Assembly (NCBI GenBank): GCA_902363875.1
Contig: CABJBO010000007.1
Span: forward strand, 32,718 to 96,717
DNA: 64,000 bases
DNA from: Coriobacteriaceae bacterium
GTDB lineage: Bacteria; Actinomycetota; Coriobacteriia; Coriobacteriales; Coriobacteriaceae
Direction: 5' to 3'
Shown: positions 1-64,000 of the stretch, piece by piece
How positions within the stretch are numbered: the stretch's first letter is position 1
How the letters are laid out: each line of letters begins with the position of its first letter
Notes under the pieces: generated by a model
Told to the model about the DNA's origin: nothing
What the model saw: the letters and a program-made list of their open reading frames with translations, nothing else
Database searches by the model: none
Position numbers and translations under genes: made by a program

Positions 1-152
1 GTGATAGCGAGACAGATAGTCGTGCGTCCGCGCGATTCGTCGGCAACGACCAGGTTGGTGGTGAGCGGATCGAGCCCACGATCGACGCACTCGACACTGG
101 CGTAAAACGTCTTGAGGTCGATGCAGATGTAGGTGTGCTGCTCGTGCGCCAT
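1..152 (-). CDS. Y-family DNA polymerase (DinB/UmuC type), N-terminal part only
   Basis: Only the first 50 codons lie in the window; the gene runs off the left edge. Seen: the translation reads MAHEQHTYICIDLKTFYASV and continues with a Cys, where IDxKxFYASVE is the first metal-binding (Asp) and steric-gate block of Y-family translesion polymerases. A GGGAGG ribosome site lies a few bases before the ATG at 152. Family knowledge: these enzymes copy past damaged template bases. A LexA-type box at 182-197 suggests SOS control. Whether it is the PolIV or the UmuC/ImuB branch cannot be told from the fragment. Confidence 0.8.
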   Translation of the reverse strand, partial: MAHEQHTYICIDLKTFYASVECVDRGLDPLTTNLVVADESRGRTTICLAI

Positions 153-181
153 CCGTGCCTCCCATCAAACACATGTTCTTA

Positions 182-197
182 TCGAATACCTGTTCGA
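182..197. promoter_or_regulatory. LexA (SOS) box
   Basis: TCGAATACCTGTTCGA is a near-perfect palindrome and differs in one base from the actinobacterial/Gram-positive SOS operator form CGAAC-N4-GTTCG with flanking T and A. It lies 30 bp upstream of the start codon of the Y-family polymerase on the minus strand, where a repressor would block that promoter. Confidence 0.75.
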
Positions 198-375
198 TAA
201 TACCTGCTCGACCGGACGCCGTCAAAATCTGTCCCTATTTGGCAGGTATGGTCGTGCGGCTGCATCGGGTTTTTAACGCAGCCCTAAAGAGCGCGAAACA
301 GCTCGGAAAAGCTTGCTTCGTAGCATGAGACTAACGATTGATGCCACCATAAAGCACGGAAGGGTTGTGGGGATA

Positions 376-900
376 ATGGTTAACTATGGGTTTGGTATGC
401 CGACGCGCTTGGTTGCGGATGGGGACGTGGCTCGCTGGTGCGGGCGATTGGTTGCCCACTATGGCGGCACCAAGACACTGGTCGTGCTGGGAGGCGACAA
501 GCACACGCGTGATGAGCTCGTTTCGGCGGCGCTGGGCTCGCTCGATCGCGCCCTGCTCGAACGCGTGCTCTTTCGTTGCGGCTTGGTCGGGGGCGACGGG
601 GGAGACGATTTGGTCGATGAGGCCGTAGCCCTGGCGACCGATGAGGGCGTGGACTTTGTCCTGGCGATCGGCGATGCCGATACGGCGGGCTTTGCGCGCG
701 AACTCGCTCGTCGCATGGCCGTGCTCGATGCCGGCGAGGACGGCTTTGTTCCCTACGGATGCATCGTCTCCGAGGGAAAAGTGCCCGCCGTTGTGGGCGC
801 CGGCGAGGTTCCCGTTTTCGCCATCATCGCCCCCGAACTGCTGGAGGGTATCGGCTCGCCCTTGCGCGAGCTGCTCGGCAGCGTGTGCGCCGCGGCCTAA
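376..900 (+). CDS. Stand-alone N-terminal domain of an iron-containing alcohol dehydrogenase
   Basis: The protein (174 aa from the ATG at 376) matches the first half of the Fe-ADH/butanol dehydrogenase family: MVNYGFGMPTRLV (family start), YGGTKTLVVLGG (first beta strand and nucleotide-binding turn) and EGVDFVLAIGDAD where the family has the GGGS NAD-binding loop. Family members are about 380-390 aa; here the helical iron-binding domain with its Asp/His ligands is absent and a stop follows. The GGGS-like loop has become GDAD, so dehydrogenase activity is unlikely. An in-frame TTG at 313 and ATG at 325 would lengthen it, but 376 fits the family start. It may be a decayed gene or a reused Rossmann domain. 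Confidence 0.65.
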   Translation: MVNYGFGMPTRLVADGDVARWCGRLVAHYGGTKTLVVLGGDKHTRDELVSAALGSLDRALLERVLFRCGLVGGDGGDDLVDEAVALATDEGVDFVLAIGDADTAGFARELARRMAVLDAGEDGFVPYGCIVSEGKVPAVVGAGEVPVFAIIAPELLEGIGSPLRELLGSVCAAA

Positions 901-913
901 TATTTACCATAAA

Positions 914-969
914 GGGATGGGTTTATTTTGGTAGGTAAAGCGTTTGACCTGCCAAAATAAACCTGTCCC
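914..969. repeat. Inverted repeat of the GGGACAGGTTTATTTTGG type
   Basis: Two 23-bp arms (914-936 and 947-969) with three mismatches form a hairpin 13 bp after the stop at 900. The same word recurs as one arm at 36895-36920, next to the IS3-type element. It resembles REP-type intergenic repeats moved by REP-associated tyrosine transposases, but no such transposase is in the window. It may also act as a terminator. Confidence 0.6.
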
Positions 970-1099
970 TTTTTGGTCGGTTGCCGTTTGGGGGCCGATT
1001 GGCAACGCTCGCTGATTATAGTCTTGACCTGCGCTAGAATAGTGGCATCTGAATGTCCGGGCGCATGGAGGCGTGCGCTCGTATGCTGAGGAGGACTCT

Positions 1100-2794
1100 A
1101 TGGCAACTGTTGCCGCACCTATCGATGCTACGTCGACTGCCGCTTGGAAGGCGCTCGAGGCTCATCAGGAGAAGCTCGAGGCCGAAGGTATCGACCTCAA
1201 GGCCTGGTTCGCCGCCGATGCCGAGCGCGTGAACAAGCTGAGCTTTGACGCCGGTGACCTGCACTTCGATCTGTCCAAGAACCTGGTGACCGATGAGACC
1301 GTCAAGCTGCTGTGCGATCTTGCCCGCGAGGTGAAGCTCGAGGAGCGCCGCGACGCCATGTTCTCCGGCGAGCACATCAACACCACCGAGGACCGCGCCG
1401 TCCTGCACACCGCGCTGCGCCGTCCGGCGAGCGAGAAAGGCCAGCTCATCGTTGACGGCCAGGACGTCGTCGCCGACGTGCACGAGGTCCTCGATCGCAT
1501 GTATGCTTTCGCCGAGCGCGTGCGCTCCGGTGAGTGGAAGGGCGTTACCGGCAAGAAGATCGAGCACCTGGTGTCCATCGGCATCGGCGGTTCCGACCTG
1601 GGCCCGGTCATGGCTTACGAGGCTCTGCGTCCCTATGCCGACGCCGGTATCGATTGCCGCTACATCTCCAATATCGACCCCAATGACCAGGCCGAGAAGC
1701 TCAAGGGCCTGGATCCCGAGACCACGCTCGTGATCATCGTCTCCAAGACCTTCACCACGCTCGAGACCCTCACGAACGCTCGCGAGGTCAAGACTTGGAT
1801 GCTCGAGCAGCTCAAGGCCCAGGGCGCCATCGACGGCTCCGATGAGCAGAACGCCGAGGCCGTGGCCAAGCACTTCGTTGCCGTCTCCACTGCACTCGAC
1901 AAGGTCGAGGCCTTCGGTATCGATCCGGCCAACGCCTTTGGTTTCTGGAACTGGGTCGGCGGCCGCTACTCCGTCGACTCCGCCGTGGGCCTGTCGCTGA
2001 TCGTCGTGCTCGGCCCCGAGCGTTTCCAGCAGTTCCTTGAGGGCTTCCACGCCATCGACGAGTACTTCTGCAACACGCCGCTCGAGAACAACGCCGTCGC
2101 GCTGATGGGCCTGCTCAACGTCTGGTATGTCAACTTCTTCGGTTCCAAGAGCCACGCCGTGCTGCCGTACTGCCAGTACCTGCACCGTTTCCCGGCCTAC
2201 CTGCAGCAGCTCACCATGGAGTCCAACGGCAAGCACGTCCGCTGGGACGGCAGCGCTGTGACCTCCGATACCGGTGAGATCTTCTGGGGCGAGCCCGGTA
2301 CCAACGGTCAGCACGCCTTCTACCAGCTGCTGCACCAGGGCACCGTGGTGGTCCCGGCCGACTTTATCGCTTTCGCCAACACTGCCAACCCCGCAACCGA
2401 CAGCGGCCAGGACGTCCACGAGCTGTTCCTGGGCAACTTCCTGGCCCAGACCAAGGCGCTCGCCTTTGGTAAGACGGCCGACGAGGTTCGTGCCGAGGGC
2501 ACGCCCGAGCAGATCGTCCCGGCCCGCTGCTTTGAGGGCAACCGTCCGACGACCTCGATCTTCGGCGACACGCTGACCCCGTTCGCACTCGGCGAGCTCA
2601 TCGCCCTGTACGAGCACATCACGTTTGTCGAGGGCACGGTCTGGGGCATCGACTCCTACGACCAGTGGGGCGTCGAGCTGGGCAAGCAGCTTGCCAAGCA
2701 GATCACCCCGGCCTTCCACGACGACGCCGCCAAGGCCGAGCAGGACGCTTCGACCCAGGCGCTCATCGAGTTCTATCGCGCTCATCGCAAGTAG
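1100..2794 (+). CDS. pgi: Glucose-6-phosphate isomerase
   Basis: Interconverts glucose 6-phosphate and fructose 6-phosphate in the cytoplasm. The 564-aa protein has the SIS-domain signature [12 protein letters not shown], the PGI signature [17 protein letters not shown] and the late block [18 protein letters not shown]. The length fits the long bacterial PGI form (about 550 aa). Start chosen at ATG 1100 because a GAGGA site lies 5-10 bases before it; the in-frame extension to 1073 lacks one. It stands alone and is closed by the hairpin at 2824-2857. A TAGAAT at 1035-1040 could be its -10 element. Confidence 0.97.
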
Positions 2795-2823
2795 TCTTTA
2801 CGGCTGAGTTGGCTTATGGCTGA

Positions 2824-2857
2824 AAGGGGCCCGTATCCGTTGGGATACGAGCCCCTT
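2824..2857 (+). terminator. Terminator after pgi
   Basis: A 15-bp stem with one mismatch (AAGGGG-CCCGTATCC paired with GGATACGAGCCCCTT) around a 4-base loop, ending in a short T run, 30 bp after the pgi stop. Confidence 0.75.
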
Positions 2858-3030
2858 GCTATTTGGATAGGATGGAATGTATCGGGAGGCGCCTCGACGG
2901 GCATCGCAATCGTCGAAGGCGCGCCGTTCATGTTTGGGACAATATGACATTTTTCCCGTTGCAAACAGCGCCGCCGTGGGTGTTCTGTATGATGGCTCAG
3001 ACAAGGTTGTTCAATGACAGGGAGGCATAT

Positions 3031-3873
3031 ATGGCAATCAAAGCCATCGCAATGGATATCGACGGTACGCTCACCAACGATCAAAAGGTCATCAGCCCGC
3101 GTACGCGCGAGAAGCTGCTCGCGACGCAGGAGTCGGGCATTAAGCTCATCTTGGCTTCGGGCCGTCCCGCATGGGGGTTGCACGCCTTGGCGCAGGAGCT
3201 CGACCTTCAAAACCATGACGGTCTGCTAGTTGCCTTTAATGGCGCGCATGTGGTCGACGCTCAGACCGATGAGGTCCTTTTTGACCAGGCCATGCCGGCT
3301 GACGAGCTGCACCGTCTGATTGATCATCTGCGCAATTTCGACGTGATCCCTATGATTTCGCTCGGTCGCGATTTGCACGTCGAGGACTCGTACCATTGCA
3401 TGATCACGCTGCCTGACGGCTTGCAGAAGAATATCGTCAAGTATGAGCGCGATGCGTGCGATCTTAAGATTCGCGAGGTCGAGAGCTTGCATGAGGTCGT
3501 GGACACTTATCCCGTGGACAAGCTGCTGACGGCGGGTGATCCGACCTACCTGCAGGCGCATTACGAGGAGATGTATGCGCCCTTTACCCAGACGCTTTCG
3601 GGCATGTTTACGGCCGACTGGTACTTTGAGTACACGGCGCCCGGTATCGACAAAGCCCGTGCGCTCGAGGGTGCCCTGCCCAAGCTCGGTATCGATGCCA
3701 GCGAGGTCGTCTCGTTTGGCGACGGCCAGAACGACAAGTCCATGATTGAGTGGGCCGGCACCGGTGTTGCCATGGGCAACGCCGTCGATGAGGTTAAGGC
3801 AGTTGCCCAGATGGTAACCGCCAATAACAACGAAGACGGTATTGCAGTGGCGCTGGATAAGCTGCTGGGTTAG
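3031..3873 (+). CDS. HAD-superfamily phosphatase, Cof type
   Basis: A 280-aa cytoplasmic hydrolase of the Cof/YbiV class. Seen: motif I AMDIDGTLTND with the nucleophile and acid Asp residues, motif II LASGRP, and motif IV SFGDGQNDKSMIEWAG with the Mg-binding acids. The long insert between motifs II and IV is the type-IIB cap that sets substrate choice; such enzymes act on sugar phosphates or nucleotide/vitamin phosphates, and the substrate cannot be read from sequence. Start chosen at ATG 3031 behind GGAGG; the open frame upstream is non-coding leader. Confidence 0.9.
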   Translation: MAIKAIAMDIDGTLTNDQKVISPRTREKLLATQESGIKLILASGRPAWGLHALAQELDLQNHDGLLVAFNGAHVVDAQTDEVLFDQAMPADELHRLIDHLRNFDVIPMISLGRDLHVEDSYHCMITLPDGLQKNIVKYERDACDLKIREVESLHEVVDTYPVDKLLTAGDPTYLQAHYEEMYAPFTQTLSGMFTADWYFEYTAPGIDKARALEGALPKLGIDASEVVSFGDGQNDKSMIEWAGTGVAMGNAVDEVKAVAQMVTANNNEDGIAVALDKLLG

Positions 3874-3896
3874 AATCGCCGATTAATGCATGGTTT

Positions 3897-3922
3897 GGGC
3901 GCCTGCTTGCGGGCGCCCTTTT
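3897..3922 (+). terminator. Terminator between the two HAD genes
   Basis: GGGCGCC-TGCTTGC-GGGCGCCC followed by TTTT. It ends just before the ribosome site of the next gene, so the second HAD gene is either read through or has its own start. Confidence 0.75.
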
Positions 3923-3937
3923 GTTAGGGAGGGTGCC

Positions 3938-4597
3938 GTGTCCGCATTTCCGTTCGACGCCGTTATCTTTGACATGGACGGTGTCATTGTCGATACCGAG
4001 TATTACTACCTGGGCGAGACTGCCGCGTTTGCCAAGGAGCTTGGGCTTAACCTGACTCAAGAGGAGTTGAATGGGCAAGTCGGTACCTCGCATCAGTTCT
4101 TCCTGCATATGCTGGTCGATTGGTTTGAGCGCGCCGGTAAGGGGCATTTCACTGGCGAGGAAGCGTTGGCCCGTTGGGACGAGTGGGCGCATAAGCGTCC
4201 GCGCGACTATCAGGCTTTGATTAACCCAGGCGCTGTGGATACGATTCGAGAGCTGCCGCGCCGTGGCGTTCGCGTGGCGCTTGCCAGCTCGTCTCCCATG
4301 GATAGCATCGAGGAAGTGCTCAACGCGTGCGGGCTGTCGGATGCCTTTGAGTATGTGGTGAGCGGCGAGCAGTTTAAGGAGAGTAAGCCCGAGCCCGACA
4401 TCTACCTGCATGCGCTGGACCTGCTGGGGCTGCCCGCGAATCGCTGCTGCTGCGTTGAGGATTCGGTGCCTGGCATCACTGCCGGCAAGCGAGCCGGCCT
4501 GACGGTCGTTGCCAAGCGCGAGGAGCGCTTTGGCTTTAGCCAGGATGCCGCGGACAAGATTATCGACCAGCTGCCCGAGCTGCTTGAGCTTTCTTAG
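3938..4597 (+). CDS. HAD hydrolase, beta-phosphoglucomutase-like
   Basis: A 219-aa protein of HAD subfamily IA with a helical cap between motifs I and II. Seen: IFDMDGVIVDTE (motif I), ALASSSP (motif II), SKPEPDIYLHAL (motif III Lys) and CVEDSVPGITAG (motif IV). This pattern is shared by beta-phosphoglucomutases, phosphoglycolate and sugar phosphatases, so the exact substrate is open. Start is GTG 3938, 4 bases after GGGAGGG. It lies 64 bp downstream of the Cof-type gene. Confidence 0.85.
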   Translation: MSAFPFDAVIFDMDGVIVDTEYYYLGETAAFAKELGLNLTQEELNGQVGTSHQFFLHMLVDWFERAGKGHFTGEEALARWDEWAHKRPRDYQALINPGAVDTIRELPRRGVRVALASSSPMDSIEEVLNACGLSDAFEYVVSGEQFKESKPEPDIYLHALDLLGLPANRCCCVEDSVPGITAGKRAGLTVVAKREERFGFSQDAADKIIDQLPELLELS

Positions 4598-4627
4598 GGG
4601 GTCTGTTGGAGGCTCTTTAGGGGTTCG

Positions 4628-4855
4628 TGGACAAAAAATGCCAAATATGAGTACTGTCACTAATTTAGTAACAGGGAAATTATGCTTTTAAGGCCCTGGT
4701 TGAGCGCCTGGGGGCGATTATAACCTGTTAAATATGGCTTTAGCCATGCTAAAACGCCTTGATAATGAACATCTGTACATTATCAAGGCGTTCTTTTGTC
4801 ACAATATAATGCTACTAGCTTTGCAGCAGTACTCATATTTGGCGTTTTTTGCCCA
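4628..4855 (-). repeat. Long-stem intergenic element after tatD (class D)
   Basis: Outer arms 4628-4656 and 4827-4855 are near-perfect inverted repeats (CCAAATATGAGTACTG core) and enclose an apical hairpin at 4753-4792 with a perfect 15-bp stem. Read on the minus strand it begins 6 nt after the tatD stop, where a terminator is expected. Its core shows no sequence similarity that I can see to the other large elements in this window (21097, 39602, 45060, 53317, 56915, 57122), only the same architecture. It fills the whole gap between the HAD gene and tatD. Confidence 0.7.
4753..4792. other. Perfect 15-bp hairpin inside the class D element
   Basis: AACGCCTTGATAATG and its exact complement flank a 10-base loop and are followed by TCTTTTGT on the plus strand, so it could end transcription from the HAD gene. 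On the minus strand it is the apical stem of the larger element. Confidence 0.6.
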
Positions 4856-4861
4856 CCGGGG

Positions 4862-5644
4862 TCAGTTGAAGTCAAATATGGAGTGCGAATTTCTTAAAAC
4901 GGTTGATTCGACGCTCTCCTCGGCGCAGTTTTTAAGTTCGGCGATGTGCAGGGAGGCGCTTTTTAGCGATGTGATGAGCTGTCGCGCGCTTGCATCTGCT
5001 TGCAGTTCGGCTGGAGCGTCGGTTTCGAGCAGCAGACGGTCGAGTGGGATCTGTCGGGCGTATTCACGACCGCGCTTGGTAGCGAGCATCCGCTCGTTCA
5101 CGGAAAAATAGCAGCCTGCGTTTCGCGCACGGTCGAACTCGTTCGAGGTGCCGCTAAACCAGTGGAAGATGATGGCGGGGGAGTTGGGGCTTGGGGTGAG
5201 TAATCCATATGACTCAAGGGCGTCCAGTACGGTTCCTGCCGAACGAACAGCGTGAATTGATATCACGCGCCCGGCGAGAGGGTGCTGCACGAGTGCATCG
5301 CAGAGACGGTCAAGTGCCTGTATTTGAAGCGGTTCGCTTCCGGCAAAGCGCGCGGAAAAGTCGATTCCTACCTCGCCGATATAGCGTTCTTGGTCAGCAA
5401 CTTCGCAAAGCAGATTGACTTCGGCAGGACCGCAGCGGCCGTCGGCGAGCCACCAGGGATGGAGGCCGGCGCCCGCGATAATGTTTGGGTATCGGCTGGC
5501 CCGCTTTTTTGCTGCCGCGAAGTCGCGTGGGTCGACCCCGCAGTCAAAGAGCCCCAGACCCAACGCCGCCGACTCACTGGCTGCAGCATCGGGGCTGAGC
5601 ATCAAATCAAGATGACAATGCGTGTCAAAGAATTGCGGTTCCAT
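4862..5644 (-). CDS. tatD: TatD-family metal-dependent hydrolase (DNase)
   Basis: The 260-aa protein has the TIM-barrel metal ligands of the TatD family in order: FDTHCHLDL at residues 6-14, GEVGID near 93-98, IHAV near 131, FHWFSG near 156 and LLETDAPA near 204. Family members cleave DNA 3' ends or act in DNA repair; cytoplasmic. Length matches the family (about 260). It starts 14 bp after the stop of tcdA, so the two form an operon. Its 3' flank is the class D element rather than a plain terminator. Confidence 0.85.
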   Translation of the reverse strand: MEPQFFDTHCHLDLMLSPDAAASESAALGLGLFDCGVDPRDFAAAKKRASRYPNIIAGAGLHPWWLADGRCGPAEVNLLCEVADQERYIGEVGIDFSARFAGSEPLQIQALDRLCDALVQHPLAGRVISIHAVRSAGTVLDALESYGLLTPSPNSPAIIFHWFSGTSNEFDRARNAGCYFSVNERMLATKRGREYARQIPLDRLLLETDAPAELQADASARQLITSLKSASLHIAELKNCAEESVESTVLRNSHSIFDFN

Positions 5645-5658
5645 CGCAAGGCATCCTG

Positions 5659-6456
5659 CTAGTCCAAGCGCTGACCATCGGCGCGCACACGCTCGGTGCC
5701 GCGCCCGCTGATCTGGCGGATAACCTCGCCGGCAATCATCTGACCCATGATGGGCGGCATAAAGCTGGCAGTTCCCAGCTCGGTGCGCTCGTGGATGTTG
5801 GAAGGGTCGCGGGGCTGTGTCTTAACCGATTCCTCGCAGCTAAACAGTACATGTAGGCTCTTGATTCCGCGCTTCTTACATTCTTTGCGCATAATGCGGC
5901 TCATGGGGTCACGTACCGTATCGAAGATGTCGGCAAAGCGCAGGCACTCGGGATGGAGCTTGTTGGCCCCGCCCATGGAACTAACCAAACGAATGCCGTG
6001 GTCCTGAGCATATTTGGCAATGGTGAGCTTGGCCGAGATGGTGTCGATGGCGTCGACGACGTAGTCGAGCTTGCCGCCCGTCTGCTCCAAAACGCTCGCG
6101 AAGAAATCATCGATGTTGTCGCTCAGCAGGTATTCGGTACGTTTGATAACGGTGGCGGCAGGATTGATATCGTGGATCATGGCTTCCATAACATCGACCT
6201 TGCGCTTGCCGATGGTGCTGTGAAAGGCGATGGCCTGGCGATTGATATTGCTGGGCGCGATGATGTCCTTGTCCAGAATTACAAAATGACCAATGCCGCC
6301 GCGGGCGAGTGCCTCGCAGCAGTTGGAGCCCACACCTCCGCAGCCGAGTACCAGCACCGTGGCATCGGCGAGCTTGTCGAGTGCCTCGCGGCCCATGATG
6401 ATCTCGAGCTTGGCATCGCGCGTCTCGTTGGGAGTTGCGGCTGTGGTTTCGGTCAT
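5659..6456 (-). CDS. tcdA: tRNA threonylcarbamoyladenosine dehydratase (ThiF/E1-like)
   Basis: Activates the carboxyl of t6A in tRNA with ATP to form the cyclic ct6A. The 265-aa protein has the E1-like adenylation loop LVLGCGGVGSNC near residue 40, the NRQ motif (SNINRQAIAF) near 75 and DAIDTISAK near 130. These fit TcdA (old names CsdL/YgdL) better than ThiF or MoeB. Start at 6456 is favoured: GGAGG overlaps the upstream ATG at 6462 but sits 6 bases before 6456. It is first in the operon with tatD. Confidence 0.85.
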   Translation of the reverse strand: MTETTAATPNETRDAKLEIIMGREALDKLADATVLVLGCGGVGSNCCEALARGGIGHFVILDKDIIAPSNINRQAIAFHSTIGKRKVDVMEAMIHDINPAATVIKRTEYLLSDNIDDFFASVLEQTGGKLDYVVDAIDTISAKLTIAKYAQDHGIRLVSSMGGANKLHPECLRFADIFDTVRDPMSRIMRKECKKRGIKSLHVLFSCEESVKTQPRDPSNIHERTELGTASFMPPIMGQMIAGEVIRQISGRGTERVRADGQRLD

Positions 6457-6663
6457 AGACATCCTCCGATGGGGAAGCGAATCGTGTTTTAGCTATCGCC
6501 ATTATAGGTATTATCGCGATTCCATTTGAGCCCTAGGGGCTTGTTGAAATGAGGCAGTGATTCGCATAAGATGAAGCAGATGGCACCCGTTGCAGCGGGT
6601 TGGCCAACTCCCAAACACGTTTGTAGCGTGAGAAGTGGCCGTCTTCGCATTACGCGGGGGCGG

Positions 6664-6750
6664 CTATTTCATTCGACCTCCAATGTGGATGCCGAGCTCC
6701 ACAGCCGCGATTACAAGCAACAACAACGTCAGGACATCGTTAATACTCAT
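6664..6750 (-). CDS. 28-aa hydrophobic peptide, possibly holin-like toxin type
   Basis: A short frame starting at ATG 6750, 7 bases behind a strong AAGGAGA site, encodes MSINDVLTLLLLVIAAVELG and eight further residues ending in basic GGRMK. It is one predicted membrane helix with a charged tail, the layout of small holin-like toxins and other single-pass peptides. It is divergent from sdpR-sdpI. No antisense RNA is demonstrated. The membrane helix and the ribosome site are seen; the toxin idea is inference. Confidence 0.55.
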   Translation of the reverse strand: MSINDVLTLLLLVIAAVELGIHIGGRMK

Positions 6751-6821
6751 AGTCCATCTCCTTCTTGGGAAGAGGGAGCTGGCCCATCTGCTTCTGGACC
6801 CATTGTATCTAAAAACGAACG

Positions 6822-6883
6822 AATGTTCTATACATAACATTGCTATTAGATAATTAGACAAACATCTAAACATCGAGTATAGT
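6822..6883 (+). promoter_or_regulatory. sdpR promoter with operator-like inverted repeats
   Basis: TATAGT at 6878-6883 and TTAGAC at 6854-6859 (18-bp spacing) form a plausible promoter. TTAGAT-N12-ATCTAA (6846-6869) overlaps the -35 region, and a second repeat AATGTT-N8-AACATT lies at 6822-6841 toward the divergent small peptide. SdpR-type regulators repress their own operon, so these are the natural operator candidates. Confidence 0.5.
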
Positions 6884-6917
6884 GTGCACGTCGCGAGAGA
6901 TAGCGAGAGGAGGTTCT

Positions 6918-7196
6918 ATGCCGGGAGAAGGTTTTAAGGCGCTGGCGGATCCAACGCGGCGGCGCATTTTAGAACTGCTGCGCGAGGGCAATTGCACGGC
7001 GGGGGAGCTCGCCGAGCATTTCGACATAAGCAAACCGTCGCTCAGCCATCATCTGGCAACGCTTAAAAACGCCGGGTTGGTGACCGACGAGCACCATGGC
7101 CAAAACATCGTATACAGCTTAAACACCACCGTCATGCAGGATTTAATTGGCTGGTTTATGGGTTTTACAAACAATGAAGGTGATAAGGATGAATAA
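6918..7196 (+). CDS. sdpR: ArsR-family autorepressor, SdpR type
   Basis: A 92-aa winged-helix regulator: FKALADPTRRRILELL, then a helix-turn-helix around AGELAEHFDISKPSLSHHL and a wing ending GQNIVYSLN. No ArsR-type metal-binding cysteine pair is visible, as in SdpR. Start ATG 6918 sits behind AGGAGG. It overlaps the next gene by 8 bp (ATGAATAA), so the two are translationally coupled. In Bacillus the SdpR-SdpI pair senses and resists the SdpC peptide; no SdpC homologue is in this window. Confidence 0.85.
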   Translation: MPGEGFKALADPTRRRILELLREGNCTAGELAEHFDISKPSLSHHLATLKNAGLVTDEHHGQNIVYSLNTTVMQDLIGWFMGFTNNEGDKDE

Positions 7197-7893
7197 CGAA
7201 AACAAGGGCATTCACCCCACAGGGGTATCGTCGCGCGTGTGGATTGCGCTGGTCGCTCTGTGCGTCGCCAATGTCGTAGCGCACCTCATGGTGATGCCGA
7301 GCTTGCCTGCGCAGATTCCCACGCACTGGGGCGCGAACGGCGCTGTCGACGGTTGGGGTCCTAGCTGGATGGCCTCCGCGCTCGGCGTGCTGCCTCTGGC
7401 GCTTCTCGCAATGTTCTGCGTGGTGCCGCGCATCGATCCCAAAGGTGAGGCATATCGAATCTCGGGTAAGTTCTATCAGGGCTTCGTAATTGCCTTCACC
7501 TTGTTCATGTGCGCCATAAGCTGGCTGGGAGAGCTTACGGTCTGGGGCGTGGTGCCGGCGGTCGGTTCGGTCAACGTGCTGATTTCCGGTGCTGTCGGTT
7601 TGCTGTTCATCGGCGTAGGCAACTACTTGCCGCGTGTGAAGCAGAACTATACGCTCGGTATCAAGACGCCCTGGGCGCTTGCCGATCCCGAGAACTGGCG
7701 CCGTACGCAGCGCTTTGGCGGTGCCTGCTTTATGGTGCTGGGTGTTGGCCTGATTGTGATGGGCGTGGCGGGCAGCGTGCTTTCGAGTGAAGTCGTCGCC
7801 GCGGTGATTGCGGCTCTGGCGTTTGGTTCGGCCGGAGCTGCCTACGCCTATTCGTATCTGCTGTGGCGTAAATCGCAGCGAGCCGTTCGCTAA
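7189..7893 (+). CDS. sdpI: SdpI-family membrane protein (DUF1648 plus SdpI domain)
   Basis: A 234-aa integral membrane protein. The N-terminal part carries a membrane helix then the DUF1648 motif LPAQIPTHWGANGAVDGWG; the C-terminal half has NYLPRVKQNYTLGIKTPWAL followed by ENWRRTQRFGG, the SdpI signature, and four more helices. In Bacillus SdpI gives immunity to a toxic peptide and sequesters SdpR at the membrane. Here the natural ligand is unknown. Start ATG 7189 overlaps the sdpR stop. Confidence 0.85.
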   Translation: MNNENKGIHPTGVSSRVWIALVALCVANVVAHLMVMPSLPAQIPTHWGANGAVDGWGPSWMASALGVLPLALLAMFCVVPRIDPKGEAYRISGKFYQGFVIAFTLFMCAISWLGELTVWGVVPAVGSVNVLISGAVGLLFIGVGNYLPRVKQNYTLGIKTPWALADPENWRRTQRFGGACFMVLGVGLIVMGVAGSVLSSEVVAAVIAALAFGSAGAAYAYSYLLWRKSQRAVR

Positions 7894-8077
7894 GGTTGCG
7901 GAAAACTAGCGTACGCAGTTCATAGTATGTTCCGGGGGACTTTTCCCAGGTAGTATTAGGGGGTGTGGGCAACCATGCCCCTTTTTCGTTAAGTTTCAGA
8001 GCTGGTTTTCTCATTTCGTTTCCACTAAAGCGAATCAAGAATAGGGAAACAGCAGGTAGAAAGGATAGGACAGACAT

Positions 8078-9757
8078 ATGGCGGAGTTTATCTACCAGAT
8101 GTATCAGGCTCGCAAGGCCCATGGCGACAAGGTAATCCTTGACGACGTGACCCTGAGCTTCTACCCCGGTGCCAAGATCGGCGTCGTGGGTCCCAACGGC
8201 ATGGGCAAGTCGACCCTGCTCAAGATCATGGCCGGTATCGAGGAAGTCTCCAACGGCGATGCCAGGCTTACCCCCGGCTACACCGTGGGCATCCTGCAGC
8301 AGGAGCCGCCGCTCGATGACGACAAGACCGTCATCGAGAACGTGCGCATGGCGTTTGGCGATATGATTGCCAAGGTCGATCGCTTCAACAAGATCGGCGA
8401 GGAGATGTGCGACCCGGATTGCGATATGGACGCCCTCATGGCCGAGATGGGCAAGCTCCAGGACGAGATCGACGCCGCCGACGGCTGGGATATCGATTCC
8501 AAGCTCGGTCAGGCCATGGACGCCCTGCAGCTGCCCGATTCCGACATGCCGGTCAACGTGCTTTCCGGCGGCGAGCGCCGTCGCGTGGCCCTGTGCAAGC
8601 TGCTACTCGAGGCTCCCGACCTGCTGCTGCTCGACGAGCCCACGAACCACCTGGACGCTGAGTCGATCCTGTGGCTCGAGCACTTCCTGCATAACTATCA
8701 GGGCGCGGTGCTTGCCGTCACACACGATCGCTACTTCCTGGATAACGTTGCCGAGTGGATCTGCGAGGTCGACCGCGGTCACCTTTATCCCTACAAGGGC
8801 AACTACTCCACGTATCTGGAGACCAAGGCCGCCCGTATCGAGGCTCAGGGTAACCGCGATGCCAAGCTCGCCAAGCGCATGGAGGCCGAGCTCGAGTGGG
8901 TGCGCAGCTCGCCCAAGGCTCGCCAAGCCAAGAACAAGGCCCGCCTGGCTCGCTACGAGGAGATGGAGGCCGAGGCCCGCGCAAGCCAGAAGCTCGACTG
9001 GACCGACATCCGCATCCCTGTGGGCCCGCGTCTGGGCAACAAGGTGCTCGAGGCCCATCATCTGCACAAGGAGTTCGATGGCCGTGTGCTCATCGACGAC
9101 CTTTCGTTTACCCTGCCGCGCAACGGCATCGTGGGCGTCATCGGCCCCAACGGTGTCGGTAAGACCACGCTGTTCAAGACGATTGTGGGTCTGGAGCCGC
9201 TGACTTCGGGCGAGCTTGAGGTGGGTGAGACCGTCAAGATCTCCTATGTCGACCAGAACCGTTCCGGCATCGACCCCGATAAGAACTTGTGGGAGGTCGT
9301 CTCGGACGGCCTGGACCACATGATGGTCGGCGAGACCGAGGTTCCGAGCCGTGCTTATGTGGCGAGCTTTGGCTTTAAGGGCCAGGACCAGCAGAAGCGC
9401 GCTGGCGTACTCTCCGGTGGCGAGCGCAACCGTCTGAACTTGGCGCTTACGCTCAAGCAGGGCGGCAACCTGCTGCTCCTCGACGAGCCCACGAACGACC
9501 TCGACGTCGAGACGCTGTCCTCGCTCGAGGCGGCGCTGCTCGAGTTCCCGGGCTGCTCGGTGGTCATTAGCCACGATCGTATGTTCCTGGACCGCGTTGC
9601 CACGCACATCCTGGCGTGGGAGGGCACCGATGAGAACCCGGGCAACTGGTATTGGTTTGAGGGTAACTTCGAGGCCTATCAGGCCAACCGCATCGAGCGC
9701 CTGGGCGAGGACGCAGCCCAGCCGCATCGTATTCACCGCAAGCTGACGCGCGATTAG
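8078..9757 (+). CDS. ettA: Energy-dependent translational throttle protein, ABC-F ATPase
   Basis: A 559-aa soluble protein with two ABC ATPase domains: Walker A GPNGMGKST and GPNGVGKTT, signatures LSGGERRRVAL and LSGGERNRLNL, Walker B LLLLDEPTNHLD and LLLLDEPTNDLD, and a linker rich in charged residues between them. The insert after the first Walker A (arm) and the overall length fit EttA, which binds the ribosomal E site and gates elongation when ATP is low. No membrane segments. It is closed by a strong terminator at 9768. Confidence 0.93.
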   Translation: MAEFIYQMYQARKAHGDKVILDDVTLSFYPGAKIGVVGPNGMGKSTLLKIMAGIEEVSNGDARLTPGYTVGILQQEPPLDDDKTVIENVRMAFGDMIAKVDRFNKIGEEMCDPDCDMDALMAEMGKLQDEIDAADGWDIDSKLGQAMDALQLPDSDMPVNVLSGGERRRVALCKLLLEAPDLLLLDEPTNHLDAESILWLEHFLHNYQGAVLAVTHDRYFLDNVAEWICEVDRGHLYPYKGNYSTYLETKAARIEAQGNRDAKLAKRMEAELEWVRSSPKARQAKNKARLARYEEMEAEARASQKLDWTDIRIPVGPRLGNKVLEAHHLHKEFDGRVLIDDLSFTLPRNGIVGVIGPNGVGKTTLFKTIVGLEPLTSGELEVGETVKISYVDQNRSGIDPDKNLWEVVSDGLDHMMVGETEVPSRAYVASFGFKGQDQQKRAGVLSGGERNRLNLALTLKQGGNLLLLDEPTNDLDVETLSSLEAALLEFPGCSVVISHDRMFLDRVATHILAWEGTDENPGNWYWFEGNFEAYQANRIERLGEDAAQPHRIHRKLTRD

Positions 9758-9767
9758 CAACAAGTAG

Positions 9768-9797
9768 AAAGGCCGCCAGTGAGGGCGGCCTTTCTTG
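9768..9797 (+). terminator. Terminator after ettA
   Basis: AAAGGCCGCC paired with GGCGGCCTTT around a short loop, ending TTTCTTG, 10 bp after the stop. Confidence 0.85.
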
Positions 9798-10035
9798 TAA
9801 TAATTGCATTGCAGCTATGTCCGGGCTGTTGGCTGATTCAAAAACAAAGGCATCTCTTTGGGGTAAAGCCCGTTTTTGCTGTGAGTGATCCTCTAGTTCC
9901 GTCTTAAACGTAAAGATGTGTTGGGCTACAAGGACATAAGCAAATCAAATTAAAATATAACTACTACTGTAACGTTACAAAAAAGGTCATATAATATGAG
10001 CATCTAATAAGTCGCTTCTCTGGAAAGAAGGACAT
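9798..10035 (+). promoter_or_regulatory. AT-rich upstream region with a TATAAT box
   Basis: The 238-bp gap is clearly more AT-rich than its flanks. TATAAT at 9990-9995 lies 40 bp before the next gene; no convincing -35 is seen at the right distance. GAAAGAAGG near 10022 is the ribosome site. Confidence 0.45.
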
Positions 10036-11163
10036 ATGCTTTCGCGTCGTCGTTTTTTGCAACTTATCGCGTCTTCAATTGTCGCCTTAACCGCACGTCC
10101 AAAAGTGGGCTTTGCTTCGACGGGCGATATTGATGGTGAGCAGATACTATTTACTTCTGAAATTGCGCAAGAGCTTGCTGAGAAATATGTAAAGGGACTC
10201 CTCGGCTCTTCGTATATGCCTTCTGACCCTATTCCTTTTGTAGACGTTGATGGGTCTCCGCTTGGTTACATTGTTCCGGTCATAACATCCAATAGGGCCG
10301 CGGGTTATTTGATTTTAGATGCTTCAGATGATGAAGTACTTACAGGATATCGTTTTGGAGACGGCTTAGTCAGCCCCATGGATCGGGGAGGAGACCTCGG
10401 CGTTGAGTCCTATTCTTTCAATAACCCAGTTGTAATGATCAATCCATTCGAGTTCGGCGTGCAATCTTTGGACGGTTCAATTACAACAAATTGCGGAAGA
10501 ACAATCCCGGCAGCTTCCATAGAAGGACGTCCTGTCGTTTTATCGAATAAACCTTCTAGCTGGAACGATGTCGTAATTTACGCAACTCAAATGCAGGATT
10601 ACGCAGTATCTGGATTTCGTTCTATTTCTCAGTTTATGTCATATGATGAAAGCGAGATAGAGCGGCTTACTGCCCACTATGCTTGTATGGTGACTGCTTT
10701 TTCGAACGTTGCCGATCTGTATGGCATTGCTAATTTATATAACGACCCTTCGCAATATATGCAGATATGGAGTTACACCAATACCCATGCTCTTTCCGAT
10801 GCAGAGCAGACTGTTCCCGGTGTTGTTTTGGGTGGAACGCCGATTTCAACCTGTGCAACGGGGTTTACAAATTACTGCGCAAGCAGAGGAAGTTCCCTTA
10901 TCGCTCGCACTGTCTCCTCTCCGGCTATCGCGAGCATTCAAAATGAGATTAACTCCAATAGACCGAATGTTTTACATGCGAGCTTGTACAACGGATCAGC
11001 CCATTCTGTAACAGCTGAGGCTTACGCCACGCTTACTGGTAAGAAAACTGGAGAGACAAGGCAGATGATTGGCATAGCAGACGGCTGGAATTCATCCTTA
11101 TCCTTCCTAAAGTATGATCAGAGTTATTATGCGTGGACTTATGGAACGACTTTTTCGAAGTAG
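10036..11163 (+). CDS. Tat-exported papain-like (C39-type) cysteine protease, putative
   Basis: A 375-aa protein with a twin-arginine signal (SRRRFLQLIASSIVALTA, residues 3-20). Residues about 40-120 look like a streptopain/C10-type propeptide. The catalytic half has HYACMVTAFSNVADLYG (Cys217 in the place of the C39/C10 nucleophile), GSAHSVTAEAY (His323) and GIADGWN (Asp/Asn partner). Family assignment rests on motif order only. Base composition is AT-richer than neighbours and it shares an overlap with the next lipoprotein gene, so the pair may be a transferred unit. Substrate unknown; a bacteriocin-like or surface target is possible. Confidence 0.55.
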   Translation: MLSRRRFLQLIASSIVALTARPKVGFASTGDIDGEQILFTSEIAQELAEKYVKGLLGSSYMPSDPIPFVDVDGSPLGYIVPVITSNRAAGYLILDASDDEVLTGYRFGDGLVSPMDRGGDLGVESYSFNNPVVMINPFEFGVQSLDGSITTNCGRTIPAASIEGRPVVLSNKPSSWNDVVIYATQMQDYAVSGFRSISQFMSYDESEIERLTAHYACMVTAFSNVADLYGIANLYNDPSQYMQIWSYTNTHALSDAEQTVPGVVLGGTPISTCATGFTNYCASRGSSLIARTVSSPAIASIQNEINSNRPNVLHASLYNGSAHSVTAEAYATLTGKKTGETRQMIGIADGWNSSLSFLKYDQSYYAWTYGTTFSK

Positions 11164-11533
11164 GGCGATTCGTCTAGCCCTGTCTTTGGTGCTGATGGCT
11201 TTATTAGTGAGCTGTTCGACAAGGGAAGAGGCATCGCGCGGAGGTTCCGGAGAAGTGACTGCGACAGACTCAGGTTCATTAGAAATAGCTGGCGGGCATG
11301 CCGATGTGATATTACAAGGAAAAGGCGTGCTTAGGTCGATTGATGCTGAAGACGCTGTCTGCTCAATAGAGGATTTGAAGACAGGTGAAACTGCATCGTA
11401 TCGAGTTTCAGATAATGCTGCGAATATGATTGAGTCGATACCAATTGGAGCACGAGTTTCTTTTAGGTATTTTGCTCCGCAACTTGAGGATGAGCTTGCT
11501 TCTCTGGTGTCTATATGCGCCGATGACAGCTAG
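11129..11533 (+). CDS. Small lipoprotein coupled to the C39-like protease
   Basis: About 134 aa. A basic N-terminus and hydrophobic stretch LALSLVLMALLVSC end in a lipobox Cys, followed by a Ser/Gly/Thr linker and a compact domain that may be an OB-like fold (VILQGKGVLRSIDAEDAVCS ...GARVSFRYF). It overlaps the protease gene by 35 bp, so co-translation is likely. Starts at 11114, 11129 or 11141 are possible, none with a good ribosome site. No family recognised; a protease partner or inhibitor is only a guess. Confidence 0.55.
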   Translation: MRGLMERLFRSRAIRLALSLVLMALLVSCSTREEASRGGSGEVTATDSGSLEIAGGHADVILQGKGVLRSIDAEDAVCSIEDLKTGETASYRVSDNAANMIESIPIGARVSFRYFAPQLEDELASLVSICADDS

Positions 11534-11547
11534 AAAAGTCTGATTTC

Positions 11548-11588
11548 AAACGGCCCCGGATAGTCAAATTGGCTATCCGGGGCCGTTT
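11548..11588. terminator. Bidirectional terminator
   Basis: Perfect 16-bp stem AAACGGCCCCGGATAG with its complement, T run on both sides, between two convergent genes. Confidence 0.85.
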
Positions 11589-11590
11589 TG

Positions 11591-12898
11591 TTACTCGGCC
11601 GGTGCGTCGACTTTATCGATGGTCCAGGCGGCTCCGAGACCGCCGGTGGTGTTGCGGCGGATACGCACGGTGACTTCGCGGCGCTCGCCGGCCTGCGTGT
11701 AGCGCAGGGGGAAGCTTGCGCGGTTTCGCGCGGCCTCAATGGTGCCGCGTTCGCGGGCGATCCAGTAGTACTCGCCGACGATGCCGAGCGTGTCGGCGCC
11801 GTAGGGGAGATAGGTCGACAGCTGGTGCAGAAGCGGGCCGGGGCAGAAGACTTCGGTTGCGAAATCGACGGGGAAGTCCTCGGGGATGGCGGGCGCTGCA
11901 GGTGCGGGGGCCGGTACTGCAGCGGGGACCGGAGCCGGTGCCGGTGCGGGAATTTGGTCGCAAGCAGCGGCGGGCACGGATTCGATGACGGGTGCGGGCT
12001 CCGGCGTTACTTCCGGCTTGACCTCGGAATCTGCGGGCTTCACGGTGACGGGCGCGTCTGCAACTGCGGCTTCAACCTCAACCTGCGTCGCGTTCTCATT
12101 CTCGACGCTCGACTTTGCTTCGATGGGCGTGGATGCCATGGTGGTGATGCCGGCGTTGGCGTTCTCGGGGTCATAGACGACCGTAAGCGAGATGGCAGGC
12201 TGCGGCGTCTCGGGTCCCGGCGTCGACTCGGTAGCGTCTTGATCGGCGGACTCGTCGGGTTGATCGTCCTCGGCTTCGTCGCCAAAGACATCGCTGTTTT
12301 GGAACGCAGGCGTCTCGGGTTGGTTGGCGGCTTCTTCGGTTGTCGACTTGGGAGCCTCGTTGAGCTCCGCAGTGGCTTCCTGCTCTGATATGACTTTGGG
12401 ATCGGTCGTGGCGGCGATTTCGGTTTCGGCTTCTGCTGTTACCTCAATGGCGACTTCGGTCTCTGTCTCGGGCTCGGGTTCCGGTACGGCTTCAACCATG
12501 GCTTCGGGCTCGCGACGCTTAACGTGCTTAGGGCGCACGGCCTTGAGGTCCTTCTCGCCGCGTTTTTTCTTTTTGTAGGACTGCTTGGCACCCTTGGCAG
12601 CCTTGGGCTTGTCCTCGCCCTTGGCAAGGGCGGCATCCCAGGTATCGTTGGCGATGACGGTGGCATACAGGCGACCGCCCTTAAAGACGGTCAGTCTAAT
12701 GCAGTCGTCGAGCTCCTCGAGCAGCTCGCGCGTGGACTCGAAGCCCAGGTCATAAGCGGTCATGTCGCCGGCGGCGAGCGCCTCCTCGACCTGCGTCATA
12801 AACGTTTGCTTGCCGCACCCAATCGCGTCGCGCAGCAGACGATACAGATAGATGTGGTTGCCCAGCGATAGCGTGGGCGTAACTATTGTCTTGCTCAT
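11591..12898 (-). CDS. Low-complexity protein with an N-terminal LOTUS-like domain
   Basis: A 435-aa protein starting at ATG 12898 behind GAGGAG. Residues 1-90 are folded; the part DLGFESTRELLEELDDCIRL followed by a GGRLYATV strand resembles the OST-HTH/LOTUS winged-helix pattern (inference from pattern only). Residues 95-330 are a disordered Lys-rich then Glu/Pro/Ala/Thr-rich stretch. The last 100 residues form a second folded domain (FCPGPLLHQLSTYLPYG ... TVRIRRNTTGGLGAAW). No membrane segment or signal. If the LOTUS reading is right it may bind RNA. Function unknown. Confidence 0.6.
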   Translation of the reverse strand: MSKTIVTPTLSLGNHIYLYRLLRDAIGCGKQTFMTQVEEALAAGDMTAYDLGFESTRELLEELDDCIRLTVFKGGRLYATVIANDTWDAALAKGEDKPKAAKGAKQSYKKKKRGEKDLKAVRPKHVKRREPEAMVEAVPEPEPETETEVAIEVTAEAETEIAATTDPKVISEQEATAELNEAPKSTTEEAANQPETPAFQNSDVFGDEAEDDQPDESADQDATESTPGPETPQPAISLTVVYDPENANAGITTMASTPIEAKSSVENENATQVEVEAAVADAPVTVKPADSEVKPEVTPEPAPVIESVPAAACDQIPAPAPAPVPAAVPAPAPAAPAIPEDFPVDFATEVFCPGPLLHQLSTYLPYGADTLGIVGEYYWIARERGTIEAARNRASFPLRYTQAGERREVTVRIRRNTTGGLGAAWTIDKVDAPAE

Positions 12899-12969
12899 GG
12901 CAAATCTCCTCTTTACACACCAAAGCATCTTACCATCGCACGGTCCTTGCCATCTCGTCGCCCAAGGTA

Positions 12970-13002
12970 AACGGGCGCGACCGTTGCCGGTTCGCGCCCG
13001 TT
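12970..13002 (-). terminator. Terminator-like hairpin after the S/T-rich membrane protein
   Basis: AACGGGCGCGA and TCGCGCCCGTT pair perfectly around an 11-base loop, 35 bp beyond the stop at 13037 on the minus strand. Confidence 0.65.
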
Positions 13003-13036
13003 ATGCAGGTCGGTTATCTATGAGAGACAAACGTGC

Positions 13037-13990
13037 TTAGTTGCCCGATGCCGTGTCTTGGCTCGAGCTGTCTGATGCCGTGCCGGAAGCGGTTCCGCTC
13101 GAGCTGTTGGTGTTGCTATTGTCGGTAGATCCCGTGCCCGATACATTGCCGCTCGTCTGGTCGCCTGTGCTCGGTTGAGAGCCGTCAGTCGTTTGGCTTG
13201 AGTCAGTCGTGCTGGATTGCGTGCCACTGTTGGCCGTAGAGGAATCGGTGCCCTGCGATTGGTTTTGGGTGTTCGAGGACGAATTGGCAGAGGCAGAGCT
13301 GTCTTGCGTGTCGTCCGTCTGTGCCTGCTGATCCTGCGACTGGGTGTTGCCATTTGCATCGCTCTCGGTCGTGCGCGACGACAGGATTGGCTCGGGACGC
13401 TCGCCCAGACCCTCACCGGCAGTGGTGATAAGGATGGCGCCGGCGCAGGCGATGACCGCGACGATGGCGATGGCGATCGAGAAGATGATGACCTTCTTTT
13501 GCGTCTGGCTGCGCTCTGCCGCCGCCTTGGCGCGCAGGCTGTCGGGGGCGACACGCGCCGTGGTCGCGCGCCCTGCAATCTGGCGCATCTCCTGGGTAGT
13601 TGCGGCGCCGCCTAAGTGCTCCTCGGCATTAAACTCAACGGGTTCATAGGCGCCGGCGGGGTAGTCGACGTCGGCGTGCGTACCTTTGAGGGCTTTGGCG
13701 CTGGCAGAGATAAAGTGGCGGTAGACCTGCGAGGACACAACGGTGATGACCGAGCTCACGGCGGCGCCAATTACTGAACCGGCAATACCAATCTTGGAAG
13801 CAAGCGCGACGCTCGTGGCGGCGGCTGCGGCGCCGGCGATGATCTGGGGAATGGAAATGTCATCGAACAGGCCCTTTTTGGGCGCGATGGCCATGGTCTG
13901 TCCGATGGAATGGTTTTCGTGAACGCCGTTGTTGAGCGCGGCTGGTGTCATGACGCGCGTGCGCGGCGCGTCGGTGTACTTGGTTGTCAT
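13037..13990 (-). CDS. Membrane protein with Ser/Thr-rich C-terminal tail
   Basis: A 317-aa protein, start ATG 13990 behind GGGAGG. Residues about 40-80 hold a Gly/Ala-rich hydrophobic pair (QIIAGAAAAATSVALASKIG and a following segment). A clear membrane helix KVIIFSIAIAIVAVIACAG lies near 175-195. After it comes about 115 residues of almost pure Ser/Thr/Gln/Asn/Gly, probably a wall-spanning extracellular stalk. No sortase motif. No family recognised. Confidence 0.65.
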   Translation of the reverse strand: MTTKYTDAPRTRVMTPAALNNGVHENHSIGQTMAIAPKKGLFDDISIPQIIAGAAAAATSVALASKIGIAGSVIGAAVSSVITVVSSQVYRHFISASAKALKGTHADVDYPAGAYEPVEFNAEEHLGGAATTQEMRQIAGRATTARVAPDSLRAKAAAERSQTQKKVIIFSIAIAIVAVIACAGAILITTAGEGLGERPEPILSSRTTESDANGNTQSQDQQAQTDDTQDSSASANSSSNTQNQSQGTDSSTANSGTQSSTTDSSQTTDGSQPSTGDQTSGNVSGTGSTDNSNTNSSSGTASGTASDSSSQDTASGN

Positions 13991-14193
13991 ACGGGGCCCT
14001 CCCGGTGTAAATCTGCTTCGTTTCATGTAGCCATCAGGGTACCCACCAGATGTGAATCGTACGTGACATTTAACAGATATCATCAACTCATCAATTGCTC
14101 ACCAAGTTGGTGGGATGCGGTTACACCCGGCGGTTGAACTACAATAGGGCTTGCTAATTGTTGTGAATGGCGTCTACGCACGGGAGCATTCTT

Positions 14194-16173
14194 ATGAATC
14201 TTCACCTTTCTCAGTCTGATGGCTTTTTGCGTGTGGCGGCGGCGTCGCCGCGGATTCGCGTGGCCGATGTCGAGGGCAATACCGAGGTTGCGCTGGCGGC
14301 TGTTCGCGAGGCTACCGAGCGCGGCGTCCGCGCGCTGGTGCTGCCCGAGCTTAACCTGACCGGCTATACCGCGGCTGATCTGTTCCATAACCGTACATTG
14401 CTGCATGCCTGCGAGACCGCACTGGCACATATTCTCGATGAAACCCGCGAGCTGCCGATTGTCTTTACCATCGGTCTTCCCGTTGCAGTCGCCGAGAATA
14501 TCTACAACTGCGCCGCCGTGTGCTGCGCGGGCGAGCTTTTGGGTCTTACGGCCAAGAAGTATCTGCCCAACTATGGCGAGTTCTACGAGCGCCGCTGGTT
14601 TGCTCCGGCGCCCGCAGATCCTGTGTGGGTCGAGTTTGCCGGTCAGGGTCCGGTTCCGCTGGGTTCGGGGCTTGTCTACCGCTGCTGTGATGAAGGTGCC
14701 GAGGACATGGTGCTGGGCGTTGAGGTCTGCGAGGACCTGTGGGTGCCGGCGCCCCCTTCGACCGAGATGGCGCTTGCCGGTGCGACGGTGATCCTCAACC
14801 CGTCGGCCTCGGACGAGATTATCGGTAAGGCAGACTATCGCCGCAGCCTCATCTCCAATCAGAGTGCGCGCCTGTACTGTGCCTATGCCTATGCAGATGC
14901 GAGCGAGGGCGAGTCCACGACCGACATGGTCTTTGCGGGCGAGAACCTTGTCTACGAAAACGGATCTAAGCTCGCCGCCACGAAGCTCCTCACCTGCGAT
15001 ATGGCCGTCGCCGACGTTGACCTTGACCGCCTGGTTGCCGAGCGCCGTCGCTCGACGACGTGGACGCGCGCGGACGATGCGCCGGAGGCCACGACCGTTG
15101 AATTTTCGTTTGAGGGCGTGCTGGCAGACGAACCTGTCCTGCACGATGCACTCGGCATCGACCGTGTCTTCCCCCGTGCGCCCTTTGTGCCGGCCGACCA
15201 TGGCGACCTGGCCGAGCGTTGCGAGACCATCCTCGACCTGCAGACCGCCGGCCTCAAGACCCGCCTTGCCCATACGGGTACCAAGGCTGCAGTCATCGGT
15301 CTTTCGGGCGGCCTGGACTCCACGCTGGCACTGCTCGTGACAGTTCGCGCCTTCGATGCACTGGGGCTGCCGCGCACCGGTATCACGGCCGTGTCCATGC
15401 CCGGCTTTGGCACGACGCATCGTACCAAGTCGAACGCCGAGTCGCTCGCTCGCGACCTGGGTGTGAGCTTCCGCGAGGTTTCGATCCACGCGGCTGTGGA
15501 ACAGCACTTCAAGGACATAGAGCACGATCCGACCGTGCAGGACGTGACCTACGAGAACAGCCAGGCCCGCGAGCGTACGCAGATTCTGATGGATCTGGCC
15601 AACCAGGCTGGCGGTTTTGTCATCGGCACGGGCGACTTGTCGGAGCTGGCACTCGGTTGGGCTACCTATAACGGCGACCACATGAGCATGTATGCCGTCA
15701 ACGCGAGCGTGCCCAAGACGCTTGTGCGCCATCTGGTGCGCTATGCCGCCGATGTCTTTGGCGGGCGCATTGCCGAGACACTGCTCGACATCCTCGATAC
15801 GCCGGTGTCCCCCGAGCTTCTGCCGCCCACGGGCGACGGCGAGATTGCGCAGAAGACCGAGGATTTGGTGGGCCCGTACGAGCTGCACGACTACTTCCTC
15901 TACTACCTGCTGCGTTTTGGCTTTGAGCCGGGCAAGATCTACCGCATGGCACTCAAGAGCTTTGAGGGCGTCTACGATGCCAAGACCGTCCACACGTGGC
16001 TGCGTACGTTCTACCGTCGATTCTTTGCCCAGCAGTTTAAGCGCAGCTGCCTGCCCGATGGTCCCAAGGTGGGCTCGGTGACGCTCAGCCCGCGCGGCGA
16101 TTGGCGTATGCCGAGTGACGCTAGCTCGCGTCTGTGGCTTGCGCAGATCGACGCGCTCAATCCAGTTGACTAA
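14194..16173 (+). CDS. nadE: Glutamine-dependent NAD+ synthetase
   Basis: Makes NAD from deamido-NAD using glutamine ammonia and ATP. 659 aa with two domains. Residues 1-270 are the nitrilase-type glutaminase with Glu (VLPELNLTGY), Lys (AKKYLPNYGEFYE) and Cys (GVEVCEDLWVPAP). Residues about 330-659 are the synthetase with P-loop GLSGGLDSTLALL and the later block GTGDLSELALGWATYNGDHM. Length fits the two-domain form. Start ATG 14194 sits behind GGGAGC; TACAAT at 14140-14145 may be the -10. Confidence 0.95.
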   Translation: MNLHLSQSDGFLRVAAASPRIRVADVEGNTEVALAAVREATERGVRALVLPELNLTGYTAADLFHNRTLLHACETALAHILDETRELPIVFTIGLPVAVAENIYNCAAVCCAGELLGLTAKKYLPNYGEFYERRWFAPAPADPVWVEFAGQGPVPLGSGLVYRCCDEGAEDMVLGVEVCEDLWVPAPPSTEMALAGATVILNPSASDEIIGKADYRRSLISNQSARLYCAYAYADASEGESTTDMVFAGENLVYENGSKLAATKLLTCDMAVADVDLDRLVAERRRSTTWTRADDAPEATTVEFSFEGVLADEPVLHDALGIDRVFPRAPFVPADHGDLAERCETILDLQTAGLKTRLAHTGTKAAVIGLSGGLDSTLALLVTVRAFDALGLPRTGITAVSMPGFGTTHRTKSNAESLARDLGVSFREVSIHAAVEQHFKDIEHDPTVQDVTYENSQARERTQILMDLANQAGGFVIGTGDLSELALGWATYNGDHMSMYAVNASVPKTLVRHLVRYAADVFGGRIAETLLDILDTPVSPELLPPTGDGEIAQKTEDLVGPYELHDYFLYYLLRFGFEPGKIYRMALKSFEGVYDAKTVHTWLRTFYRRFFAQQFKRSCLPDGPKVGSVTLSPRGDWRMPSDASSRLWLAQIDALNPVD

Positions 16174-16240
16174 GGTTGGCTAAATTGAACCAATACGGGG
16201 TTTGCAAGCGTTACACTTTTGCAATCTGATGGCCCGTATC

Positions 16241-16273
16241 GCGCGGCGCTCTTGTCGGAGCGCCGCGTTTTTT
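16241..16273 (+). terminator. Terminator after nadE
   Basis: GCGCGGCGCTC paired with GAGCGCCGCG, then six T. It ends 18 bp before the next start. Confidence 0.85.
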
Positions 16274-16291
16274 ATATCGAAAGGTGGCACC

Positions 16292-17455
16292 ATGCAGGCA
16301 TCGCAGCGTCTCGATCGCTTTGGCGCGGAGGTCTTCGCCTCGCTCAACAACAAACTTCTCGCGCTGAAGGCTCAGGGCAAGACCATTTACAACATGAGCG
16401 TGGGCACGCCCGACTTTAAGCCGTACGACCACGTGGTCGAGGCGCTCACGCAGGCGGCTCAAGATCCCGAGATGTGGAAGTACGCCCTGCGCGACCTGCC
16501 CGAACTCAAGCAAGCCGTGTGCGATTACTATGAGCGTCGCTTTGGCGTTTCGGGCATTACGCCGTCCATGGTGCAGTCGTGCAACGGCACGCAGGAGGGT
16601 GTGGGTCATTTGGGCCTGGCTCTGCTCGATCCGGGCGATACCATTCTGGTTCCCGATCCGTGCTACCCGGTCTTTGAGGCGGGTGCCAAGATCGCCGATG
16701 CCAAGCTCGAGTACTATCCGTTGGTCGCCGAGCATAATTACCTGCCCTATGTGGCGGGTATCGATCCCGAGGTGGCCGATCGTGCCAAGTATATGATCGT
16801 GTCGCTGCCTGCCAACCCGGTCGGCTCGGTGGGTACGCCCGAGGTCTACGAGGAGATTATCGCCTTTGCCCGCGAGCATGATCTGTTGATCGTTCATGAC
16901 AACGCGTACTCCGACATCGTGTTTGACGGCGAGCCCGGCGGCAGCTTCTTGCAGTATCCCGGTGCGCTTGAGGTGGGCGTTGAGTTCTTCTCGCTCTCCA
17001 AGTCGTTTAACGTCACCGGTGCGCGTATCGGCTTTTTGGTCGGCCGCGAGGACGTGGTCTCCGCCTTTGCCAAGCTGCGCAGCCAGATCGACTTTGGTAT
17101 GTTCTTCCCGATTCAGAAGGCCGCCATCGCCTGCCTGAACGGTCCGCGCGATGAGGTCGAGGCGCAGCGTCTGAAGTACCAGGAGCGCCGCGATACCCTG
17201 TGCGACGGTCTTGAGGGCCTGGGCTGGGAGCGTCCCAACGCGCATGGCTCTATGTTTGTGTGGGCCAAGCTTCCCGGTGGTCGCACCGATTCCATGGCGT
17301 TTTGCGAGGAGCTCATGGAGAAGGCCGGCGTTGTGGTGACGCCGGGCGCGAGCTTTGGTCCTTCGGGCGAGGGACACGTGCGCATGGCGCTGGTCCTGCC
17401 GCCCGACCAGATTGCTTTGGCTGTCGAGGCCATTCGTGAGGCGGGCCTGTATTAG
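16292..17455 (+). CDS. Class I/II PLP aminotransferase, diaminopimelate-aminotransferase-like
   Basis: A 387-aa fold-type-I aminotransferase. Seen: SVGTPDFKPYDHVVEAL, GTQEGVGHLGLALLDPGD, VSLPANPVGS (substrate/PLP Asn), DNAYSDIVFDGE, and the PLP lysine in FFSLSKSFNVTGARIGF. The N-terminus MQASQRLDRFGAEVFASLNN resembles LL-diaminopimelate aminotransferases. The acetyltransferase at 21245 and deacetylase at 25427 in this window imply a need for an N-acetyl-LL-DAP aminotransferase (PatA role), which this enzyme could fill. Substrate is not proved. Start ATG 16292 behind AAAGGTGG. Confidence 0.8.
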   Translation: MQASQRLDRFGAEVFASLNNKLLALKAQGKTIYNMSVGTPDFKPYDHVVEALTQAAQDPEMWKYALRDLPELKQAVCDYYERRFGVSGITPSMVQSCNGTQEGVGHLGLALLDPGDTILVPDPCYPVFEAGAKIADAKLEYYPLVAEHNYLPYVAGIDPEVADRAKYMIVSLPANPVGSVGTPEVYEEIIAFAREHDLLIVHDNAYSDIVFDGEPGGSFLQYPGALEVGVEFFSLSKSFNVTGARIGFLVGREDVVSAFAKLRSQIDFGMFFPIQKAAIACLNGPRDEVEAQRLKYQERRDTLCDGLEGLGWERPNAHGSMFVWAKLPGGRTDSMAFCEELMEKAGVVVTPGASFGPSGEGHVRMALVLPPDQIALAVEAIREAGLY

Positions 17456-17599
17456 AAAGGTATTTCGACTCGTCAATAGCTCGAAACCGATTTCGTGCAG
17501 TTATTTTACGAATACTGCAAACAATTTCGGTAAACGGTCGATTTTTGGCTGCGAATAGGGGCATAATCAAAGTCCCGATTGGATGTATTGGGATTACGG

Positions 17600-17630
17600 C
17601 AAGCCGCTCGGGTCGTTCCCGGGCGGCTTG
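17600..17630 (+). terminator. Terminator or attenuator hairpin before ldh
   Basis: CAAGCCGC-TCGGG pairs with CCCGG-GCGGCTTG. It lies 27 bp before the ldh start and 145 bp after the aminotransferase, so it may end the upstream transcript or act in the ldh leader. Confidence 0.55.
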
Positions 17631-17656
17631 TTTGTGGAGAGAGATGGGAGTTTCTA

Positions 17657-18607
17657 ATGGTTAACGAGAAGAAGGTCGCTATTGTCGGCTGCGGTTTCGT
17701 CGGTTCGTCTTCGGCGTTCGCACTGATGCAGAGTGGTCTGTTCTCCGAGATGGTCCTCATCGACGTGGACAAGAACCGTGCCGAGGGTGAGGCCCTGGAT
17801 ATCGCGCACGGCATGACGTTTGCCGAGCCAATGAGGATCTACGCCGGCGATTATTCCGATGTCGCCGACGCCGCCATGATCGTCGTCACCGCTGGCGCTG
17901 CCCAGAAGCCCGGTGAGACCCGCCTGGACCTGGTCAACAAGAACGTAAACATCTTTAAGTCCATTATCCCCGAGATTAAGAAGTCCGGCTTCGACGGCAT
18001 TCTGCTCATCGTCTCCAACCCGGTTGATGTTCTGACCTATGCTGCCATCAAGATGTCCGGCCTGCCCGAGGGCCATGTCATCGGCTCCGGCACCGTGCTC
18101 GACACTGGCCGTCTGCAGCAGATGCTTGGTGCCCACGTCGAGGTTGACCCGCGCGATGTCCAGGCCTATGTCATGGGCGAGCACGGCGACTCCGAGTTTG
18201 TCGCTTGGTCCAGCGCTCAGGTTGCCGGCGTTCCGCTGAACACCTTCTGCGAGCTTCACGGTCATCTGGAGCACGAGGCTGCCGAGAAGCGTATCGCCGA
18301 GGACGTCAAGAACTCCGCCTACACCATCATCGAGAAGAAGCACGCTACCTACTATGGCGTTGCCATGGCCGTCAAGCGCATCTGCACTGCCGTCATGCGC
18401 GATGAGCAGACCGTTCTGCCTGTCTCCTCGCTCATGGTGGGCGAGTATGGCCTGTCCGATCTGGCCATCTCCATGCCGACCGTCGTCGGCCGCGATGGCG
18501 TTGTCTGCCGCGTCCCCGTGCCGCTGAACGATGACGAGCAGCATGAGCTCACCGCCTCCGCAAAGGCCCTCAAGGACATCATCGACAGCGTCGACTTCTC
18601 CTGCTAA
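17657..18607 (+). CDS. ldh: L-lactate dehydrogenase
   Basis: Reduces pyruvate to L-lactate with NADH. 316 aa. Seen: VAIVGCGFVGSSSAFAL (NAD-binding), GAAQKPGETRLDLVNKN (substrate loop with Gln102-type residue, which selects lactate over malate, and the catalytic-loop Arg), VSNPVDVLTY, GSGTVLDTGR and GEHGDSEFVAWS with the catalytic His. Length is standard. Start ATG 17657 follows ATGGGAG. It forms the fermentation set with ackA and pta later in the window. Confidence 0.95.
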   Translation: MVNEKKVAIVGCGFVGSSSAFALMQSGLFSEMVLIDVDKNRAEGEALDIAHGMTFAEPMRIYAGDYSDVADAAMIVVTAGAAQKPGETRLDLVNKNVNIFKSIIPEIKKSGFDGILLIVSNPVDVLTYAAIKMSGLPEGHVIGSGTVLDTGRLQQMLGAHVEVDPRDVQAYVMGEHGDSEFVAWSSAQVAGVPLNTFCELHGHLEHEAAEKRIAEDVKNSAYTIIEKKHATYYGVAMAVKRICTAVMRDEQTVLPVSSLMVGEYGLSDLAISMPTVVGRDGVVCRVPVPLNDDEQHELTASAKALKDIIDSVDFSC

Positions 18608-18640
18608 ATCAAGCTCGCTAGAGCGAAAAGCTACAATGAA

Positions 18641-18674
18641 GGCGTCCGAGCCCACACGGCCCGGGCGCCTTTTT
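18641..18674 (+). terminator. Terminator after ldh
   Basis: GGCGTCCGAGCC pairs (two mismatches) with GGCCCGGGCGCC around CACAC, then TTTTT. Confidence 0.75.
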
Positions 18675-18701
18675 GGTGCAAAGTAACCTGACCCCAATGC
18701 A
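18674..18701 (+). repeat. Direct repeat, left copy (flanks the DUF2974 gene)
   Basis: 28-bp word beginning TGGTGCAAAG; the right copy at 19887-19914 differs at three positions. The two bracket exactly one gene. Confidence 0.7.
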
Positions 18702-18721
18702 GCATAGTTGATGGGAGGGCC

Positions 18722-19882
18722 ATGTCGGATTCGCCTAATTTTTTGACCTATGCCCAGACGGCGTTTTATCCGTTTGAGGAGCAGCCGTTCTGTGCGGTGG
18801 ATAGCCTGGTCTTTGCGTGGTTGTCCTATTTGCGTTTGCCGGGTGATATGGCGGAGCTGACGAACTGGCAGGGCCTAGACGTACGCGAGTTGCTGCGTGC
18901 CGAGTGCTACCGGGACATGATTGGTGACTTGTGGGACCCAGAGGGGAGCAGGGCCTTGTTGGAGGCCGTGGCAGCAAGCCCTCGTTACCGTGGCGTGCGC
19001 GTTTGCGGCTATCGTGCCGTGAGCGATGTGGTGGCGACAGAGCAGTTTGCAGCCATGGCGTTCCGGTTTCCGGCGGGGTTTAGTTATCTTTCCTTCCGGG
19101 GGACCGACAGTACGATTGTGGGCTGGAAAGAGGACTTTAACATGGCATTCCGGTGTCCTGTGCCGGCCCAGGAATCCGCGGCGCGTTATGTGGACGAGGC
19201 GGTGGATGCGATTGACGGGCCACTTTTGTGCGGAGGTCATTCCAAGGGTGGAAACCTTGCGGTGTACGGTGCGGCGATGTGCTCCGATGTCGCCCGTGAG
19301 CGAATTGAACGGGTGTATTCCCATGATGGTCCGGGCTTCGTCGAGGAGTTTCTGAACGGCAACGCCTTTGCCGATCTTTCCGGTCGAATCGACAAGACGC
19401 TACCTCGGTCGTCGATCTTTGGCATGATGTTCGAGACACAGGAGGACTATGCCATCGTTGAGAGCACCGAGTTCAGCCTGCTGCAACACAATCCCTTTAG
19501 CTGGGTGGTTGATGGTCGCGACTTCGTGTACTGTGAGCGCCTGTCCGCCGGTGCTCGATACGTTGATGGCTCCATTCGCGAGATGCTGCTTGCAGTGTCG
19601 CCTAGCGAGCGCGAGCGTTTTGTAGATGCGTTGTTCTCCGTGTTTGAGGCTACGGGTGCTGAGCGGTTTGCGGATATCGCCGGGAATCTGCGCGAGAGCC
19701 TGCCCGTGATGCTCCAGGCTGCGCAAGGCTTTGACGAGGATACGCGACGCTTTGTCTCGCAGACCATCGTGGCAATCCTTAAATGCGCACTGCTGCCTAA
19801 ACGACCCCAGATCGACATGCCCGCTGCCGGCAAGAGTTTGGCAGAACAGCTCGAGGCTTGGCAGTCCGAGCTCCTGCGCTAA
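18722..19882 (+). CDS. DUF2974 (Mbeg1-like) alpha/beta hydrolase
   Basis: A 386-aa protein with FRGTDSTIVGWKEDF and the nucleophile elbow LLCGGHSKGGNLAVYGA (G-H-S-K-G), both typical of the DUF2974 lipase-like family. DGPGF near 205 is the usual following block. No signal peptide. Substrates of this family are unknown. Start ATG 18722 behind GGGAGG. The gene lies alone between two 28-bp direct repeats (18674 and 19887), which hints that it moved or duplicated as a unit. Confidence 0.8.
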   Translation: MSDSPNFLTYAQTAFYPFEEQPFCAVDSLVFAWLSYLRLPGDMAELTNWQGLDVRELLRAECYRDMIGDLWDPEGSRALLEAVAASPRYRGVRVCGYRAVSDVVATEQFAAMAFRFPAGFSYLSFRGTDSTIVGWKEDFNMAFRCPVPAQESAARYVDEAVDAIDGPLLCGGHSKGGNLAVYGAAMCSDVARERIERVYSHDGPGFVEEFLNGNAFADLSGRIDKTLPRSSIFGMMFETQEDYAIVESTEFSLLQHNPFSWVVDGRDFVYCERLSAGARYVDGSIREMLLAVSPSERERFVDALFSVFEATGAERFADIAGNLRESLPVMLQAAQGFDEDTRRFVSQTIVAILKCALLPKRPQIDMPAAGKSLAEQLEAWQSELLR

Positions 19883-19886
19883 CCAT

Positions 19887-19914
19887 TGGTGCAAAGCAAC
19901 CTGTCCCCGATGCA
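19887..19914 (+). repeat. Direct repeat, right copy
   Basis: 25 of 28 bases match the left copy at 18674-18701; begins 4 bp after the stop of the DUF2974 gene. Contains the AACCTGTCCCC word related to the GGGACAGGTT repeats at 914 and 36895. Confidence 0.7.
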
Positions 19915-19993
19915 TCAAGCTTCGATGCGCCTGGGGCGGGCCCGACCGCTATACTGGTTCGTGCCGAAATCGATCTAGAACGGAATGCCGTAT

Positions 19994-20998
19994 ATGAAAA
20001 TCAATCACGCGATTCTGCATATCCTGGACTTTGACTCTGCCGTCAACGTCATGAGCCAGCGCGAGCTCGATATCGAGAGCCGTACCGTGCGCAACTTTGT
20101 GACCACGCATCTGCGCCGCGCACGTACCTCGGCCGACAATAAACGCGCCACGTTTGCCGAGAACTCTGCGTTTGGCGGCGAGCTCAAGGGCTATTTCTTT
20201 GGCGAGCGCGAGTTCGTGGACCTGTCGCAGCAGATTGCGGAGTTTATCTCCTCCGAGCTCACCAAAGCCGAGAAAGCCGAGTCCACCGACGTGCTCGTGG
20301 CCGATTTTGACGACGATGAGGATGCCCGCTGGTTTGCCGTGATGCTGCTGGGCTCCAAGCAGGCTTTTATGCACGAAGTGGGCCGCGAGGAGGGAGAGGT
20401 GCGCAACGACATCGCGCGCCACTACGCCATTCTGCCGAACCCCTCGCAAAAGGTGCCGAGCTATGCCATCGTACGCGCGAGTACCATGGAGATTGGCTAC
20501 GTGGACAAGAAGCGCAAGATTGCCGGCGAGGACCGTATGCTTATCCCCGATGGCCTGCTGCAGTGCGACACGGGCGTATCGGGCAAGGAGGTCATCGACA
20601 CCGTGACGCGTGTGGTCGAGGAAGTCGCCGAGGAGCACGGCGCCAACACGGCCGTGGCGCTCGCCAAGGTTAAGGCCGCTGTGGCCGAGAAGGTCGAGGA
20701 TGACGAGGAGCTTCCGCCCTGGGATATCGTCGATGAGGTCTTTGAGGACGAACCGGTCATCAAGGAAAGTGTGCGCGCGGCACTGACCGAGGAGAAGGTT
20801 CCCGAGCGCGTTCCCGTGGAGCGCAAGCAGGTCGAGCGCGCGGCGGTGCGCAATCATAAGATTCGTACCGATACGGGTATCGAGATCAGCTTCCCGGCCG
20901 AGATGGGTTCGAACTCCGAGTACATCGAGTTTGTCAACGAGCCCAACGGCCTCATCTCCATCGAGCTCAAGAATATCGGCAGCATCGAGAATCGATAA
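19994..20998 (+). CDS. 37-kDa nucleoid-associated protein family (NdpA/YejK-like)
   Basis: A 334-aa acidic cytoplasmic protein. Seen: INHAILHILDFDSAVNVMS at the N-terminus, AGEDRMLIPDGLLQCD in the middle and IRTDTGIEISFPAEMG then GLISIELKNIGSIENR at the end, the spread of conserved blocks in the NA37 family (PF04245). E. coli YejK binds nucleoid DNA; in many bacteria the role is undefined. ATG 19985 is an alternative start; neither has a strong ribosome site. Confidence 0.75.
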   Translation: MKINHAILHILDFDSAVNVMSQRELDIESRTVRNFVTTHLRRARTSADNKRATFAENSAFGGELKGYFFGEREFVDLSQQIAEFISSELTKAEKAESTDVLVADFDDDEDARWFAVMLLGSKQAFMHEVGREEGEVRNDIARHYAILPNPSQKVPSYAIVRASTMEIGYVDKKRKIAGEDRMLIPDGLLQCDTGVSGKEVIDTVTRVVEEVAEEHGANTAVALAKVKAAVAEKVEDDEELPPWDIVDEVFEDEPVIKESVRAALTEEKVPERVPVERKQVERAAVRNHKIRTDTGIEISFPAEMGSNSEYIEFVNEPNGLISIELKNIGSIENR

Positions 20999-21024
20999 AC
21001 TGCGCTTGGACGCTGCAGAAAAAC

Positions 21025-21061
21025 AAAGGCCGAAGCCTCGGATGAGGGCTTCGGCCTTTTT
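21025..21061 (+). terminator. Terminator after the nucleoid protein gene
   Basis: AAAGGCCGAAGCC pairs with GGCTTCGGCCTTT around a 9-base loop, then T residues. Confidence 0.85.
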
Positions 21062-21096
21062 ACTTGGGGCTTAATTTCGCTACTGGTTGAGCATAA

Positions 21097-21243
21097 GTCA
21101 GCGAAAACGACCCAGAGCGAGCAAGGTGACGTGAAAGAGGAGGGCATTGACCTTCTGGTCATGCCCGACGATTGAACGTCAGATTGCCGCTCTGGGTCGT
21201 TTGCAGCGCCGACTAGTTACGCGGTTTGGTAAAACCGCGTAAC
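21097..21243 (-). repeat. Structured 3'-UTR element, family A, copy 1 (after dapH)
   Basis: Read on the minus strand it starts 1 nt after the dapH stop with a palindrome (GTTACGCGGTTT and complement, 21216-21243). It then forms an outer stem AAACGACCCAGAGC with GCTCTGGGTCGTTT, a second stem TGACG with CGTCA, and an apical hairpin GGGCATGACC with GGTCAATGCCC. The core TGACGTTCAATCGTCG and CTCTTTCACGTCACCTTGC is shared with copy 2 (45060-45206), while the outer and apical stems change in both arms together. Confidence 0.75.
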
Positions 21244-21244
21244 C

Positions 21245-21964
21245 CTACAGTTGACGTAAGCCCTCTTCCAGGCCGGTCTTGCTGTCGGTCTGGGCGTCGC
21301 GCATCTTGATGACGCGGGCGGGGACACCGGCCACGACGGCGCCGGCGGGGACGTCCTCGACGCATACGGCGCCGGCGGCAACGACAGCACCCTTGCCCAC
21401 GCGCACGCCCTCCAGGACCACGGCGTTGGCGCCAATCATGACATCATCCTCGATGATGACGGGCGTGGCGCTCGCGGGCTCAACGACGCCTGCCAGCACG
21501 GTACCGGCGCCGATGTGGCAGTTCTTGCCCACGGTGGCGCGGCCGCCCAGCACGGCGCCCATATCGATCATGGAGCCCTCGCCGATAACGGAGCCGATGT
21601 TGATGATGGCGCCCATCATGATGACAGCGCGGTCACCGATCTCGACGCGGTCGCGGATGATCGCGCCCGGCTCAATGCGGGCGTTTATGCCCTTAAGGTC
21701 GAGCATGGGCACGGCGGAGTTGCGGCAGTCGTTCTCCACATCGTAGTAATCGATGGAATCGGCATTGGCATCGAGGATGGCCTTGAGCTCATCCCAGTCG
21801 CCAAAGACGGTCTTGCCACGACGGCCGCCGTAGACGTGCGCATCGCCCCAGGCAACCTTCATGCCGGGCTTCTCGCGCACATACAGCTTGACAGGCGTCT
21901 TTTTAGGCGCGGTGGCGATGTAATTGATAATCTCCTGGGCATCCATCTCGGCTGCGTTGCTCAT
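21245..21964 (-). CDS. dapH: Tetrahydrodipicolinate N-acetyltransferase
   Basis: Transfers an acetyl group from acetyl-CoA to 2,3,4,5-tetrahydrodipicolinate, the first step of the acetylase route to diaminopimelate. 239 aa. The N-terminal 75 residues ([20 protein letters not shown] ...) are the DapH/YkuQ-specific domain; the rest is a left-handed beta-helix of hexapeptide repeats ([40 protein letters not shown]). The N-terminal domain separates it from succinyl-type DapD. Start ATG 21964 behind AGGAGAG. Last gene of the lysine operon; family A copy 1 follows. Confidence 0.9.
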
Positions 21965-22003
21965 TTGCTATCTCTCCTTTGGGCGGATTCGGTTGATACC
22001 TGG

Positions 22004-22744
22004 TTAGGCAAACATGACCTGGTCGAACGTATAGAAGCCGGGTTCACGGGCGACGAGCTTTTGAGCGGCGGCCAGAGCGCCGTTGACAAAGATCTGGCGG
22101 CTCGTAGCGCGATGGCTAAGCGTGACCTCCTCGTCCTGGCCAAAGAAGCTCACCCCGTGTACGCCGGCGACGGTGCCGCCGCGCAGCGAGTGCATGCCGA
22201 TTTCCTTGGGATCGCGAACGCCGCACATGCCCTCGCGACCGTAGACGGGATGATAGCCAGCCTCTGGCTCGGCCTCGACCACGGCGTCGAGTAGCAGCTT
22301 GGCGGTGCCGCTGGGAGCGTCGACCTTTTGGTTGTGGTGCGTCTCGACAATCTCGCAGTCAAAGCCGGGCAGCTCGCGTGTGGCCTGTGCTACCAGATGA
22401 CGCAGGGCTGCGATACCGATGGAGTAATTGCCGGAGTGCATGACGCGGACGTTCTGACCAAGCTCGCGCAGGCGGTCCATCTGATCGGGTGTGTAGCCCG
22501 TGGTGCCCGAGACCAACGCGGCGCCTGTACGCTCGACATAGGCGACGACGGCATCGAAGGTCACGACGTTCGAGAAGTCGATGATGACGTCGGCTGCCGG
22601 GGCGCTCTCGAGCTCGGACAGGTCAAAACCGATCTGGGCCACGATATCAAAAACGGGCTGCCCGGAGGCGTCGGCAATGCCTTCGGCGGTAGTGCGGATG
22701 AGCGAGCCCATGCGGCCCGTTCCCATAATGACGGTCTTAATCAA
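22004..22744 (-). CDS. dapB: 4-Hydroxy-tetrahydrodipicolinate reductase
   Basis: Reduces the DapA product with NAD(P)H. 246 aa. Seen: VIMGTGRMGSLI (nucleotide binding), DFSNV, SGTTGYTPDQ, HSGNYSIG and the catalytic block EIVETHHNQKVDAPSGTA. The best start is TTG 22744, which overlaps the dapA stop by 8 bp and has GGGAG upstream; the next in-frame ATG (22726) would delete the first beta strand. Third function in the riboswitch-controlled operon. Confidence 0.93.
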   Translation of the reverse strand: MIKTVIMGTGRMGSLIRTTAEGIADASGQPVFDIVAQIGFDLSELESAPAADVIIDFSNVVTFDAVVAYVERTGAALVSGTTGYTPDQMDRLRELGQNVRVMHSGNYSIGIAALRHLVAQATRELPGFDCEIVETHHNQKVDAPSGTAKLLLDAVVEAEPEAGYHPVYGREGMCGVRDPKEIGMHSLRGGTVAGVHGVSFFGQDEEVTLSHRATSRQIFVNGALAAAQKLVAREPGFYTFDQVMFA

Positions 22745-23627
22745 GCAGACCAGCTCCCTTCAGAGCATCGGTAAGTGCGGAACGCGTGTCGTCTGCCATG
22801 GGGCACAGCGGCATGCGGTAGTTGGCTTCGATCATACCCATCTGGGCGAGTGCTTCCTTGACGGGGATGGGGTTGACCTCGCTAAAGAGGGCGTTGATGA
22901 GCGGCTGGCCGGCAATCTGGATATCGCGGGCGCGCTCCACGTCACCGTCCAGATAGGCGCGGCACATGTCGTGCACGAGCTGCGGCTGAATGTCTGCCCA
23001 CACGCTGATGGTGCCCGAGGCGCCCAGGCTCATGAGCGGTACGGTAAGTGCGTCCTCGCCTGAGTACATGCGGAAGTCGTCGGACAGCAGGTGAGCGATC
23101 TTGGCCGCGTAGGCGACGTTGCCCGAGGCTTCCTTAATACCCATGATGTTGGGGTGCGCGGCCAAGCGCTCTACGTTGCGTTCGCTGATGCCGCAGCCGC
23201 AGCGGCCGGGGATGTTGTACAGGATGCAGGGGATATCTACGGCATCGGCAACGGTCTTAAAGTGCTGGTAGATGCCCTCTTCGTTGGACTTGTTGTAGTA
23301 GGGGGTAATGAGCAGCAGGCCGTCGGCGCCCAGGCCCTGATAGGTGAGCGACTTGGTGAGCATGGTCTGCGTGGAGTTGGAGCCCGAGCCGGCGATGACG
23401 GGGACACGGCCTGCAACCTGCTTGACCACCGCGGCGACAACGGAGTTGTCCTCGTCGTCGGTCATCGTGGCGCTCTCGCCGGTGGTGCCCAGGGTGAGGA
23501 TGGCGTCGGTACCGTTTTGCAGGTGGAAATCGATAAGGCGCTCGAGCGCATCGAAGTCGACACTGCCGTCTTTTTTAAACGGCGTCACAAGGGCGACGAT
23601 TGAGCCCTCGAGATTGCGGATGTCCAT
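22737..23627 (-). CDS. dapA: DapA from internal start (alternative product of the fusion gene)
   Basis: ATG 23627 inside the fusion frame is preceded by AAGGAG at 6 bases, an unusually good internal ribosome site exactly where a normal DapA (296 aa, MDIRNLEGSIVALVTPF) would begin. So a separate DapA may be made besides, or instead of, the fusion. DapA condenses pyruvate with aspartate semialdehyde. The ribosome site is seen; use is inferred. Confidence 0.6.
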   Translation of the reverse strand: MDIRNLEGSIVALVTPFKKDGSVDFDALERLIDFHLQNGTDAILTLGTTGESATMTDDEDNSVVAAVVKQVAGRVPVIAGSGSNSTQTMLTKSLTYQGLGADGLLLITPYYNKSNEEGIYQHFKTVADAVDIPCILYNIPGRCGCGISERNVERLAAHPNIMGIKEASGNVAYAAKIAHLLSDDFRMYSGEDALTVPLMSLGASGTISVWADIQPQLVHDMCRAYLDGDVERARDIQIAGQPLINALFSEVNPIPVKEALAQMGMIEANYRMPLCPMADDTRSALTDALKGAGLLD

Positions 23628-25046
23628 GTTCTTCTCCTTCGCTCTCGCGATTTGGATGCGCTTGTTCCATTGGGCGGCGACCGCCAGGCGCTCGTCCTGG
23701 GCACGATGGCGGGCACTTTCGGCGCGCGACTTGGCCAGCAGCTCGCGGCCGCACGGCAGCACGTCGAGCGTGGCAAAATAGTCGCTCGGGCGCTCGGCGC
23801 GGCGGATGAGGTCGGCCGAGCCGTCGGGGCGCAGCAGCACCTCGGCGGAGCGCAGACGGCCGTTGTAGTTGTAGCCCATGGAGTAACCATGCGCGCCGGT
23901 ATCGTGGATCACGAGCAGGTCGCCCATGTCGATATGCGGCAACTCGCGATCAATGGCGAACTTGTCGTTGTTCTCGCACAGATTGCCCGTAATGTCGTAC
24001 GTGTTTGTGACAGGCGCCGCGGTCTTGTCGGAGCCACCCGGCTGGCCCATCACCGTAATGTGGTGGTAGGCGCCATACATGGCAGGGCGGATCAGATCGA
24101 CGGCGCTTGCGTCGACACCGATATAGTCCTTGTAGATTTGCTTCTCGTGGATGGCCTTGGTGACCAGGCAGCCGTAGGGGCCCATCATAAAGCGGCCCAT
24201 CTCGGTGCAGATTGCCACATCGCCCATGCCGGCGGGAACCAGAATCTCATCGTATGCCGCGTGCACTCCCTCGCCGATGGCGTGAATGTCGTTGGCCTGC
24301 TGCTCGGGCAGATAGGGGATGCCGACGCCGCCGGACAGATTGATAAAGGCGACGTGTGCGCCGGTCTCGCGCTCCAGGCGCACGGCAAGCTCAAAGAGGA
24401 TGCGCGCGAGCTTGGGGTAGTAGTCGTTGGTGACGGTGTTGCTGGCAAGGAATGCGTGGATGCCAAAGTTTTCGGCGCCCTTGGCCTTGAGCGTGCGAAA
24501 GGCCTCAAAGAGCTGCTCGGTGGTCATGCCGTACTTGGAGTCGCCGGGGTTATCCATGATGCCGTTGGAGAGCTGGAACAGGCCGCCCGGATTAAAGCGG
24601 CAGCTGACCGTCTTGGGGATGGGTCCCGCAACGCGCTCAAAGAACTCGATGTGGCTGATGTCGTCAAAGTTGACGATGGCACCCAGCTTGTCGGCGAGCT
24701 CAAAGTCCGCCGCCGGTGTGTCGTTGGACGAGAACATGATGTCGTGTCCGGTGATGCCCAACGAGCGGGCGATCATGAGCTCGGTATAGCTCGAGCAATC
24801 GCAGCCGCAGCCGTATTCGTTGAGAATGGAGATGAGCGCCGGGTTGGGGTTGGCCTTGACGGCAAAGTATTCCTTAAAGCCCGGGTTCCATGCAAAGGCG
24901 TCGCGCACCTCTTGCATGTTGCGGCGGATACCCGCCTCGTCGTATAGATGAAACGGCGTGGGGAACTGCTTGACGATATGCTCGAGCGTCTCCTTGTCCA
25001 CAAACGGCTGCTTGGCCGCATATGCCTCGTTGGGGGTCAATGCCAT
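22737..25046 (-). CDS. lysA-dapA: In-frame LysA-DapA fusion: diaminopimelate decarboxylase plus dihydrodipicolinate synthase
   Basis: One uninterrupted 769-aa frame. Residues about 1-440 are a fold-type-III PLP decarboxylase: YFAVKANPNP (PLP Lys), CDCSSYTEL, NLSGGVGIPY, CTEMGRFMMGPYG and HDTGAHGYSMGYNYNG. Residues about 440-473 are a charged linker, AESARHRAQDERLAVAAQWN and on. Residues 474-769 are a full DapA: ALVTPFKKDGS, TLGTTGESATM, ITPYYNKSNEEG, LYNIPGRCGCG and the Schiff-base Lys in GIKEASGN. LysA ends the pathway (meso-DAP to lysine) and DapA begins it. ATG 25046 starts 10 bases behind GAGG under the lysine riboswitch. No stop separates the parts. An internal start for DapA alone is listed separately. 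Confidence 0.85.
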   Translation of the reverse strand: MALTPNEAYAAKQPFVDKETLEHIVKQFPTPFHLYDEAGIRRNMQEVRDAFAWNPGFKEYFAVKANPNPALISILNEYGCGCDCSSYTELMIARSLGITGHDIMFSSNDTPAADFELADKLGAIVNFDDISHIEFFERVAGPIPKTVSCRFNPGGLFQLSNGIMDNPGDSKYGMTTEQLFEAFRTLKAKGAENFGIHAFLASNTVTNDYYPKLARILFELAVRLERETGAHVAFINLSGGVGIPYLPEQQANDIHAIGEGVHAAYDEILVPAGMGDVAICTEMGRFMMGPYGCLVTKAIHEKQIYKDYIGVDASAVDLIRPAMYGAYHHITVMGQPGGSDKTAAPVTNTYDITGNLCENNDKFAIDRELPHIDMGDLLVIHDTGAHGYSMGYNYNGRLRSAEVLLRPDGSADLIRRAERPSDYFATLDVLPCGRELLAKSRAESARHRAQDERLAVAAQWNKRIQIARAKEKNMDIRNLEGSIVALVTPFKKDGSVDFDALERLIDFHLQNGTDAILTLGTTGESATMTDDEDNSVVAAVVKQVAGRVPVIAGSGSNSTQTMLTKSLTYQGLGADGLLLITPYYNKSNEEGIYQHFKTVADAVDIPCILYNIPGRCGCGISERNVERLAAHPNIMGIKEASGNVAYAAKIAHLLSDDFRMYSGEDALTVPLMSLGASGTISVWADIQPQLVHDMCRAYLDGDVERARDIQIAGQPLINALFSEVNPIPVKEALAQMGMIEANYRMPLCPMADDTRSALTDALKGAGLLD

Positions 25047-25055
25047 GTCCCGTAA

Positions 25056-25123
25056 ACCTCGCTATCCAGACGGCGCCATCTGCGCATCGAATCCGCATAG
25101 CGTGGACCCAATGTCCGGATAGC
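25056..25123 (-). promoter_or_regulatory. Hairpin next to the lysA ribosome site (riboswitch expression platform candidate)
   Basis: Arms 25113-25123 and 25061-25071 pair over 11 bases with one G-U. The 3' arm abuts the GAGG ribosome site of lysA, so this stem could couple ligand binding to translation start. Confidence 0.5.
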
Positions 25124-25135
25124 GCTCCCGCATTG

Positions 25136-25285
25136 CTGCAGACAGTCCTGCGGGTGTTTCCCGCAGGCCCACCAGGTTGTTCGTGCCTGAAAAACCCAGT
25201 TCGGCGGGTTTCGCCTCCCCGCGGGGTCAAAGCCTGCCGGCTCGCCCGCGGCTCTTCGTGCCCGCGCCTCTATCAAGTGGTAACG
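25136..25285 (-). promoter_or_regulatory. Lysine riboswitch (L box)
   Basis: On the minus strand the leader carries the L-box landmarks in order: GATAGAGGCGCG, an AAGAGCCG segment, GGGGAGGCGAAACCCGCCGA, a CTGGGTTTTTCAGG arm, a GGTGGGCCTGCGGG-AAACA-CCCGCAGG arm, and the closing GGACTGTCTGC. It lies about 90 bp before lysA, the expected place. The edges are approximate. Lysine binding would switch off lysA-dapA-dapB-dapH. Confidence 0.85.
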
Positions 25286-25426
25286 ACCCTACCACGTTGC
25301 ACTTTACCAAACAAGAGTATTCGTATATAACGTTTAAAAACTGCAGGGATATGCTAGAAACAAGGGCGTCACAATTTTGCATCACAATAGTGTGTGAATG
25401 GATATGCCCCCATGAAAGGATCCTTT

Positions 25427-26614
25427 ATGACCGAGCTCCAAGAACTTCGTCGCTATCGTCGCGACCTGCATCGCATTCCGGAGCTCGATTTCGATCTTCC
25501 TCAAACCATAGCCTATATCGAGGGCGTACTCGCCTCGCTTGCCTGTGAAGTGATCCATCCGTGTCCCAGCTGCGTCTGTGCTTTCTTCGACGCTGGCACG
25601 GGCACCGCGCATGCCACGGCGATTCGCGCCGATATGGACGCGCTGCCTATCGCGGAGGCGACGGGTGCGGCCTTTGCCTCGACGCATCCCGGAAAGATGC
25701 ACGCTTGCGGACACGATGGACACATGGCCATGGCACTTGCGGCGGCGACCTTTGTCGATCGCACGATTCGTGAACAGCCGGGTGCCATTAGGCGCAACGT
25801 GCTCTTTGTGTTCCAGCCTGCCGAGGAGACGACCGGTGGCGCCAAGACGGTGTGTGAGAGCGGCGTATTCGAGCGCTACGGGGCGGATCGCATCTTTGGC
25901 TTCCACGTATGGCCCGACCTGCCTGCGAAAACGTTGGCGAGCTGTTCCGGTCCGCTGCTGGCGCGCTCAAGCGAGACGCACATTCATATCCATGGCGCGA
26001 GCATCCATATCGCCAAGACCTACGGCGTTCCGGTCGAGGAATCGCATGATGCCGCGCTGGCAGCGGCCAAGTTCTTGGTTTCCGAGCGCGCGCTCATGGA
26101 CGAGTTGGGTGCCGACGAGCCCTGCATTGGTAAGTTCGGCCTGCTGCAGGCCGGCACCGTCTGCAATGCGGTGGCGGGGGAGGCCCATGTGGCTGGCAGC
26201 CTGCGCGTGTTTACGGACGGTATGTTCGACCGTGCGCGCGAGGGCGTGCGCCGCGTGTTGGACGAGGCCTGCGCCGCAACAGGCTGTACGTACGATCTCG
26301 ACTTTGCCGAGGGCTATCCGCCGGTCGATAACGACCCCGAGCTGTTCGCCCACATTGCGCCTGCCTTGTCCGAGTTGCAACTTGTGGACGAGCCGCTGCT
26401 AATCGCCGAGGATTTCGCGTTCTATCAGCGTCATCTGCCGGGCGTATTCTTCTTGCTGGGCACGGGCGTGCCGGAGGGTCAAGAAAACCCGAGCGATTCG
26501 GATGGCTGTCCCACCTATGCCATGAGCGCTCTGCATACTGATACCATGCTCTTTGACGAGGAAATCCTACTCAAAGGCCTCGATGTCTACAAACGATTGC
26601 TTGACTTGGAGTGA
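25427..26614 (+). CDS. M20D amidohydrolase, candidate N-acetyl-diaminopimelate deacetylase
   Basis: A 395-aa di-metal hydrolase. Seen: LHRIPELDFDLPQT, ADMDALPIAEATG (metal Asp), KMHACGHDGHMAMALAA (Cys/His ligands), QPAEETTGGAKTV (Glu pair) and FGFHVWPDLP. M20D members cleave N-acyl amino acids, including N-acetyl-LL-DAP in the YkuR/DapL branch. It is divergent from the riboswitch-driven lysine operon and the operon makes the acetylated intermediate, so this role is favoured by context, not proved. Start ATG 25427 behind AAAGGA. Confidence 0.75.
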   Translation: MTELQELRRYRRDLHRIPELDFDLPQTIAYIEGVLASLACEVIHPCPSCVCAFFDAGTGTAHATAIRADMDALPIAEATGAAFASTHPGKMHACGHDGHMAMALAAATFVDRTIREQPGAIRRNVLFVFQPAEETTGGAKTVCESGVFERYGADRIFGFHVWPDLPAKTLASCSGPLLARSSETHIHIHGASIHIAKTYGVPVEESHDAALAAAKFLVSERALMDELGADEPCIGKFGLLQAGTVCNAVAGEAHVAGSLRVFTDGMFDRAREGVRRVLDEACAATGCTYDLDFAEGYPPVDNDPELFAHIAPALSELQLVDEPLLIAEDFAFYQRHLPGVFFLLGTGVPEGQENPSDSDGCPTYAMSALHTDTMLFDEEILLKGLDVYKRLLDLE

Positions 26615-26616
26615 CG

Positions 26617-26940
26617 ATGGAGCGACGCCGACAATCTGCCGTTTATAGTCCCGGTGGGTGTGGATGCGGCTTGTTGCTGCTTCCGGTTATTGCTGTGAGC
26701 ATTGGCGTGATGTTTGCGCTTGCCGGACTGGCCGCGGCAGCGCTTGTGCTGTTGATTGTGGCCATTGGCGTGACGATTTGGCTCTGCCGCAATCGCGAGC
26801 GACGCCGTGCCGACGGTAAAACCAATGTCGGCTGGGTCGTATTCCTGGTCATTGCGTACCCGCTGAGTGTCAGCTACCTGGTGTTCTTCGTCCTGTTGAT
26901 GATCAGTGCCTTTACCGGGGAATCCGTCACGGTGGGTTGA
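26617..26940 (+). CDS. Small membrane protein after the M20D gene
   Basis: 107 aa with two or three membrane segments (LLLLPVIAVSIGVMFALAG, a second adjoining one and VVFLVIAYPLSVSYLVFFVL) separated by a basic loop RNRERRRADGK. Starts 2 bp after the M20D stop, so it is co-translated with it. A Gly/Cys-rich patch PGGCGCG precedes the first helix. No family recognised. Confidence 0.65.
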   Translation: MERRRQSAVYSPGGCGCGLLLLPVIAVSIGVMFALAGLAAAALVLLIVAIGVTIWLCRNRERRRADGKTNVGWVVFLVIAYPLSVSYLVFFVLLMISAFTGESVTVG

Positions 26941-27045
26941 TGCGCTGCCAGCAGACGGTCGCGCAAAATGCGTTTGCTCGGCGTTTGGATAACTGCATTG
27001 GCCGTTTACCGCAACCTTAGCCCTCAGCTAATGAATTCAAATTCA

Positions 27046-27099
27046 ATCCTTCCTACGATGTGCTGTGTGCCGGCGCGGTAGCCGGATCGTAGGAAGGAT
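27046..27099 (+). promoter_or_regulatory. Hairpin that buries the ribosome site of the lipoprotein gene
   Basis: Perfect 14-bp stem (ATCCTTCCTACGAT at 27046-27059, complement at 27086-27099). The 3' arm contains AGGAAGG, the only ribosome site for the ATG at 27105. A second GCCGGC-type stem lies in the loop. Confidence 0.65.
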
Positions 27100-27104
27100 G
27101 CATA

Positions 27105-27647
27105 ATGAAAAAGCTCGAAAACGATGCGCTGCTGAGCCGTCGCGCTGCACTTGGCGCATTCGCCACTGTTGCCTTGGGGACTGCCAGTCTTCTTGCCGGT
27201 TGCGGTAGCGATAAGGCGACCGTCGCCGAGGATGCCGGCGATGGCGTCAAGAAGGAAGAGACGAAGAAGGAAGAACAGCCTACGACTGACCTGGCTGTTG
27301 GCACGACGGTGACCACGACTGCTGGCCTTTCCGTCGTCGTCGATTCCGTTCAGCCCGGCCTCACAAATTATGACGGTTCGACCATGACGGGCATTCACGT
27401 CACGTACGTCAACAATGGCGATGAGGGCGCAGATTACAATATCTACGACTGGAAGGGCGAGGACGCCAACGGTGCGCAGCAGAACCAGGGTTATTACAGC
27501 GAGGGTTCCGATGAGCTGCAGTCTGGTACCCTTGCCGCCGGTGGCTCCGTGGCGGGCAATATCTACTTTGATGGTGACATCAAGAAGGCTCTCTATTTTG
27601 CCAACGTGTTTGATAAGTCTGCCGCTGCAAGCTGGGTGCTGGCCTAA
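27105..27647 (+). CDS. Lipoprotein with a DUF4352-like domain
   Basis: 180 aa. SRRAALGAFATVALGTASLLAGC is a lipoprotein signal with an RR pair and lipobox LLAGC. An acidic/Lys linker (EETKKEEQP) leads to a beta-sandwich-like domain AVGTTVTTTAGLSVVVDSVQ ... GIHVTYVNNG, the DUF4352 pattern seen in surface lipoproteins. Extracellular. The 5' leader hairpin suggests translational control. Followed by an HTH gene and a kinase. Confidence 0.75.
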   Translation: MKKLENDALLSRRAALGAFATVALGTASLLAGCGSDKATVAEDAGDGVKKEETKKEEQPTTDLAVGTTVTTTAGLSVVVDSVQPGLTNYDGSTMTGIHVTYVNNGDEGADYNIYDWKGEDANGAQQNQGYYSEGSDELQSGTLAAGGSVAGNIYFDGDIKKALYFANVFDKSAAASWVLA

Positions 27648-27686
27648 CATGTCGCTACCGTTGCGCCGTATGGGAGGTGAGGCCGC

Positions 27687-28109
27687 GTGCCCGATAAAAA
27701 GCTGACGGACGAGTTGCTCAACGAGCTTCTTGATGCGCCGAGTATCGATGGCTATATCAAGAAGCACGACTTTGCCGCCCCGTCGCTTTCGGATTACTTA
27801 AAGCAGTTGCTGCAAGAGAAGGGGCTCGAGCGTTCGCGCGTGGTGCGTATGGCCGACCTCAACGAGACCTTTGGCTATCAGATCTTTACCGGCTCGCGCA
27901 ATCCGAGCCGCAATAAGGTGCTGCAGATTGCCTTTGCAATGGCGCTGTCGATGAAAGAGACCAACCGCGCCCTGACGGCTGCCGGAGTGAGCGTCCTCAA
28001 CTGCAAGGACCGTCGCGATGCAATCATTATCTTTTGCATCGACCGTGGCTGTAGCCTCCAAAAGGTCAATGAAGAACTGTATCGCTTTGGCGAGGAAACT
28101 GTGAGTTAG
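27687..28109 (+). CDS. XRE-like helix-turn-helix protein
   Basis: 140 aa, start GTG 27687 behind GGGAGG. The centre (LSDYLKQLLQEKGLERSRVV then ADLNETFGYQIFTGSRNPSRNKVLQIAFAM) reads as a phage-repressor-like five-helix HTH. It lies 88 bp before a Ser/Thr kinase start; regulator and kinase may work together. DNA target unknown. Confidence 0.7.
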   Translation: MPDKKLTDELLNELLDAPSIDGYIKKHDFAAPSLSDYLKQLLQEKGLERSRVVRMADLNETFGYQIFTGSRNPSRNKVLQIAFAMALSMKETNRALTAAGVSVLNCKDRRDAIIIFCIDRGCSLQKVNEELYRFGEETVS

Positions 28110-28160
28110 TGGCCGATGGCTGAGTCGGTTGTGTCACCAGAACAACCATGCAAACGAACG

Positions 28161-28190
28161 GGGTGCGGACAACATGGGGTGTCCGCACCC
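28161..28190 (+). terminator. Hairpin between the HTH and kinase genes
   Basis: Perfect 11-bp stem GGGTGCGGACA with its complement, no T run, 7 bp before the preferred kinase start. It may slow or control read-through. Confidence 0.45.
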
Positions 28191-28196
28191 TGCGTT

Positions 28197-29609
28197 ATGA
28201 TGAACGCTATGGATACTCAGAGCCCAACATATTCCGATGACGAGCTGACTGCTTCGCTTGTCGAGCATTTGGCGTCGCTCGACCGCGATGACAGCTATCG
28301 TGTGGAGCGCGTGCTCAAGCTCTCGGATGTCGAGACGACCGAACTCGTCTATTTTGAGGGCTCTGGTGGCGGGTCTCTCGGCCCCTTTGTCCGCAAGCGC
28401 ATCGATGCTTCGGTGCAGATTGGCGGAGCTTATGAGCGCCTGTTTGCGGCCCAGCGCGCCGGTCGTCGTTTTGAGCACTTGCCCCGAATCGTCGATTGCC
28501 GCCGTGTGGGCGACGAGCTCGACGTGGTGATGGAGTATGTCGAAGGCGAGACACTCGAGGCGTTGGTGGGACGCTTGGGGGCGACGCCCGATTATGCCCG
28601 CGGGCTGTATCCCGTTTTGTGTGAAGCGGTGGGCGAGCTGCATGCTGGTTTTGCAGCTGCGGGGGAGCCGGAGGTACCGGTAATCCACCGCGACCTTAAA
28701 CCCTCGAACATCATTGTATCGGGCGTGAGGTATGCGGCCGATGCCGGCATGACCTTTTCCTCGCTGGTGATTATCGACCTGGGAATCGCGCGCGTTTGGC
28801 GCGATGGCGCCGATGCCGACACCGTCAAATTTGGCACGCGTTCTTATGCGCCGCCCGAGCAGTTTGGGTTTGGGCAGACGAGCGTCCGGAGCGATATTTA
28901 CGCGCTTGGCGCGCTGCTGTTCTTTTGCCTGACGGGAACTGACCCCAAACCGGGGCGGGACATACGTGAGCAATGCGAGTCGCACGGTATGCCAACCCCG
29001 CTTGCCGATGCGGTTTGCATGGCGATGGCGCTCGATCCGGCTAAGCGCTTTGCGAGCGCAAAGGCGCTGGGGCATGCTGCGCGTGCGGCGTATGAGCTAT
29101 GTCTCCCTGCACCGTCGCCCGCGACCTTTTCTGCTGTCAGTGTGCCCCGGGTCGTGGCGTCGCAGGTGCAGCGGGTACAGCAGCCGGTTGCCCTCACGCT
29201 TCCGGCTTCTGCAAACCGGCGTTCGATCGTCTCCCCCGTGACGTCCAAATGCGCGCGTCTGCTCTCGCGTATCCCCGAGCCCGTGGGGCGCATATGGAAC
29301 GGATGCGTCTATGCGACAACATTGTTGCTGCTGATGGGCAGCCATTTTGCGGTATTTACGCCGACGGGCGAAAACAGAAACTATCCAACGTGGTTTTTGG
29401 CACTTGAGTATTTCTTTATGGTCGATGGCTTGGTGCTGCTTATTACGTTTGGCATGCTCGACCGCCGCAGGCTTCGGCGTCGCTTTCCCGTGCTCGATCG
29501 GTATCGGGGGAGTGCTTTTGTCGAACTATGGTTCAAGGCGCTCGGGTTTATGTTTGCCGTCATGTGCGTCGTCGTTGTTATCGGCAATGCGACCGGTGTC
29601 GTCTCTTAG
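28197..29609 (+). CDS. Membrane-bound Hanks-type Ser/Thr protein kinase
   Basis: About 470 aa. Kinase domain: FVRKRIDAS (ATP Lys), VMEYVEGETLEALVG (hinge), VIHRDLKPSNIIVSG (catalytic loop), IIDLGIARV where DFG is usual (here DLG), then GTRSYAPPEQFGFGQTSVRSDIYALG. After a Pro/Ser linker come two membrane segments near the end (CVYATTLLLLMGSHFAVF, FKALGFMFAVMCVVVVIG). No PASTA repeats. ATG at 28116, 28200 or 28209 are also possible starts. Targets unknown; the HTH gene upstream is a candidate partner. Confidence 0.82.
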   Translation: MMNAMDTQSPTYSDDELTASLVEHLASLDRDDSYRVERVLKLSDVETTELVYFEGSGGGSLGPFVRKRIDASVQIGGAYERLFAAQRAGRRFEHLPRIVDCRRVGDELDVVMEYVEGETLEALVGRLGATPDYARGLYPVLCEAVGELHAGFAAAGEPEVPVIHRDLKPSNIIVSGVRYAADAGMTFSSLVIIDLGIARVWRDGADADTVKFGTRSYAPPEQFGFGQTSVRSDIYALGALLFFCLTGTDPKPGRDIREQCESHGMPTPLADAVCMAMALDPAKRFASAKALGHAARAAYELCLPAPSPATFSAVSVPRVVASQVQRVQQPVALTLPASANRRSIVSPVTSKCARLLSRIPEPVGRIWNGCVYATTLLLLMGSHFAVFTPTGENRNYPTWFLALEYFFMVDGLVLLITFGMLDRRRLRRRFPVLDRYRGSAFVELWFKALGFMFAVMCVVVVIGNATGVVS

Positions 29610-29617
29610 ATAATCGA

Positions 29618-29643
29618 AAAGGGGCCCCGCTTGGGGCCCCTTT
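29618..29643. terminator. Terminator after the kinase gene
   Basis: AAAGGGGCCCC-GCTT-GGGGCCCCTTT, perfect, T run on both strands, between convergent genes. Confidence 0.85.
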
Positions 29644-29653
29644 GCAGTTGCAC

Positions 29654-30787
29654 TTAAATACGGTTCATTTGATTGGCGACCTTGTTGTACCAGTCCTGCC
29701 ACGTGGGCGGGCAGTACTTCTTGGCGGCTGCCGGGGTAAGCGTGGAGCCATAGTTGGCGCCCAGGTAAGCAACGTGGGCGGAGACAGCCTCGCTCCAGCT
29801 GCCAAAGCTACGCCAGCCACCGCCGCGGGCACTCCAGCCCCAGGCGTTATAGGAGCCGGCGCAATAGAGGCCCTTACTGCTCTCGATGCAGGCGATAGCG
29901 GGGGACCAACGGGGATCGACGCCGGTGTTCCAGGCGGCGACGGCAAAGTTATAGCCCTGGCCTGCCATAGGGGAGCCGGCGAGGTAGTTGTCGATGCGGC
30001 TCGTCCACTCGTTAATAAACGAGTCGTAATCGGAATTGCCGCTGTTGGAGTTGTTCACCGTGGTGTCGATGGTGGTGTTGGAGTTGGTGGCCTGACTGCT
30101 GGAGTTATTGCCACTCACGCCGGTACCCGAGATCTTCTCGGCGGCAGCAGCTTTGTCGGCCTCGAGCTTAGCCAGTTCGGCGGCATTTTCCTGCTCAGCC
30201 TTTGCCTGCGCCTCGCTGCGGAGCTGCTGTGCCTGGGCTAGCGCGTCCTCGGCATTCTTTTGCTCGCCCTCGAGCTGAGACTTGGCCTGATCGAGCTCGG
30301 TTTTGTTCTGCTCGAGCTCGGTTTGCATCTTGTTAAGCTCTTCGATCTCGTCGACGCTCGAGCTCGTAATCTGGTTGGTGTATTTGCAGGTGGTGATAAA
30401 GTCACCCAAGCTCTGCGTGTTTACCAGGAAGCTCACGATGGGGCTGGTGCCCTTCTGGTACTTATACAGATCGCGCATGGCGGAGCTTGCCTTGGCCTGC
30501 TGCTCGGGTAGCTCGGCCTCAATCTTATCGATGTTCGCCTCATTGGAGTCGATCTGCTTTTGCAGATCCTCGAGCTTGGTTCGAGCGTCGTTGTAGGCGC
30601 TCGTAGCGTCCTCGATTTTTTTCTGGGCGGCGGAAAGCTGATCCTGCGTTGCCTGCGAGGCGGCATAGGCCGCGACGGGGGAGAGCATCGGCGTGGCCGT
30701 CAGCGCGACGGCGAGCGCGGCGCTCGTGATGATACGAGCCGGCTTCGACGCGATGAGCGCTGCGGTGCGATGATTCGAATGCTGCAT
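29654..30787 (-). CDS. Secreted PcsB-like coiled-coil protein with a lysozyme-like domain
   Basis: 377 aa. Signal peptide up to AAYAAS near residue 43. Residues 45-220 are a long coiled coil (KKIEDATSAYNDARTKLEDL ...) as in PcsB/RipA-type wall hydrolases that are gated by FtsEX. A Ser/Asn linker follows, then a lysozyme-like fold: GYNFAVAAWNTGVDPRWSPA, CIESSKGLYC, NAWGWSARGGGWRSFGSWSEAVSAH with the candidate catalytic Glu in CIESS. Likely cleaves peptidoglycan glycan strands at division. Start 30787 behind AGAGGG. Confidence 0.75.
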   Translation of the reverse strand: MQHSNHRTAALIASKPARIITSAALAVALTATPMLSPVAAYAASQATQDQLSAAQKKIEDATSAYNDARTKLEDLQKQIDSNEANIDKIEAELPEQQAKASSAMRDLYKYQKGTSPIVSFLVNTQSLGDFITTCKYTNQITSSSVDEIEELNKMQTELEQNKTELDQAKSQLEGEQKNAEDALAQAQQLRSEAQAKAEQENAAELAKLEADKAAAAEKISGTGVSGNNSSSQATNSNTTIDTTVNNSNSGNSDYDSFINEWTSRIDNYLAGSPMAGQGYNFAVAAWNTGVDPRWSPAIACIESSKGLYCAGSYNAWGWSARGGGWRSFGSWSEAVSAHVAYLGANYGSTLTPAAAKKYCPPTWQDWYNKVANQMNRI

Positions 30788-31209
30788 CCAGTCCCTCTGC
30801 AATCAATCGTAGGTTATTGGTCGAGCTGTATTCTACTACTGCTTTCGACCTCAACTTGAACCTTAAAGGTTCTAAAGGGTCAAGTTGAACTTGAGGCTTT
30901 GGCTTTGACCTGCAGTTATAGTGAATTGTTGAGAAACCATAGAGTTCAACTTTAACGTTACGGAACCCTGTCCGAGAGGGTTTTTGTTTATCAAAAGTCG
31001 CCTCACGTGGGGAAAGATGCAATCGGCGGCAAGAAATGAGACTTGGCGACGTCAATGCCCGGCATGGGTGTCGGGGGAGTTGCCAGGCTGTTTCGCCTCG
31101 TTTGCCATAGATACGGTGGAGCTTTGGGTGCCGGCGGCTCGGCACGCTAGAATAAATCAGTTGCACAAAGACCGCCCGTCGTGTGGGCAGTTCATGATAG
31201 GAAGTTTCC
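30788..31209. other. 422-bp divergent intergenic region
   Basis: No gene seen. It holds a cluster of TCAACTTGAA-type words between 30853 and 30960 (AACCTTAAAGGTT palindrome, TCAAGTTGAACTTGA), possible regulator sites for the wall hydrolase, and a weak hairpin AACCCT/AGGGTT with TTTTTG at 30964-30986. TAGAAT at 31149-31154 may be the -10 for the D-Asp ligase gene. Confidence 0.4.
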
Positions 31210-32466
31210 ATGGCATTGCAGTTTACAGAGCGCGAGTTTATTCCCGTGCTGCTCGGCGGCGACATCAACGCGTATTCGGTGGCGCGCGCCTTCTACGAGG
31301 AGTATCAGGTCAAGAGCCTGGTCTTTGGCAAGTATCAGACGGGCCCTGCGTATCGCAGCCAGATTATCGACTACACGCCTAACGTGGATATCGACACTAT
31401 GCCCGTGATGCTTAAGACCGTCAACGGTATCGCTCGGGCACATGCCGACAAGACGATTGTCCTGATGGGCTGCGGCGATAACTATGTTGCCCTGGTGGCT
31501 CAGGCCAAGGATGCCAACGAGCTGGCGGATAACATCGTTGCGCCTTACGCGCCCTATAGCATGCTTGAGCAGTGCCAGAAGAAGGAGATCTTCTACGAGC
31601 TGTGCGAGAAGCACGGTGTGCCCTATCCGCATACGTTTACCTTTACTGCGCAGATGCTCAACGCGCAAGGAGAGGCGCCTGCCGAGGTGCTCGACCAGAT
31701 TGACTTCCCCTACCCGATGATCCTGAAGCCTTCCGACGGCATCATGTGGTGGCAGCATGAGTTCGAGGGTCAGAAGAAGGCTTATGAGATTGCCGACCGC
31801 GCCGAGCTGGAGCAGGTTATCCGCGATTCCTATGCCAGTGGCTACACCGATGACCTGATTTTGCAGGATCGCGTGCCCGGCAACGACGAGTACATGCGTG
31901 TGCTTACCAGCTATTCCGATCGCAACGGCAAGGTTCGCATGATGTGCTTGGGTCACGTGCTGCTCGAGGAGCATCAGCCCCATGGCGTCGGTAATCACGC
32001 CTGCATCATCACCGAGCCCAATGATGAGCTTATGAGTGGCGTGCGCAAGCTGCTCGAGGACCTTCACTTTGTGGGTTATTCCAACTTTGACGTCAAGTAT
32101 GACGAGCGCGATGGCTCGTTTAAGTTCTTTGACTTCAACACCCGTCAGGGCCGCAGCAACTACTACGTAACCAACAGCGGCTTTAACGTTGCCAAGTACG
32201 TGGTGGACGAGTATGTGTTCAATCGCCCGTTTGAGCCGGAGTTTGTGACGGCGCAGGACGAGGCGCTGTGGATGGTCGTTCCCATGGGCGTCGTCGACAA
32301 GTACGTCAAGGCTCCCGAGCTGCGCGCGAAGGTACATCGTCTTGCCAAGGAGGGCAAGGGCGCCGATCCCTCGTTTATGAAGGGAGACTTTGTCTTTAAC
32401 CGCTGGTTGCGCATGTGGCACACCAAGCTGCGTCACTATAAGCTGTTCAAGACGTATTACAAGTAG
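31210..32466 (+). CDS. ATP-grasp carboxylate-amine ligase, D-aspartate ligase type
   Basis: 418 aa. ATP-grasp blocks: YPMILKPSDGIMWWQHEFEG (ATP Lys), LILQDRVPGNDEYMRVLTSY (Glu) and FDVKYDERDGSFKFFDFNTRQG (Mg acids). The N-terminal part FIPVLLGGDINAYSVARAFY matches the Enterococcus D-aspartate ligase (AslFm) group, which adds D-Asp to the side chain of the stem-peptide diamino acid. An aspartate racemase follows 84 bp later and would supply D-Asp. Cytoplasmic, acting on wall precursors. Start ATG 31210 behind AGGAAG. Confidence 0.78.
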   Translation: MALQFTEREFIPVLLGGDINAYSVARAFYEEYQVKSLVFGKYQTGPAYRSQIIDYTPNVDIDTMPVMLKTVNGIARAHADKTIVLMGCGDNYVALVAQAKDANELADNIVAPYAPYSMLEQCQKKEIFYELCEKHGVPYPHTFTFTAQMLNAQGEAPAEVLDQIDFPYPMILKPSDGIMWWQHEFEGQKKAYEIADRAELEQVIRDSYASGYTDDLILQDRVPGNDEYMRVLTSYSDRNGKVRMMCLGHVLLEEHQPHGVGNHACIITEPNDELMSGVRKLLEDLHFVGYSNFDVKYDERDGSFKFFDFNTRQGRSNYYVTNSGFNVAKYVVDEYVFNRPFEPEFVTAQDEALWMVVPMGVVDKYVKAPELRAKVHRLAKEGKGADPSFMKGDFVFNRWLRMWHTKLRHYKLFKTYYK

Positions 32467-32550
32467 ACGAGCGTGGCGCCCGTCCGGTATGTATCGGGCG
32501 GGCGCGGGTATGATACGCGCAATTGCGTGGGCGTCACCAAGGAGGCGGCG

Positions 32551-33297
32551 ATGGAAAAGCTGGGAGTTATCGGCGGCATGGGCGCCGAGGCCACGTCGTA
32601 TTACTACGACCAGGTAGTACGCCATACGGCGGCTACGTGCGACCAGGAGCATATCGACATGGTGGTGCTTTCCAAGTCGACCATGCCCGACCGCACGCTG
32701 GCCATCAAGACCGGTGAGCATACCGAGCTGCTGGCGACCATGAAGGAGTGTGCCCAGGCACTCGAGTCGCTGGGCTGCGCGCACATAGCGATTCCCTGCA
32801 ACACGTCACACTACTTCTACGACCAGATCCAGTCGTTTACGAAGGTGCCGATTATCCACATGCCGCGCGAGTCGGTGCGCTATGCTCTGGCCGGCGCGGT
32901 GATGGGGGAGTGCGAGTTCGATCCAAACCTGAGCATGCCGGCCGAGCCGGTGCGCAAGATCGGCATCATGGGCACCGACGGTACCGTGGGCGCAGGCGTC
33001 TATGGGCGCGAATGCGGGACCGCGGGCGTTGAGGTCGTCTATCCCAGCGAAAAACGTCAGGCCGACGTGATGTCGCTCATCTACGACGATGTGAAGGCCG
33101 GGCGCGAGCCCGATATGGATAAGTTCGACCGCGTGATGTGGGAGTTCGCCCGTAGCGGCTGCGACCGCGTCATCCTGGCCTGCACGGAGCTTTCGGTGTT
33201 GCAGAAGTATCGCGAGATGCCCGAGATCACCCTCGATGCGATGGATGTCCTGGTGCGCGAGTCCATCATCCGCAGCGGCGTCCCCTACCGCCTCTAG
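32551..33297 (+). CDS. Aspartate racemase
   Basis: 248 aa of the Asp/Glu racemase superfamily: LGVIGGMGAEATSYYYDQVV, first catalytic Cys in AIPCNTSHYFYDQ and second in LACTELSVL. GGMG at the start and the paired Cys favour aspartate racemase over glutamate racemase. Start ATG 32551 behind AAGGAGG. Placed after the D-Asp ligase gene, so it probably provides its substrate for peptidoglycan cross-bridges. Ten bp after its stop an IS3-type element begins. Confidence 0.82.
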   Translation: MEKLGVIGGMGAEATSYYYDQVVRHTAATCDQEHIDMVVLSKSTMPDRTLAIKTGEHTELLATMKECAQALESLGCAHIAIPCNTSHYFYDQIQSFTKVPIIHMPRESVRYALAGAVMGECEFDPNLSMPAEPVRKIGIMGTDGTVGAGVYGRECGTAGVEVVYPSEKRQADVMSLIYDDVKAGREPDMDKFDRVMWEFARSGCDRVILACTELSVLQKYREMPEITLDAMDVLVRESIIRSGVPYRL

Positions 33298-33332
33298 CTT
33301 CCGACCGGGACTGCGGACGATTTCTTGGACCG

Positions 33333-34018
33333 CTACGCGGCCCTTCCCAGCGCGGCGCGGAACTCGGCCGGCGTGCGGCCGCCGAGCGCATCGCTGCGCC
33401 TCTCCGTATTGTAGCGGCCGATCCAGGCCCCGAGCTCCTCGATGAAGCGGGCGGGGGCCCAGCCCGACCAGTCCCTGCCGTGCCAGAACTCCCTCTTGAG
33501 CAGGCCGAAGAAGCCCTCCATCGCGGCGTTGTCCGGGCTGCAGCCCTTGGCGGACATGCTCCTGGTGAGGTCGTTGTCCTCGCAGATCGAGATCCAGCCG
33601 GGCCAGCGGTAGTGGCCGCCGCGGTCGGAGTGGATGACGGGGCGCTCGCCGGGCGCCAGCCGGGCGCAGGCGTCCTCGAGCGTCGAGTTGGCGAGCGCGG
33701 CGTCCGGTCTCTCGCCGGCCCTCCACGCCACGACCGAGGAGTCGAAGCAGTCCCTGATGGCCGACAGGTAGACCTTCCTGCCGGAGGGCAGCCTGAACTC
33801 GGTGATGTCGGTGAGCCACAGGAAGTTCGGCAGGGCCGAGCGGAAGTCGCGGCGCACGAGGTTCGGCGGGGCCGGCGTCGGCTCGCCCGCATAGGAGCTG
33901 TAGGGCCTCCTCTTCCTCCTCATCCACCTGGGGACCAGGCCCTCCTCGCGCATGATGCGGAGGACGACCTTCTCCGAGGCGCGCACGGGCTCGTCGAGCT
34001 CGCGCAGGCGCGCCGTCA
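33333..34018 (-). pseudogene. IS3-family transposase, C-terminal fragment (DDE catalytic domain)
   Basis: Carries the whole catalytic core: FLWLTDITEF (first Asp), PVIHSDRGGHY (second Asp), and DNAAMEGFFGLLKREFW (Glu), preceded by the IS3 helix block SEKVVLRIMREEGLVPRW. The frame is open into the IS21 end but lacks its own start. Removing the insert plus one CGTCA copy joins it in frame to the piece at 36309-36839. Confidence 0.85.
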
Positions 34019-34123
34019 TGTTAGCGTCAATATAATTTTCACCATTTTCACCAACGTATTTTCGCCAATCGCGCCAACGCGGATGTGCCGGATTCGCCAA
34101 CGCGGATGCGCCGCTTTCGGCGT

Positions 34124-34912
34124 CTAGGCGCCCTCCTCCTTCCCGTCCTCACCGCCGATGGATACGTCCTTCAGGCGGTACGACCGTCCCGTTATCTTGA
34201 TCATCGCGCAATGGTGGCAAAGCCTGTCGGCCACCGCCGAGGCCGTGACGTTGCTGCCGAACACGTCGCCCCACCTGCCCACCGGCACGTTGGTCGTGAC
34301 GATGGTCGACCGCTTGAGCGCGTAGCGCCTGTTGACCAGCTGGAACAGCAGGTCGGCACCCTCCTTGCCGATGTCGAGGTAGCCGAGCTCGTCTATTATC
34401 AGCAGGCTGCAGTGCTCGTAGAACCGCATCCTGCGCGCCAGCGCCTCCTTCGCCGAGGCGTGCTTGAGGTCCTCGACCAGCCTCGAGCAGTCGGCGAAGT
34501 ACACCTGCTTGCGGGCCATCACCGCCTCGTGGCCTATGGCTATCGACAGGTGGGTCTTGCCGACGCCCGGGCTGCCGACGAGCACGACGTTGTCGCCGCG
34601 GTCGATGAACTCGAGCGTGGCCAGCTGCTCGACCAGCCCGCGCGGCACGCTCGGCTGGAAGCCCCAGTCGAAGTCGGCCAGCGTCTTTATGTAGGGGAAG
34701 TTGGCCATCCTCGTGCGGCGCTCGTCGTCGGCGCGCCGCTTGAGGGCTATCTGGGCGTCGGTGAGCTCGAGCATGGCTTCGACCAGGCCCTTCCTCCCGT
34801 CGGCGACGAGCCTGACGTACTCGGGCACCGACGACGCCATGCCCTCGAGCCCCAGCTCCTCGAGGTTGGCCGCCAGGCGGTTGAGGGGGCTGGCCTGCAC
34901 GGCGGCGCTCAC
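34124..34912 (-). CDS. istB: IS21 helper ATPase IstB
   Basis: 262 aa AAA+ protein related to DnaC: Walker A VLVGSPGVGKTHLSIAIG, Walker B SLLIIDELGYLD, sensor region TIVTTNVPVGRWGDVFG and the end block AVADRLCHHC. Start is GTG 34912, which overlaps the istA stop by 4 bp (GTGA). IstB stimulates IstA transposition and target choice. Intact. Confidence 0.9.
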   Translation of the reverse strand: MSAAVQASPLNRLAANLEELGLEGMASSVPEYVRLVADGRKGLVEAMLELTDAQIALKRRADDERRTRMANFPYIKTLADFDWGFQPSVPRGLVEQLATLEFIDRGDNVVLVGSPGVGKTHLSIAIGHEAVMARKQVYFADCSRLVEDLKHASAKEALARRMRFYEHCSLLIIDELGYLDIGKEGADLLFQLVNRRYALKRSTIVTTNVPVGRWGDVFGSNVTASAVADRLCHHCAMIKITGRSYRLKDVSIGGEDGKEEGA

Positions 34913-36147
34913 AGCGAGCCCCCTATCGAGTCGAGCAGGCCGAGGTTGGCCGCGGCGGCCGCCTCGATGTCGCCGGCGGCGTCGCCGAACCACCGCTTGC
35001 CGGCCATGGCCTCGGCGTAGTGCGCCGGGTCGTAGGCCGGCCCGCCCGCCACGTGCGTGGCCACCAGCTCGCCGCCGACGTAGCAGTCCATCGCGCCGCC
35101 GGGCATGCAGACGATGCGGGCGGGCCTGCCGATGCAGCGCCCGGGCACCGACATGGGCTCGCCGTGCGCGCTCACCAGCATCGTGGCCGGCACCCTGGCC
35201 ACGCGCACCACGTCGCCCATCGCCTCCTCGAGGGCGCGCAGGTTGCCGACGGGCAGCAGCGCGTCCTTCTCCTCCATGAACAGCGCGGAGGGCGGCAGCC
35301 CCGTGGTCTCGTTGGGCTCGGAGTTGCTGGCGTCCTCGATCCGCGCGACGATCTCGTCGATGTCGTCCCAGCCGTCGAAGTCGCCCTGGTAGGCCATGAG
35401 CCGCGACAGGAAGCGGTTCGACGACTCGACCTTGCCCTTCGTCTGGGGGCTGCGCGGGCGGCACAGCTTCAGCTCGAAGCCGGCGGCCTTGGCGAACTCG
35501 TATGCGCGCTGGACCTTGAGGCGCCTGCCGCCCTTGACCGTCACCAGGGCGGACATGTTGTCCGTGACCCACTCGCGCGGCACGCCGCCGAGCCTCGCGA
35601 TCGTGGCGTACATGCACCTGACCAGGTCGTCGGTCGTCCTGGTCCTCGACCGGATGAATATGTGCCTGCGGGAATGGCCCAGCGTCGCCGCGAACACGTT
35701 GAACTCGAACAGCTCTCCGTCGCGGTTCGCCATCTTGACGGACTCCTTCCAGTCGAACTGCAGCTGCAGTCCGGGCGGCGTCTCGAAGCGCGGGTGCGGC
35801 TCCGGGCCGCCGGAGGCCCCGACGGCGATGCCGTTCTTGCGCATGAACTGGGTGAAGGCGTTGTAGCCGGCCAGGTCCTCGCCGGGATACCTGTGCAGCA
35901 GCCACTCGTGGATGCCCTTCTTGGTGACTCCCGGCAGCTGCGCCTTGGCGGCCACCTCCTCGATGTGCGCGTCGAACGAGCCCGCCCTGTCGCCGCGCCC
36001 GTCGTGGGGCCGCCCGCCCTCGGCCCTCCAGTACGACGCCACGGTGTGCCTGTCCTTGCCGTAGCGCTTCGCTATGTCGCTGAAGTTGGGCTTTATGCCC
36101 GCTTCCCTGTACATGTCCAACTCTCCGATCAGGTTCTTCTCCGCCAC
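34909..36147 (-). CDS. istA: IS21 transposase IstA
   Basis: 412 aa. N-terminal HTH (NFSDIAKRYGKDRHTVASYW), then a DDE integrase core: LQLQFDWKESV (Asp), REWVTDNMSALV (Asp) and QTKGKVESSNRFL (Glu). Start GTG 36147 lies 8 bases behind GGGAGG. Length fits the IS21 family (about 400-500 aa). No stop or frameshift. Confidence 0.9.
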   Translation of the reverse strand: MAEKNLIGELDMYREAGIKPNFSDIAKRYGKDRHTVASYWRAEGGRPHDGRGDRAGSFDAHIEEVAAKAQLPGVTKKGIHEWLLHRYPGEDLAGYNAFTQFMRKNGIAVGASGGPEPHPRFETPPGLQLQFDWKESVKMANRDGELFEFNVFAATLGHSRRHIFIRSRTRTTDDLVRCMYATIARLGGVPREWVTDNMSALVTVKGGRRLKVQRAYEFAKAAGFELKLCRPRSPQTKGKVESSNRFLSRLMAYQGDFDGWDDIDEIVARIEDASNSEPNETTGLPPSALFMEEKDALLPVGNLRALEEAMGDVVRVARVPATMLVSAHGEPMSVPGRCIGRPARIVCMPGGAMDCYVGGELVATHVAGGPAYDPAHYAEAMAGKRWFGDAAGDIEAAAAANLGLLDSIGGSL

Positions 36148-36308
36148 GGCCCGCTCCTCCCGAAAGCATCGTTCGCTTGTCGATCGAAGCGTAAGCCCCG
36201 GCGTTGGTGGAAATGGTGAAAATGCGTTGGCGCAAATGGCGGGATTGCGTTGGCGTGATTGGTTGTTGAGCGTTGGTCAAAATGGTTGTTTTTACAGTAG
36301 CGCTAACA

Positions 36309-36839
36309 CGTCACGAAGCGGTACCCCCGCGCCCCCTCACCGTCCTCGGTGAAGATCCTGCGCACGAGCGCGCGCAGGGGCGCGAGCCGGTCGGGCCTCG
36401 CGATCGCGCGGCGCTGGTACTCATAGGAGCTCTTTGATATCCCCAAGGAACTCGTGAGTTCTCTCAAGGACCACTTCCCGCACGGCCTCAGGCGGTCTAT
36501 CACCAGGGTCTTCTCCCTGTTCGACATCCCGTCGAGGCTCGCGGCTTTTAAAACGTCGTTCACCGCCCTGAGGACGGCGTTCTCCAGGACGAGGCGCTCT
36601 ATCAGGGCGTCCTTGTCGTCCGGGTCGATGTCGGGGTACACCGGACCGTCCCCGACGACCTTCGGCAGATCCATCTTCGCGACCGCCCTCCCGACGGTTC
36701 CGCCCGCGGCCCCGGCCCTCGTCCAGCGCGCGACGGCGCTCTTGCTCGGCCCGTCGAGCTCCCGGGCTATCTCCCTGCACGAGAGCCCGGAGCGGCGTAG
36801 CTCCCCGGCCCTCTCCACTACGGCTCTACTGTATGTCAT
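36309..36839 (-). pseudogene. IS3-family transposase, N-terminal fragment
   Basis: Starts at ATG 36839 with an HTH (SCREIARELDGPSKSAVARW) and a leucine-zipper-like LIERLVLENAVLRAVNDVLK, then the orfB start (SNREKTLVIDRLRP, SLRELTSSLGISKSSYEYQ) in the same frame, ending GARGYRFV before the insert. OrfA and OrfB regions are in one frame here rather than joined by a -1 shift. The IS21 insertion adds two foreign codons and a stop. Confidence 0.85.
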
Positions 36840-36894
36840 GCGGACTCCAAACCGGACCTGATGGTCCAACTTTTTGTCCGCAGTCCCACCCGTC

Positions 36895-36920
36895 AAAAAG
36901 GGACAGGTTAATTTTGGTAG
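36895..36920 (+). repeat. Single GGGACAGGTT-AATTTTGG repeat arm
   Basis: Matches one arm of the inverted repeat at 914-969 (one base different in the middle). It lies directly beside the IS3 right end. Confidence 0.55.
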
Positions 36921-36940
36921 GTTTTATCTGGTGAAACAAT

Positions 36941-36978
36941 AAAGGCCTCGGCTCGTTTGGTGCGAGCCGAGGCCTTTT
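36941..36978 (-). terminator. Terminator after the ECF transporter operon
   Basis: AAAGGCCTCGGCTCG with perfect complement around 7 bases and T runs, 29 bp beyond the ecfT stop. Confidence 0.85.
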
Positions 36979-37006
36979 GCGTTGGGCGGTTGCTGTCGGT
37001 GGCGAA

Positions 37007-37753
37007 CTAGAACAGGAAGCCGATGGCGATGAGGGCGATGCTGACGATGAGTACGGCGATATCCAGGCTTTTGATGGGGTAGCGCTTATACGAACTCGCG
37101 CGCGTGCGCAGGTAGAAGCCGCGCTGCTCGGCAGCAAGTGCGGTGGCATCGGTCTTGCCCACACTCGAAATAAGCAGTGGCACGCACAGCGGCAGCATGA
37201 GTTTGAGTTTCTTGACGGGATTCTTAGTGTCGTATTCGACGCCGCGTGCAGTCTGCGCCTCCATGATGGCGTTCATTTCCTGGCCAAATACCGGCACAAA
37301 GCGCAGTGCCGTGGTAAAGGTGAAGGCATAGTGATATGGCACGTGCAGCACCTCGACGCAGGCGTTGGCGAGGTCGTTGAGCTTGGTCACCATAAGCATG
37401 AGGATGAGTGGCAGCGCCACGCCCAACAGGCGTAGGCAGGCCTTCGATCCGGTAATGAGGCCCGTGTCGGTGATAAAGCCCCACACCACGTTGCCGTCGC
37501 GCATAAAGGCCAGCTGAAGCACCAGCATGATAAGCGCGAGCGGAATCAGCAGCTTGAGTAGTGAGAGCAGACGGTCGACGACGCCGGCGTAGGCGCCCAG
37601 TGCAAGGGTGAGCGCCAAAAAGCCCAACAGAGCCACGTAGGTATCGGACAGGAAGATGCCGATGATGATGGCGGCGGCAAGGCCCAGTTTGACGACCGGG
37701 TTCAAGCGGTGCAGCAGTGTATCGCCCGGCATATAGTCGATGACGTTAACCAC
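37007..37753 (-). CDS. ecfT: ECF transporter transmembrane component
   Basis: 248 aa with about five membrane segments and the two short coupling-helix motifs of EcfT: MEAQTARGVEYDTKN near 165-180 and LAAEQRGFYLRTRA near 210-220 (A-R-G and Q-R-G). These helices clasp the two ATPase domains. Start is GTG 37753, overlapping the ecfA stop by 8 bp. Last gene of the operon. Confidence 0.9.
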   Translation of the reverse strand: MVNVIDYMPGDTLLHRLNPVVKLGLAAAIIIGIFLSDTYVALLGFLALTLALGAYAGVVDRLLSLLKLLIPLALIMLVLQLAFMRDGNVVWGFITDTGLITGSKACLRLLGVALPLILMLMVTKLNDLANACVEVLHVPYHYAFTFTTALRFVPVFGQEMNAIMEAQTARGVEYDTKNPVKKLKLMLPLCVPLLISSVGKTDATALAAEQRGFYLRTRASSYKRYPIKSLDIAVLIVSIALIAIGFLF

Positions 37754-39497
37754 GGTGGACCATCTCCTCGGTAATGCGAACGATATCGGTGACCTCGCTC
37801 ACCTGTGCAAAGGCGGGAGAGACGGAGGATGCCAGGCGACGAGAAAGCTCTATGACCTGGGGTGGCTCAACGTAGGCTCGCTGCATGAGCTCGCAGTTCG
37901 AGAACAGCTCGTGCGTGCAGCCGCGCTCGAGGATGCGGCCGTCGGCCATCACCACGATGCGCTCGGCAAAGTCGGATACGACTTCCATGTCGTGGCAGAC
38001 CATGATGACGGCGCAGCCGCGCTCGGCCATGGTGCGCACGGTTTCCATGACGGTCATGCACTCACGGTAGTCAAGGCCGCTCGTGGGCTCGTCGAGCACC
38101 ACGATTTTGGGCTCTACGACCACGACGGAGGCGAGTGCCACCATCTGGCGCTGACCGCGCGAGAGCGAGAAGGGCGCCTCGTCGGCCGGCAAGCCAAAGC
38201 GGTCGATGACGAGCTGGGCGCGACGTAGCGCCTCGGCACGGTCGATGCCGGCAAGCTCCAGGCCAAAGGCGACCTCGTCGAGCACAGTGTCCTTGCAGAT
38301 CTGGCGGTCGGGGTTTTGGAAGAGGGTTGCGACTTCGCGGGCGATGCGGCTCGTGGGAACGGCTGCGGTATCCAGTCCCGTGACACGCACGCTGCCCGAG
38401 GCGGGCTTAAGCAGGCCCGTGAGCAGCTTGGTGAGCGTGGTCTTGCCGGCGCCGTTTTGGCCGACGATGCCCACGAGCTCGCCGGGATAGAGGGTCAGGT
38501 TGAGGTCGTGGACGGCAGCGCCGCCATTGGGATAGGCAAACTCAACGTGATCGAAGGTGAGCACGGGCTCGGCGTCCCTGGCGTGCGGGCGCAACGACGG
38601 TGCGTGCGGTGAGCCGGCGGGTGCCTGAATGTCACTGCTCGCGTGTGCGGGGTCGACGATGCCCGAAATCAGGCGCTCGGCCTCATCAACATCCAAACAG
38701 GGAGTGCCGCTGGCCAGGCCATCGACCTCGAGGCTGTTGAAAATGCGCGTGACACGCGGGCAATCGACGCCGATGGCGCGGAGCTCATCGGAGTGTGCGA
38801 AGACTTCGTGCGGCTCGCCCTGTAGCGCGATTTCGCCATGATTGAGCACGAGCACGCGGTTGCAATACTCCGAAAGCAGGGCGACTTTTTGCTCAACGAC
38901 GACGATGGTGATGCCGAGTGCGCGGTTGGCCTCACGCAGGGTCTCGAAGACCAGCGTGGAGCTGGCGGGGTCGAGCGCCGCGGTGGGTTCGTCGAGCACG
39001 AGCACGCGCGGACGCATGGCGAGGATGGCGGCGATGGCAACCTTTTGCTTTTGGCCGCCCGAAAGCGTGGCGATCTCGCGGTCGCGCAGGTCGCTGATGC
39101 CGACGGTCTCGAGCGTCTCGCTCACACGTTGCTCGATCTGGTCGTGGGGAACGCCAAAGTTCTCCAGGCCAAAAAGCATCTCGTCCTCGACGACCGAGGC
39201 GACCATCTGCGTGTCGATGTCCTGCAGCACGCTGCCGACGATCTGCGACACATCGGTGAGCGTAACTTCACAGGTGTCGTTGCCGTCGACAGTGACGGAG
39301 CCAAAGAACGTGCCGGTGTAATGGTGGGGTACGGCTCCCGACAGACAGGCGGCAAGTGTAGACTTGCCGGCGCCCGAAGGACCGATAATGCCGATAAAAT
39401 CTCCTTTGTTCACGCCGAGCGAGATATGCTTAAGTGCCTGCTCGGTCTGCGTGCCATAGGAGAACGAGACATCGTCGACGTTGATGATCGTTTCCAT
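37746..39497 (-). CDS. ecfA: ECF transporter ATPase, two ABC domains in one chain
   Basis: 583 aa holding both ATPases that are normally separate EcfA1 and EcfA2. Domain 1: GPSGAGKSTLAACLSG, TLSGGQKQKVAIA, VLVLDEPTAALD. Linker about 270-305. Domain 2: GQNGAGKTTLTKLL, SLSRGQRQMVALA (R replaces one Gly of LSGGQ), IVVLDEPTSGLD. Start ATG 39497 behind AAAGGT. Separated from the S component by 212 bp that hold the family A copy 3 element and an inverted repeat. Confidence 0.92.
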   Translation of the reverse strand: METIINVDDVSFSYGTQTEQALKHISLGVNKGDFIGIIGPSGAGKSTLAACLSGAVPHHYTGTFFGSVTVDGNDTCEVTLTDVSQIVGSVLQDIDTQMVASVVEDEMLFGLENFGVPHDQIEQRVSETLETVGISDLRDREIATLSGGQKQKVAIAAILAMRPRVLVLDEPTAALDPASSTLVFETLREANRALGITIVVVEQKVALLSEYCNRVLVLNHGEIALQGEPHEVFAHSDELRAIGVDCPRVTRIFNSLEVDGLASGTPCLDVDEAERLISGIVDPAHASSDIQAPAGSPHAPSLRPHARDAEPVLTFDHVEFAYPNGGAAVHDLNLTLYPGELVGIVGQNGAGKTTLTKLLTGLLKPASGSVRVTGLDTAAVPTSRIAREVATLFQNPDRQICKDTVLDEVAFGLELAGIDRAEALRRAQLVIDRFGLPADEAPFSLSRGQRQMVALASVVVVEPKIVVLDEPTSGLDYRECMTVMETVRTMAERGCAVIMVCHDMEVVSDFAERIVVMADGRILERGCTHELFSNCELMQRAYVEPPQVIELSRRLASSVSPAFAQVSEVTDIVRITEEMVHRG

Positions 39498-39515
39498 GGA
39501 TACCTTTCAGAGTCA

Positions 39516-39559
39516 TTGGGGACGTTCTTACATGACTAGTCGTTTAAGAACGTCCCCAA
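39516..39559. repeat. TTGGGGACGTTCTTA inverted repeat before ecfA
   Basis: Perfect 15-bp arms (39516-39530, 39545-39559) around CATGACTAGTCGTT, 19 bp upstream of the ecfA start. Another GGGGAC-type repeat, resembling REP sequences linked to tyrosine transposases. Confidence 0.6.
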
Positions 39560-39601
39560 GAGCTAGTTGTCTGGGACAGTCTTTGGTGGTGGAGCACGGA
39601 G

Positions 39602-39703
39602 ACGGCTTTGCGAGGGGCCCCAGGTTGGCGCGAAAGAGGAGCGAAGCGTACTTGGGTACGCGAGCGACGAATGAACGCCAAGATGGGGTGGCTCGTAAAG
39701 CCG
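39602..39703 (-). repeat. Structured 3'-UTR element, family A, copy 3 (after the TrpP-like gene)
   Basis: On the minus strand, 6 nt after the S-component stop: outer stem CGGCTTTACGAG with CTCGCAAAGCCG, CCACCCCA with TGGGGCCCC, inner stem TTGGCG with CGCCAA, apical stem GCGTACCC with GTACGC. The core CGTTCATTCGTCGCTCGCGTAC and AAGTACGCTTCGCTCCTCTTTC is nearly the same as copy 2 (45060). The inner stem TGACGT/ACGTCA of copies 1-2 is TTGGCG/CGCCAA here, a compensated change. It lies inside an operon. Confidence 0.75.
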
Positions 39704-39709
39704 AGCGGG

Positions 39710-40282
39710 TTAGTTGAGCCTAAGGGACTTCTGGATGGGCAGATAGAGGGCGCCGACCAGAATAGCGTTAAACACGGCGGTCATGGCGACAACGGGCAGC
39801 ATGGCTGCGGCGAGCTCGCCCACCACGCCGAGCATGGCCATCTTGATGACCATGAAGATGACGCCCGAGACAAAGGTGGTCACGAACGTTGCGATGATGG
39901 CGACGGCAGGCTTAACCTGGCCGCCCTTTGTAGCAGCGTTGACAATGACAGCCATGAGCATGGCGGCAATGCCCTCGGCGGCAAAATCGACAAACGGCGA
40001 GGTGGTGGTGATCTGGATCACGGCGGCCGAGATAAGGCCGATGACGAGCGCCTGACCAATGTTGGGGCGAACGACCAGGATGGTGAGGCAGAAGGCCGAG
40101 ATGATGAACTCGGGGCTAATCATGCCGCCCGAGATGCTGGAGATAGCCTTGCCGACGGTGAAGTTGAGAATGAAGCCGGCGGCAAGGAGGATGGCGAGCA
40201 GGACAAGGGCACGGATATCGAGCTTACCGCGGTCGGCGGTCTGGACGGTGCGGGGCTGGGCGGTGGTGGTGTTCTGAGACAT
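39710..40282 (-). CDS. ECF S component, TrpP-like tryptophan uptake protein
   Basis: 190 aa with five or six membrane segments. ALVLLAILLAAGFILNFTVG, SGGMISPEFIISAF, RPNIGQALVIGLISAAVIQI then TTTSP and FVSGVIFMVIKM follow the order of conserved blocks in the TrpP (YhaG) family. The leader at 40429-40497 encodes three Trp codons in a row before a terminator, which argues for control by tryptophan. Ligand specificity is inferred from both. Start ATG 40282 behind AAAGGA. Confidence 0.8.
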   Translation of the reverse strand: MSQNTTTAQPRTVQTADRGKLDIRALVLLAILLAAGFILNFTVGKAISSISGGMISPEFIISAFCLTILVVRPNIGQALVIGLISAAVIQITTTSPFVDFAAEGIAAMLMAVIVNAATKGGQVKPAVAIIATFVTTFVSGVIFMVIKMAMLGVVGELAAAMLPVVAMTAVFNAILVGALYLPIQKSLRLN

Positions 40283-40329
40283 GGTGAAAATCCTTTCGGA
40301 GGGGAAGTGCAAGAGAAGAAAGCGGAGGC

Positions 40330-40459
40330 GCGTGATGCGAATGCGATCGGGCTCGAGATGGAAAAAGGCCCCCGGTCGAAACCGGAGGCCTTCCAATCAC
40401 CTAGAGCGCAAAAACAGGCGTGAGGGACTCACTGTCGACCGATCGTATTCGCATCACGC
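40330..40459 (-). promoter_or_regulatory. Long-range inverted repeat bracketing the Trp attenuator
   Basis: 40330-40350 is complementary to 40439-40459 at 20 of 21 positions. In the transcript the first arm is the leader codons just after Trp-Trp-Trp, and the second arm lies beyond the terminator hairpin. A stalled ribosome would cover the first arm, so the pairing can respond to tryptophan. Confidence 0.65.
40365..40392 (-). terminator. Attenuator terminator of the tryptophan transporter operon
   Basis: AAGGCCTCCGGT-TTCG-ACCGGGGGCCTT followed by TTT in the minus-strand transcript, between the leader peptide and the S-component gene. The leader word CGGTCGA could pair with its 3' arm as an antiterminator. 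Confidence 0.75.
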
Positions 40460-40497
40460 CACCACCAGTTGTTGAGAGACTTCATCGTGTTCTTCAT
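40429..40497 (-). CDS. Tryptophan leader peptide (22 aa)
   Basis: ATG 40497 lies behind GAAAGGAG and opens a 22-codon frame: MKNTMKSLNN, then Trp-Trp-Trp, then RDANTIGRQ and TGA. Three consecutive Trp codons in a short translated leader before a terminator is the classic transcription-attenuation design, known for actinobacterial trp operons. Here it precedes a transporter instead of biosynthetic genes. TATAGT near 40555-40562 on the minus strand may be the -10. Confidence 0.88.
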   Translation of the reverse strand: MKNTMKSLNNWWWRDANTIGRQ

Positions 40498-40638
40498 GTT
40501 GGTGACTCCTTTCGTGATGCCGTGGCGCGGTCACACCTAGTTGCTGTTGCGCTGCACTATAGCACAGCGATATATGTGCAGGGAAATCTTTTTTGAAAAG
40601 ATTTCAGCGGCGTTTCCCGCCGGCCAGATGACGGGCTA

Positions 40639-40672
40639 GGAGGGCAAGGCCGCTCACGCTGTCTCGCCCTCC
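40639..40672 (-). terminator. Hairpin after the C69 dipeptidase gene
   Basis: GGAGGGC and GCCCTCC pair over a 20-base loop, 18 bp after the stop; no T run, so weak. Confidence 0.4.
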
Positions 40673-40689
40673 TTTAGAACGTGAGGGTC

Positions 40690-42492
40690 TTAGGCCTTCT
40701 TGCGACGATAGAGCACGAAGCCGCAGACACCGATGATGACGACGGCACCAACAGCCATGGCGGCCATGTTGTTGCCCTCGGACTTCTCCTCGGTTGCCTC
40801 TTCCTTAACCTCGGGCTCGGCAACGTCCTCATCGGAGAGGGCCTCGTCGGCGTAGGTGATGGACTCGACCAGGCAGTCGTTGTCGGCATCGTAGTCACTC
40901 GGGACGAACTTCTCGGAGAAGTCGCCCTTCTTGAGGTAATCGCGCATCTCCTCGAGCATGGCCTTGCACTTGACGTAGGTGTTCTTGGTCGCGGCTTTGC
41001 CAGCCTTGTTGGCCAGGGCGGTGCGGGCCTCGGTGCCCTCGGCAGCTTGCATGGCCTCGTCGACGGTCAGGTTCTGCTCGATGAGCTCCTTCTGCAGAGC
41101 GTCGAGATAGGCGCGGACGCCGGTGGCGCAGTTGTCGCGGTTCTCCTCGGCGAGCGTGTTGATGTCCATGAGGACGTAATTGATGGAGTTCTTGGGCTCC
41201 TCGTTGTTCACGACGTCTTCCTCTTCACAGTGATCGAAGGAGACATCCTGATCGCTGAAGTAGGGGCTGACCTCGGTGAGCAGTGCGGAGTAGAAGGGAA
41301 TAGCGACGGAGAACTCGGCGTTGGAGAGCATCTCCCACTGGATGGTCGCGATCTCGGGGTCCATGCCCTGACGGATCTGGAAGGTGTGGATCTCGGTGTT
41401 ACGGTTGGAGCCGATGGCATAGGCACCGTCGGTGTTGGCGTTGAGGCCGGCGACATTCTCGCCACGAGTAGCAAAGCTGCGGATCATCTCAAAGGTGTTC
41501 CAGTCGGACTTGCCGGGCTGGAAGAACAGCGGCTGCATCTCGTGGACCAGGGCGCCGGTCGTGGCACGAGCATCTTCGCGCTCGTCCTTAACGATCTCGT
41601 AGTCGGTGCCCTCGGCAAGCGGAGCCATGAAATAATCGCGGCCCTGGATATAGCGAGACCAAGAATGCATGGCCTTATCGCTAATTTCCTCACCGTAGGT
41701 CTGGGCAACGTCGAACTGGCCGTCCTCGAAGTACTTGGCAAAGCCCTTTTCTTCGGGCATGGTCTGAATGTCCTTGGAGTGGAGGCAGTTCTCGGTGTCG
41801 TCGAGGTTGACCTTGTAGTTAAGGTTGCCGATGTTGGGGTTGACCGAGGCGATGTCGTCGGTGAGCTTCATGGCAATCCACTGATGGCCAGAAAGTCCGG
41901 CGAACAGCCAGGTCTCGTTGTTGTCGGCGATGATGACCTGGTCGTTGGTGCAGATGCCCTGCTCGTCGACCAGGCTACCGAGGAGCTCGACGCCCTCGCG
42001 GGCCGTGGCACTCTCGCCCAGGATGACGCTGGCGTAATTGTACTCACCGATGCCGGTCTCCTCGGTAATGGGGTCGGCCTCCTCAGCCTTCTCGTTGTAG
42101 GAGGTGCTCAGCGTGGCAGAGCAGGAGACGCCCTTCTCGTTGATGCCAGCCTCGGAATAAGCGTCATAGCGATCTTCCCACTGAGAGGGGTTGTCGCGAA
42201 CGAAGGTGTAGCGGTAGGTCGCGCCCTTGGACTTGTACTCAAAGCCGGATTCGAGCGAGCTATACTCGCTGCCGTCCTTGTGCGCAGGCTCAATGCCAAA
42301 GTGCTTGATATAGCGCGGGCTAAAGTCCTCTGCGCGGCCGTAGTACGTGTTGCCGTCCGCCGTGAGTTTGCTGCCCATGTAGATCTGGGTGCAAGCGAGC
42401 GCCGAGGTCGGCATGGCCATAATGGCCGCAGCTCCGAATGCGAGGCCGCAGCCAAGCTTCTTGAGCGTGTTGACGGGATGAGTAAACCTCAT
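40690..42492 (-). CDS. Secreted C69-family dipeptidase, membrane anchored
   Basis: 600 aa. Signal peptide MRFTHPVNTLKKLGCGLAFG to SALA, then CTQIYMGSK: the Cys becomes the N-terminal nucleophile of peptidase family C69 (PepD). Family blocks: ADGNTYYGRAEDF, NEKGVSCSATLS, IADNNETWLFAGLSGHQW, HSWSRYIQGRDY and ATIQWEMLSNAEF. The last 30 residues are a membrane helix (MAAMAVGAVVIIGVCGFVLY) plus RRKKA, so it is held on the outer face. Cleaves dipeptides for amino-acid uptake. Start ATG 42492 behind GGGAGGG. Confidence 0.88.
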   Translation of the reverse strand: MRFTHPVNTLKKLGCGLAFGAAAIMAMPTSALACTQIYMGSKLTADGNTYYGRAEDFSPRYIKHFGIEPAHKDGSEYSSLESGFEYKSKGATYRYTFVRDNPSQWEDRYDAYSEAGINEKGVSCSATLSTSYNEKAEEADPITEETGIGEYNYASVILGESATAREGVELLGSLVDEQGICTNDQVIIADNNETWLFAGLSGHQWIAMKLTDDIASVNPNIGNLNYKVNLDDTENCLHSKDIQTMPEEKGFAKYFEDGQFDVAQTYGEEISDKAMHSWSRYIQGRDYFMAPLAEGTDYEIVKDEREDARATTGALVHEMQPLFFQPGKSDWNTFEMIRSFATRGENVAGLNANTDGAYAIGSNRNTEIHTFQIRQGMDPEIATIQWEMLSNAEFSVAIPFYSALLTEVSPYFSDQDVSFDHCEEEDVVNNEEPKNSINYVLMDINTLAEENRDNCATGVRAYLDALQKELIEQNLTVDEAMQAAEGTEARTALANKAGKAATKNTYVKCKAMLEEMRDYLKKGDFSEKFVPSDYDADNDCLVESITYADEALSDEDVAEPEVKEEATEEKSEGNNMAAMAVGAVVIIGVCGFVLYRRKKA

Positions 42493-42660
42493 AATCCCTC
42501 CCAACTGTTGAGACCCCGCAAAGCTATGTGGAATCTCAGCTAATAAATACATCTATTAGCCTATAGGAAGTCTAAAGAGTATTCATCTATTTCGATGAAA
42601 TACTCGATGAGCGTCCTAAAATATGCGATGAACGGATAAGAATACTCATTATGTAGCTTT

Positions 42661-42712
42661 ACTTAAATAAAGGCACCCTGCAATTACTCTACCTGAATAA
42701 AGCACCTTGCAC
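42661..42712. repeat. Two imperfect 22-bp direct repeats
   Basis: 42661-42683 (ACTTAAATAAAGGCACCCTG...) and 42691-42712 (ACCTGAATAAAGCACCTTG...) match at about 17 of 22 positions, 30 bp apart. They lie in the 300-bp gap before the C69 gene and could be regulator half-sites. The rest of the gap holds CGATGAA-type repeats (42575-42640) and no gene. Confidence 0.4.
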
Positions 42713-42724
42713 GGGGCGCAAAGA

Positions 42725-42764
42725 AAAATCCCCCGCTGTTTGGCAAATGCATAAACAACGGGGG
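42725..42764 (-). terminator. Terminator after the 30-aa membrane peptide
   Basis: CCCCCGTTGTTT pairs with AAACAGCGGGGG (one mismatch) and is followed by ATTTTTC on the minus strand. Confidence 0.8.
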
Positions 42765-42800
42765 AGACGATGATTGGATGAATATCATACCAATGTGGAA

Positions 42801-42893
42801 TTACTTCTTCCGGCGGTGGATAACGTTAATCGCATAGCCGATGAGCATGGCCAAAACGATGACGATAAAGCCGAGCAGGGGATTGTCGTTCAT
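42801..42893 (-). CDS. 30-aa single-pass membrane peptide
   Basis: ATG 42893 lies 5 bases behind a strong AGGAGG and opens a 30-codon frame: a short polar start (MNDNPLLG), a hydrophobic helix FIVIVLAMLIGYAINVI and a basic end HRRKK, then TAA and a terminator. It begins 9 bp after the stop of the lipid kinase gene, so it is the last gene of that transcript. The positive-inside end suggests an outside N-terminus. No family recognised. Confidence 0.7.
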   Translation of the reverse strand: MNDNPLLGFIVIVLAMLIGYAINVIHRRKK

Positions 42894-42902
42894 GGGGTCC
42901 TC

Positions 42903-43820
42903 CTATTTTCCGAGTGGGGAGAATTCGTCGACGATGAGGTCGAGGCATTGCGGAAGTGCGCGGGCTCCAAAGACGCCCGAGTTGCTGGAGATGATTTCGC
43001 CATCGAACTGCATGCCCAGCGACGGGGTGCAGGTGATCTTGGCTTCTTTGGTCTGGATGATCTTAAACTGCGGACGGCCGAGCACCTTGCCGGCGGGGTC
43101 GAGCGCGGCGGTGATCACGGTCGGGAGGAGCTGCACGGTTTTTACGGGCTCGATGACTGCGATATCGACCATGCCGTCGTTCATGCGACAGTCGGGGAAC
43201 AGGTTGATGTCGTTTTGGATGACCGAGGTGTTGCCGGCCATGCAGCAGATGCCATCGAGCTCCTCGACAATGCCGTCATGCTCAATTGTAAAGTGCGCCA
43301 CCGTGGGGTTGGGCGTGGCGAGCGCGGATAGGAAGTAGGCGATCTCGCCGATGTCGTTTTTGGTGGGGGCGGCCTTCATCATGATCTCGGCGTCGTAGCC
43401 AGAGCCGGCGATGATGATGAAGCCGTGGCGCTTTTCGTTGCCGTTCTCGTCGAGCCAAAAGAGCTCACCCATATCCGCCTTGACGGTGCGGCCGACGCGG
43501 CAGGCCTTGGCGAGCGCCGCGGCCTCGGGGGCATTGCCGATGTTGTTGAAGAACAGGCAGGCCGTGCCGGAGGGGAAGACGAGCGTGGGGACGCCGCATC
43601 CGCGCATCTGGTCGAGCACGTTGGAGACGGTGCCGTCGCCGCCCGAAATCACCACGCGATCAAACTCGCGCACGTCTGCCACGGCGTCCTCGGGTTCCAT
43701 GCCATCGCCGATAAAACGCATCACGACCTCGTCGCCGCCCTGCGCGAGGGCGTGCGTGAACGCGTAGATTTCATCTGAGCTGGGGCCCGATGCCGGGTTG
43801 TGGATGATAAGGCAGCGCAT
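42903..43820 (-). CDS. Diacylglycerol/lipid kinase family protein (YegS/BmrU type)
   Basis: 305 aa. N-terminal RCLIIHNPASG, then the nucleotide motif VVISGGDGTVSNVL (GGDGT), TLVFPSGTACLFFNNIG, and a C-terminal beta sandwich with MQFDGEIIS. Members phosphorylate diacylglycerol or other lipids at the membrane inner face using ATP. Start ATG 43820. Co-transcribed with the 30-aa membrane peptide, which might help it reach the membrane (inference). Confidence 0.85.
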   Translation of the reverse strand: MRCLIIHNPASGPSSDEIYAFTHALAQGGDEVVMRFIGDGMEPEDAVADVREFDRVVISGGDGTVSNVLDQMRGCGVPTLVFPSGTACLFFNNIGNAPEAAALAKACRVGRTVKADMGELFWLDENGNEKRHGFIIIAGSGYDAEIMMKAAPTKNDIGEIAYFLSALATPNPTVAHFTIEHDGIVEELDGICCMAGNTSVIQNDINLFPDCRMNDGMVDIAVIEPVKTVQLLPTVITAALDPAGKVLGRPQFKIIQTKEAKITCTPSLGMQFDGEIISSNSGVFGARALPQCLDLIVDEFSPLGK

Positions 43821-43918
43821 ACTTACGTTCCCGTTCTGTGACTAACCGAGTATAGTTGTAGGGCAATGCCGATATCCTACCCGTGTTTTTCGGGCCTAAC
43901 CTTATTCGATGGGTTGAT

Positions 43919-45052
43919 ATGTACATTTCCACACATCAGGCTCTGCTCGACTTTTGTCAGCGCGCCCGCGAGTTCGACGCGATTGCCGTCGATACCGAGT
44001 TTTTGCGCGAGCGCACGTTCCACCCGCGCCTGTGCTTGGTTCAGATTGCCACCCCTGCCGAGAGCGTCGCGGTCGATCCTCTGGTGATCGACGACCTATC
44101 GCCGCTGGCCGAGCTTATGGGCGATGAGAGCGTGACCAAGGTATTTCACGCCTGCTCGCAGGATATGGAGGTTATGCTTCATACCGTGGGCGTGCTGCCG
44201 CGTCCCATTTTTGACACGCAGGTGGCCGCCGCCTTTTTGGGCGAGCGCCAGCAGATTTCCTACGGCGCGCTCGTGCAGACGTTTTGCGGTGTCTCATTGC
44301 CCAAGACCGAGTCACTGACCGATTGGTCGCGCCGCCCGCTGACCGACAAACAGATCGAGTACGCGATCGATGACGTCAAGTACCTGATTGTTGCCTATAC
44401 CGAGATGATGAGTCGCCTGCGCGAGCTGGGCCGGGTGGACTGGGTGCTCGACGAGTTGCGTCCGCTGGCCGACGGGTCGCATTATCGCGCCGATCGTCAC
44501 GAGGCATTCCGCAAGGTCAAGCGCATCAACTCGTGCAGCCGCCATCAGCTGGGCATTGCGCGCGAGCTCGCCGCCTGGCGCGAGGACCGCGCCGAGCGCC
44601 GCAACATCCCGCGCAAGTGGGTCATGTCCGACGATACGCTGCTGGCGCTCGTCAAGCGCAATCCCGTGCGCGTCGAGGAGTTCCGCAGCATCCGCGGCAC
44701 CGATCAGCTGGGGGAGCGCGACGTGGACGGCGCGCTCATGGCCATCAAACGCGGCGCGAGCTGCCCGCACGACCGCCTGCCGCTCATGGTGCGCGGGCAT
44801 CGCCAGATTTCGCCGGAGTTGGAGAGCGTGACCGACCTTATGTATGCGCTTATTCGCTTGGTTGCCGAGCGCTCGGGCGTAGCGACCTCGGTCATTGCCT
44901 CGCGCGATGACCTGGCCGACTATATTGAGCATCCCGAGCAGAGTCCCCTGCGCGAAGGCTGGCGCTTTGAGCTTGTGGGCTCGCGCCTGGACGATCTGCT
45001 CTCGGGCAATATGGGGTTGACGGTCAAAGATGGCAAAATTGAATTGCTATAG
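43919..45052 (+). CDS. rnd: Ribonuclease D
   Basis: 3'-5' exonuclease for tRNA and structured RNA ends. 377 aa. DEDDy motifs: AVDTEFLRERT, FHACSQDMEVML, DTQVAAAFLG and the last YAIDDVKYLIVAY. An HRDC-type region follows (REDRAERRNIPRKWVMSDDTLLALV). Start ATG 43919; an upstream in-frame ATG at 43883 lacks a ribosome site. Family A copy 2 begins 7 bp after its stop. Confidence 0.9.
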   Translation: MYISTHQALLDFCQRAREFDAIAVDTEFLRERTFHPRLCLVQIATPAESVAVDPLVIDDLSPLAELMGDESVTKVFHACSQDMEVMLHTVGVLPRPIFDTQVAAAFLGERQQISYGALVQTFCGVSLPKTESLTDWSRRPLTDKQIEYAIDDVKYLIVAYTEMMSRLRELGRVDWVLDELRPLADGSHYRADRHEAFRKVKRINSCSRHQLGIARELAAWREDRAERRNIPRKWVMSDDTLLALVKRNPVRVEEFRSIRGTDQLGERDVDGALMAIKRGASCPHDRLPLMVRGHRQISPELESVTDLMYALIRLVAERSGVATSVIASRDDLADYIEHPEQSPLREGWRFELVGSRLDDLLSGNMGLTVKDGKIELL

Positions 45053-45059
45053 CTATAAA

Positions 45060-45206
45060 GTTACGCGGTTTTACCAAACCGCGTAACAGCTCGACGCTGC
45101 AAACGGCCGAGAGCGGCAATCTGACGTTCAATCGTCGCTCGCGTACCAAAGTACGCGTCGCTTCTCTTTCACGTCACCTTGCTCGCTCTCGGCCGTTTTC
45201 GCTGAC
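45060..45206 (+). repeat. Structured 3'-UTR element, family A, copy 2 (after rnd)
   Basis: Palindrome GTTACGCGGTTT...AAACCGCGTAAC at 45060-45087, then outer stem AAACGGCCGAGAGC with GCTCTCGGCCGTTT, inner stem TGACGT with ACGTCA, and apical stem CGCGTAC-CAAA-GTACGCG. Against copy 1 (21097) the outer stem changes GACCCAG to GGCCGAG with matching changes opposite, and the apical stem is replaced entirely, while the internal-loop words GTTCAATCGTCG and CTCTTTCACGTCACCTTGCTCGCTC stay. Confidence 0.8.
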
Positions 45207-45290
45207 AATGCCTAAACATCGATGCTGACTTGCCTGCTGGGCGAGTGGGTAGAATGCCTCCAACGTGTAACTCGATTCGGAGGAATTCGC

Positions 45291-45995
45291 ATGCCTTATT
45301 ACTATGGATACGGCTTTGGTATCGACCCGCTGTACCTGCTGGTTGTTCTTGTCTGCACGGTGCTTGGCCTTGCCGCGCAGAGCTATATCAATTCGACGTA
45401 CAAGACGTGGTCCAAGGTTCGCTCGGACGGCGACACGGGCGCCAGGGTCGCTCGCCGCATGCTCGACGCGAACGGCTGCAGTGCCGTGGGTATCAAGGGC
45501 GTCGCCGGTGAGCTCACTGACCATTACAACCCGCAGGACAACAACCTGTATCTGTCGGATTCCAACCGTTCGGGCGGTTCGGTCGCAAGCGTTGCTGTCG
45601 CTTGTCACGAGGCAGGCCATGCCGCGCAGCGTCAAAGCGGCTATGCCATGATGAAGGTACGTACCGCCCTCGTGCCGGTCGTCAACTTTACCCAGAACAC
45701 CTGGACCATCGTGCTGCTCATGGGCTTGTTCATGAACATCGCGGGACTCACGACCCTCGCGCTGATCTTCTTCTCGTTTAGCGTGCTGTTCCAGCTCGTT
45801 ACGCTGCCGGTCGAGATTGACGCCAGCCGCCGCGCCGTGGCGTATATCGAGCAGTCGGGCATGAGCTCCAAACAGGTCAACGGTGCCAAGAAGGTGCTGA
45901 CGGCCGCCGCGCTTACCTATGTGGCTGCGGCGCTCACCTCGATTATTCAGCTGCTCTATCTTATGGCTCGCTACAACAGAAACTCCAACCGATAA
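45291..45995 (+). CDS. Membrane zinc metallopeptidase (YugP/DUF1751-like family)
   Basis: 234 aa. An N-terminal helix (LYLLVVLVCTVLGLAAQ), a cytoplasmic-type domain with the zinc motif VACHEAGHAAQ (HExxH), NNLYLSDSNRSGGSV before it, and three further helices. The Gly-Tyr-rich start MPYYYGYGFGIDP and the ordering match the YugP-like Zn peptidase family. Substrate unknown. Start ATG 45291 behind GGAGG. Confidence 0.85.
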   Translation: MPYYYGYGFGIDPLYLLVVLVCTVLGLAAQSYINSTYKTWSKVRSDGDTGARVARRMLDANGCSAVGIKGVAGELTDHYNPQDNNLYLSDSNRSGGSVASVAVACHEAGHAAQRQSGYAMMKVRTALVPVVNFTQNTWTIVLLMGLFMNIAGLTTLALIFFSFSVLFQLVTLPVEIDASRRAVAYIEQSGMSSKQVNGAKKVLTAAALTYVAAALTSIIQLLYLMARYNRNSNR

Positions 45996-46011
45996 CAAAT
46001 TGGGTCGTTGG

Positions 46012-46042
46012 GCGCCGCGGGGATTTGTGTCCCCGCGGCGCT
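46012..46042 (+). terminator. GC-rich hairpin after the zinc peptidase gene
   Basis: GCGCCGCGGGG and CCCCGCGGCGC pair perfectly around 8 bases; no T run. Confidence 0.55.
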
Positions 46043-46110
46043 GTACTATGTGTTGGACTTGAATTTGCGCGGGGCCGGAGCCCTTGTGCACGATGACGAA
46101 AGGGGGCTGC

Positions 46111-47562
46111 GTGGCAGGCTGGAATCTAACCGGCAATGCCGTTTCCGCCGAGTTCGACGGTTCGGACGAGCAAGAGCGTAAAGAGCTCAGCGTGAGCCAG
46201 GCGGTAGAGATCGCCGCCGGTGCGCTCGATGCTATTCCGCAACTGACCGTCCTGGGCGAGGTCACGGGTTTCCGTGGTCCCAATGCCCGAAGCGGCCACT
46301 GCTACTTCCAGATTAAAGACGACTCGGCCGCCGTCGACTGTATCATCTGGAAGGGCGCCTATCTCAAGCGTACCTTCGATCTGCGTGACGGCATGCAGGT
46401 GAGCTTTAAGGGCAGCTTCAATCTCTATAAGGCCACGGGCCGCATGAGCTTTGTCGCTCGCTCGTTTTCGCTGGCGGGGGAGGGTCTGCTGCGTCAACAA
46501 GTGGCGCAACTGGCCGAAAAGCTACGCCGAGAGGGCCTGATGGACGAAGCGCGCAAGCGCCGCATCCCGGTGTTTTGCTCGCGCGTGGCGGTCGTCACCT
46601 CGCTTTCGGGTGCCGTAATCGACGACGTCAAGCGTACATTGCGTCGTCGCAACCCGCTCGTCGAGCTCGTTTGCGTGGGCGCCAAGGTTCAAGGCGAGGG
46701 TGCGCCGGCCGAGCTCATTGAGGGCTTGCGCCGCGCCGCTTCCATTACGCCGGCGCCCGACTGTATTTTGCTGGTGCGCGGCGGCGGTTCCTTTGAGGAC
46801 CTCATGACCTTTAATGACGAGGAGCTTGCCCGCGCGGTGGCAGCCTGTCCCGTGCCCGTGGTGACGGGTATTGGGCATGAGCCCGATACCTCGATCTGCG
46901 ATATGGTGAGCGACCGTCGCGCCTCCACGCCCACGGCAGCGGCAGAATCGGTGGCGCCGGCTATGACGGAGTTGGCAGACGTGCTCGAGACGCGCCATCA
47001 GCGTCTGGGCGCCGCGATGGCTTCGATGATAGGGTCGGATCAGGTCGATCTGGAAATGCTCGATCAGCGCGGTCGCCGTGCCTGGGATACCTATACGGCT
47101 CGCTTGGGCGATGCGCTCGATGCGGCTGCGTGTCGCCCGTGCCTCAACGACCCCACATTTATGGTCGAGCGTCGCGAATCGGAGCTTGCCCTGACGGCCG
47201 ATCGTCTGTCTGGCGCCATAACGCGTTCGGTCGGGTCCTTTCGTTCCAACTTCGAGCGTCTGCCCGAGCGCTTGATCGCAAGCACCTCAGGGCTTGATGG
47301 CAAGCGCCATGCTCTCATGCTCGCAAGCTCCCGTCTAGAGCATCAGGGGCGCACGATGCTCAGCAAGCCAGCGTCCGACCTGGGCCGTGCGGCGGCTTCG
47401 CTCGATGCCCTGTCGCCGCTTAAGGTACTTGCCCGCGGTTACTCCATCGCGTACGGCGATGATGGGGTTGCTACGAGCGCCAAGACCTTTAAGCCCGGCG
47501 ACGCCATCCGCGTGCGCATGGCAGACGGCAACGTGTCGGCAACCGTCAACGCGGTCGAGTAG
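46111..47562 (+). CDS. xseA: Exodeoxyribonuclease VII large subunit
   Basis: 483 aa. N-terminal OB-fold (LTVLGEVTGFRGPNARSGHC) then the catalytic block VAVVTSLSGAVIDDVKRTLR, DCILLVRGGGSFEDLMTFND and VVTGIGHEPDTSICDMVSD, a long helical region and the C-terminal motif ALSPLKVLARGYSI. Degrades single-stranded DNA with XseB. Start GTG 46111 is chosen because AAAGGGGG lies just before it; ATG 46093 is possible. Confidence 0.93.
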   Translation: MAGWNLTGNAVSAEFDGSDEQERKELSVSQAVEIAAGALDAIPQLTVLGEVTGFRGPNARSGHCYFQIKDDSAAVDCIIWKGAYLKRTFDLRDGMQVSFKGSFNLYKATGRMSFVARSFSLAGEGLLRQQVAQLAEKLRREGLMDEARKRRIPVFCSRVAVVTSLSGAVIDDVKRTLRRRNPLVELVCVGAKVQGEGAPAELIEGLRRAASITPAPDCILLVRGGGSFEDLMTFNDEELARAVAACPVPVVTGIGHEPDTSICDMVSDRRASTPTAAAESVAPAMTELADVLETRHQRLGAAMASMIGSDQVDLEMLDQRGRRAWDTYTARLGDALDAAACRPCLNDPTFMVERRESELALTADRLSGAITRSVGSFRSNFERLPERLIASTSGLDGKRHALMLASSRLEHQGRTMLSKPASDLGRAAASLDALSPLKVLARGYSIAYGDDGVATSAKTFKPGDAIRVRMADGNVSATVNAVE

Positions 47563-47604
47563 ACCGCGTTTCACAGTGATAGACCCTTAGGAAAGGAAAC
47601 AGTT

Positions 47605-47871
47605 ATGGCAGAGAAGACCCCGGTCGAGCAGCTTACGTACAAGCAGGCCTCACAGGAGCTGGAGCTCATCATCCGCAGCCTGGAGTCGGGCGATATGGAG
47701 CTTGAGGAGTCGCTTGAGAGCTACACCCGCGGCGTCGAGCTCCTCAAGAGCCTGCGCACCCGCTTGTCCGATGCCGAGCAGAAGGTCTCGGTGCTCCTTA
47801 AGGACGTCGACGGCAACGACGTACTCGCCGACGGCGAGGCCGCCAACACCGACGACAACCTTTCGTTCTAA
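47605..47871 (+). CDS. xseB: Exodeoxyribonuclease VII small subunit
   Basis: 88 aa. LTYKQASQELELIIRSLESG followed by DMELEESLESYTRGVELLKS is the XseB signature; helical, binds the long helices of XseA. Start ATG 47605 behind AGGAAAGG, 42 bp after xseA. Confidence 0.93.
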   Translation: MAEKTPVEQLTYKQASQELELIIRSLESGDMELEESLESYTRGVELLKSLRTRLSDAEQKVSVLLKDVDGNDVLADGEAANTDDNLSF

Positions 47872-47919
47872 CCATTCCGACCAAATATAATTACCTTGGT
47901 CTGTGAGAAAGGAACAACC

Positions 47920-48255
47920 ATGTGTGATTGCATCTTCTGCAAAATTGCCAACCACGATATCCCCTCGACCGTCGTCTACGAGGACGACCAGGTCATCGCG
48001 TTCGACGACCTTAACCCCCAGGCGCCGGTCCACACGCTCGTGATCCCCAAGAAGCACTACAGCGACATCGCCGACAACGTGCCCGCCGAGACCATGGGCG
48101 CCATGGCCCACGCCGTCCAGGAGGTCGCCAAGGCCAAGGGTCTGGAGGACGGTTTCCGCGTCATTTCCAACAAGGGTGTCAACGCCGGCCAGACCGTCAT
48201 GCACTTCCACATGCATGTCCTCGGCGGCAAGAACCTGGGCGAGAACCTCATCTGA
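47920..48255 (+). CDS. HIT-family nucleotide hydrolase
   Basis: 111 aa, HinT-like. CDCIFCKIANHDIPS (zinc-type Cys pair), FDDLNPQAPVHTLVIPKKH and the histidine triad TVMHFHMHVLGG near residues 94-105. Members cleave AMP-lysine or adenosine 5'-phosphoramidates. Start ATG 47920 behind AAAGGA. 48 bp after xseB, probably same transcript. Confidence 0.92.
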   Translation: MCDCIFCKIANHDIPSTVVYEDDQVIAFDDLNPQAPVHTLVIPKKHYSDIADNVPAETMGAMAHAVQEVAKAKGLEDGFRVISNKGVNAGQTVMHFHMHVLGGKNLGENLI

Positions 48256-48296
48256 GGACACGTAGCCCGTCGACTTGGCTGCCTTTGGAGTAATCT

Positions 48297-49187
48297 ATGC
48301 AGCTTTCTCAACTCGAATACCTTCAAGCGGTAGCGAACTATGGCGGCGTGCGCAAAGCAGCTCGCGCCGTTCATGTGAGTCCGCAGGCCGTTTCGTCGGC
48401 AATCAAAAAGTTGGAATCTGAGTATCAGATTGTTTTGCTCGACCGATCGGCGGGGGAGGCTGTTTTGTCTCCGGCGGGCAGAGAATTTGCGCGTCGTGCA
48501 CGCGTGATCCTGGCACAAGTCGACGATCTTAAAAAGTACGCCCAATCGAGGGACGACGGCGTCTCGCCCGACGGCCACTTCCGTCTTTACGCCCCCTGCC
48601 TTCAAGGGCGGGGGCGTCTCTTTTCCGAAAACTGGTACGACTCGTTTGAAAGCTCGCACCCTCAGATTCACCTTGATGTGTGGCATCAGCCAACGGCTAC
48701 ATGCTTTGAATCACTTGTGCTTGGCATTTCGGATGCGGCCATCTCATTTGAGGAACCAAGGAACAGTGTCCTTTCTTCGAAATACTTGGGTGAAAAGGAG
48801 CTCAAGGTTCTTTCGTGCCCAGCGGGTCATCAATCTGTGGGCGCTATGACCGTTCGTGAGTTACTGGGCGGCAGGTTAGCTGTTCCCATTAATTTGTCGC
48901 CCTGTCTCAATGCAATCAATCAATGCCCCGAAGCTCAGCTGGTTAATTTCCGCTTCCGCGACGTCGAATACGGAAACAGAGCGCAGGCTGAGTTTCTTCA
49001 AGCCGGGGGATTGATATTGGGTTTTTCTGGCTCTTCTCTCGCATCAGATGGATCGGAAGTGAGCGAGTGCTCCATTGAAGCCTCGCATGACGTAGTCTTG
49101 CCCATCTACTTCTGCTATCGGCAAAACTCCTGGACCGATCGACACCAGACGGTTTTTCTGCACCTATTGCGTCATCTTGCTTCGTGA
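48297..49187 (+). CDS. LysR-family transcriptional regulator
   Basis: 296 aa. N-terminal wHTH MQLSQLEYLQAVANYGGVRK, then SPQAVSSAIKKLE, followed by the periplasmic-binding-like effector domain with a PAGHQSV block near 178. Start ATG 48297 behind GGAG. The MFS gene 120 bp downstream on the same strand may be its target. AT content is a little higher than the flanks. Effector unknown. Confidence 0.85.
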   Translation: MQLSQLEYLQAVANYGGVRKAARAVHVSPQAVSSAIKKLESEYQIVLLDRSAGEAVLSPAGREFARRARVILAQVDDLKKYAQSRDDGVSPDGHFRLYAPCLQGRGRLFSENWYDSFESSHPQIHLDVWHQPTATCFESLVLGISDAAISFEEPRNSVLSSKYLGEKELKVLSCPAGHQSVGAMTVRELLGGRLAVPINLSPCLNAINQCPEAQLVNFRFRDVEYGNRAQAEFLQAGGLILGFSGSSLASDGSEVSECSIEASHDVVLPIYFCYRQNSWTDRHQTVFLHLLRHLAS

Positions 49188-49306
49188 GATTAATTGGCTT
49201 CGAGACGTCAAGTGATTATTGACGCCTTGCAACACATAGCTGACAGCTTTGCCCTCATGCTTTTCCAAGATTCCGATTTAGATTGCTGACTCTTGGAGGG
49301 CGGAGC

Positions 49307-50467
49307 ATGAAAAACCGTACGGTTTTGCTTTATATGACGTTCGTTTTTCTGTCGAACTTCAGCACCATTTTGTATTTTCTGACGGTTTACCTTGAATTCG
49401 TCGGATTCTCGATGGTGGCGATTTCTAGCATGATGATTGCATATCAAGTGAGCAAGTTCATCCTCGAAGTTCCCACTGGCTATATTGCTGATAGGTTTGG
49501 ACGAAAGACAAGCGGTCTCGTTGGCGTCGTGGGAATGCTTGGATACTACGCCGCCCTGCTTCTCGTCCGTTCTCCCCTGCTTTTAATCGGTGCGTTCGCT
49601 CTCAAGGGTTTTGCCGTTGCGTGTGTGAGCGGATCCATCGAAGCGATTTACATTGACAGCGTCTCTCAGGACCAGCTCGTAAGACTTAATGTCGTTGAGC
49701 GATTTGTTTTCTATGCCTCTTATGCCATCTCCGCTTGCGTGGGCGGTTTCATTTCGTCCGTCGGTGCATATCTCATTGGTCTTTCGGCAGATATCATCGC
49801 AATGGTGTTGACGTTGGTTGTCGTTGTCTGCATTCCTGAGATGCGAAGAGGGGGCACTGCGACGACACCTGAACATGGGATTAGCCCGAAGATGATCGGT
49901 GCCGCTATTGCGGGTAATGGCATTCTTCGTTCAGCGTTCATCATGGACTGTTCTCAGGCATTTGCTTTTGTCGCCCTGGAAGACTTTTTCTCACTGCTGC
50001 TTGCGGGTCGCGGAATGAATGCCGTCGCTTCGGGTGTGACCATTGCGGTTCAGCTCCTTGCCTCGGCCTCCATGGGACTTATTGTGCCCTGTGCGATTGC
50101 TCATGTCGACAAGGGCCGCTTTGCGCGTATTTGCGGCATCGTGCGTCTTTTCCTGACAGCTCTGTTTTTGATTCCCTTAACTCCGGTTTATTTGCTGCCC
50201 GTGTTCTATGTGCTGCAGACGGTCGCGTACTCGTTATTTGCTCCAATTAAATACTCAATTTTTCAAAAAGCAGCCGATCCTTCGATGCGCTGTTCACTGA
50301 TTTCGGTTCAAAGCCAGATGGTGGCGGTGGGTGCCATCCTTTTCTATCTGTTCAACGCTGCGTTGAGCGGCATCGCGGGCATTCGAGTCATATTGCTTGT
50401 CGCGCTCGGGATTTCTTCCCTTGTGTATATCCCCGCGTTATTTCGTCTTACAAGCCAGAGGACATGA
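49307..50467 (+). CDS. Major facilitator superfamily transporter
   Basis: 386 aa with about 12 hydrophobic segments. The loop GYIADRFGRKTSGLVG is the MFS motif A between helices 2 and 3. Short length and YQVSKFILEVPTGY suit the drug/sugar efflux DHA1-like group. Start ATG 49307 behind GGAGG. Next to a LysR regulator; substrate unknown. Confidence 0.85.
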   Translation: MKNRTVLLYMTFVFLSNFSTILYFLTVYLEFVGFSMVAISSMMIAYQVSKFILEVPTGYIADRFGRKTSGLVGVVGMLGYYAALLLVRSPLLLIGAFALKGFAVACVSGSIEAIYIDSVSQDQLVRLNVVERFVFYASYAISACVGGFISSVGAYLIGLSADIIAMVLTLVVVVCIPEMRRGGTATTPEHGISPKMIGAAIAGNGILRSAFIMDCSQAFAFVALEDFFSLLLAGRGMNAVASGVTIAVQLLASASMGLIVPCAIAHVDKGRFARICGIVRLFLTALFLIPLTPVYLLPVFYVLQTVAYSLFAPIKYSIFQKAADPSMRCSLISVQSQMVAVGAILFYLFNAALSGIAGIRVILLVALGISSLVYIPALFRLTSQRT

Positions 50468-50587
50468 GTATTTAGGCACCGATAACTTATATATCAACGC
50501 AATAAACCCGAGCGCGAGGGCGTTTGGGTTTATTATTGAAGCGTATGTAACCTGGCGGCGCCACACCGCCTGTTAGTAGGGAGACAC

Positions 50588-51766
50588 ATGAACGTTCTGG
50601 TCGTCAACGCAGGATCTTCGACCCTTAAGTATCAGGTCATCGATACCAAGTCCCATAAGGTGTCCGCAAAGGGCTCCTGCGAGCGCGTCTGCTTTACCGG
50701 CGGCACTTTCACCCATGCTGCCAACGGCTCCAAGAAGGTGACCGAGAACATCGAGTTCCCCGACCACAAGGTCGCCATCGAGGTTGTCCTGAAGGACCTC
50801 GAGGCCAACGGCGTCAAGATTGAGGGTATCGGCCACCGTATCGTTCAGGGCGGTTGGTACTTTGGCGATTCCTCCCTCGTCGACGAGGATGTCCTCGCCA
50901 AGATCCGCGAGGTCGCTCCGCTCGCCCCGCTGCACAACAACCCCGAGGCCAACGTTATCGAGTACTGCCTGGAGCAGTATCCCGACCTGCCCAACGTCAC
51001 GGTTTACGACACCGCTTTCCACTTCAACATGCCCGAGGTCGCCAAGACTTACGCCCTGCCCAAGGACGTCTGCGACAAGCTGCACATCCGTAAGTACGGC
51101 GCCCACGGCACCAGCTACCGTTACATCTCCAAGAAGGTCGCCGAGATGACCAACGGCGAGGCCCGCAAGGTCGTCGTGTGCCATATCGGCTCCGGCGCTT
51201 CCCTGTGCGCCATCGAGGACGGCAAGTGCATGGACACCACCATGGGCTTGACGCCGCTCGACGGCGTTATGATGGGCACCCGCTGCGGCTCCATCGACCC
51301 GGCTACCGTGTGCTACCTGCAGCGCGAGGGCGGCTACACCTTCGACGAGGTCGACGAGATGATGAACAAGAAGTCCGGCCTTTTGGCTGTGACCGGCGGC
51401 AAGACCAACGACTGCCGCAACGTCGAGGAGCTCGCCGCCGCCGGTGACCCCGAGGCCCAGCTTGCCTTCGATATGTTCGTCTACAAGATTGCCGCCAAGG
51501 CTGCCGAGATGGCCACCTCCATGTGCGGTATGGACACCCTGGTCTTCACTGCCGGCATCGGTGAGCACGCTCCTGCCGTCCGCGCCGGCGTGGCCGACCG
51601 CCTGGCCTTTATGGGCGTCAAGATGGATCATGCCCGCAACGCCCTGCGTGGTGACGGCGCATGGTGCCTGTCTGCCAAGGATTCCAAGGTTAAGATTTTC
51701 GTTATCCCCACGGACGAGGAGTTCATGATCGCTTCCGACGTCGAGCGCATCGTCAACGGCAAGTAA
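50588..51766 (+). CDS. ackA1: Acetate kinase paralogue with altered active site
   Basis: 392 aa of the ASKHA fold: NVLVVNAGSSTLKYQV, GHRIVQGG, LAPLHNNPEA, MMGTRCGSIDPATV and PTDEE. Compared with the family and with the second copy, two key positions differ: GTSY (Tyr177) where acetate kinases have GTSH (His180 of Methanosarcina, transition-state stabiliser) and HIGSG (Ser202) where HLGNG is usual. It may be slower, have another acyl substrate, or be regulatory. Start ATG 50588 behind AGGGAG. Own terminator at 51778. Confidence 0.88.
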   Translation: MNVLVVNAGSSTLKYQVIDTKSHKVSAKGSCERVCFTGGTFTHAANGSKKVTENIEFPDHKVAIEVVLKDLEANGVKIEGIGHRIVQGGWYFGDSSLVDEDVLAKIREVAPLAPLHNNPEANVIEYCLEQYPDLPNVTVYDTAFHFNMPEVAKTYALPKDVCDKLHIRKYGAHGTSYRYISKKVAEMTNGEARKVVVCHIGSGASLCAIEDGKCMDTTMGLTPLDGVMMGTRCGSIDPATVCYLQREGGYTFDEVDEMMNKKSGLLAVTGGKTNDCRNVEELAAAGDPEAQLAFDMFVYKIAAKAAEMATSMCGMDTLVFTAGIGEHAPAVRAGVADRLAFMGVKMDHARNALRGDGAWCLSAKDSKVKIFVIPTDEEFMIASDVERIVNGK

Positions 51767-51777
51767 TTGCAAAAGGG

Positions 51778-51816
51778 GAGGGGCTGGACGACCGAGCGCC
51801 GTTCGGCCCCTCTTTT
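51778..51816 (+). terminator. Terminator between the two acetate kinase genes
   Basis: GAGGGGC pairs with GCCCCTC over a 21-base loop, then TTTT. Confidence 0.65.
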
Positions 51817-51930
51817 GTGCTCGTTGGGCGATATGCCTGATAGTTATTTATTAAGTTGTGATAACTTCTTATTAACATGCGGCCGCCTTAAGGGGTCTGC
51901 GCCGACCGTATCGCACTGCAAAGGAGTCTC

Positions 51931-53109
51931 ATGAACGTACTTGTTGTCAACGCCGGTAGCTCAAGCCTTAAATATCAGCTTTTGGATACCGATACCCGCG
52001 AGGTTTTCGCCAAGGGCAACTGCGAACGTATCGGTTCGGACGTGGGCATCTTTGGCCACTCCGAGAACGGTGGCGCCAAGCAAACCGAGGAGGCCCCCTT
52101 CCCGGATCACCGTTCGGCTATCGCACGCGTGCTCGAAGAGCTCGAGAAGACCGACTTTACGATCGATGGCATTGGGCATCGTATTGTTCAGGGTGGCTGG
52201 TACTTTGACGATTCCGCGGTCGTTGACGATGAGGTCATGGCTAAGATCCTCGAGGTGGCACCGCTTGCCCCGCTACACAACTACGGCGAGGCAGCGGCAA
52301 TCGAGTATTGTCGCGAGAAGTATCCGGAGCTGCCCAACGTGGCCGTCTTCGACACCTCGTTCCACATGACTATGCCCGAGGTCGCCTACACCTACGCCCT
52401 GCCCAAGGACGTGCGTGACAAGTATCACGTGCGCAAGTACGGCGCCCACGGCACAAGCCACCGCTATGAGTGGATGATGGCCAAGGAGATCTTGGGTTCG
52501 CGCTGCCACCGTCTGCTTTCGTGTCATCTGGGCAACGGCGCTTCGCTCGCCGCCATCGAGGACGGTGTATGCCGCGATACCACGATGGGCCTCACGCCGC
52601 TCGACGGCCTGATGATGGGCACCCGTTGTGGTTCCATTGACCCGGCTACCGTGTGCTACCTGCAGCGCGAGGGCGGCTACAGCTACCAGGAAGTCGATGA
52701 CATGATGAACAAGCAGTCTGGTCTGCTTGCCATCTCGGGCATCTCCAACGACGCCCGTGACATCCGTACGCGCGCCTCCGAGGGCGACGAGCGCTGCCTG
52801 CTTGCCTTCGATATGTTCGCCTACAAGGCCATGCAGCAGGCCGGCTCCATGATCGCTTCAATGGCGGGCGTGGACACCATTACCTTTACCGCCGGCATTG
52901 GCGAGAACGACTGGTCGATCCGCAAGGCTTTCTGCGACTGCTTCGAGTGGCTGGGCGTGCGCATCGACAACAACAAGAACCGCGAGGCCGTGGGTAACGG
53001 CCCGCAGGTCATCAGCGCCGCCGGCTCTTCCGTCACGGTCATGGTCATCCCCACCGACGAGGAATACATGATCGCCCACGACGTCGAGCGTCTGACCGCG
53101 AATAACTAG
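51931..53109 (+). CDS. ackA2: Acetate kinase, canonical active site
   Basis: Converts acetyl phosphate and ADP to acetate and ATP. 392 aa, same length as the copy just upstream. It keeps GTSH (His177), HLGNG (Asn202), FDTSFH, MMGTRCGSIDPATV and TDEE. AT-rich DNA at 51840-51880 probably carries its own promoter, so the two kinases can be controlled separately. Start ATG 51931 behind AAAGGAG. Convergent pta makes its substrate acetyl phosphate. Confidence 0.95.
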   Translation: MNVLVVNAGSSSLKYQLLDTDTREVFAKGNCERIGSDVGIFGHSENGGAKQTEEAPFPDHRSAIARVLEELEKTDFTIDGIGHRIVQGGWYFDDSAVVDDEVMAKILEVAPLAPLHNYGEAAAIEYCREKYPELPNVAVFDTSFHMTMPEVAYTYALPKDVRDKYHVRKYGAHGTSHRYEWMMAKEILGSRCHRLLSCHLGNGASLAAIEDGVCRDTTMGLTPLDGLMMGTRCGSIDPATVCYLQREGGYSYQEVDDMMNKQSGLLAISGISNDARDIRTRASEGDERCLLAFDMFAYKAMQQAGSMIASMAGVDTITFTAGIGENDWSIRKAFCDCFEWLGVRIDNNKNREAVGNGPQVISAAGSSVTVMVIPTDEEYMIAHDVERLTANN

Positions 53110-53131
53110 TGCGTTCGCTTGCGATTGAACG

Positions 53132-53167
53132 AAAGGCCTCCTGAGCAGCAGCTCAGGAGGCCTTTTT
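53132..53167 (+). terminator. Terminator after ackA2
   Basis: AAAGGCCTCCTGAG with CTCAGGAGGCCTTT and a T run, 22 bp after the stop. Confidence 0.88.
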
Positions 53168-53316
53168 GCTAGCAGGCGAAAATTCCAGTCCCAAAGTGAT
53201 CATCACCAGTAACGCCTGCGCTCCCAGCAATGACACCCATCCATTCAGATCCTCAGCCCCAGCTCGTAGCCAAGCCGCCGTCCACTCCAGATGCTCTGAA
53301 TGCTTCGTGGCAGTAG

Positions 53317-53443
53317 AAGGCCGTACGGGCTAACCCCTGAAAACATTCCGCACCAGAAACGCCCCCGTTCGTAGCTCCGAAGGAGCAGAACGGGGGCGTT
53401 TCATTGGTCGAGGACGTTTTCAGGGGTTAGCCCGTACGGCCTT
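53317..53443 (-). repeat. Structured 3'-UTR element, family C (after pta)
   Basis: A perfect 28-bp outer stem (53317-53344 with 53416-53443) encloses an inner 14-bp perfect stem AAACGCCCCCGTTC (53357-53370 with 53388-53401) and a TAGCTCC-type tip. Read on the minus strand it starts 16 nt after the pta stop. Its loops hold GTCCTCG on the 5' side and TGGTGCGGAATG on the 3' side, recalling GTCCTG and TGCGGAAC of family B. The stretch 53168-53316 before it shows no gene. Confidence 0.75.
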
Positions 53444-53459
53444 CGGGCGAGTGCGTCCG

Positions 53460-54440
53460 CTACTCAGCCATCTGAGCCTGGACGGCGGTGATGGCTACGA
53501 CACCCACGATGTCGTCGGCAGAACAGCCGCGCGAAAGGTCGTTAACCGGCTTGGCGATGCCCTGCAGGATGGGGCCGTAGGCGTCGGCACCAGCGAAGCG
53601 CTGAACCAGCTTGTAGCCGATGTTGCCGGCCTCGAGGTCGGGGAACACGAGCACGTTGGCCTTGCCGGCAACGGAGGAGCCGGGAGCCTTGAGCTGGGCG
53701 ACGGTGGGGACGATAGCAGCATCGAGCTGCAGGTCGCCGTCGATGGCGAGCTCGGGTGCCTTCTCCTTGCAGAACTTCACGGCCTCCTGGACCTTCTTGG
53801 CGACCTCGCCACCGGCGGAGCCCATGGTGGAGTAGGAGAGCATGGCCACGTGCGGCTCAACATTGCCCATGAAGGTGGACCAGGAGTGAGCGGAGGCGAT
53901 GGCGATCTCGGAGAGCTCGTCGGAGGACGGGTTGATGTTGAGGCCGCAGTCGGCGAAGATCAGCGTGCCGTCGGTGCCGAACTGCGGGGTGTCGGTGCAC
54001 ATCACGAAGAAGGCCGAGACCAGCTTGGTGCCCGGGGCGGTCTTGAGGATCTGAAGCGCGGGGCGCAGGGTGTCGGCGGTGGAGTGGCAGGCGCCGGAGA
54101 CCAGGCCGTCGGCGTCGCCCATCTTGACCATCATGGTGCCAAAGTAGGTGGCGTCCATCACCTGGGCGCGAGCCTGCTCGATGGTAACGCCCTTCTTGGC
54201 GCGGAGCTCGGCAAACTTCTGTGCGTACTCCTCGTGCTTCTCGGCATTGCGCGGGTCGATGACGGTGGCGCCGGGAACGTTGATCTCGTTGGGATCGCCC
54301 AGGATGACGATGTTGGCCAGGCCTTCCTCGATGATCTTGTTGGCCGCGACGATGGTGCGCGGATCCTCGCCCTCGGGCAGGACGATGGTCTTAAGGTCGG
54401 CCTTGGCGGCAGACTTCATACGGTTTAGGAAATCGCTCAT
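53460..54440 (-). CDS. pta: Phosphate acetyltransferase
   Basis: Makes acetyl phosphate from acetyl-CoA. 326 aa, the short single-domain form. Seen: LKTIVLPEGEDPRTI, MVKMGDADGLVSGACHSTADTLR, ADCGLNINP and VPTVAQLKAPGSSVAGKANVLVFPDLEAGN. Start ATG 54440 behind AAGGAG. Convergent with the acetate kinase pair, together giving acetate and ATP. Family C element lies in its 3' flank. Confidence 0.95.
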   Translation of the reverse strand: MSDFLNRMKSAAKADLKTIVLPEGEDPRTIVAANKIIEEGLANIVILGDPNEINVPGATVIDPRNAEKHEEYAQKFAELRAKKGVTIEQARAQVMDATYFGTMMVKMGDADGLVSGACHSTADTLRPALQILKTAPGTKLVSAFFVMCTDTPQFGTDGTLIFADCGLNINPSSDELSEIAIASAHSWSTFMGNVEPHVAMLSYSTMGSAGGEVAKKVQEAVKFCKEKAPELAIDGDLQLDAAIVPTVAQLKAPGSSVAGKANVLVFPDLEAGNIGYKLVQRFAGADAYGPILQGIAKPVNDLSRGCSADDIVGVVAITAVQAQMAE

Positions 54441-54587
54441 GTTACTCCTTACAAGCGTTTCGCTAAGCTCCAGGCGCCCGGCTGTTCACGAATAAACCCG
54501 CTGCTAGCGGGTCTACCTTTCAATTATGTTCGCCGCTGTGCTTGAGCTTTCCTTGTGTGGCAAGCTCATTATAGGACGCATTAGCGC

Positions 54588-54593
54588 TATAAT
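54588..54593 (+). promoter_or_regulatory. TATAAT box upstream of glf
   Basis: Perfect -10 hexamer 79 bp before the glf start; no good -35 found. ACCCGCT-GCT-AGCGGGT hairpin at 54496-54512 lies in the same 230-bp gap, followed by no gene. Confidence 0.4.
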
Positions 54594-54671
54594 CGCTCTG
54601 ATAAATATGTCTCGAAGAATGTTCGAGAAAAGCCCAGCTAACGAGCCCGTGGCTTTTGACAAGGAGTATCG

Positions 54672-55874
54672 ATGCAGATTACCTCAGGCCTGCCTGAAGG
54701 CTTTAACGCCGGCGCGTACGACATGATTGTCGTCGGTGCTGGATATGCCGGTGCCGTTTGCGCCCGCCGTCTTGCCGAGACTATCGGCTATCGTGTTGCC
54801 GTTTTGGAGCGCCGTAGCCACATTGCGGGCAATGCCTATGACTGCACTGACGAGGCCGGAATCCTGATCCACGAGTACGGTCCGCATATCTATCACACCT
54901 TTAACGAGCGCGTGCACAATTTCCTGTCGCGCTTTACCAAGTGGACGGATTATCAGCACAAGGTGCTCGCCAACATCAACGGTACCCTTATGCCCGTGCC
55001 CTTCAACCATGCGAGTCTCAAGCTCGCCTTTGGTGATGAGCGCGGCGAGGAGCTGTATCAGAAGCTCGTGGAGACCTTTGGCAAGGATGTCAAGGTGCCC
55101 ATTATGGAGCTGCGTAAGAAGAACGACCCCGACTTGGCCGAGGTCGCCGATTACGTCTACGAGAACGTCTTTTTGCATTACACCATGAAGCAGTGGGGCC
55201 AGACGCCCGACCAGATCGATCCCTCGATCACCGGTCGCGTTCCCGTCTTTGTGGGCGACGATGACCGCTATTTCCCGCAGGCTCCCTTCCAGGGTATGCC
55301 GCAGGACGGCTACACGGCGCTGTTCGAGCATATGCTCGACCACGACCTGATCGACGTGTTCTGCGATGTGGACGCCCGCGATCTCTTTGAGATCGACGAG
55401 ACCACCGTCAAGATCGGTGGCAAGGTCTACGGCGGCGAGATCGTTTATACCGGTCCGCTCGATGAGCTGTTCAACCTCGACCTGGGCGCGCTGCCGTACC
55501 GCACGCTCGACATGAAGTTCGAGACGCTCGATATGGATCAGTTCCAGCCCGTGGGCACCGTCAACTACACCACGAGCGAGGACTACACGCGCATCACCGA
55601 GTTCAAGAACATGACCGGTCAGGTCCTGCCCGGCAAGACCACCATCATGAAGGAGTACTCCAAGGCCTATACGCCCGGCTCGGGCGAGACGCCGTATTAC
55701 GCCATTCTTGAGCCCGAGAACCGTGAGCTCTATGAGCGCTATCTTGAGCGCGTCCAGAACCTGACAAACTTCCACCCGGTGGGTCGTCTGGCCGAGTATC
55801 GTTACTACGATATGGATGCCGTGACCAATTCCGCCCTCGATCTTTCGGATGAGATTATCGCCTGCCATGCATAA
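54672..55874 (+). CDS. glf: UDP-galactopyranose mutase
   Basis: Converts UDP-galactopyranose to UDP-galactofuranose, a flavoenzyme. 400 aa. FAD-binding YDMIVVGAGYAGAVCARRLAE, SHIAGNAYDCTDEAGILIHE, GPHIYHTFNERVHNFLSRFT, and the end block HPVGRLAEYRYYDMD. It feeds galactofuranose to surface polysaccharide. Start ATG 54672 behind AAGGAG. Overlaps the glycosyltransferase gene by 8 bp (ATGCATAA). Confidence 0.94.
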   Translation: MQITSGLPEGFNAGAYDMIVVGAGYAGAVCARRLAETIGYRVAVLERRSHIAGNAYDCTDEAGILIHEYGPHIYHTFNERVHNFLSRFTKWTDYQHKVLANINGTLMPVPFNHASLKLAFGDERGEELYQKLVETFGKDVKVPIMELRKKNDPDLAEVADYVYENVFLHYTMKQWGQTPDQIDPSITGRVPVFVGDDDRYFPQAPFQGMPQDGYTALFEHMLDHDLIDVFCDVDARDLFEIDETTVKIGGKVYGGEIVYTGPLDELFNLDLGALPYRTLDMKFETLDMDQFQPVGTVNYTTSEDYTRITEFKNMTGQVLPGKTTIMKEYSKAYTPGSGETPYYAILEPENRELYERYLERVQNLTNFHPVGRLAEYRYYDMDAVTNSALDLSDEIIACHA

Positions 55875-56898
55875 AGTCATAACATTCGGTATTCCCTCGT
55901 ATAACGCCGCTAAGGACATGGACCATTGCATTACCTCCATCTTGGAGGGGAGCAATTATGCCACCGATATCGAGATTATCGTGGTGGACGACGGCTCCAA
56001 GGATGAGACGGCAGCCAAGGCCGACGAGTGGGAGGCCCGTTATCCTGGAATCATCCGCGCGGTGCACCAGGAGAATGGCGGCCACGGTATTGCCGTCCTT
56101 TCGGGTCTGCGCGAGGCGCAGGGCACCTACTACAAGGTTGTCGACTCGGACGACTGGCTTGACGGCGCTGCCCTTTCGACCATGCTGTCGATTCTGCGCG
56201 GCTTTGAAGAGCGCGACCAGCGCGTTGACCTGTTTATCTCGAACTACGTGTACGAGAAGGTTTACGAGGGTACGCATACGGCCATTGGTTACAAGTTTGC
56301 CCTGCCTCGAAAAAAGATCTTTACCTGGGACCAGATCGGCCATTTCCGTTTGGACCAGAATCTGCTCATGCACAGCCTGTGCTATCGCACGGATGTGCTG
56401 CGCGAGTCCAACCTGCCCATGCCGCCGCACACGTTCTATGTGGACAACATCTACGCCTACGTGCCGCTGCCGCGTTGCAAGACCATGTACTACGCCGACA
56501 TCGACCTCTATCGCTACTTTATCGGTCGCGAGGGCCAGAGTGTCAACGAGGCCACGATGGTCAAGCGTCTGGACCAGCAGTTCCGTGTTACGCGTATCAT
56601 GATGGAGTCGTACCACCTGTACAGCGATGTCGAGTCGTCGCGTCTGCGCTCGTACATGATGGGTTATTTCACTATGATGATGGCGATCTGCTCGGTGCTC
56701 ACCAAGCTTTCCGACGAGGATTGCGCCGACGAGCGCCTGAAGACGCTGTGGGCGGACCTGAAGGCCTACGATGAGCGCATGTATCGTCGTGCTCGCTACG
56801 GCGTGGTCGGCTTCTTCACCAACCTCCGCGGTCGCGCCGGAGACAAAACCACACTTGGCCTATACCGTCTTGCCTCAAAGATCTTCAAATTCAACTAG
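55867..56898 (+). CDS. GT2-family glycosyltransferase
   Basis: 343 aa, GT-A fold: ITFGIPSYNAAKDMDHCITS, nucleotide-sugar Asp in EIIVVDDGSKDETAAKADEW, DxD-like KVVDSDDWLDGAAL, then a cytoplasmic helix-rich part. No membrane anchor. Coupled to glf, so a galactofuranosyl transferase is a reasonable guess but not shown. The family B copy 1 element starts 16 bp after its stop. Confidence 0.88.
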   Translation: MHKVITFGIPSYNAAKDMDHCITSILEGSNYATDIEIIVVDDGSKDETAAKADEWEARYPGIIRAVHQENGGHGIAVLSGLREAQGTYYKVVDSDDWLDGAALSTMLSILRGFEERDQRVDLFISNYVYEKVYEGTHTAIGYKFALPRKKIFTWDQIGHFRLDQNLLMHSLCYRTDVLRESNLPMPPHTFYVDNIYAYVPLPRCKTMYYADIDLYRYFIGREGQSVNEATMVKRLDQQFRVTRIMMESYHLYSDVESSRLRSYMMGYFTMMMAICSVLTKLSDEDCADERLKTLWADLKAYDERMYRRARYGVVGFFTNLRGRAGDKTTLGLYRLASKIFKFN

Positions 56899-56914
56899 GG
56901 CAGAAACGCTCGGG

Positions 56915-57036
56915 TAACGGGGACCCCTGGTCCTTAACTTGCTACTTCGAACAGTCCTGCGCAAGACGGAGGCGCCACTGGCGCCTCCTTTGCGTGCGGA
57001 ACTCGTATCAAGTTAAGGACCAGGGGTCCTCTGTTA
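56915..57036 (+). repeat. Structured 3'-UTR element, family B, copy 1 (after the GT2 gene)
   Basis: Outer stem GGACCCCTGGTCCTTAACTT (56921-56940) with its perfect complement 57010-57029, extended to 56915/57036 with mismatches. Inner stem GGAGGCGCC-ACT-GGCGCCTCC. Loops: ACAGTCCTG on the 5' side and TGCGGAACTCG on the 3' side, identical to copy 2. Confidence 0.8.
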
Positions 57037-57121
57037 TGTCTTGCTTTATGTCAGCAAGCTGAATTTGAAGACCTTGGACGCGTGGTACACATGGGCCTGG
57101 GCTGAAAAGACTTGGTTGGTA

Positions 57122-57246
57122 GGTTGCCCGGTGGGTCTTGGTCATGTTTGTCGCGAGTTCCGCACGAGCCGAAGAGCACTTAATGTGCTCTTCGTGCGAG
57201 CCAGGACTGTAGAGCAGCAAACATAACCAAGACCCACCGGGCAACC
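57122..57246 (-). repeat. Structured 3'-UTR element, family B, copy 2 (after the P1 peptidase gene)
   Basis: 29-bp outer stem (57122-57150 with 57218-57246, one mismatch) and apical stem GAAGAGCAC-ATTAA-GTGCTCTTC. On the minus strand, 12 nt after the peptidase stop, the loops carry ACAGTCCTG and TGCGGAACTCG as in copy 1, though the stems share nothing with copy 1. The two copies face each other between convergent genes. The segment 57037-57121 between them holds no gene. Confidence 0.8.
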
Positions 57247-57258
57247 GGACGAGCTAGT

Positions 57259-58260
57259 TTACTTCGCGGCGCCGGGGATGCCGTGGGAGGTTTTGGCGGT
57301 TTTGGCTCCGTTTACGATGGCGGTTTCCAGGGCCCTTACGGCGAGCATGCCCAGTAGGTCTAGGGGTGCGGCGGCGCTAGCCTGGGCACCCAACTTGCCG
57401 CTGGCAAGGGTGTAGATGGTGTCGCCGTCGTTGGTGGTGTGCGTGGGACGGATGGCGTGTGCGTAGGCGTCTGCGGCCATTTGGGAGACCTTGGTGGCCT
57501 GGGCCTTAGTGAGCTCCATGTTGGTGACGATGCAGCTGATGGTGGTGTTGGTGCGGTCGAGCGGCATCTGCATGGATCCGGCGGCGGCAAAGGCTGCGAG
57601 TTCCATATCGACGATTTGGTCGCTATCGGCTGAGGCGCGCATGCCGGCGACCCACTCGCCGGTGAGGGGGTCGACAACGTTGCCGCAGGCGTTGACCGAA
57701 ACCACGGCGCCTACCTTAACGGGATCGAGCGCCACGGCGGCAGTGCCAAGGCCGGCCTTCATGCAGGTGGCAGGGCCCATGAGCTTACCTACGGTGGCAC
57801 CGGTGCCGGCGCCCACATTGCCTTGCTCGAGCGTGGTGGGGGTGTTGTCGAGTGCCTCGCGCACGGCGGCGATGCCGGCCTCTATGTCGGGGCGAACGGT
57901 GGGGTCGCCAAAGGCAAGGTCGAAGATACAGCTGGAGCACACGATGGGCACCTGCGTGGGGCCGACGGACAGACCAATGCCGCGGCTCTCGAGTTCGCGA
58001 GCGACGCCGCTTGCAGCCTCGAGGCCAAAGGCCGATCCGCCCGAAAGGCAGACGGCGTGAACCTTGTCGACGGTGTTCTCGGGTCGCAGCAGGTCGGTTT
58101 CGCGCGATGCTGGAGCACCGCCGCGAACGTCAACGCCGCCGGTGGCACCCTCGGGCGCCACGATTACGGTGCAGCCGGTGCCAGCCTCCTCGTCCGTATA
58201 GTTGCCAAAGCAAAAGCCATCGACATTGCAAACATCGATGGCTTCGAGCAGTGTGTCCAT
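57259..58260 (-). CDS. P1-family peptidase (DmpA/S58, N-terminal-nucleophile)
   Basis: 333 aa. Family blocks: ATGGVDVRGGAPASRETD, VHAVCLSGGSAFGLEAASGV, the self-cleavage site region LEQGNVGAGTGATVGK and GMRASADSD. The precursor is cut before the nucleophile in GAGTG to give two chains. Family members are aminopeptidases or L-aminopeptidase/D-esterases. Cytoplasmic. Start ATG 58260 behind AGGAG. Confidence 0.85.
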   Translation of the reverse strand: MDTLLEAIDVCNVDGFCFGNYTDEEAGTGCTVIVAPEGATGGVDVRGGAPASRETDLLRPENTVDKVHAVCLSGGSAFGLEAASGVARELESRGIGLSVGPTQVPIVCSSCIFDLAFGDPTVRPDIEAGIAAVREALDNTPTTLEQGNVGAGTGATVGKLMGPATCMKAGLGTAAVALDPVKVGAVVSVNACGNVVDPLTGEWVAGMRASADSDQIVDMELAAFAAAGSMQMPLDRTNTTISCIVTNMELTKAQATKVSQMAADAYAHAIRPTHTTNDGDTIYTLASGKLGAQASAAAPLDLLGMLAVRALETAIVNGAKTAKTSHGIPGAAK

Positions 58261-58360
58261 GTTTTCTCCTATCGGTTTTCCGCCGGGCCTTATGCCCGGT
58301 CGGGATCCGTACGGTACGGCAAAATTGTAGGCGCTGGGGGATAACCAGCGCCAGATGCAA

Positions 58361-58942
58361 TTACGAGAGTTTTTGAATCGCGCGTGCGACGCGAGCGATG
58401 GGCAAGCCCACCACGTTGTAGAAGTCACCCGAAATATCGTGCACAAGCATGCGGCCGCCTGTGCCTTGGATGCCGTAGGCCCCGGCCTTGTCCATGGGTT
58501 CGCCGGAGGCAACATAGCGCTCGATCTGCTCTTTGGTAAGCTCATAGAACGTCACGTCGGTCACATCGACAAACGACAGGCTCTCGGCGGCATGCGGAGC
58601 GGCCGTGTCGCCTGCCTTAACGATGCAGACGCCGGTTGCGACCTGGTGCGTGCGGCCCGAAAGCTCGCGGAGCATGGTGCGCGCCTCGTCCTCGGTTGCC
58701 GGCTTGCCCAGAATCTTACCATCGAAGGTGACAATAGTATCGGCCGCGACGGTCAGTTCGTTGGGCTCGGCATGCTCGGCGGCAACGGAGGCGGCTTTGG
58801 CGCGTGCTAAGCGTTCAACGAGCGTAAGCGGGGCCTCGCCATCAAAAGGCGTTTCGTCGATATCTGCGGGAATCACGCGAATGTCATAGCCTGCCTCGCG
58901 CATCAACTCGATGCGGCGCGGTGATTGCGAAGCCAAAATCAT
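58361..58942 (-). CDS. maf: Maf-family nucleoside triphosphate pyrophosphatase
   Basis: 193 aa. MILASQSPRRIELMREAGYD and VAADTIVTFDGKILGKP are the Maf signatures; removes modified or canonical NTPs (often dTTP/UTP) and may slow septation. It overlaps the DJ-1-family gene by 4 bp (ATGA), so translation is coupled. Confidence 0.93.
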   Translation of the reverse strand: MILASQSPRRIELMREAGYDIRVIPADIDETPFDGEAPLTLVERLARAKAASVAAEHAEPNELTVAADTIVTFDGKILGKPATEDEARTMLRELSGRTHQVATGVCIVKAGDTAAPHAAESLSFVDVTDVTFYELTKEQIERYVASGEPMDKAGAYGIQGTGGRMLVHDISGDFYNVVGLPIARVARAIQKLS

Positions 58943-59481
58943 AGCTGAATGCCCTCGGCGACCTTCTCGACGGCCTTGTCGCCGGCGAGTGTGCGCAGCA
59001 GCTCAAGCGCAAAGGGGAGCGACTGGGCCATGCCGCTGGCGGTGATGATGTTGCCGTCTTGCGTAACCTTCTCGCCGGTATAGGCGCCTACGGGGAAGCT
59101 TTTCTCAAAGCCAGGGAAGCACGTGGCCTGGCGCCCCTCGAGTAGGTCGAGCTCGCCCAGGATAAACGGGGCGGCGCAGATGGCGGCAACGTGCTTGGTC
59201 GCGGCGAACTCGCAGACCACGTCGCAGACGCGCTGATCGGCGCGCAGGTTGGTGGCACCGGGCAGGCCGCCGGGCAGCACGACGCAGTCGTACTCGTCAA
59301 AGTTGATCTCATCAAAGAGCGCATCGCAGGTCACGGGGATCTGCAGCGAGCTTACGACCTCACGCGTGGGCATGATCGAGACGAGCGTGGCACGCACGCC
59401 GCCGCGACGCATGACATCGACCATGGTCAAGCATTCAATAGTTTCAAAGCCATCGGCGGCGAGAACGGCAACGCTGGGCAT
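58939..59481 (-). CDS. DJ-1/PfpI-family protein
   Basis: 180 aa. VAVLAADGFETIECLTMVDV at the start, VLPGGLPGATNLRAD, and the nucleophile elbow HVAAICAAPFILGELDLLEG with the conserved Cys. Matches DJ-1/YajL-type proteins (stress chaperone or deglycase-like). Start ATG 59481 behind AAAGGA. Upstream partner of maf. Confidence 0.88.
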   Translation of the reverse strand: MPSVAVLAADGFETIECLTMVDVMRRGGVRATLVSIMPTREVVSSLQIPVTCDALFDEINFDEYDCVVLPGGLPGATNLRADQRVCDVVCEFAATKHVAAICAAPFILGELDLLEGRQATCFPGFEKSFPVGAYTGEKVTQDGNIITASGMAQSLPFALELLRTLAGDKAVEKVAEGIQL

Positions 59482-59587
59482 GAGGGTTCCTTTCATAGGC
59501 GGCATACAATTAGCCGTCTTATACCCCGAAGACCTCCGCTTGCCACGCTCGATTTCCCAATGATTATTCTGAGCAATGATTAAGTGG

Positions 59588-60901
59588 CTAGTTGCGCCTA
59601 AGGTGGACGACGGTCTCGCAGTGGAAGGTTTGTGGGAACAGGTCGACTGGCGTGATCTTGACGGGGGAGAAGGTGCCTTCTTCGACAAAGCGTTTGAGAT
59701 CGCGCGCCAGGGTGGCCGGGTCGCAGCTCACGTAGGCGACATCGCGAGCACTCGTGCTGGCGATAAGGTCGATCGCCTCGGGGGCGAGGCCTGCGCGCGG
59801 CGGGTCGACCACCAAGACGTCGGCATCCTGGTCGGGGAACTCGCGCACCGCGTCTCCGCCAATGACGTCGACGTTATCAAGCTTGTTGATCTCCAGGTTA
59901 CGGCGCAGGTCGCGCACGGCTGGGCCGTAGGCCTCGACGGCGGCGACGAAGTCGCAGCGGCGGGCGAGCGGCAGGGTAAAGGTTCCGGCGCCGCAGTACA
60001 GGTCCACGGCAAGCTCGTCTTCTTGCGGGTCGAGCGCTTCCATGACAAGCTCGATCAAAATCTCGGCACCCTTGGTGTTGACCTGGAAAAAAGACGGGGC
60101 AGACAAGCGCATCTGACCCTCGGCGATATTCTCGGTCCATGAGCCCTCTCCGGCGAGCATTTCGACCTTGGAGACACGGCGGGCCTTCTTTTCGCCCTTG
60201 CTCATCACGCGCACGATGCTCGTGGGATGAGCGGCGTCCGCCAGCACGCGGGAGACCTGCGAGCGCGGAAAAGAGCCTGTAGGCGTCCAGAGTGCGACCT
60301 CGAGTGCCTTGGTACGGCGCGATGCACGAATGCCCACGCGTTCGAGCCCCAAGTCATGGCTGCCGCTTAGATAGTTGAGTGCGCCGACGACCGATTTGAG
60401 CGCCTTCGGGAAGCGCTTATCGAACAGCGGGCACGCATCGACGGTCACGATTTTGCTGGGGTTGACACCGTGCATGCCAAGGCGCACGCGACCGTTGACG
60501 ACGGTCGGTTCGAGCTCGATTTTATTGCGGTAGCCCCAGTCGTCCTTGGTGTGGCAGATGGGCTGTACCAACTCATCGACCTGCTCAGGAGCGAACTTGC
60601 CGATGCGCTCGAGCGTGGAGCGCAGGTTTTGCTCCTTGGCGGCGAGCTGTGCCGTGCGTGAGAGATTGCCCCACGAACAACCGCCGCAGATGCCAACGAA
60701 GGGGCAGGGGGGCTGAATGCGATCGGGGCTCGGCTCCAGAATCTCGGTCGTGCGGGCGCGCATGAACGACTTGCCGTCCTGTACGACCTCGGCCTCGACG
60801 GTGTCGCCTGCCACGGCGCCCTGCACAAAGACGGCCTTGCCGTTGTCGGCGTGCGCCAGCCCGTCGGCGCCGTAGGTCATCGATTCTATAGTGAGCTTCA
60901 T
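59588..60901 (-). CDS. RNA (uracil-C5)-methyltransferase, TrmA/RlmD class
   Basis: 437 aa. N-terminal TRAM domain (LTIESMTYGADGLAHADNGK), 4Fe-4S cysteines PPCPFVGICGGCSWGN, the SAM domain DLYCGAGTFTLPLAR and the catalytic YVSCDPATLARDL near the end. Uses SAM to make m5U in 23S rRNA or tRNA; rRNA (RlmD/RlmCD) is more likely from the cluster. Start ATG 60901. Confidence 0.88.
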   Translation of the reverse strand: MKLTIESMTYGADGLAHADNGKAVFVQGAVAGDTVEAEVVQDGKSFMRARTTEILEPSPDRIQPPCPFVGICGGCSWGNLSRTAQLAAKEQNLRSTLERIGKFAPEQVDELVQPICHTKDDWGYRNKIELEPTVVNGRVRLGMHGVNPSKIVTVDACPLFDKRFPKALKSVVGALNYLSGSHDLGLERVGIRASRRTKALEVALWTPTGSFPRSQVSRVLADAAHPTSIVRVMSKGEKKARRVSKVEMLAGEGSWTENIAEGQMRLSAPSFFQVNTKGAEILIELVMEALDPQEDELAVDLYCGAGTFTLPLARRCDFVAAVEAYGPAVRDLRRNLEINKLDNVDVIGGDAVREFPDQDADVLVVDPPRAGLAPEAIDLIASTSARDVAYVSCDPATLARDLKRFVEEGTFSPVKITPVDLFPQTFHCETVVHLRRN

Positions 60902-60948
60902 ATCCCTGCCTGTCATTCGTGTTGTTGCTCGCACCATGGTAGCAGGGA

Positions 60949-60991
60949 AAAGCGCCCCGCATCCGAGGCTTTCCTCAAATGCGGGGCGCTT
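60949..60991. terminator. Hairpin between ppk1 and the methyltransferase gene
   Basis: AGCGCCCCGCAT pairs with ATGCGGGGCGCT over a 17-base loop, 24 bp beyond the ppk1 stop on the minus strand. Confidence 0.65.
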
Positions 60992-61014
60992 CTACAAACT
61001 GCTTCTACAAACGA

Positions 61015-63417
61015 CTATTTCGTCTTGCCAGTAATGAGCGTCTTAAGACCCAGGCCGATCAGGCCCAGGCCCATGCGCACACGACCGGGGCGATGGCGCT
61101 CGATGGCCTTGGTCTTGCCGGCGGGCTTATCGCGACGGGCGCTCGTCTCGGGTGCGGGCTTAGCTGCCTGCGGCTCGGGCTGAGGTGCAGGTGCGGGCTC
61201 GGGCTCAATGACGGTCGCCTGGACCTTCTGAACCTCGGGTGTGGCCGGCTGCGGCTTAGGAGCAGGGGCGGGCTTTGCCTCAATGACGGGCTCGGCCGCG
61301 GCCTCGGCGTTGCGGTAGGCACGCTCCAGCAGGGCTTCCTGCGAGTTGAAGGGTTTATCACCCTCTGCGCGCTCCACGGGGACCCAGGTGCCGTCGCTCG
61401 TGAGGCTGCGGGCCTTCACGTTGTCGCGCAGCTGCATGCTCATGTACTCGTGCACCAGGGCGCGGCAGGTGGGGTCGAGCACGGGGAAGGCGATCTCCAC
61501 GCGGTGCTCGGTGTTGCGTGTCATCATGTCGGCCGAGCTCAGGTAAATCATGTCCGAGTCCACGCCAAAGGCGTAAACGCGCGCATGCTCCAAAAAGCGT
61601 CCGACGATAGAACGGACATGCACGTTCTCGGTCTTGCCAGGAACGCCCGGCTTGAGGCACGAGATGCCGCGGATGATCATGTCCACGCGGACTCCTGCGC
61701 ACGATGCCTCGGCGATCTTGTCGATGACCTCGCGGTCGGTGAGCGAGTTGAGTTTAAAGAACACGCGGGCGGGCTCGCCGGCGAGGGCGCGCTGGATCTC
61801 GCGGTCAAGCCCGCGCATGATGAGCGGTTTCAGTCCGACGGGCGCCACACCCAGGAAGCGGTAATCGCCGCGCAGGTTGCCCAGCGACAGGTTGCGGAAG
61901 AACAGGTTGGCGTCCTCGCCGATGCCGGGGTGAGCGGTCATGAGCATAAAGTCGCTGTAGAGTTTGGCCGTCTTCTCGTTAAAGTTGCCGGTGCCCAGCA
62001 GCGTCAGGCGCGTTAGCGCCATGCCCTCGCGATAGGTGAGCTGGCAGATCTTGGAGTGGCACTTAAAGCCCTCGGAGCCGTAGATGACGGTGCAGCCGGC
62101 CTCTTCCAGGCGCTCGGCCCACTCGATGTTGTTCTGCTCGTCAAAGCGCGCGCGGAGCTCCATGAGCACCGTGACCTCTTTGCCGTTCTCGGCGGCATCG
62201 ATCAGCGACTCGCACAGGCGGCTCTGCTTGGCCACGCGGTAGAGCGTGATGCGCAGTGAGATGCACTCGGGGTCGTAGGCGGCCTCGTGCACCAGATCCA
62301 GGAAGGGGTTCATGGCCTCATAGGGATAAAAGAGCAGCTTGTCGTGCTGAAGTACCTGCTCGCGGATGGAGCGGGTCATATCGATAGTGGGGTTGGGCTG
62401 CGGCTTAAACGGCGTAAAGAGCAGCTCGTTGCGCAGGTGCTCGGGAATCTTGCCCTCAATGCCAAAGACGTAGCCTAGGTCGAGCGGGATATCGCAGGTA
62501 AAGACAGAGCGGCGCGAAAGCTCGAGCGCCTTGCGGATGGTCTTGAGCGTCGCCTTCTCGAGCGACCCCGAGACCGCGAGCACCACCGGCTGCAGGCGCA
62601 AGCGTTTCTTGAGGATGCGCTTCATGTGCTGGCGGTAATCCTCTTCCTCCTCGATGCCCTCGCCGTCTGGGTCGATATCGGCATTGCGGGTGACGCGGAT
62701 CAGAGCGCGGTCGAGTGGCTTATAGGAGCCAAAGCAGCTGTCCAGGCAGGCAAGAATGACGTCCTCGAGCAAGATGTAGGAGTAGGTGCCGGCGGGCGAG
62801 GGAATCTCGACCACGCGGTTCATCGAGGCGGGAATCTCGATGAGGCCCAGCAGGCTTTCCTCGTCCGTGACACCGTCCAGTCTGCAAGCTAGATAGAGTG
62901 CGCCGTTGCGCAGGTTGGGGAAGGGGTGGCGCGGGTCAATGACCAACGGCGAGATGACCGGCGACACGTAGGCCTGGAAGTAGCGGGTGACAAAGGTGCG
63001 CTCCTCGGGCGTAAGCGAATCGATGCGAGCGCGGTGAACGCCCAGGGCGTCGAGTTTGCCCTCGATGCTCTTGAAGATGGACTCCCAACGGGTAAGGAGT
63101 CCGGGCAGCTCTACCATGACGGCATCGACCTGTTCGGAGGCGGTCATATTGCTCTTGTTGTCCACAGGCTGTTTTTTGAGTTCTGCCAGGTCGGACAGGC
63201 CGCCCACGCGCACCATGAGAAACTCGTCGAGGTTGGACTCGAAGATCGACACGAACTTTAGACGCTCGAACAAAGGAACGGTCTCGTCGAATGCCTCGTC
63301 AAGCACGCGGTTGTCAAAGCGCAGCCAGCTAAGCTCTCGGTTTTGCGTATACGAAAAATCACGCGGCGGCTTGCGCAGCTTGGCGGCCTTTTGCTTCTTT
63401 TCGATTTTGCTCGGCAT
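61015..63417 (-). CDS. ppk1: Polyphosphate kinase 1
   Basis: Polymerises ATP phosphates to polyphosphate. 800 aa. N-terminal NRELSWLRFDNRVLDEAFDE, catalytic His regions GFKCHSKICQLTYREG then LGTGNFNEKTAKLY, and SIVGRFLEHARVYAFG. After residue about 700 a Pro/Ala/Glu/Lys-rich tail (EAKPAPAPKPQPATPEVQ) replaces any domain, ending in a basic KTKAIERHRPGRVRMGL stretch. Start ATG 63417; ATG 63423 also possible. Confidence 0.93.
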   Translation of the reverse strand: MPSKIEKKQKAAKLRKPPRDFSYTQNRELSWLRFDNRVLDEAFDETVPLFERLKFVSIFESNLDEFLMVRVGGLSDLAELKKQPVDNKSNMTASEQVDAVMVELPGLLTRWESIFKSIEGKLDALGVHRARIDSLTPEERTFVTRYFQAYVSPVISPLVIDPRHPFPNLRNGALYLACRLDGVTDEESLLGLIEIPASMNRVVEIPSPAGTYSYILLEDVILACLDSCFGSYKPLDRALIRVTRNADIDPDGEGIEEEEDYRQHMKRILKKRLRLQPVVLAVSGSLEKATLKTIRKALELSRRSVFTCDIPLDLGYVFGIEGKIPEHLRNELLFTPFKPQPNPTIDMTRSIREQVLQHDKLLFYPYEAMNPFLDLVHEAAYDPECISLRITLYRVAKQSRLCESLIDAAENGKEVTVLMELRARFDEQNNIEWAERLEEAGCTVIYGSEGFKCHSKICQLTYREGMALTRLTLLGTGNFNEKTAKLYSDFMLMTAHPGIGEDANLFFRNLSLGNLRGDYRFLGVAPVGLKPLIMRGLDREIQRALAGEPARVFFKLNSLTDREVIDKIAEASCAGVRVDMIIRGISCLKPGVPGKTENVHVRSIVGRFLEHARVYAFGVDSDMIYLSSADMMTRNTEHRVEIAFPVLDPTCRALVHEYMSMQLRDNVKARSLTSDGTWVPVERAEGDKPFNSQEALLERAYRNAEAAAEPVIEAKPAPAPKPQPATPEVQKVQATVIEPEPAPAPQPEPQAAKPAPETSARRDKPAGKTKAIERHRPGRVRMGLGLIGLGLKTLITGKTK

Positions 63418-63971
63418 ATGCATCTGTCCGTTCAGTCCCCGCAGGGGACGATAGCCTAACTCTATTCTATTGTCTCAATTTAGTTGACCGCTGGCACGGA
63501 CGTATCGCGTGAACGGTATCTTTACCTATTTCTTACGATGCCCGGCCATAGAACGAACGCTCGCGACGCTATTGCTAGCGTTCAATATTCTCACTCAACT
63601 GATAAGGATGCGTGAATAAGAATGATGGCAAGCTGAATATCATTGAATTCGGTCCAAAACGTGGGCTAGCTTCATTTATATACATAAAACCGTTTTACCT
63701 ATGCAATTCTGAATCATGGATTTATAGATGCGATGGGGGATAATTTATAGGAAAAAGAGCGTTTACCTTTGAAAAGGTACTTTAGAGCGCCGAAGTGCAT
63801 CATGGGGGAATCACATGCGATATACCGTTCATCGCACTTTGTTGACCGTTCGGGGGTGAGGTGGAATTGCGGGTGGAATTTGGATATAACTAGAGCTGTC
63901 AGCAAGCAGCGCCCGTTACGGAAGGGCGCTGATAGATTCGGCCGAAAGGCCCGAAAGAAAGGTAGGAGGCC
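63418..63971. other. 554-bp intergenic region before the last gene
   Basis: No gene seen. AT-richer than the coding DNA. It holds a GAACGC...GCGTTC inverted repeat (about 63553-63584), and near the right end a GCGCCC-GTTACGGAA-GGGCGC hairpin (63913-63935) in the leader of the next gene. GAATTC-like AT stretches at 63630-63720 could hold a promoter. Confidence 0.4.
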
Positions 63972-64000
63972 ATGACGAAAGGTCTGCACGTGCCTTCCGA
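63972..64000 (+). CDS. Start of a gene, probably arginine deiminase
   Basis: ATG 63972 sits behind AGGAGG and reads MTKGLHVPS before the window ends. GLHVPSE/GIHVxSEIG is the usual start of arginine deiminases, which make citrulline and ammonia. Nine residues cannot prove it. Confidence 0.45.

What the first reader, a model, noticed from the sequence alone, without database searches (positions are those of the whole stretch)
45060..45206. Family A: three structured 3'-UTR elements with covarying stems and one conserved core
Copies lie at 21097-21243 (minus), 45060-45206 (plus) and 39602-39703 (minus). All keep the loop words CGTTCA-A/T-TCGTCG and CTCTTTC-A/G-CG, but the stems change in both arms together: GACCCAG/CTGGGTC becomes GGCCGAG/CTCGGCC; TGACGT/ACGTCA becomes TTGGCG/CGCCAA; the apical stem GGGCATGACC becomes CGCGTAC. 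Covariation around a fixed core is the mark of a selected RNA or single-stranded DNA fold. I know no named family with this core.
Basis: partly seen in the sequence, partly recalled or inferred. Interest (0 to 1): 0.88.

Follow-up and report, generated by a model that had tools for sequence, protein, structure and literature searches.

The report
Stop-codon hairpin repeats in Collinsella
Gut bacteria of the genus Collinsella carry dozens of copies of a foldable DNA repeat placed at the ends of genes; its two arms change together, and the evidence points to the DNA strand opposite the gene, not the messenger RNA, as the one whose fold is preserved.

Summary
The two 147-nt copies share one fold: hairpin H1 beside the stop codon, a linker, and a hairpin H2 of about 113 nt. 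In a 20-copy alignment 30 of 49 pairs show two-sided changes. The third copy is a divergent H2 without H1.

It is a dispersed repeat: 15 elements in 800 kb of one Collinsella genome, matches in 21 of 24 Collinsella genomes, and weaker matches in 22 of 66 sampled genera of the order. No Rfam family matches it, and RAYT-REP, tagged-REP and attC definitions were not met.

Sense-RNA selection is not supported. On the gene strand, stem mismatches are more often A·C than G·U, against mutation bias and unlike tRNA stems. The opposite strand folds better in 113 of 113 distinct H2 and in 6 of 6 distant copies. The fixed core is a tandem G·A mismatch on that strand (110 of 113).

38 of 47 sites start -1 to +7 nt from a same-strand stop codon. 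Modules reassort, presence varies between close genomes, and an IS110-family element lands in H2 (18 of 21 ends).

Best reading: a non-autonomous mosaic DNA repeat, BIME-like in habit and attC-like in geometry, with a strand-specific DNA hairpin. The mobilising enzyme is unknown.

The parts
45060..45087 (+). Copy 1, hairpin H1 (12-bp stem), 7 nt after the stop codon of the upstream gene
45088..45092 (+). Copy 1, linker AGCTC
45093..45206 (+). Copy 1, long hairpin H2 (GACGCTGC ... TCGCTGAC); the opposite strand folds better as DNA (-39.8 against -37.1 kcal/mol)
45117..45131 (+). Copy 1, left half of the constant core (CAATCTGACGTTCAA)
45167..45181 (+). Copy 1, right half of the constant core (TTTCACGTCACCTTG); with the left half it gives GA opposite GA on the minus strand
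45205..45234 (+). Copy 1, partly conserved tail
43883..45052 (+). Upstream gene of copy 1: DNA_pol_A_exo1 + HRDC (RNase D-like), stop TAG
21216..21243 (-). Copy 2, hairpin H1, 1 nt after the stop codon
21097..21210 (-). Copy 2, hairpin H2
21245..21964 (-). Upstream gene of copy 2: DapH_N + hexapeptide repeats (dapH-like), stop TAG
39602..39703 (-). Copy 3, divergent H2-like hairpin without H1, 6 nt after the stop codon
39710..40396 (-). Upstream gene of copy 3: match to TrpP just under the Pfam cut-off (26.9 against 27.2 bits)

Best explanation
The element is a non-autonomous, dispersed DNA repeat of Collinsella, with relatives elsewhere in the order, built as a mosaic of modules: H1 at the stop codon, linker, H2, tail. 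What is preserved is the ability of the strand opposite the upstream gene to fold, as single-stranded DNA, into a long hairpin with constant ends (5'-GTCAGCGA ... GCAGCGTCGA-3') and a tandem G.A mismatch at a fixed height, while the pairs around them drift. Shown: fold, covariation, strand asymmetry, stop-codon placement, copy number, presence/absence differences, module reassortment, use as an IS110-family target. Inferred: that the hairpin is the substrate of a single-strand-acting recombinase or transposase, not identified here, which reads shape and ends, as integron integrase does with attC. An additional effect on translation termination or mRNA 3' ends is possible and untested.
For: Covariation: 30 of 49 pairs. 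Wrong mismatch type for sense RNA: stem a A.C 28 against G.T 9 over 66 distinct stems, 21 against 8 as distinct local events; stem b 7 against 1; 19 tRNA acceptor stems 0 against 8. Mutation bias runs the other way: coding-strand singletons 36 of the A.C-making type against 72 of the G.T-making type; 21 of 29 gives p 2.7e-5 against that background, p 0.024 against one half. Minus strand more stable in 113 of 113 distinct H2 with RNA and 111 of 113 with DNA parameters, the other 2 tied, in all 3 window copies as DNA and in 6 of 6 copies from another family (null hairpins 51%). GA/GA on the minus strand in 110 of 113. Placement: 38 of 47 sites at -1 to +7 nt from a same-strand stop, random positions 2.65% within 10 nt. 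Mobility: site A filled in 4 and without the element in 9 of 13 close genomes; 179 of 375 orthologous pairs have H2 under 85% identical. IS110-family ends: 18 of 21 in H2.
Against: No enzyme found: 0 of 30 fetched Y1-transposase loci has a match better than E 0.37, and reverse transcriptases do not follow copy number. No clean insertion footprint: filled and empty sites differ over the whole intergenic block. H1 (5:5) and the inner helix (3 A.C against 5 G.T) do not show the A.C excess. Events are not phylogenetically independent. The minus-strand advantage could also reflect an antisense RNA. Part of the mosaic pattern could come from ordinary recombination between repeats.
Confidence: 0.52

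Rival explanations
1. Sense-strand RNA element: a 3'-UTR structure that protects mRNA ends, stops transcription or slows the ribosome at the stop codon, kept by selection on the RNA.
For: 38 of 47 sites lie directly behind a same-strand stop codon; strong RNA fold and covariation. REP effects on mRNA and translation are known (recalled).
Against: A.C mismatches exceed G.U, against mutation bias; the sense strand is the weaker folder; no T-run after H1 in any and after H2 in 9 of 158 copies; the element is absent at site A in 9 of 13 close genomes.
Confidence: 0.13
2. No dedicated enzyme: an old repeat kept and mixed by homologous recombination and by hairpin-templated repair, which also keeps the arms complementary.
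For: Module mixing between sites; the mismatched chimera in G007 and the H2 deletion in G004; whole intergenic blocks replaced.
Against: H2 at least 97% identical at different sites has H1 as different as any pair, 0.82 against 0.80, though H1 lies 5 nt away; constant ends in distant copies; arm correction alone predicts no A.C excess and no strand preference.
Confidence: 0.18
3. A REP in the strict sense, moved by a RAYT (REP-associated Y1 transposase).
For: Y1 genes in 22 of 24 genomes, many with RAYT-like lengths; copy number and intergenic habit; an IS110-family element targets it, as others target REPs (PMC1525189, passages read).
Against: None of 30 fetched Y1 loci carries the element; several Y1 genes are flanked by palindromes of other families (by eye); genomes without matches (G015, G021) also have Y1 genes.
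Confidence: 0.1
4. An antisense RNA made from the minus strand.
For: Minus-strand wobble pairs and G.A tandem.
Against: Conservation fades about 27 nt beyond H2, so no conserved minus-strand promoter is seen; at site A the next gene runs in the same direction as the element; only 15 of 47 sites have an opposite-strand frame ending within 90 nt.
Confidence: 0.05

Closest known systems
REP / BIME mosaic repeats
   Same: Tens of copies, intergenic, palindromic modules in mosaic order, target of IS110-family elements (PMC1525189 and PMC2817692, passages read)
   Different: H2 is about 113 nt against 20-40 bp for REPs (PMC3733652, passages read), constant orientation at stop codons, no flanked RAYT, G.A tandem on one strand
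GTAG- and CGTC-tagged REPs (PMC3733652, passages read)
   Same: Read on the minus strand, the linker carries CGTC before H1
   Different: CGTC is 5 nt or so from the stem, H1 has 12 pairs not 8-9, and no CCA tail; GTAG is not constant before H1
Integron attC sites (PMC2727003, abstract and outline seen)
   Same: Strand-specific fold of the bottom strand, variable stems with few fixed marks; position directly after the stop codon in gene orientation is recalled for attC
   Different: No RYYYAAC...GTTRRRY pair in 158 copies; scattered over the chromosome at single gene ends; no integrase searched for
ERIC, NEMIS and similar long-hairpin repeats (recalled)
   Same: Length, intergenic habit, long imperfect hairpin
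   Different: Not compared by sequence; constant ends, H1 module and strand preference as described here
Collinsella-1 RNA (RF01700; PMC2864571, passages read)
   Same: Genus
   Different: Rfam scan of the window reports only a lysine riboswitch at gathering score, nothing at E<=5 for copy 1

Membership tests
REP with RAYT | RAYT gene flanked by the repeat | tested here: not met
   30 Y1 loci of 50 listed matches fetched; no R1 match better than E 0.37
REP / BIME (by habit) | Tens of dispersed intergenic palindromic copies in mosaic arrangement | tested here: met
   15 elements in 800 kb; module reassortment over 47 sites
CGTC-tagged REP | CGTC directly before an 8-9 bp stem, CCA tail | tested here: not met
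   Sequence of linker and H1 in 20 copies against the description in PMC3733652
GTAG-tagged REP | GTAG at the foot of the palindrome | tested here: not met
   Bases before H1 vary; TAG is enriched as a stop codon, TAA also occurs
attC site | RYYYAAC / GTTRRRY end boxes (consensus recalled) | tested here: not met
   0 of 158 copies
attC site | Bottom-strand hairpin distinguishable from the top strand by unpaired bases | tested here: met
   Energy and mismatch asymmetry
attC site | Integron integrase in the genome | not tested
Rfam family | Match to a curated covariance model | tested here: not met
Intrinsic terminator | G+C-rich hairpin followed by a T-run | tested here: not met
   TTTT after H1 in 0 and after H2 in 9 of 158 copies; no terminator-like site in window 44900-45400
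Sense-strand structured RNA | G.U tolerated, A.C avoided in stems | tested here: not met
   Stem a 9 G.T against 28 A.C; tRNA control 8 against 0

The most novel reading that the evidence does not exclude
A new class of strand-specific single-stranded DNA recombination substrate in this order of bacteria: a bottom-strand hairpin with constant ends and a tandem G.A mark, free in its other pairs, placed at stop codons and exchanged as a unit by an undescribed shape-reading recombinase; in effect an attC-like system scattered over the chromosome without an integron.
Probability: 0.2. Interest if true: 0.87.

Novelty: new variant of a known kind. Interest (0 to 1): 0.6.

Why it matters
Covarying stems are often taken as proof of a selected RNA. 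Here the type of mismatch and the energies of the two strands assign the fold to the strand opposite the gene, which offers a cheap test for other candidate structured RNAs. If a dedicated enzyme exists, it would be a shape-reading DNA recombinase in a common gut genus. The repeat also shuffles the 3' ends of many ordinary genes and is the landing site of an insertion sequence of a kind known to be RNA-guided.

Tried and rejected
Led nowhere or rejected: Rfam; phage records (no match); plasmid records (one Collinsella aerofaciens record of 899,693 bp, 13 places); viral contigs (0 stretches for the exact pattern); RAYT as partner; reverse transcriptase as carrier (6 of 24 genomes, three with many and three with few or one match); attC boxes and terminators; TAG as a fixed tag of H1 (site stops TAG 31, TAA 9, TGA 0; 455 genes of the same DNA 47.5%, 44.4%, 8.1%; enriched, not required); GC skew as a guide to replication direction (uninformative). 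Counts repeated with more copies: stem-a mismatches were A.C 26, G.T 5 over 46 stems, then 28 and 9 over 66, where 6 stem pairs cut short by the pattern were dropped. In one search the pattern gave 23 hits in G024, of which 8 were judged false by eye; it gave 31 hits in four genomes, of which the 6 that also match R1 with E<=4.4e-15 were kept, and 2 weaker R1 places (L438, L437) were not examined. The tRNA control chose, for each tRNA, the offset with most pairs, G.T counting half, which mildly favours G.T. Literature on a described repeat of this group: 0 papers; 20 of 534 listed; 12 of 433 listed; 2 papers, openings of abstracts seen; nothing fitting was seen, but the library is open-access only and the lists are partial.

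Full report
What is there. Copy 1 (45060-45206, +) and copy 2 (21097-21243, -) have the same plan: a 12-bp hairpin H1, a 5-nt linker, and a long hairpin H2 that begins GACGCTGC (GGCGCTGC in copy 2) and ends TCGCTGAC. Copy 3 (39602-39703, -) is an H2-like hairpin without H1. The three start 7, 1 and 6 nt behind a stop codon on the same strand. The upstream genes are RNase D-like, dapH-like and, just under the Pfam cut-off, TrpP-like.

How large the family is. The window's assembly is not held; the nearest genome held, G001, has 28 BLAST places. Genus names come from records: G007 contig C6 has the length of Collinsella aerofaciens NZ_OY725717.1, and G011 C1 that of Collinsella sp. 4_8_47FAA NZ_KN214134.1. 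A model from 20 copies (R1) matches in 21 of 24 genomes of the genus and in 0 of 15 other genomes of a first search; 13 genomes give 32-52 matches, G008 20, seven 1-9, and three none. These are matches, not elements: both strands of one copy can match, as, and only 80 candidates per genome were scored. A contiguous 800 kb of G024 holds 15 elements, plus a lone H1 and a few weak places. A wider search gave 45 of 120 genomes and 22 of 66 genera, with 26 candidates scored per genome: 18 genomes of the genus, 4 of other genera in its family, 18 of a second family, and 5 with weaker matches (E about 2e-7 to 4e-7) in two more.

Which strand folds. In RNA helices G.U is tolerated and A.C is not; 19 tRNA acceptor stems from the same DNA show 8 and 0. 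In stem a of 66 distinct stems A.C is three times as frequent as G.T (28 against 9, other mismatches 16, Watson-Crick 871; as distinct local events 21, 8 and 13). Stem b shows 7 against 1; H1 (5:5) and the inner helix (3:5) show no such excess. Singletons at third codon positions of five neighbouring genes show that mutation favours the changes that would make G.T (72 against 36), so the excess runs against mutation bias: p 2.7e-5 against that background, p 0.024 against one half. The events share ancestry, so these p-values are guides only. A.C on one strand is G.T on the other. The minus strand is the more stable in 113 of 113 distinct H2 with RNA parameters and 111 of 113 with DNA parameters, two being equal, in the three window copies as DNA and in the six distant copies with both parameter sets; imperfect random hairpins give 51%. 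One reason is the core: where the plus strand has TC opposite TC, the minus strand has GA opposite GA, kept in 110 of 113. By eye, the distant copies also show purine mismatches, in several GA/GA, between stem a and the next helix. That 5'-TGAA steps suit sheared G.A pairs in DNA is recalled, not tested.

Where it sits. 158 copies in the DNA at hand fall into 47 sites; sites 6 and 41 are one gene end with a doubled H1. 40 sites have a same-strand frame ending within 60 nt, 38 of them at -1 to +7 nt, two at 50; seven have none. Random positions give 12.7% within 60 and 2.65% within 10 nt. In the G024 stretch 13 of 15 elements lie this way. An inverted copy lies between two genes in G004, G010, G019 and G024.

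How it changes. Site A is filled in G009, G012, G014 and G018 and lacks the element in nine other close genomes. At site B 12 of 13 close genomes have H2, but stems, apical loops, H1 and tails differ; G007 has arms of two types that do not match, and G004 lost most of H2. Of 375 orthologous pairs 179 have H2 under 85% identical. Of 940 pairs at different sites of one genome, 88 have H2 at least 97% identical; their H1 are as different as those of any pair (0.82 against 0.80) and their tails slightly closer (0.69 against 0.64). I read this as H2, with part of the tail, being the unit that spreads. At three further sites filled and empty alleles differ over the whole intergenic block, and 12 of 13 genomes keep a partial, partly decayed H1 at a glmS-like gene (by eye; gene name recalled).

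Who uses it. An IS110-family element (Transposase_20 and DEDD_Tnp_IS110) has 21 exact left ends in 12 of 24 genomes. 17 by pattern and one more by eye (L370) sit at TTCGCT^ in the 3' foot of H2; three (L373, L380, L381) do not. Where the right junction was seen it continues CTG(A/T)C, which suggests a CT core. IS110-type elements that target REP and attC hairpins are known (PMC11187229 and PMC1525189, passages read).

What was not found. No flanking transposase among 30 Y1 loci; flanking palindromes of several of those genes belong to other families. No link with reverse transcriptases; IS110-type genes occur in 16 of 24 genomes. No clean insertion footprint. Tyrosine recombinases and integron integrases were not searched.

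Verdict. It is best described as a BIME-like mosaic DNA repeat whose preserved fold lies on the strand opposite the gene, with attC-like geometry. I saw no description of it, whose lists are partial. The step from a folded strand to a recombinase substrate is inference.

Noticed in passing
L148, L093, L184, L215, L221, L231, L365-L385: An IS110-family insertion sequence, about 1.7 kb in L148, with ends CATATGACCCAATCC ... GGATTGGGTCATA, inserts at one base of H2 (TTCGCT^) in 18 of 21 ends.
   Followed up: partly
L063, L069, L070, L071, L079, L083, L088; window 39530-39600: Another group of palindromic repeats with TTGGGGAC / GGGACAG cores, in several cases on both sides of RAYT-like genes; a copy follows copy 3 in the window.
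   Followed up: partly
window 25112-25280 (-): Lysine riboswitch, 79.7 bits, upstream of genes on the strand that carries the dapH-like gene.
   Followed up: no
L122 (G007), orthologue of copy 2: H2 with a left arm of one type and a right arm of another that do not match: a recombinant caught in the act.
   Followed up: partly
L386-L398, glmS-like 3' end: Twelve of 13 genomes keep only a partial H1-like piece before the terminator, while G001 has a whole element: a scar of loss or an older half-site.
   Followed up: partly
L412-L424 (site 28): One intergenic region in three states: sense element after the stop (G001, G006, G018), inverted element (G004, G010, G019, G024), and neither (six genomes).
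   Followed up: partly
G024 C1 1-800000 (L137-L176): Stop codons of 455 long genes: TAG 47.5%, TAA 44.4%, TGA 8.1%, an unusual TAG share for a G+C-rich genome (the comparison is recalled).
   Followed up: no
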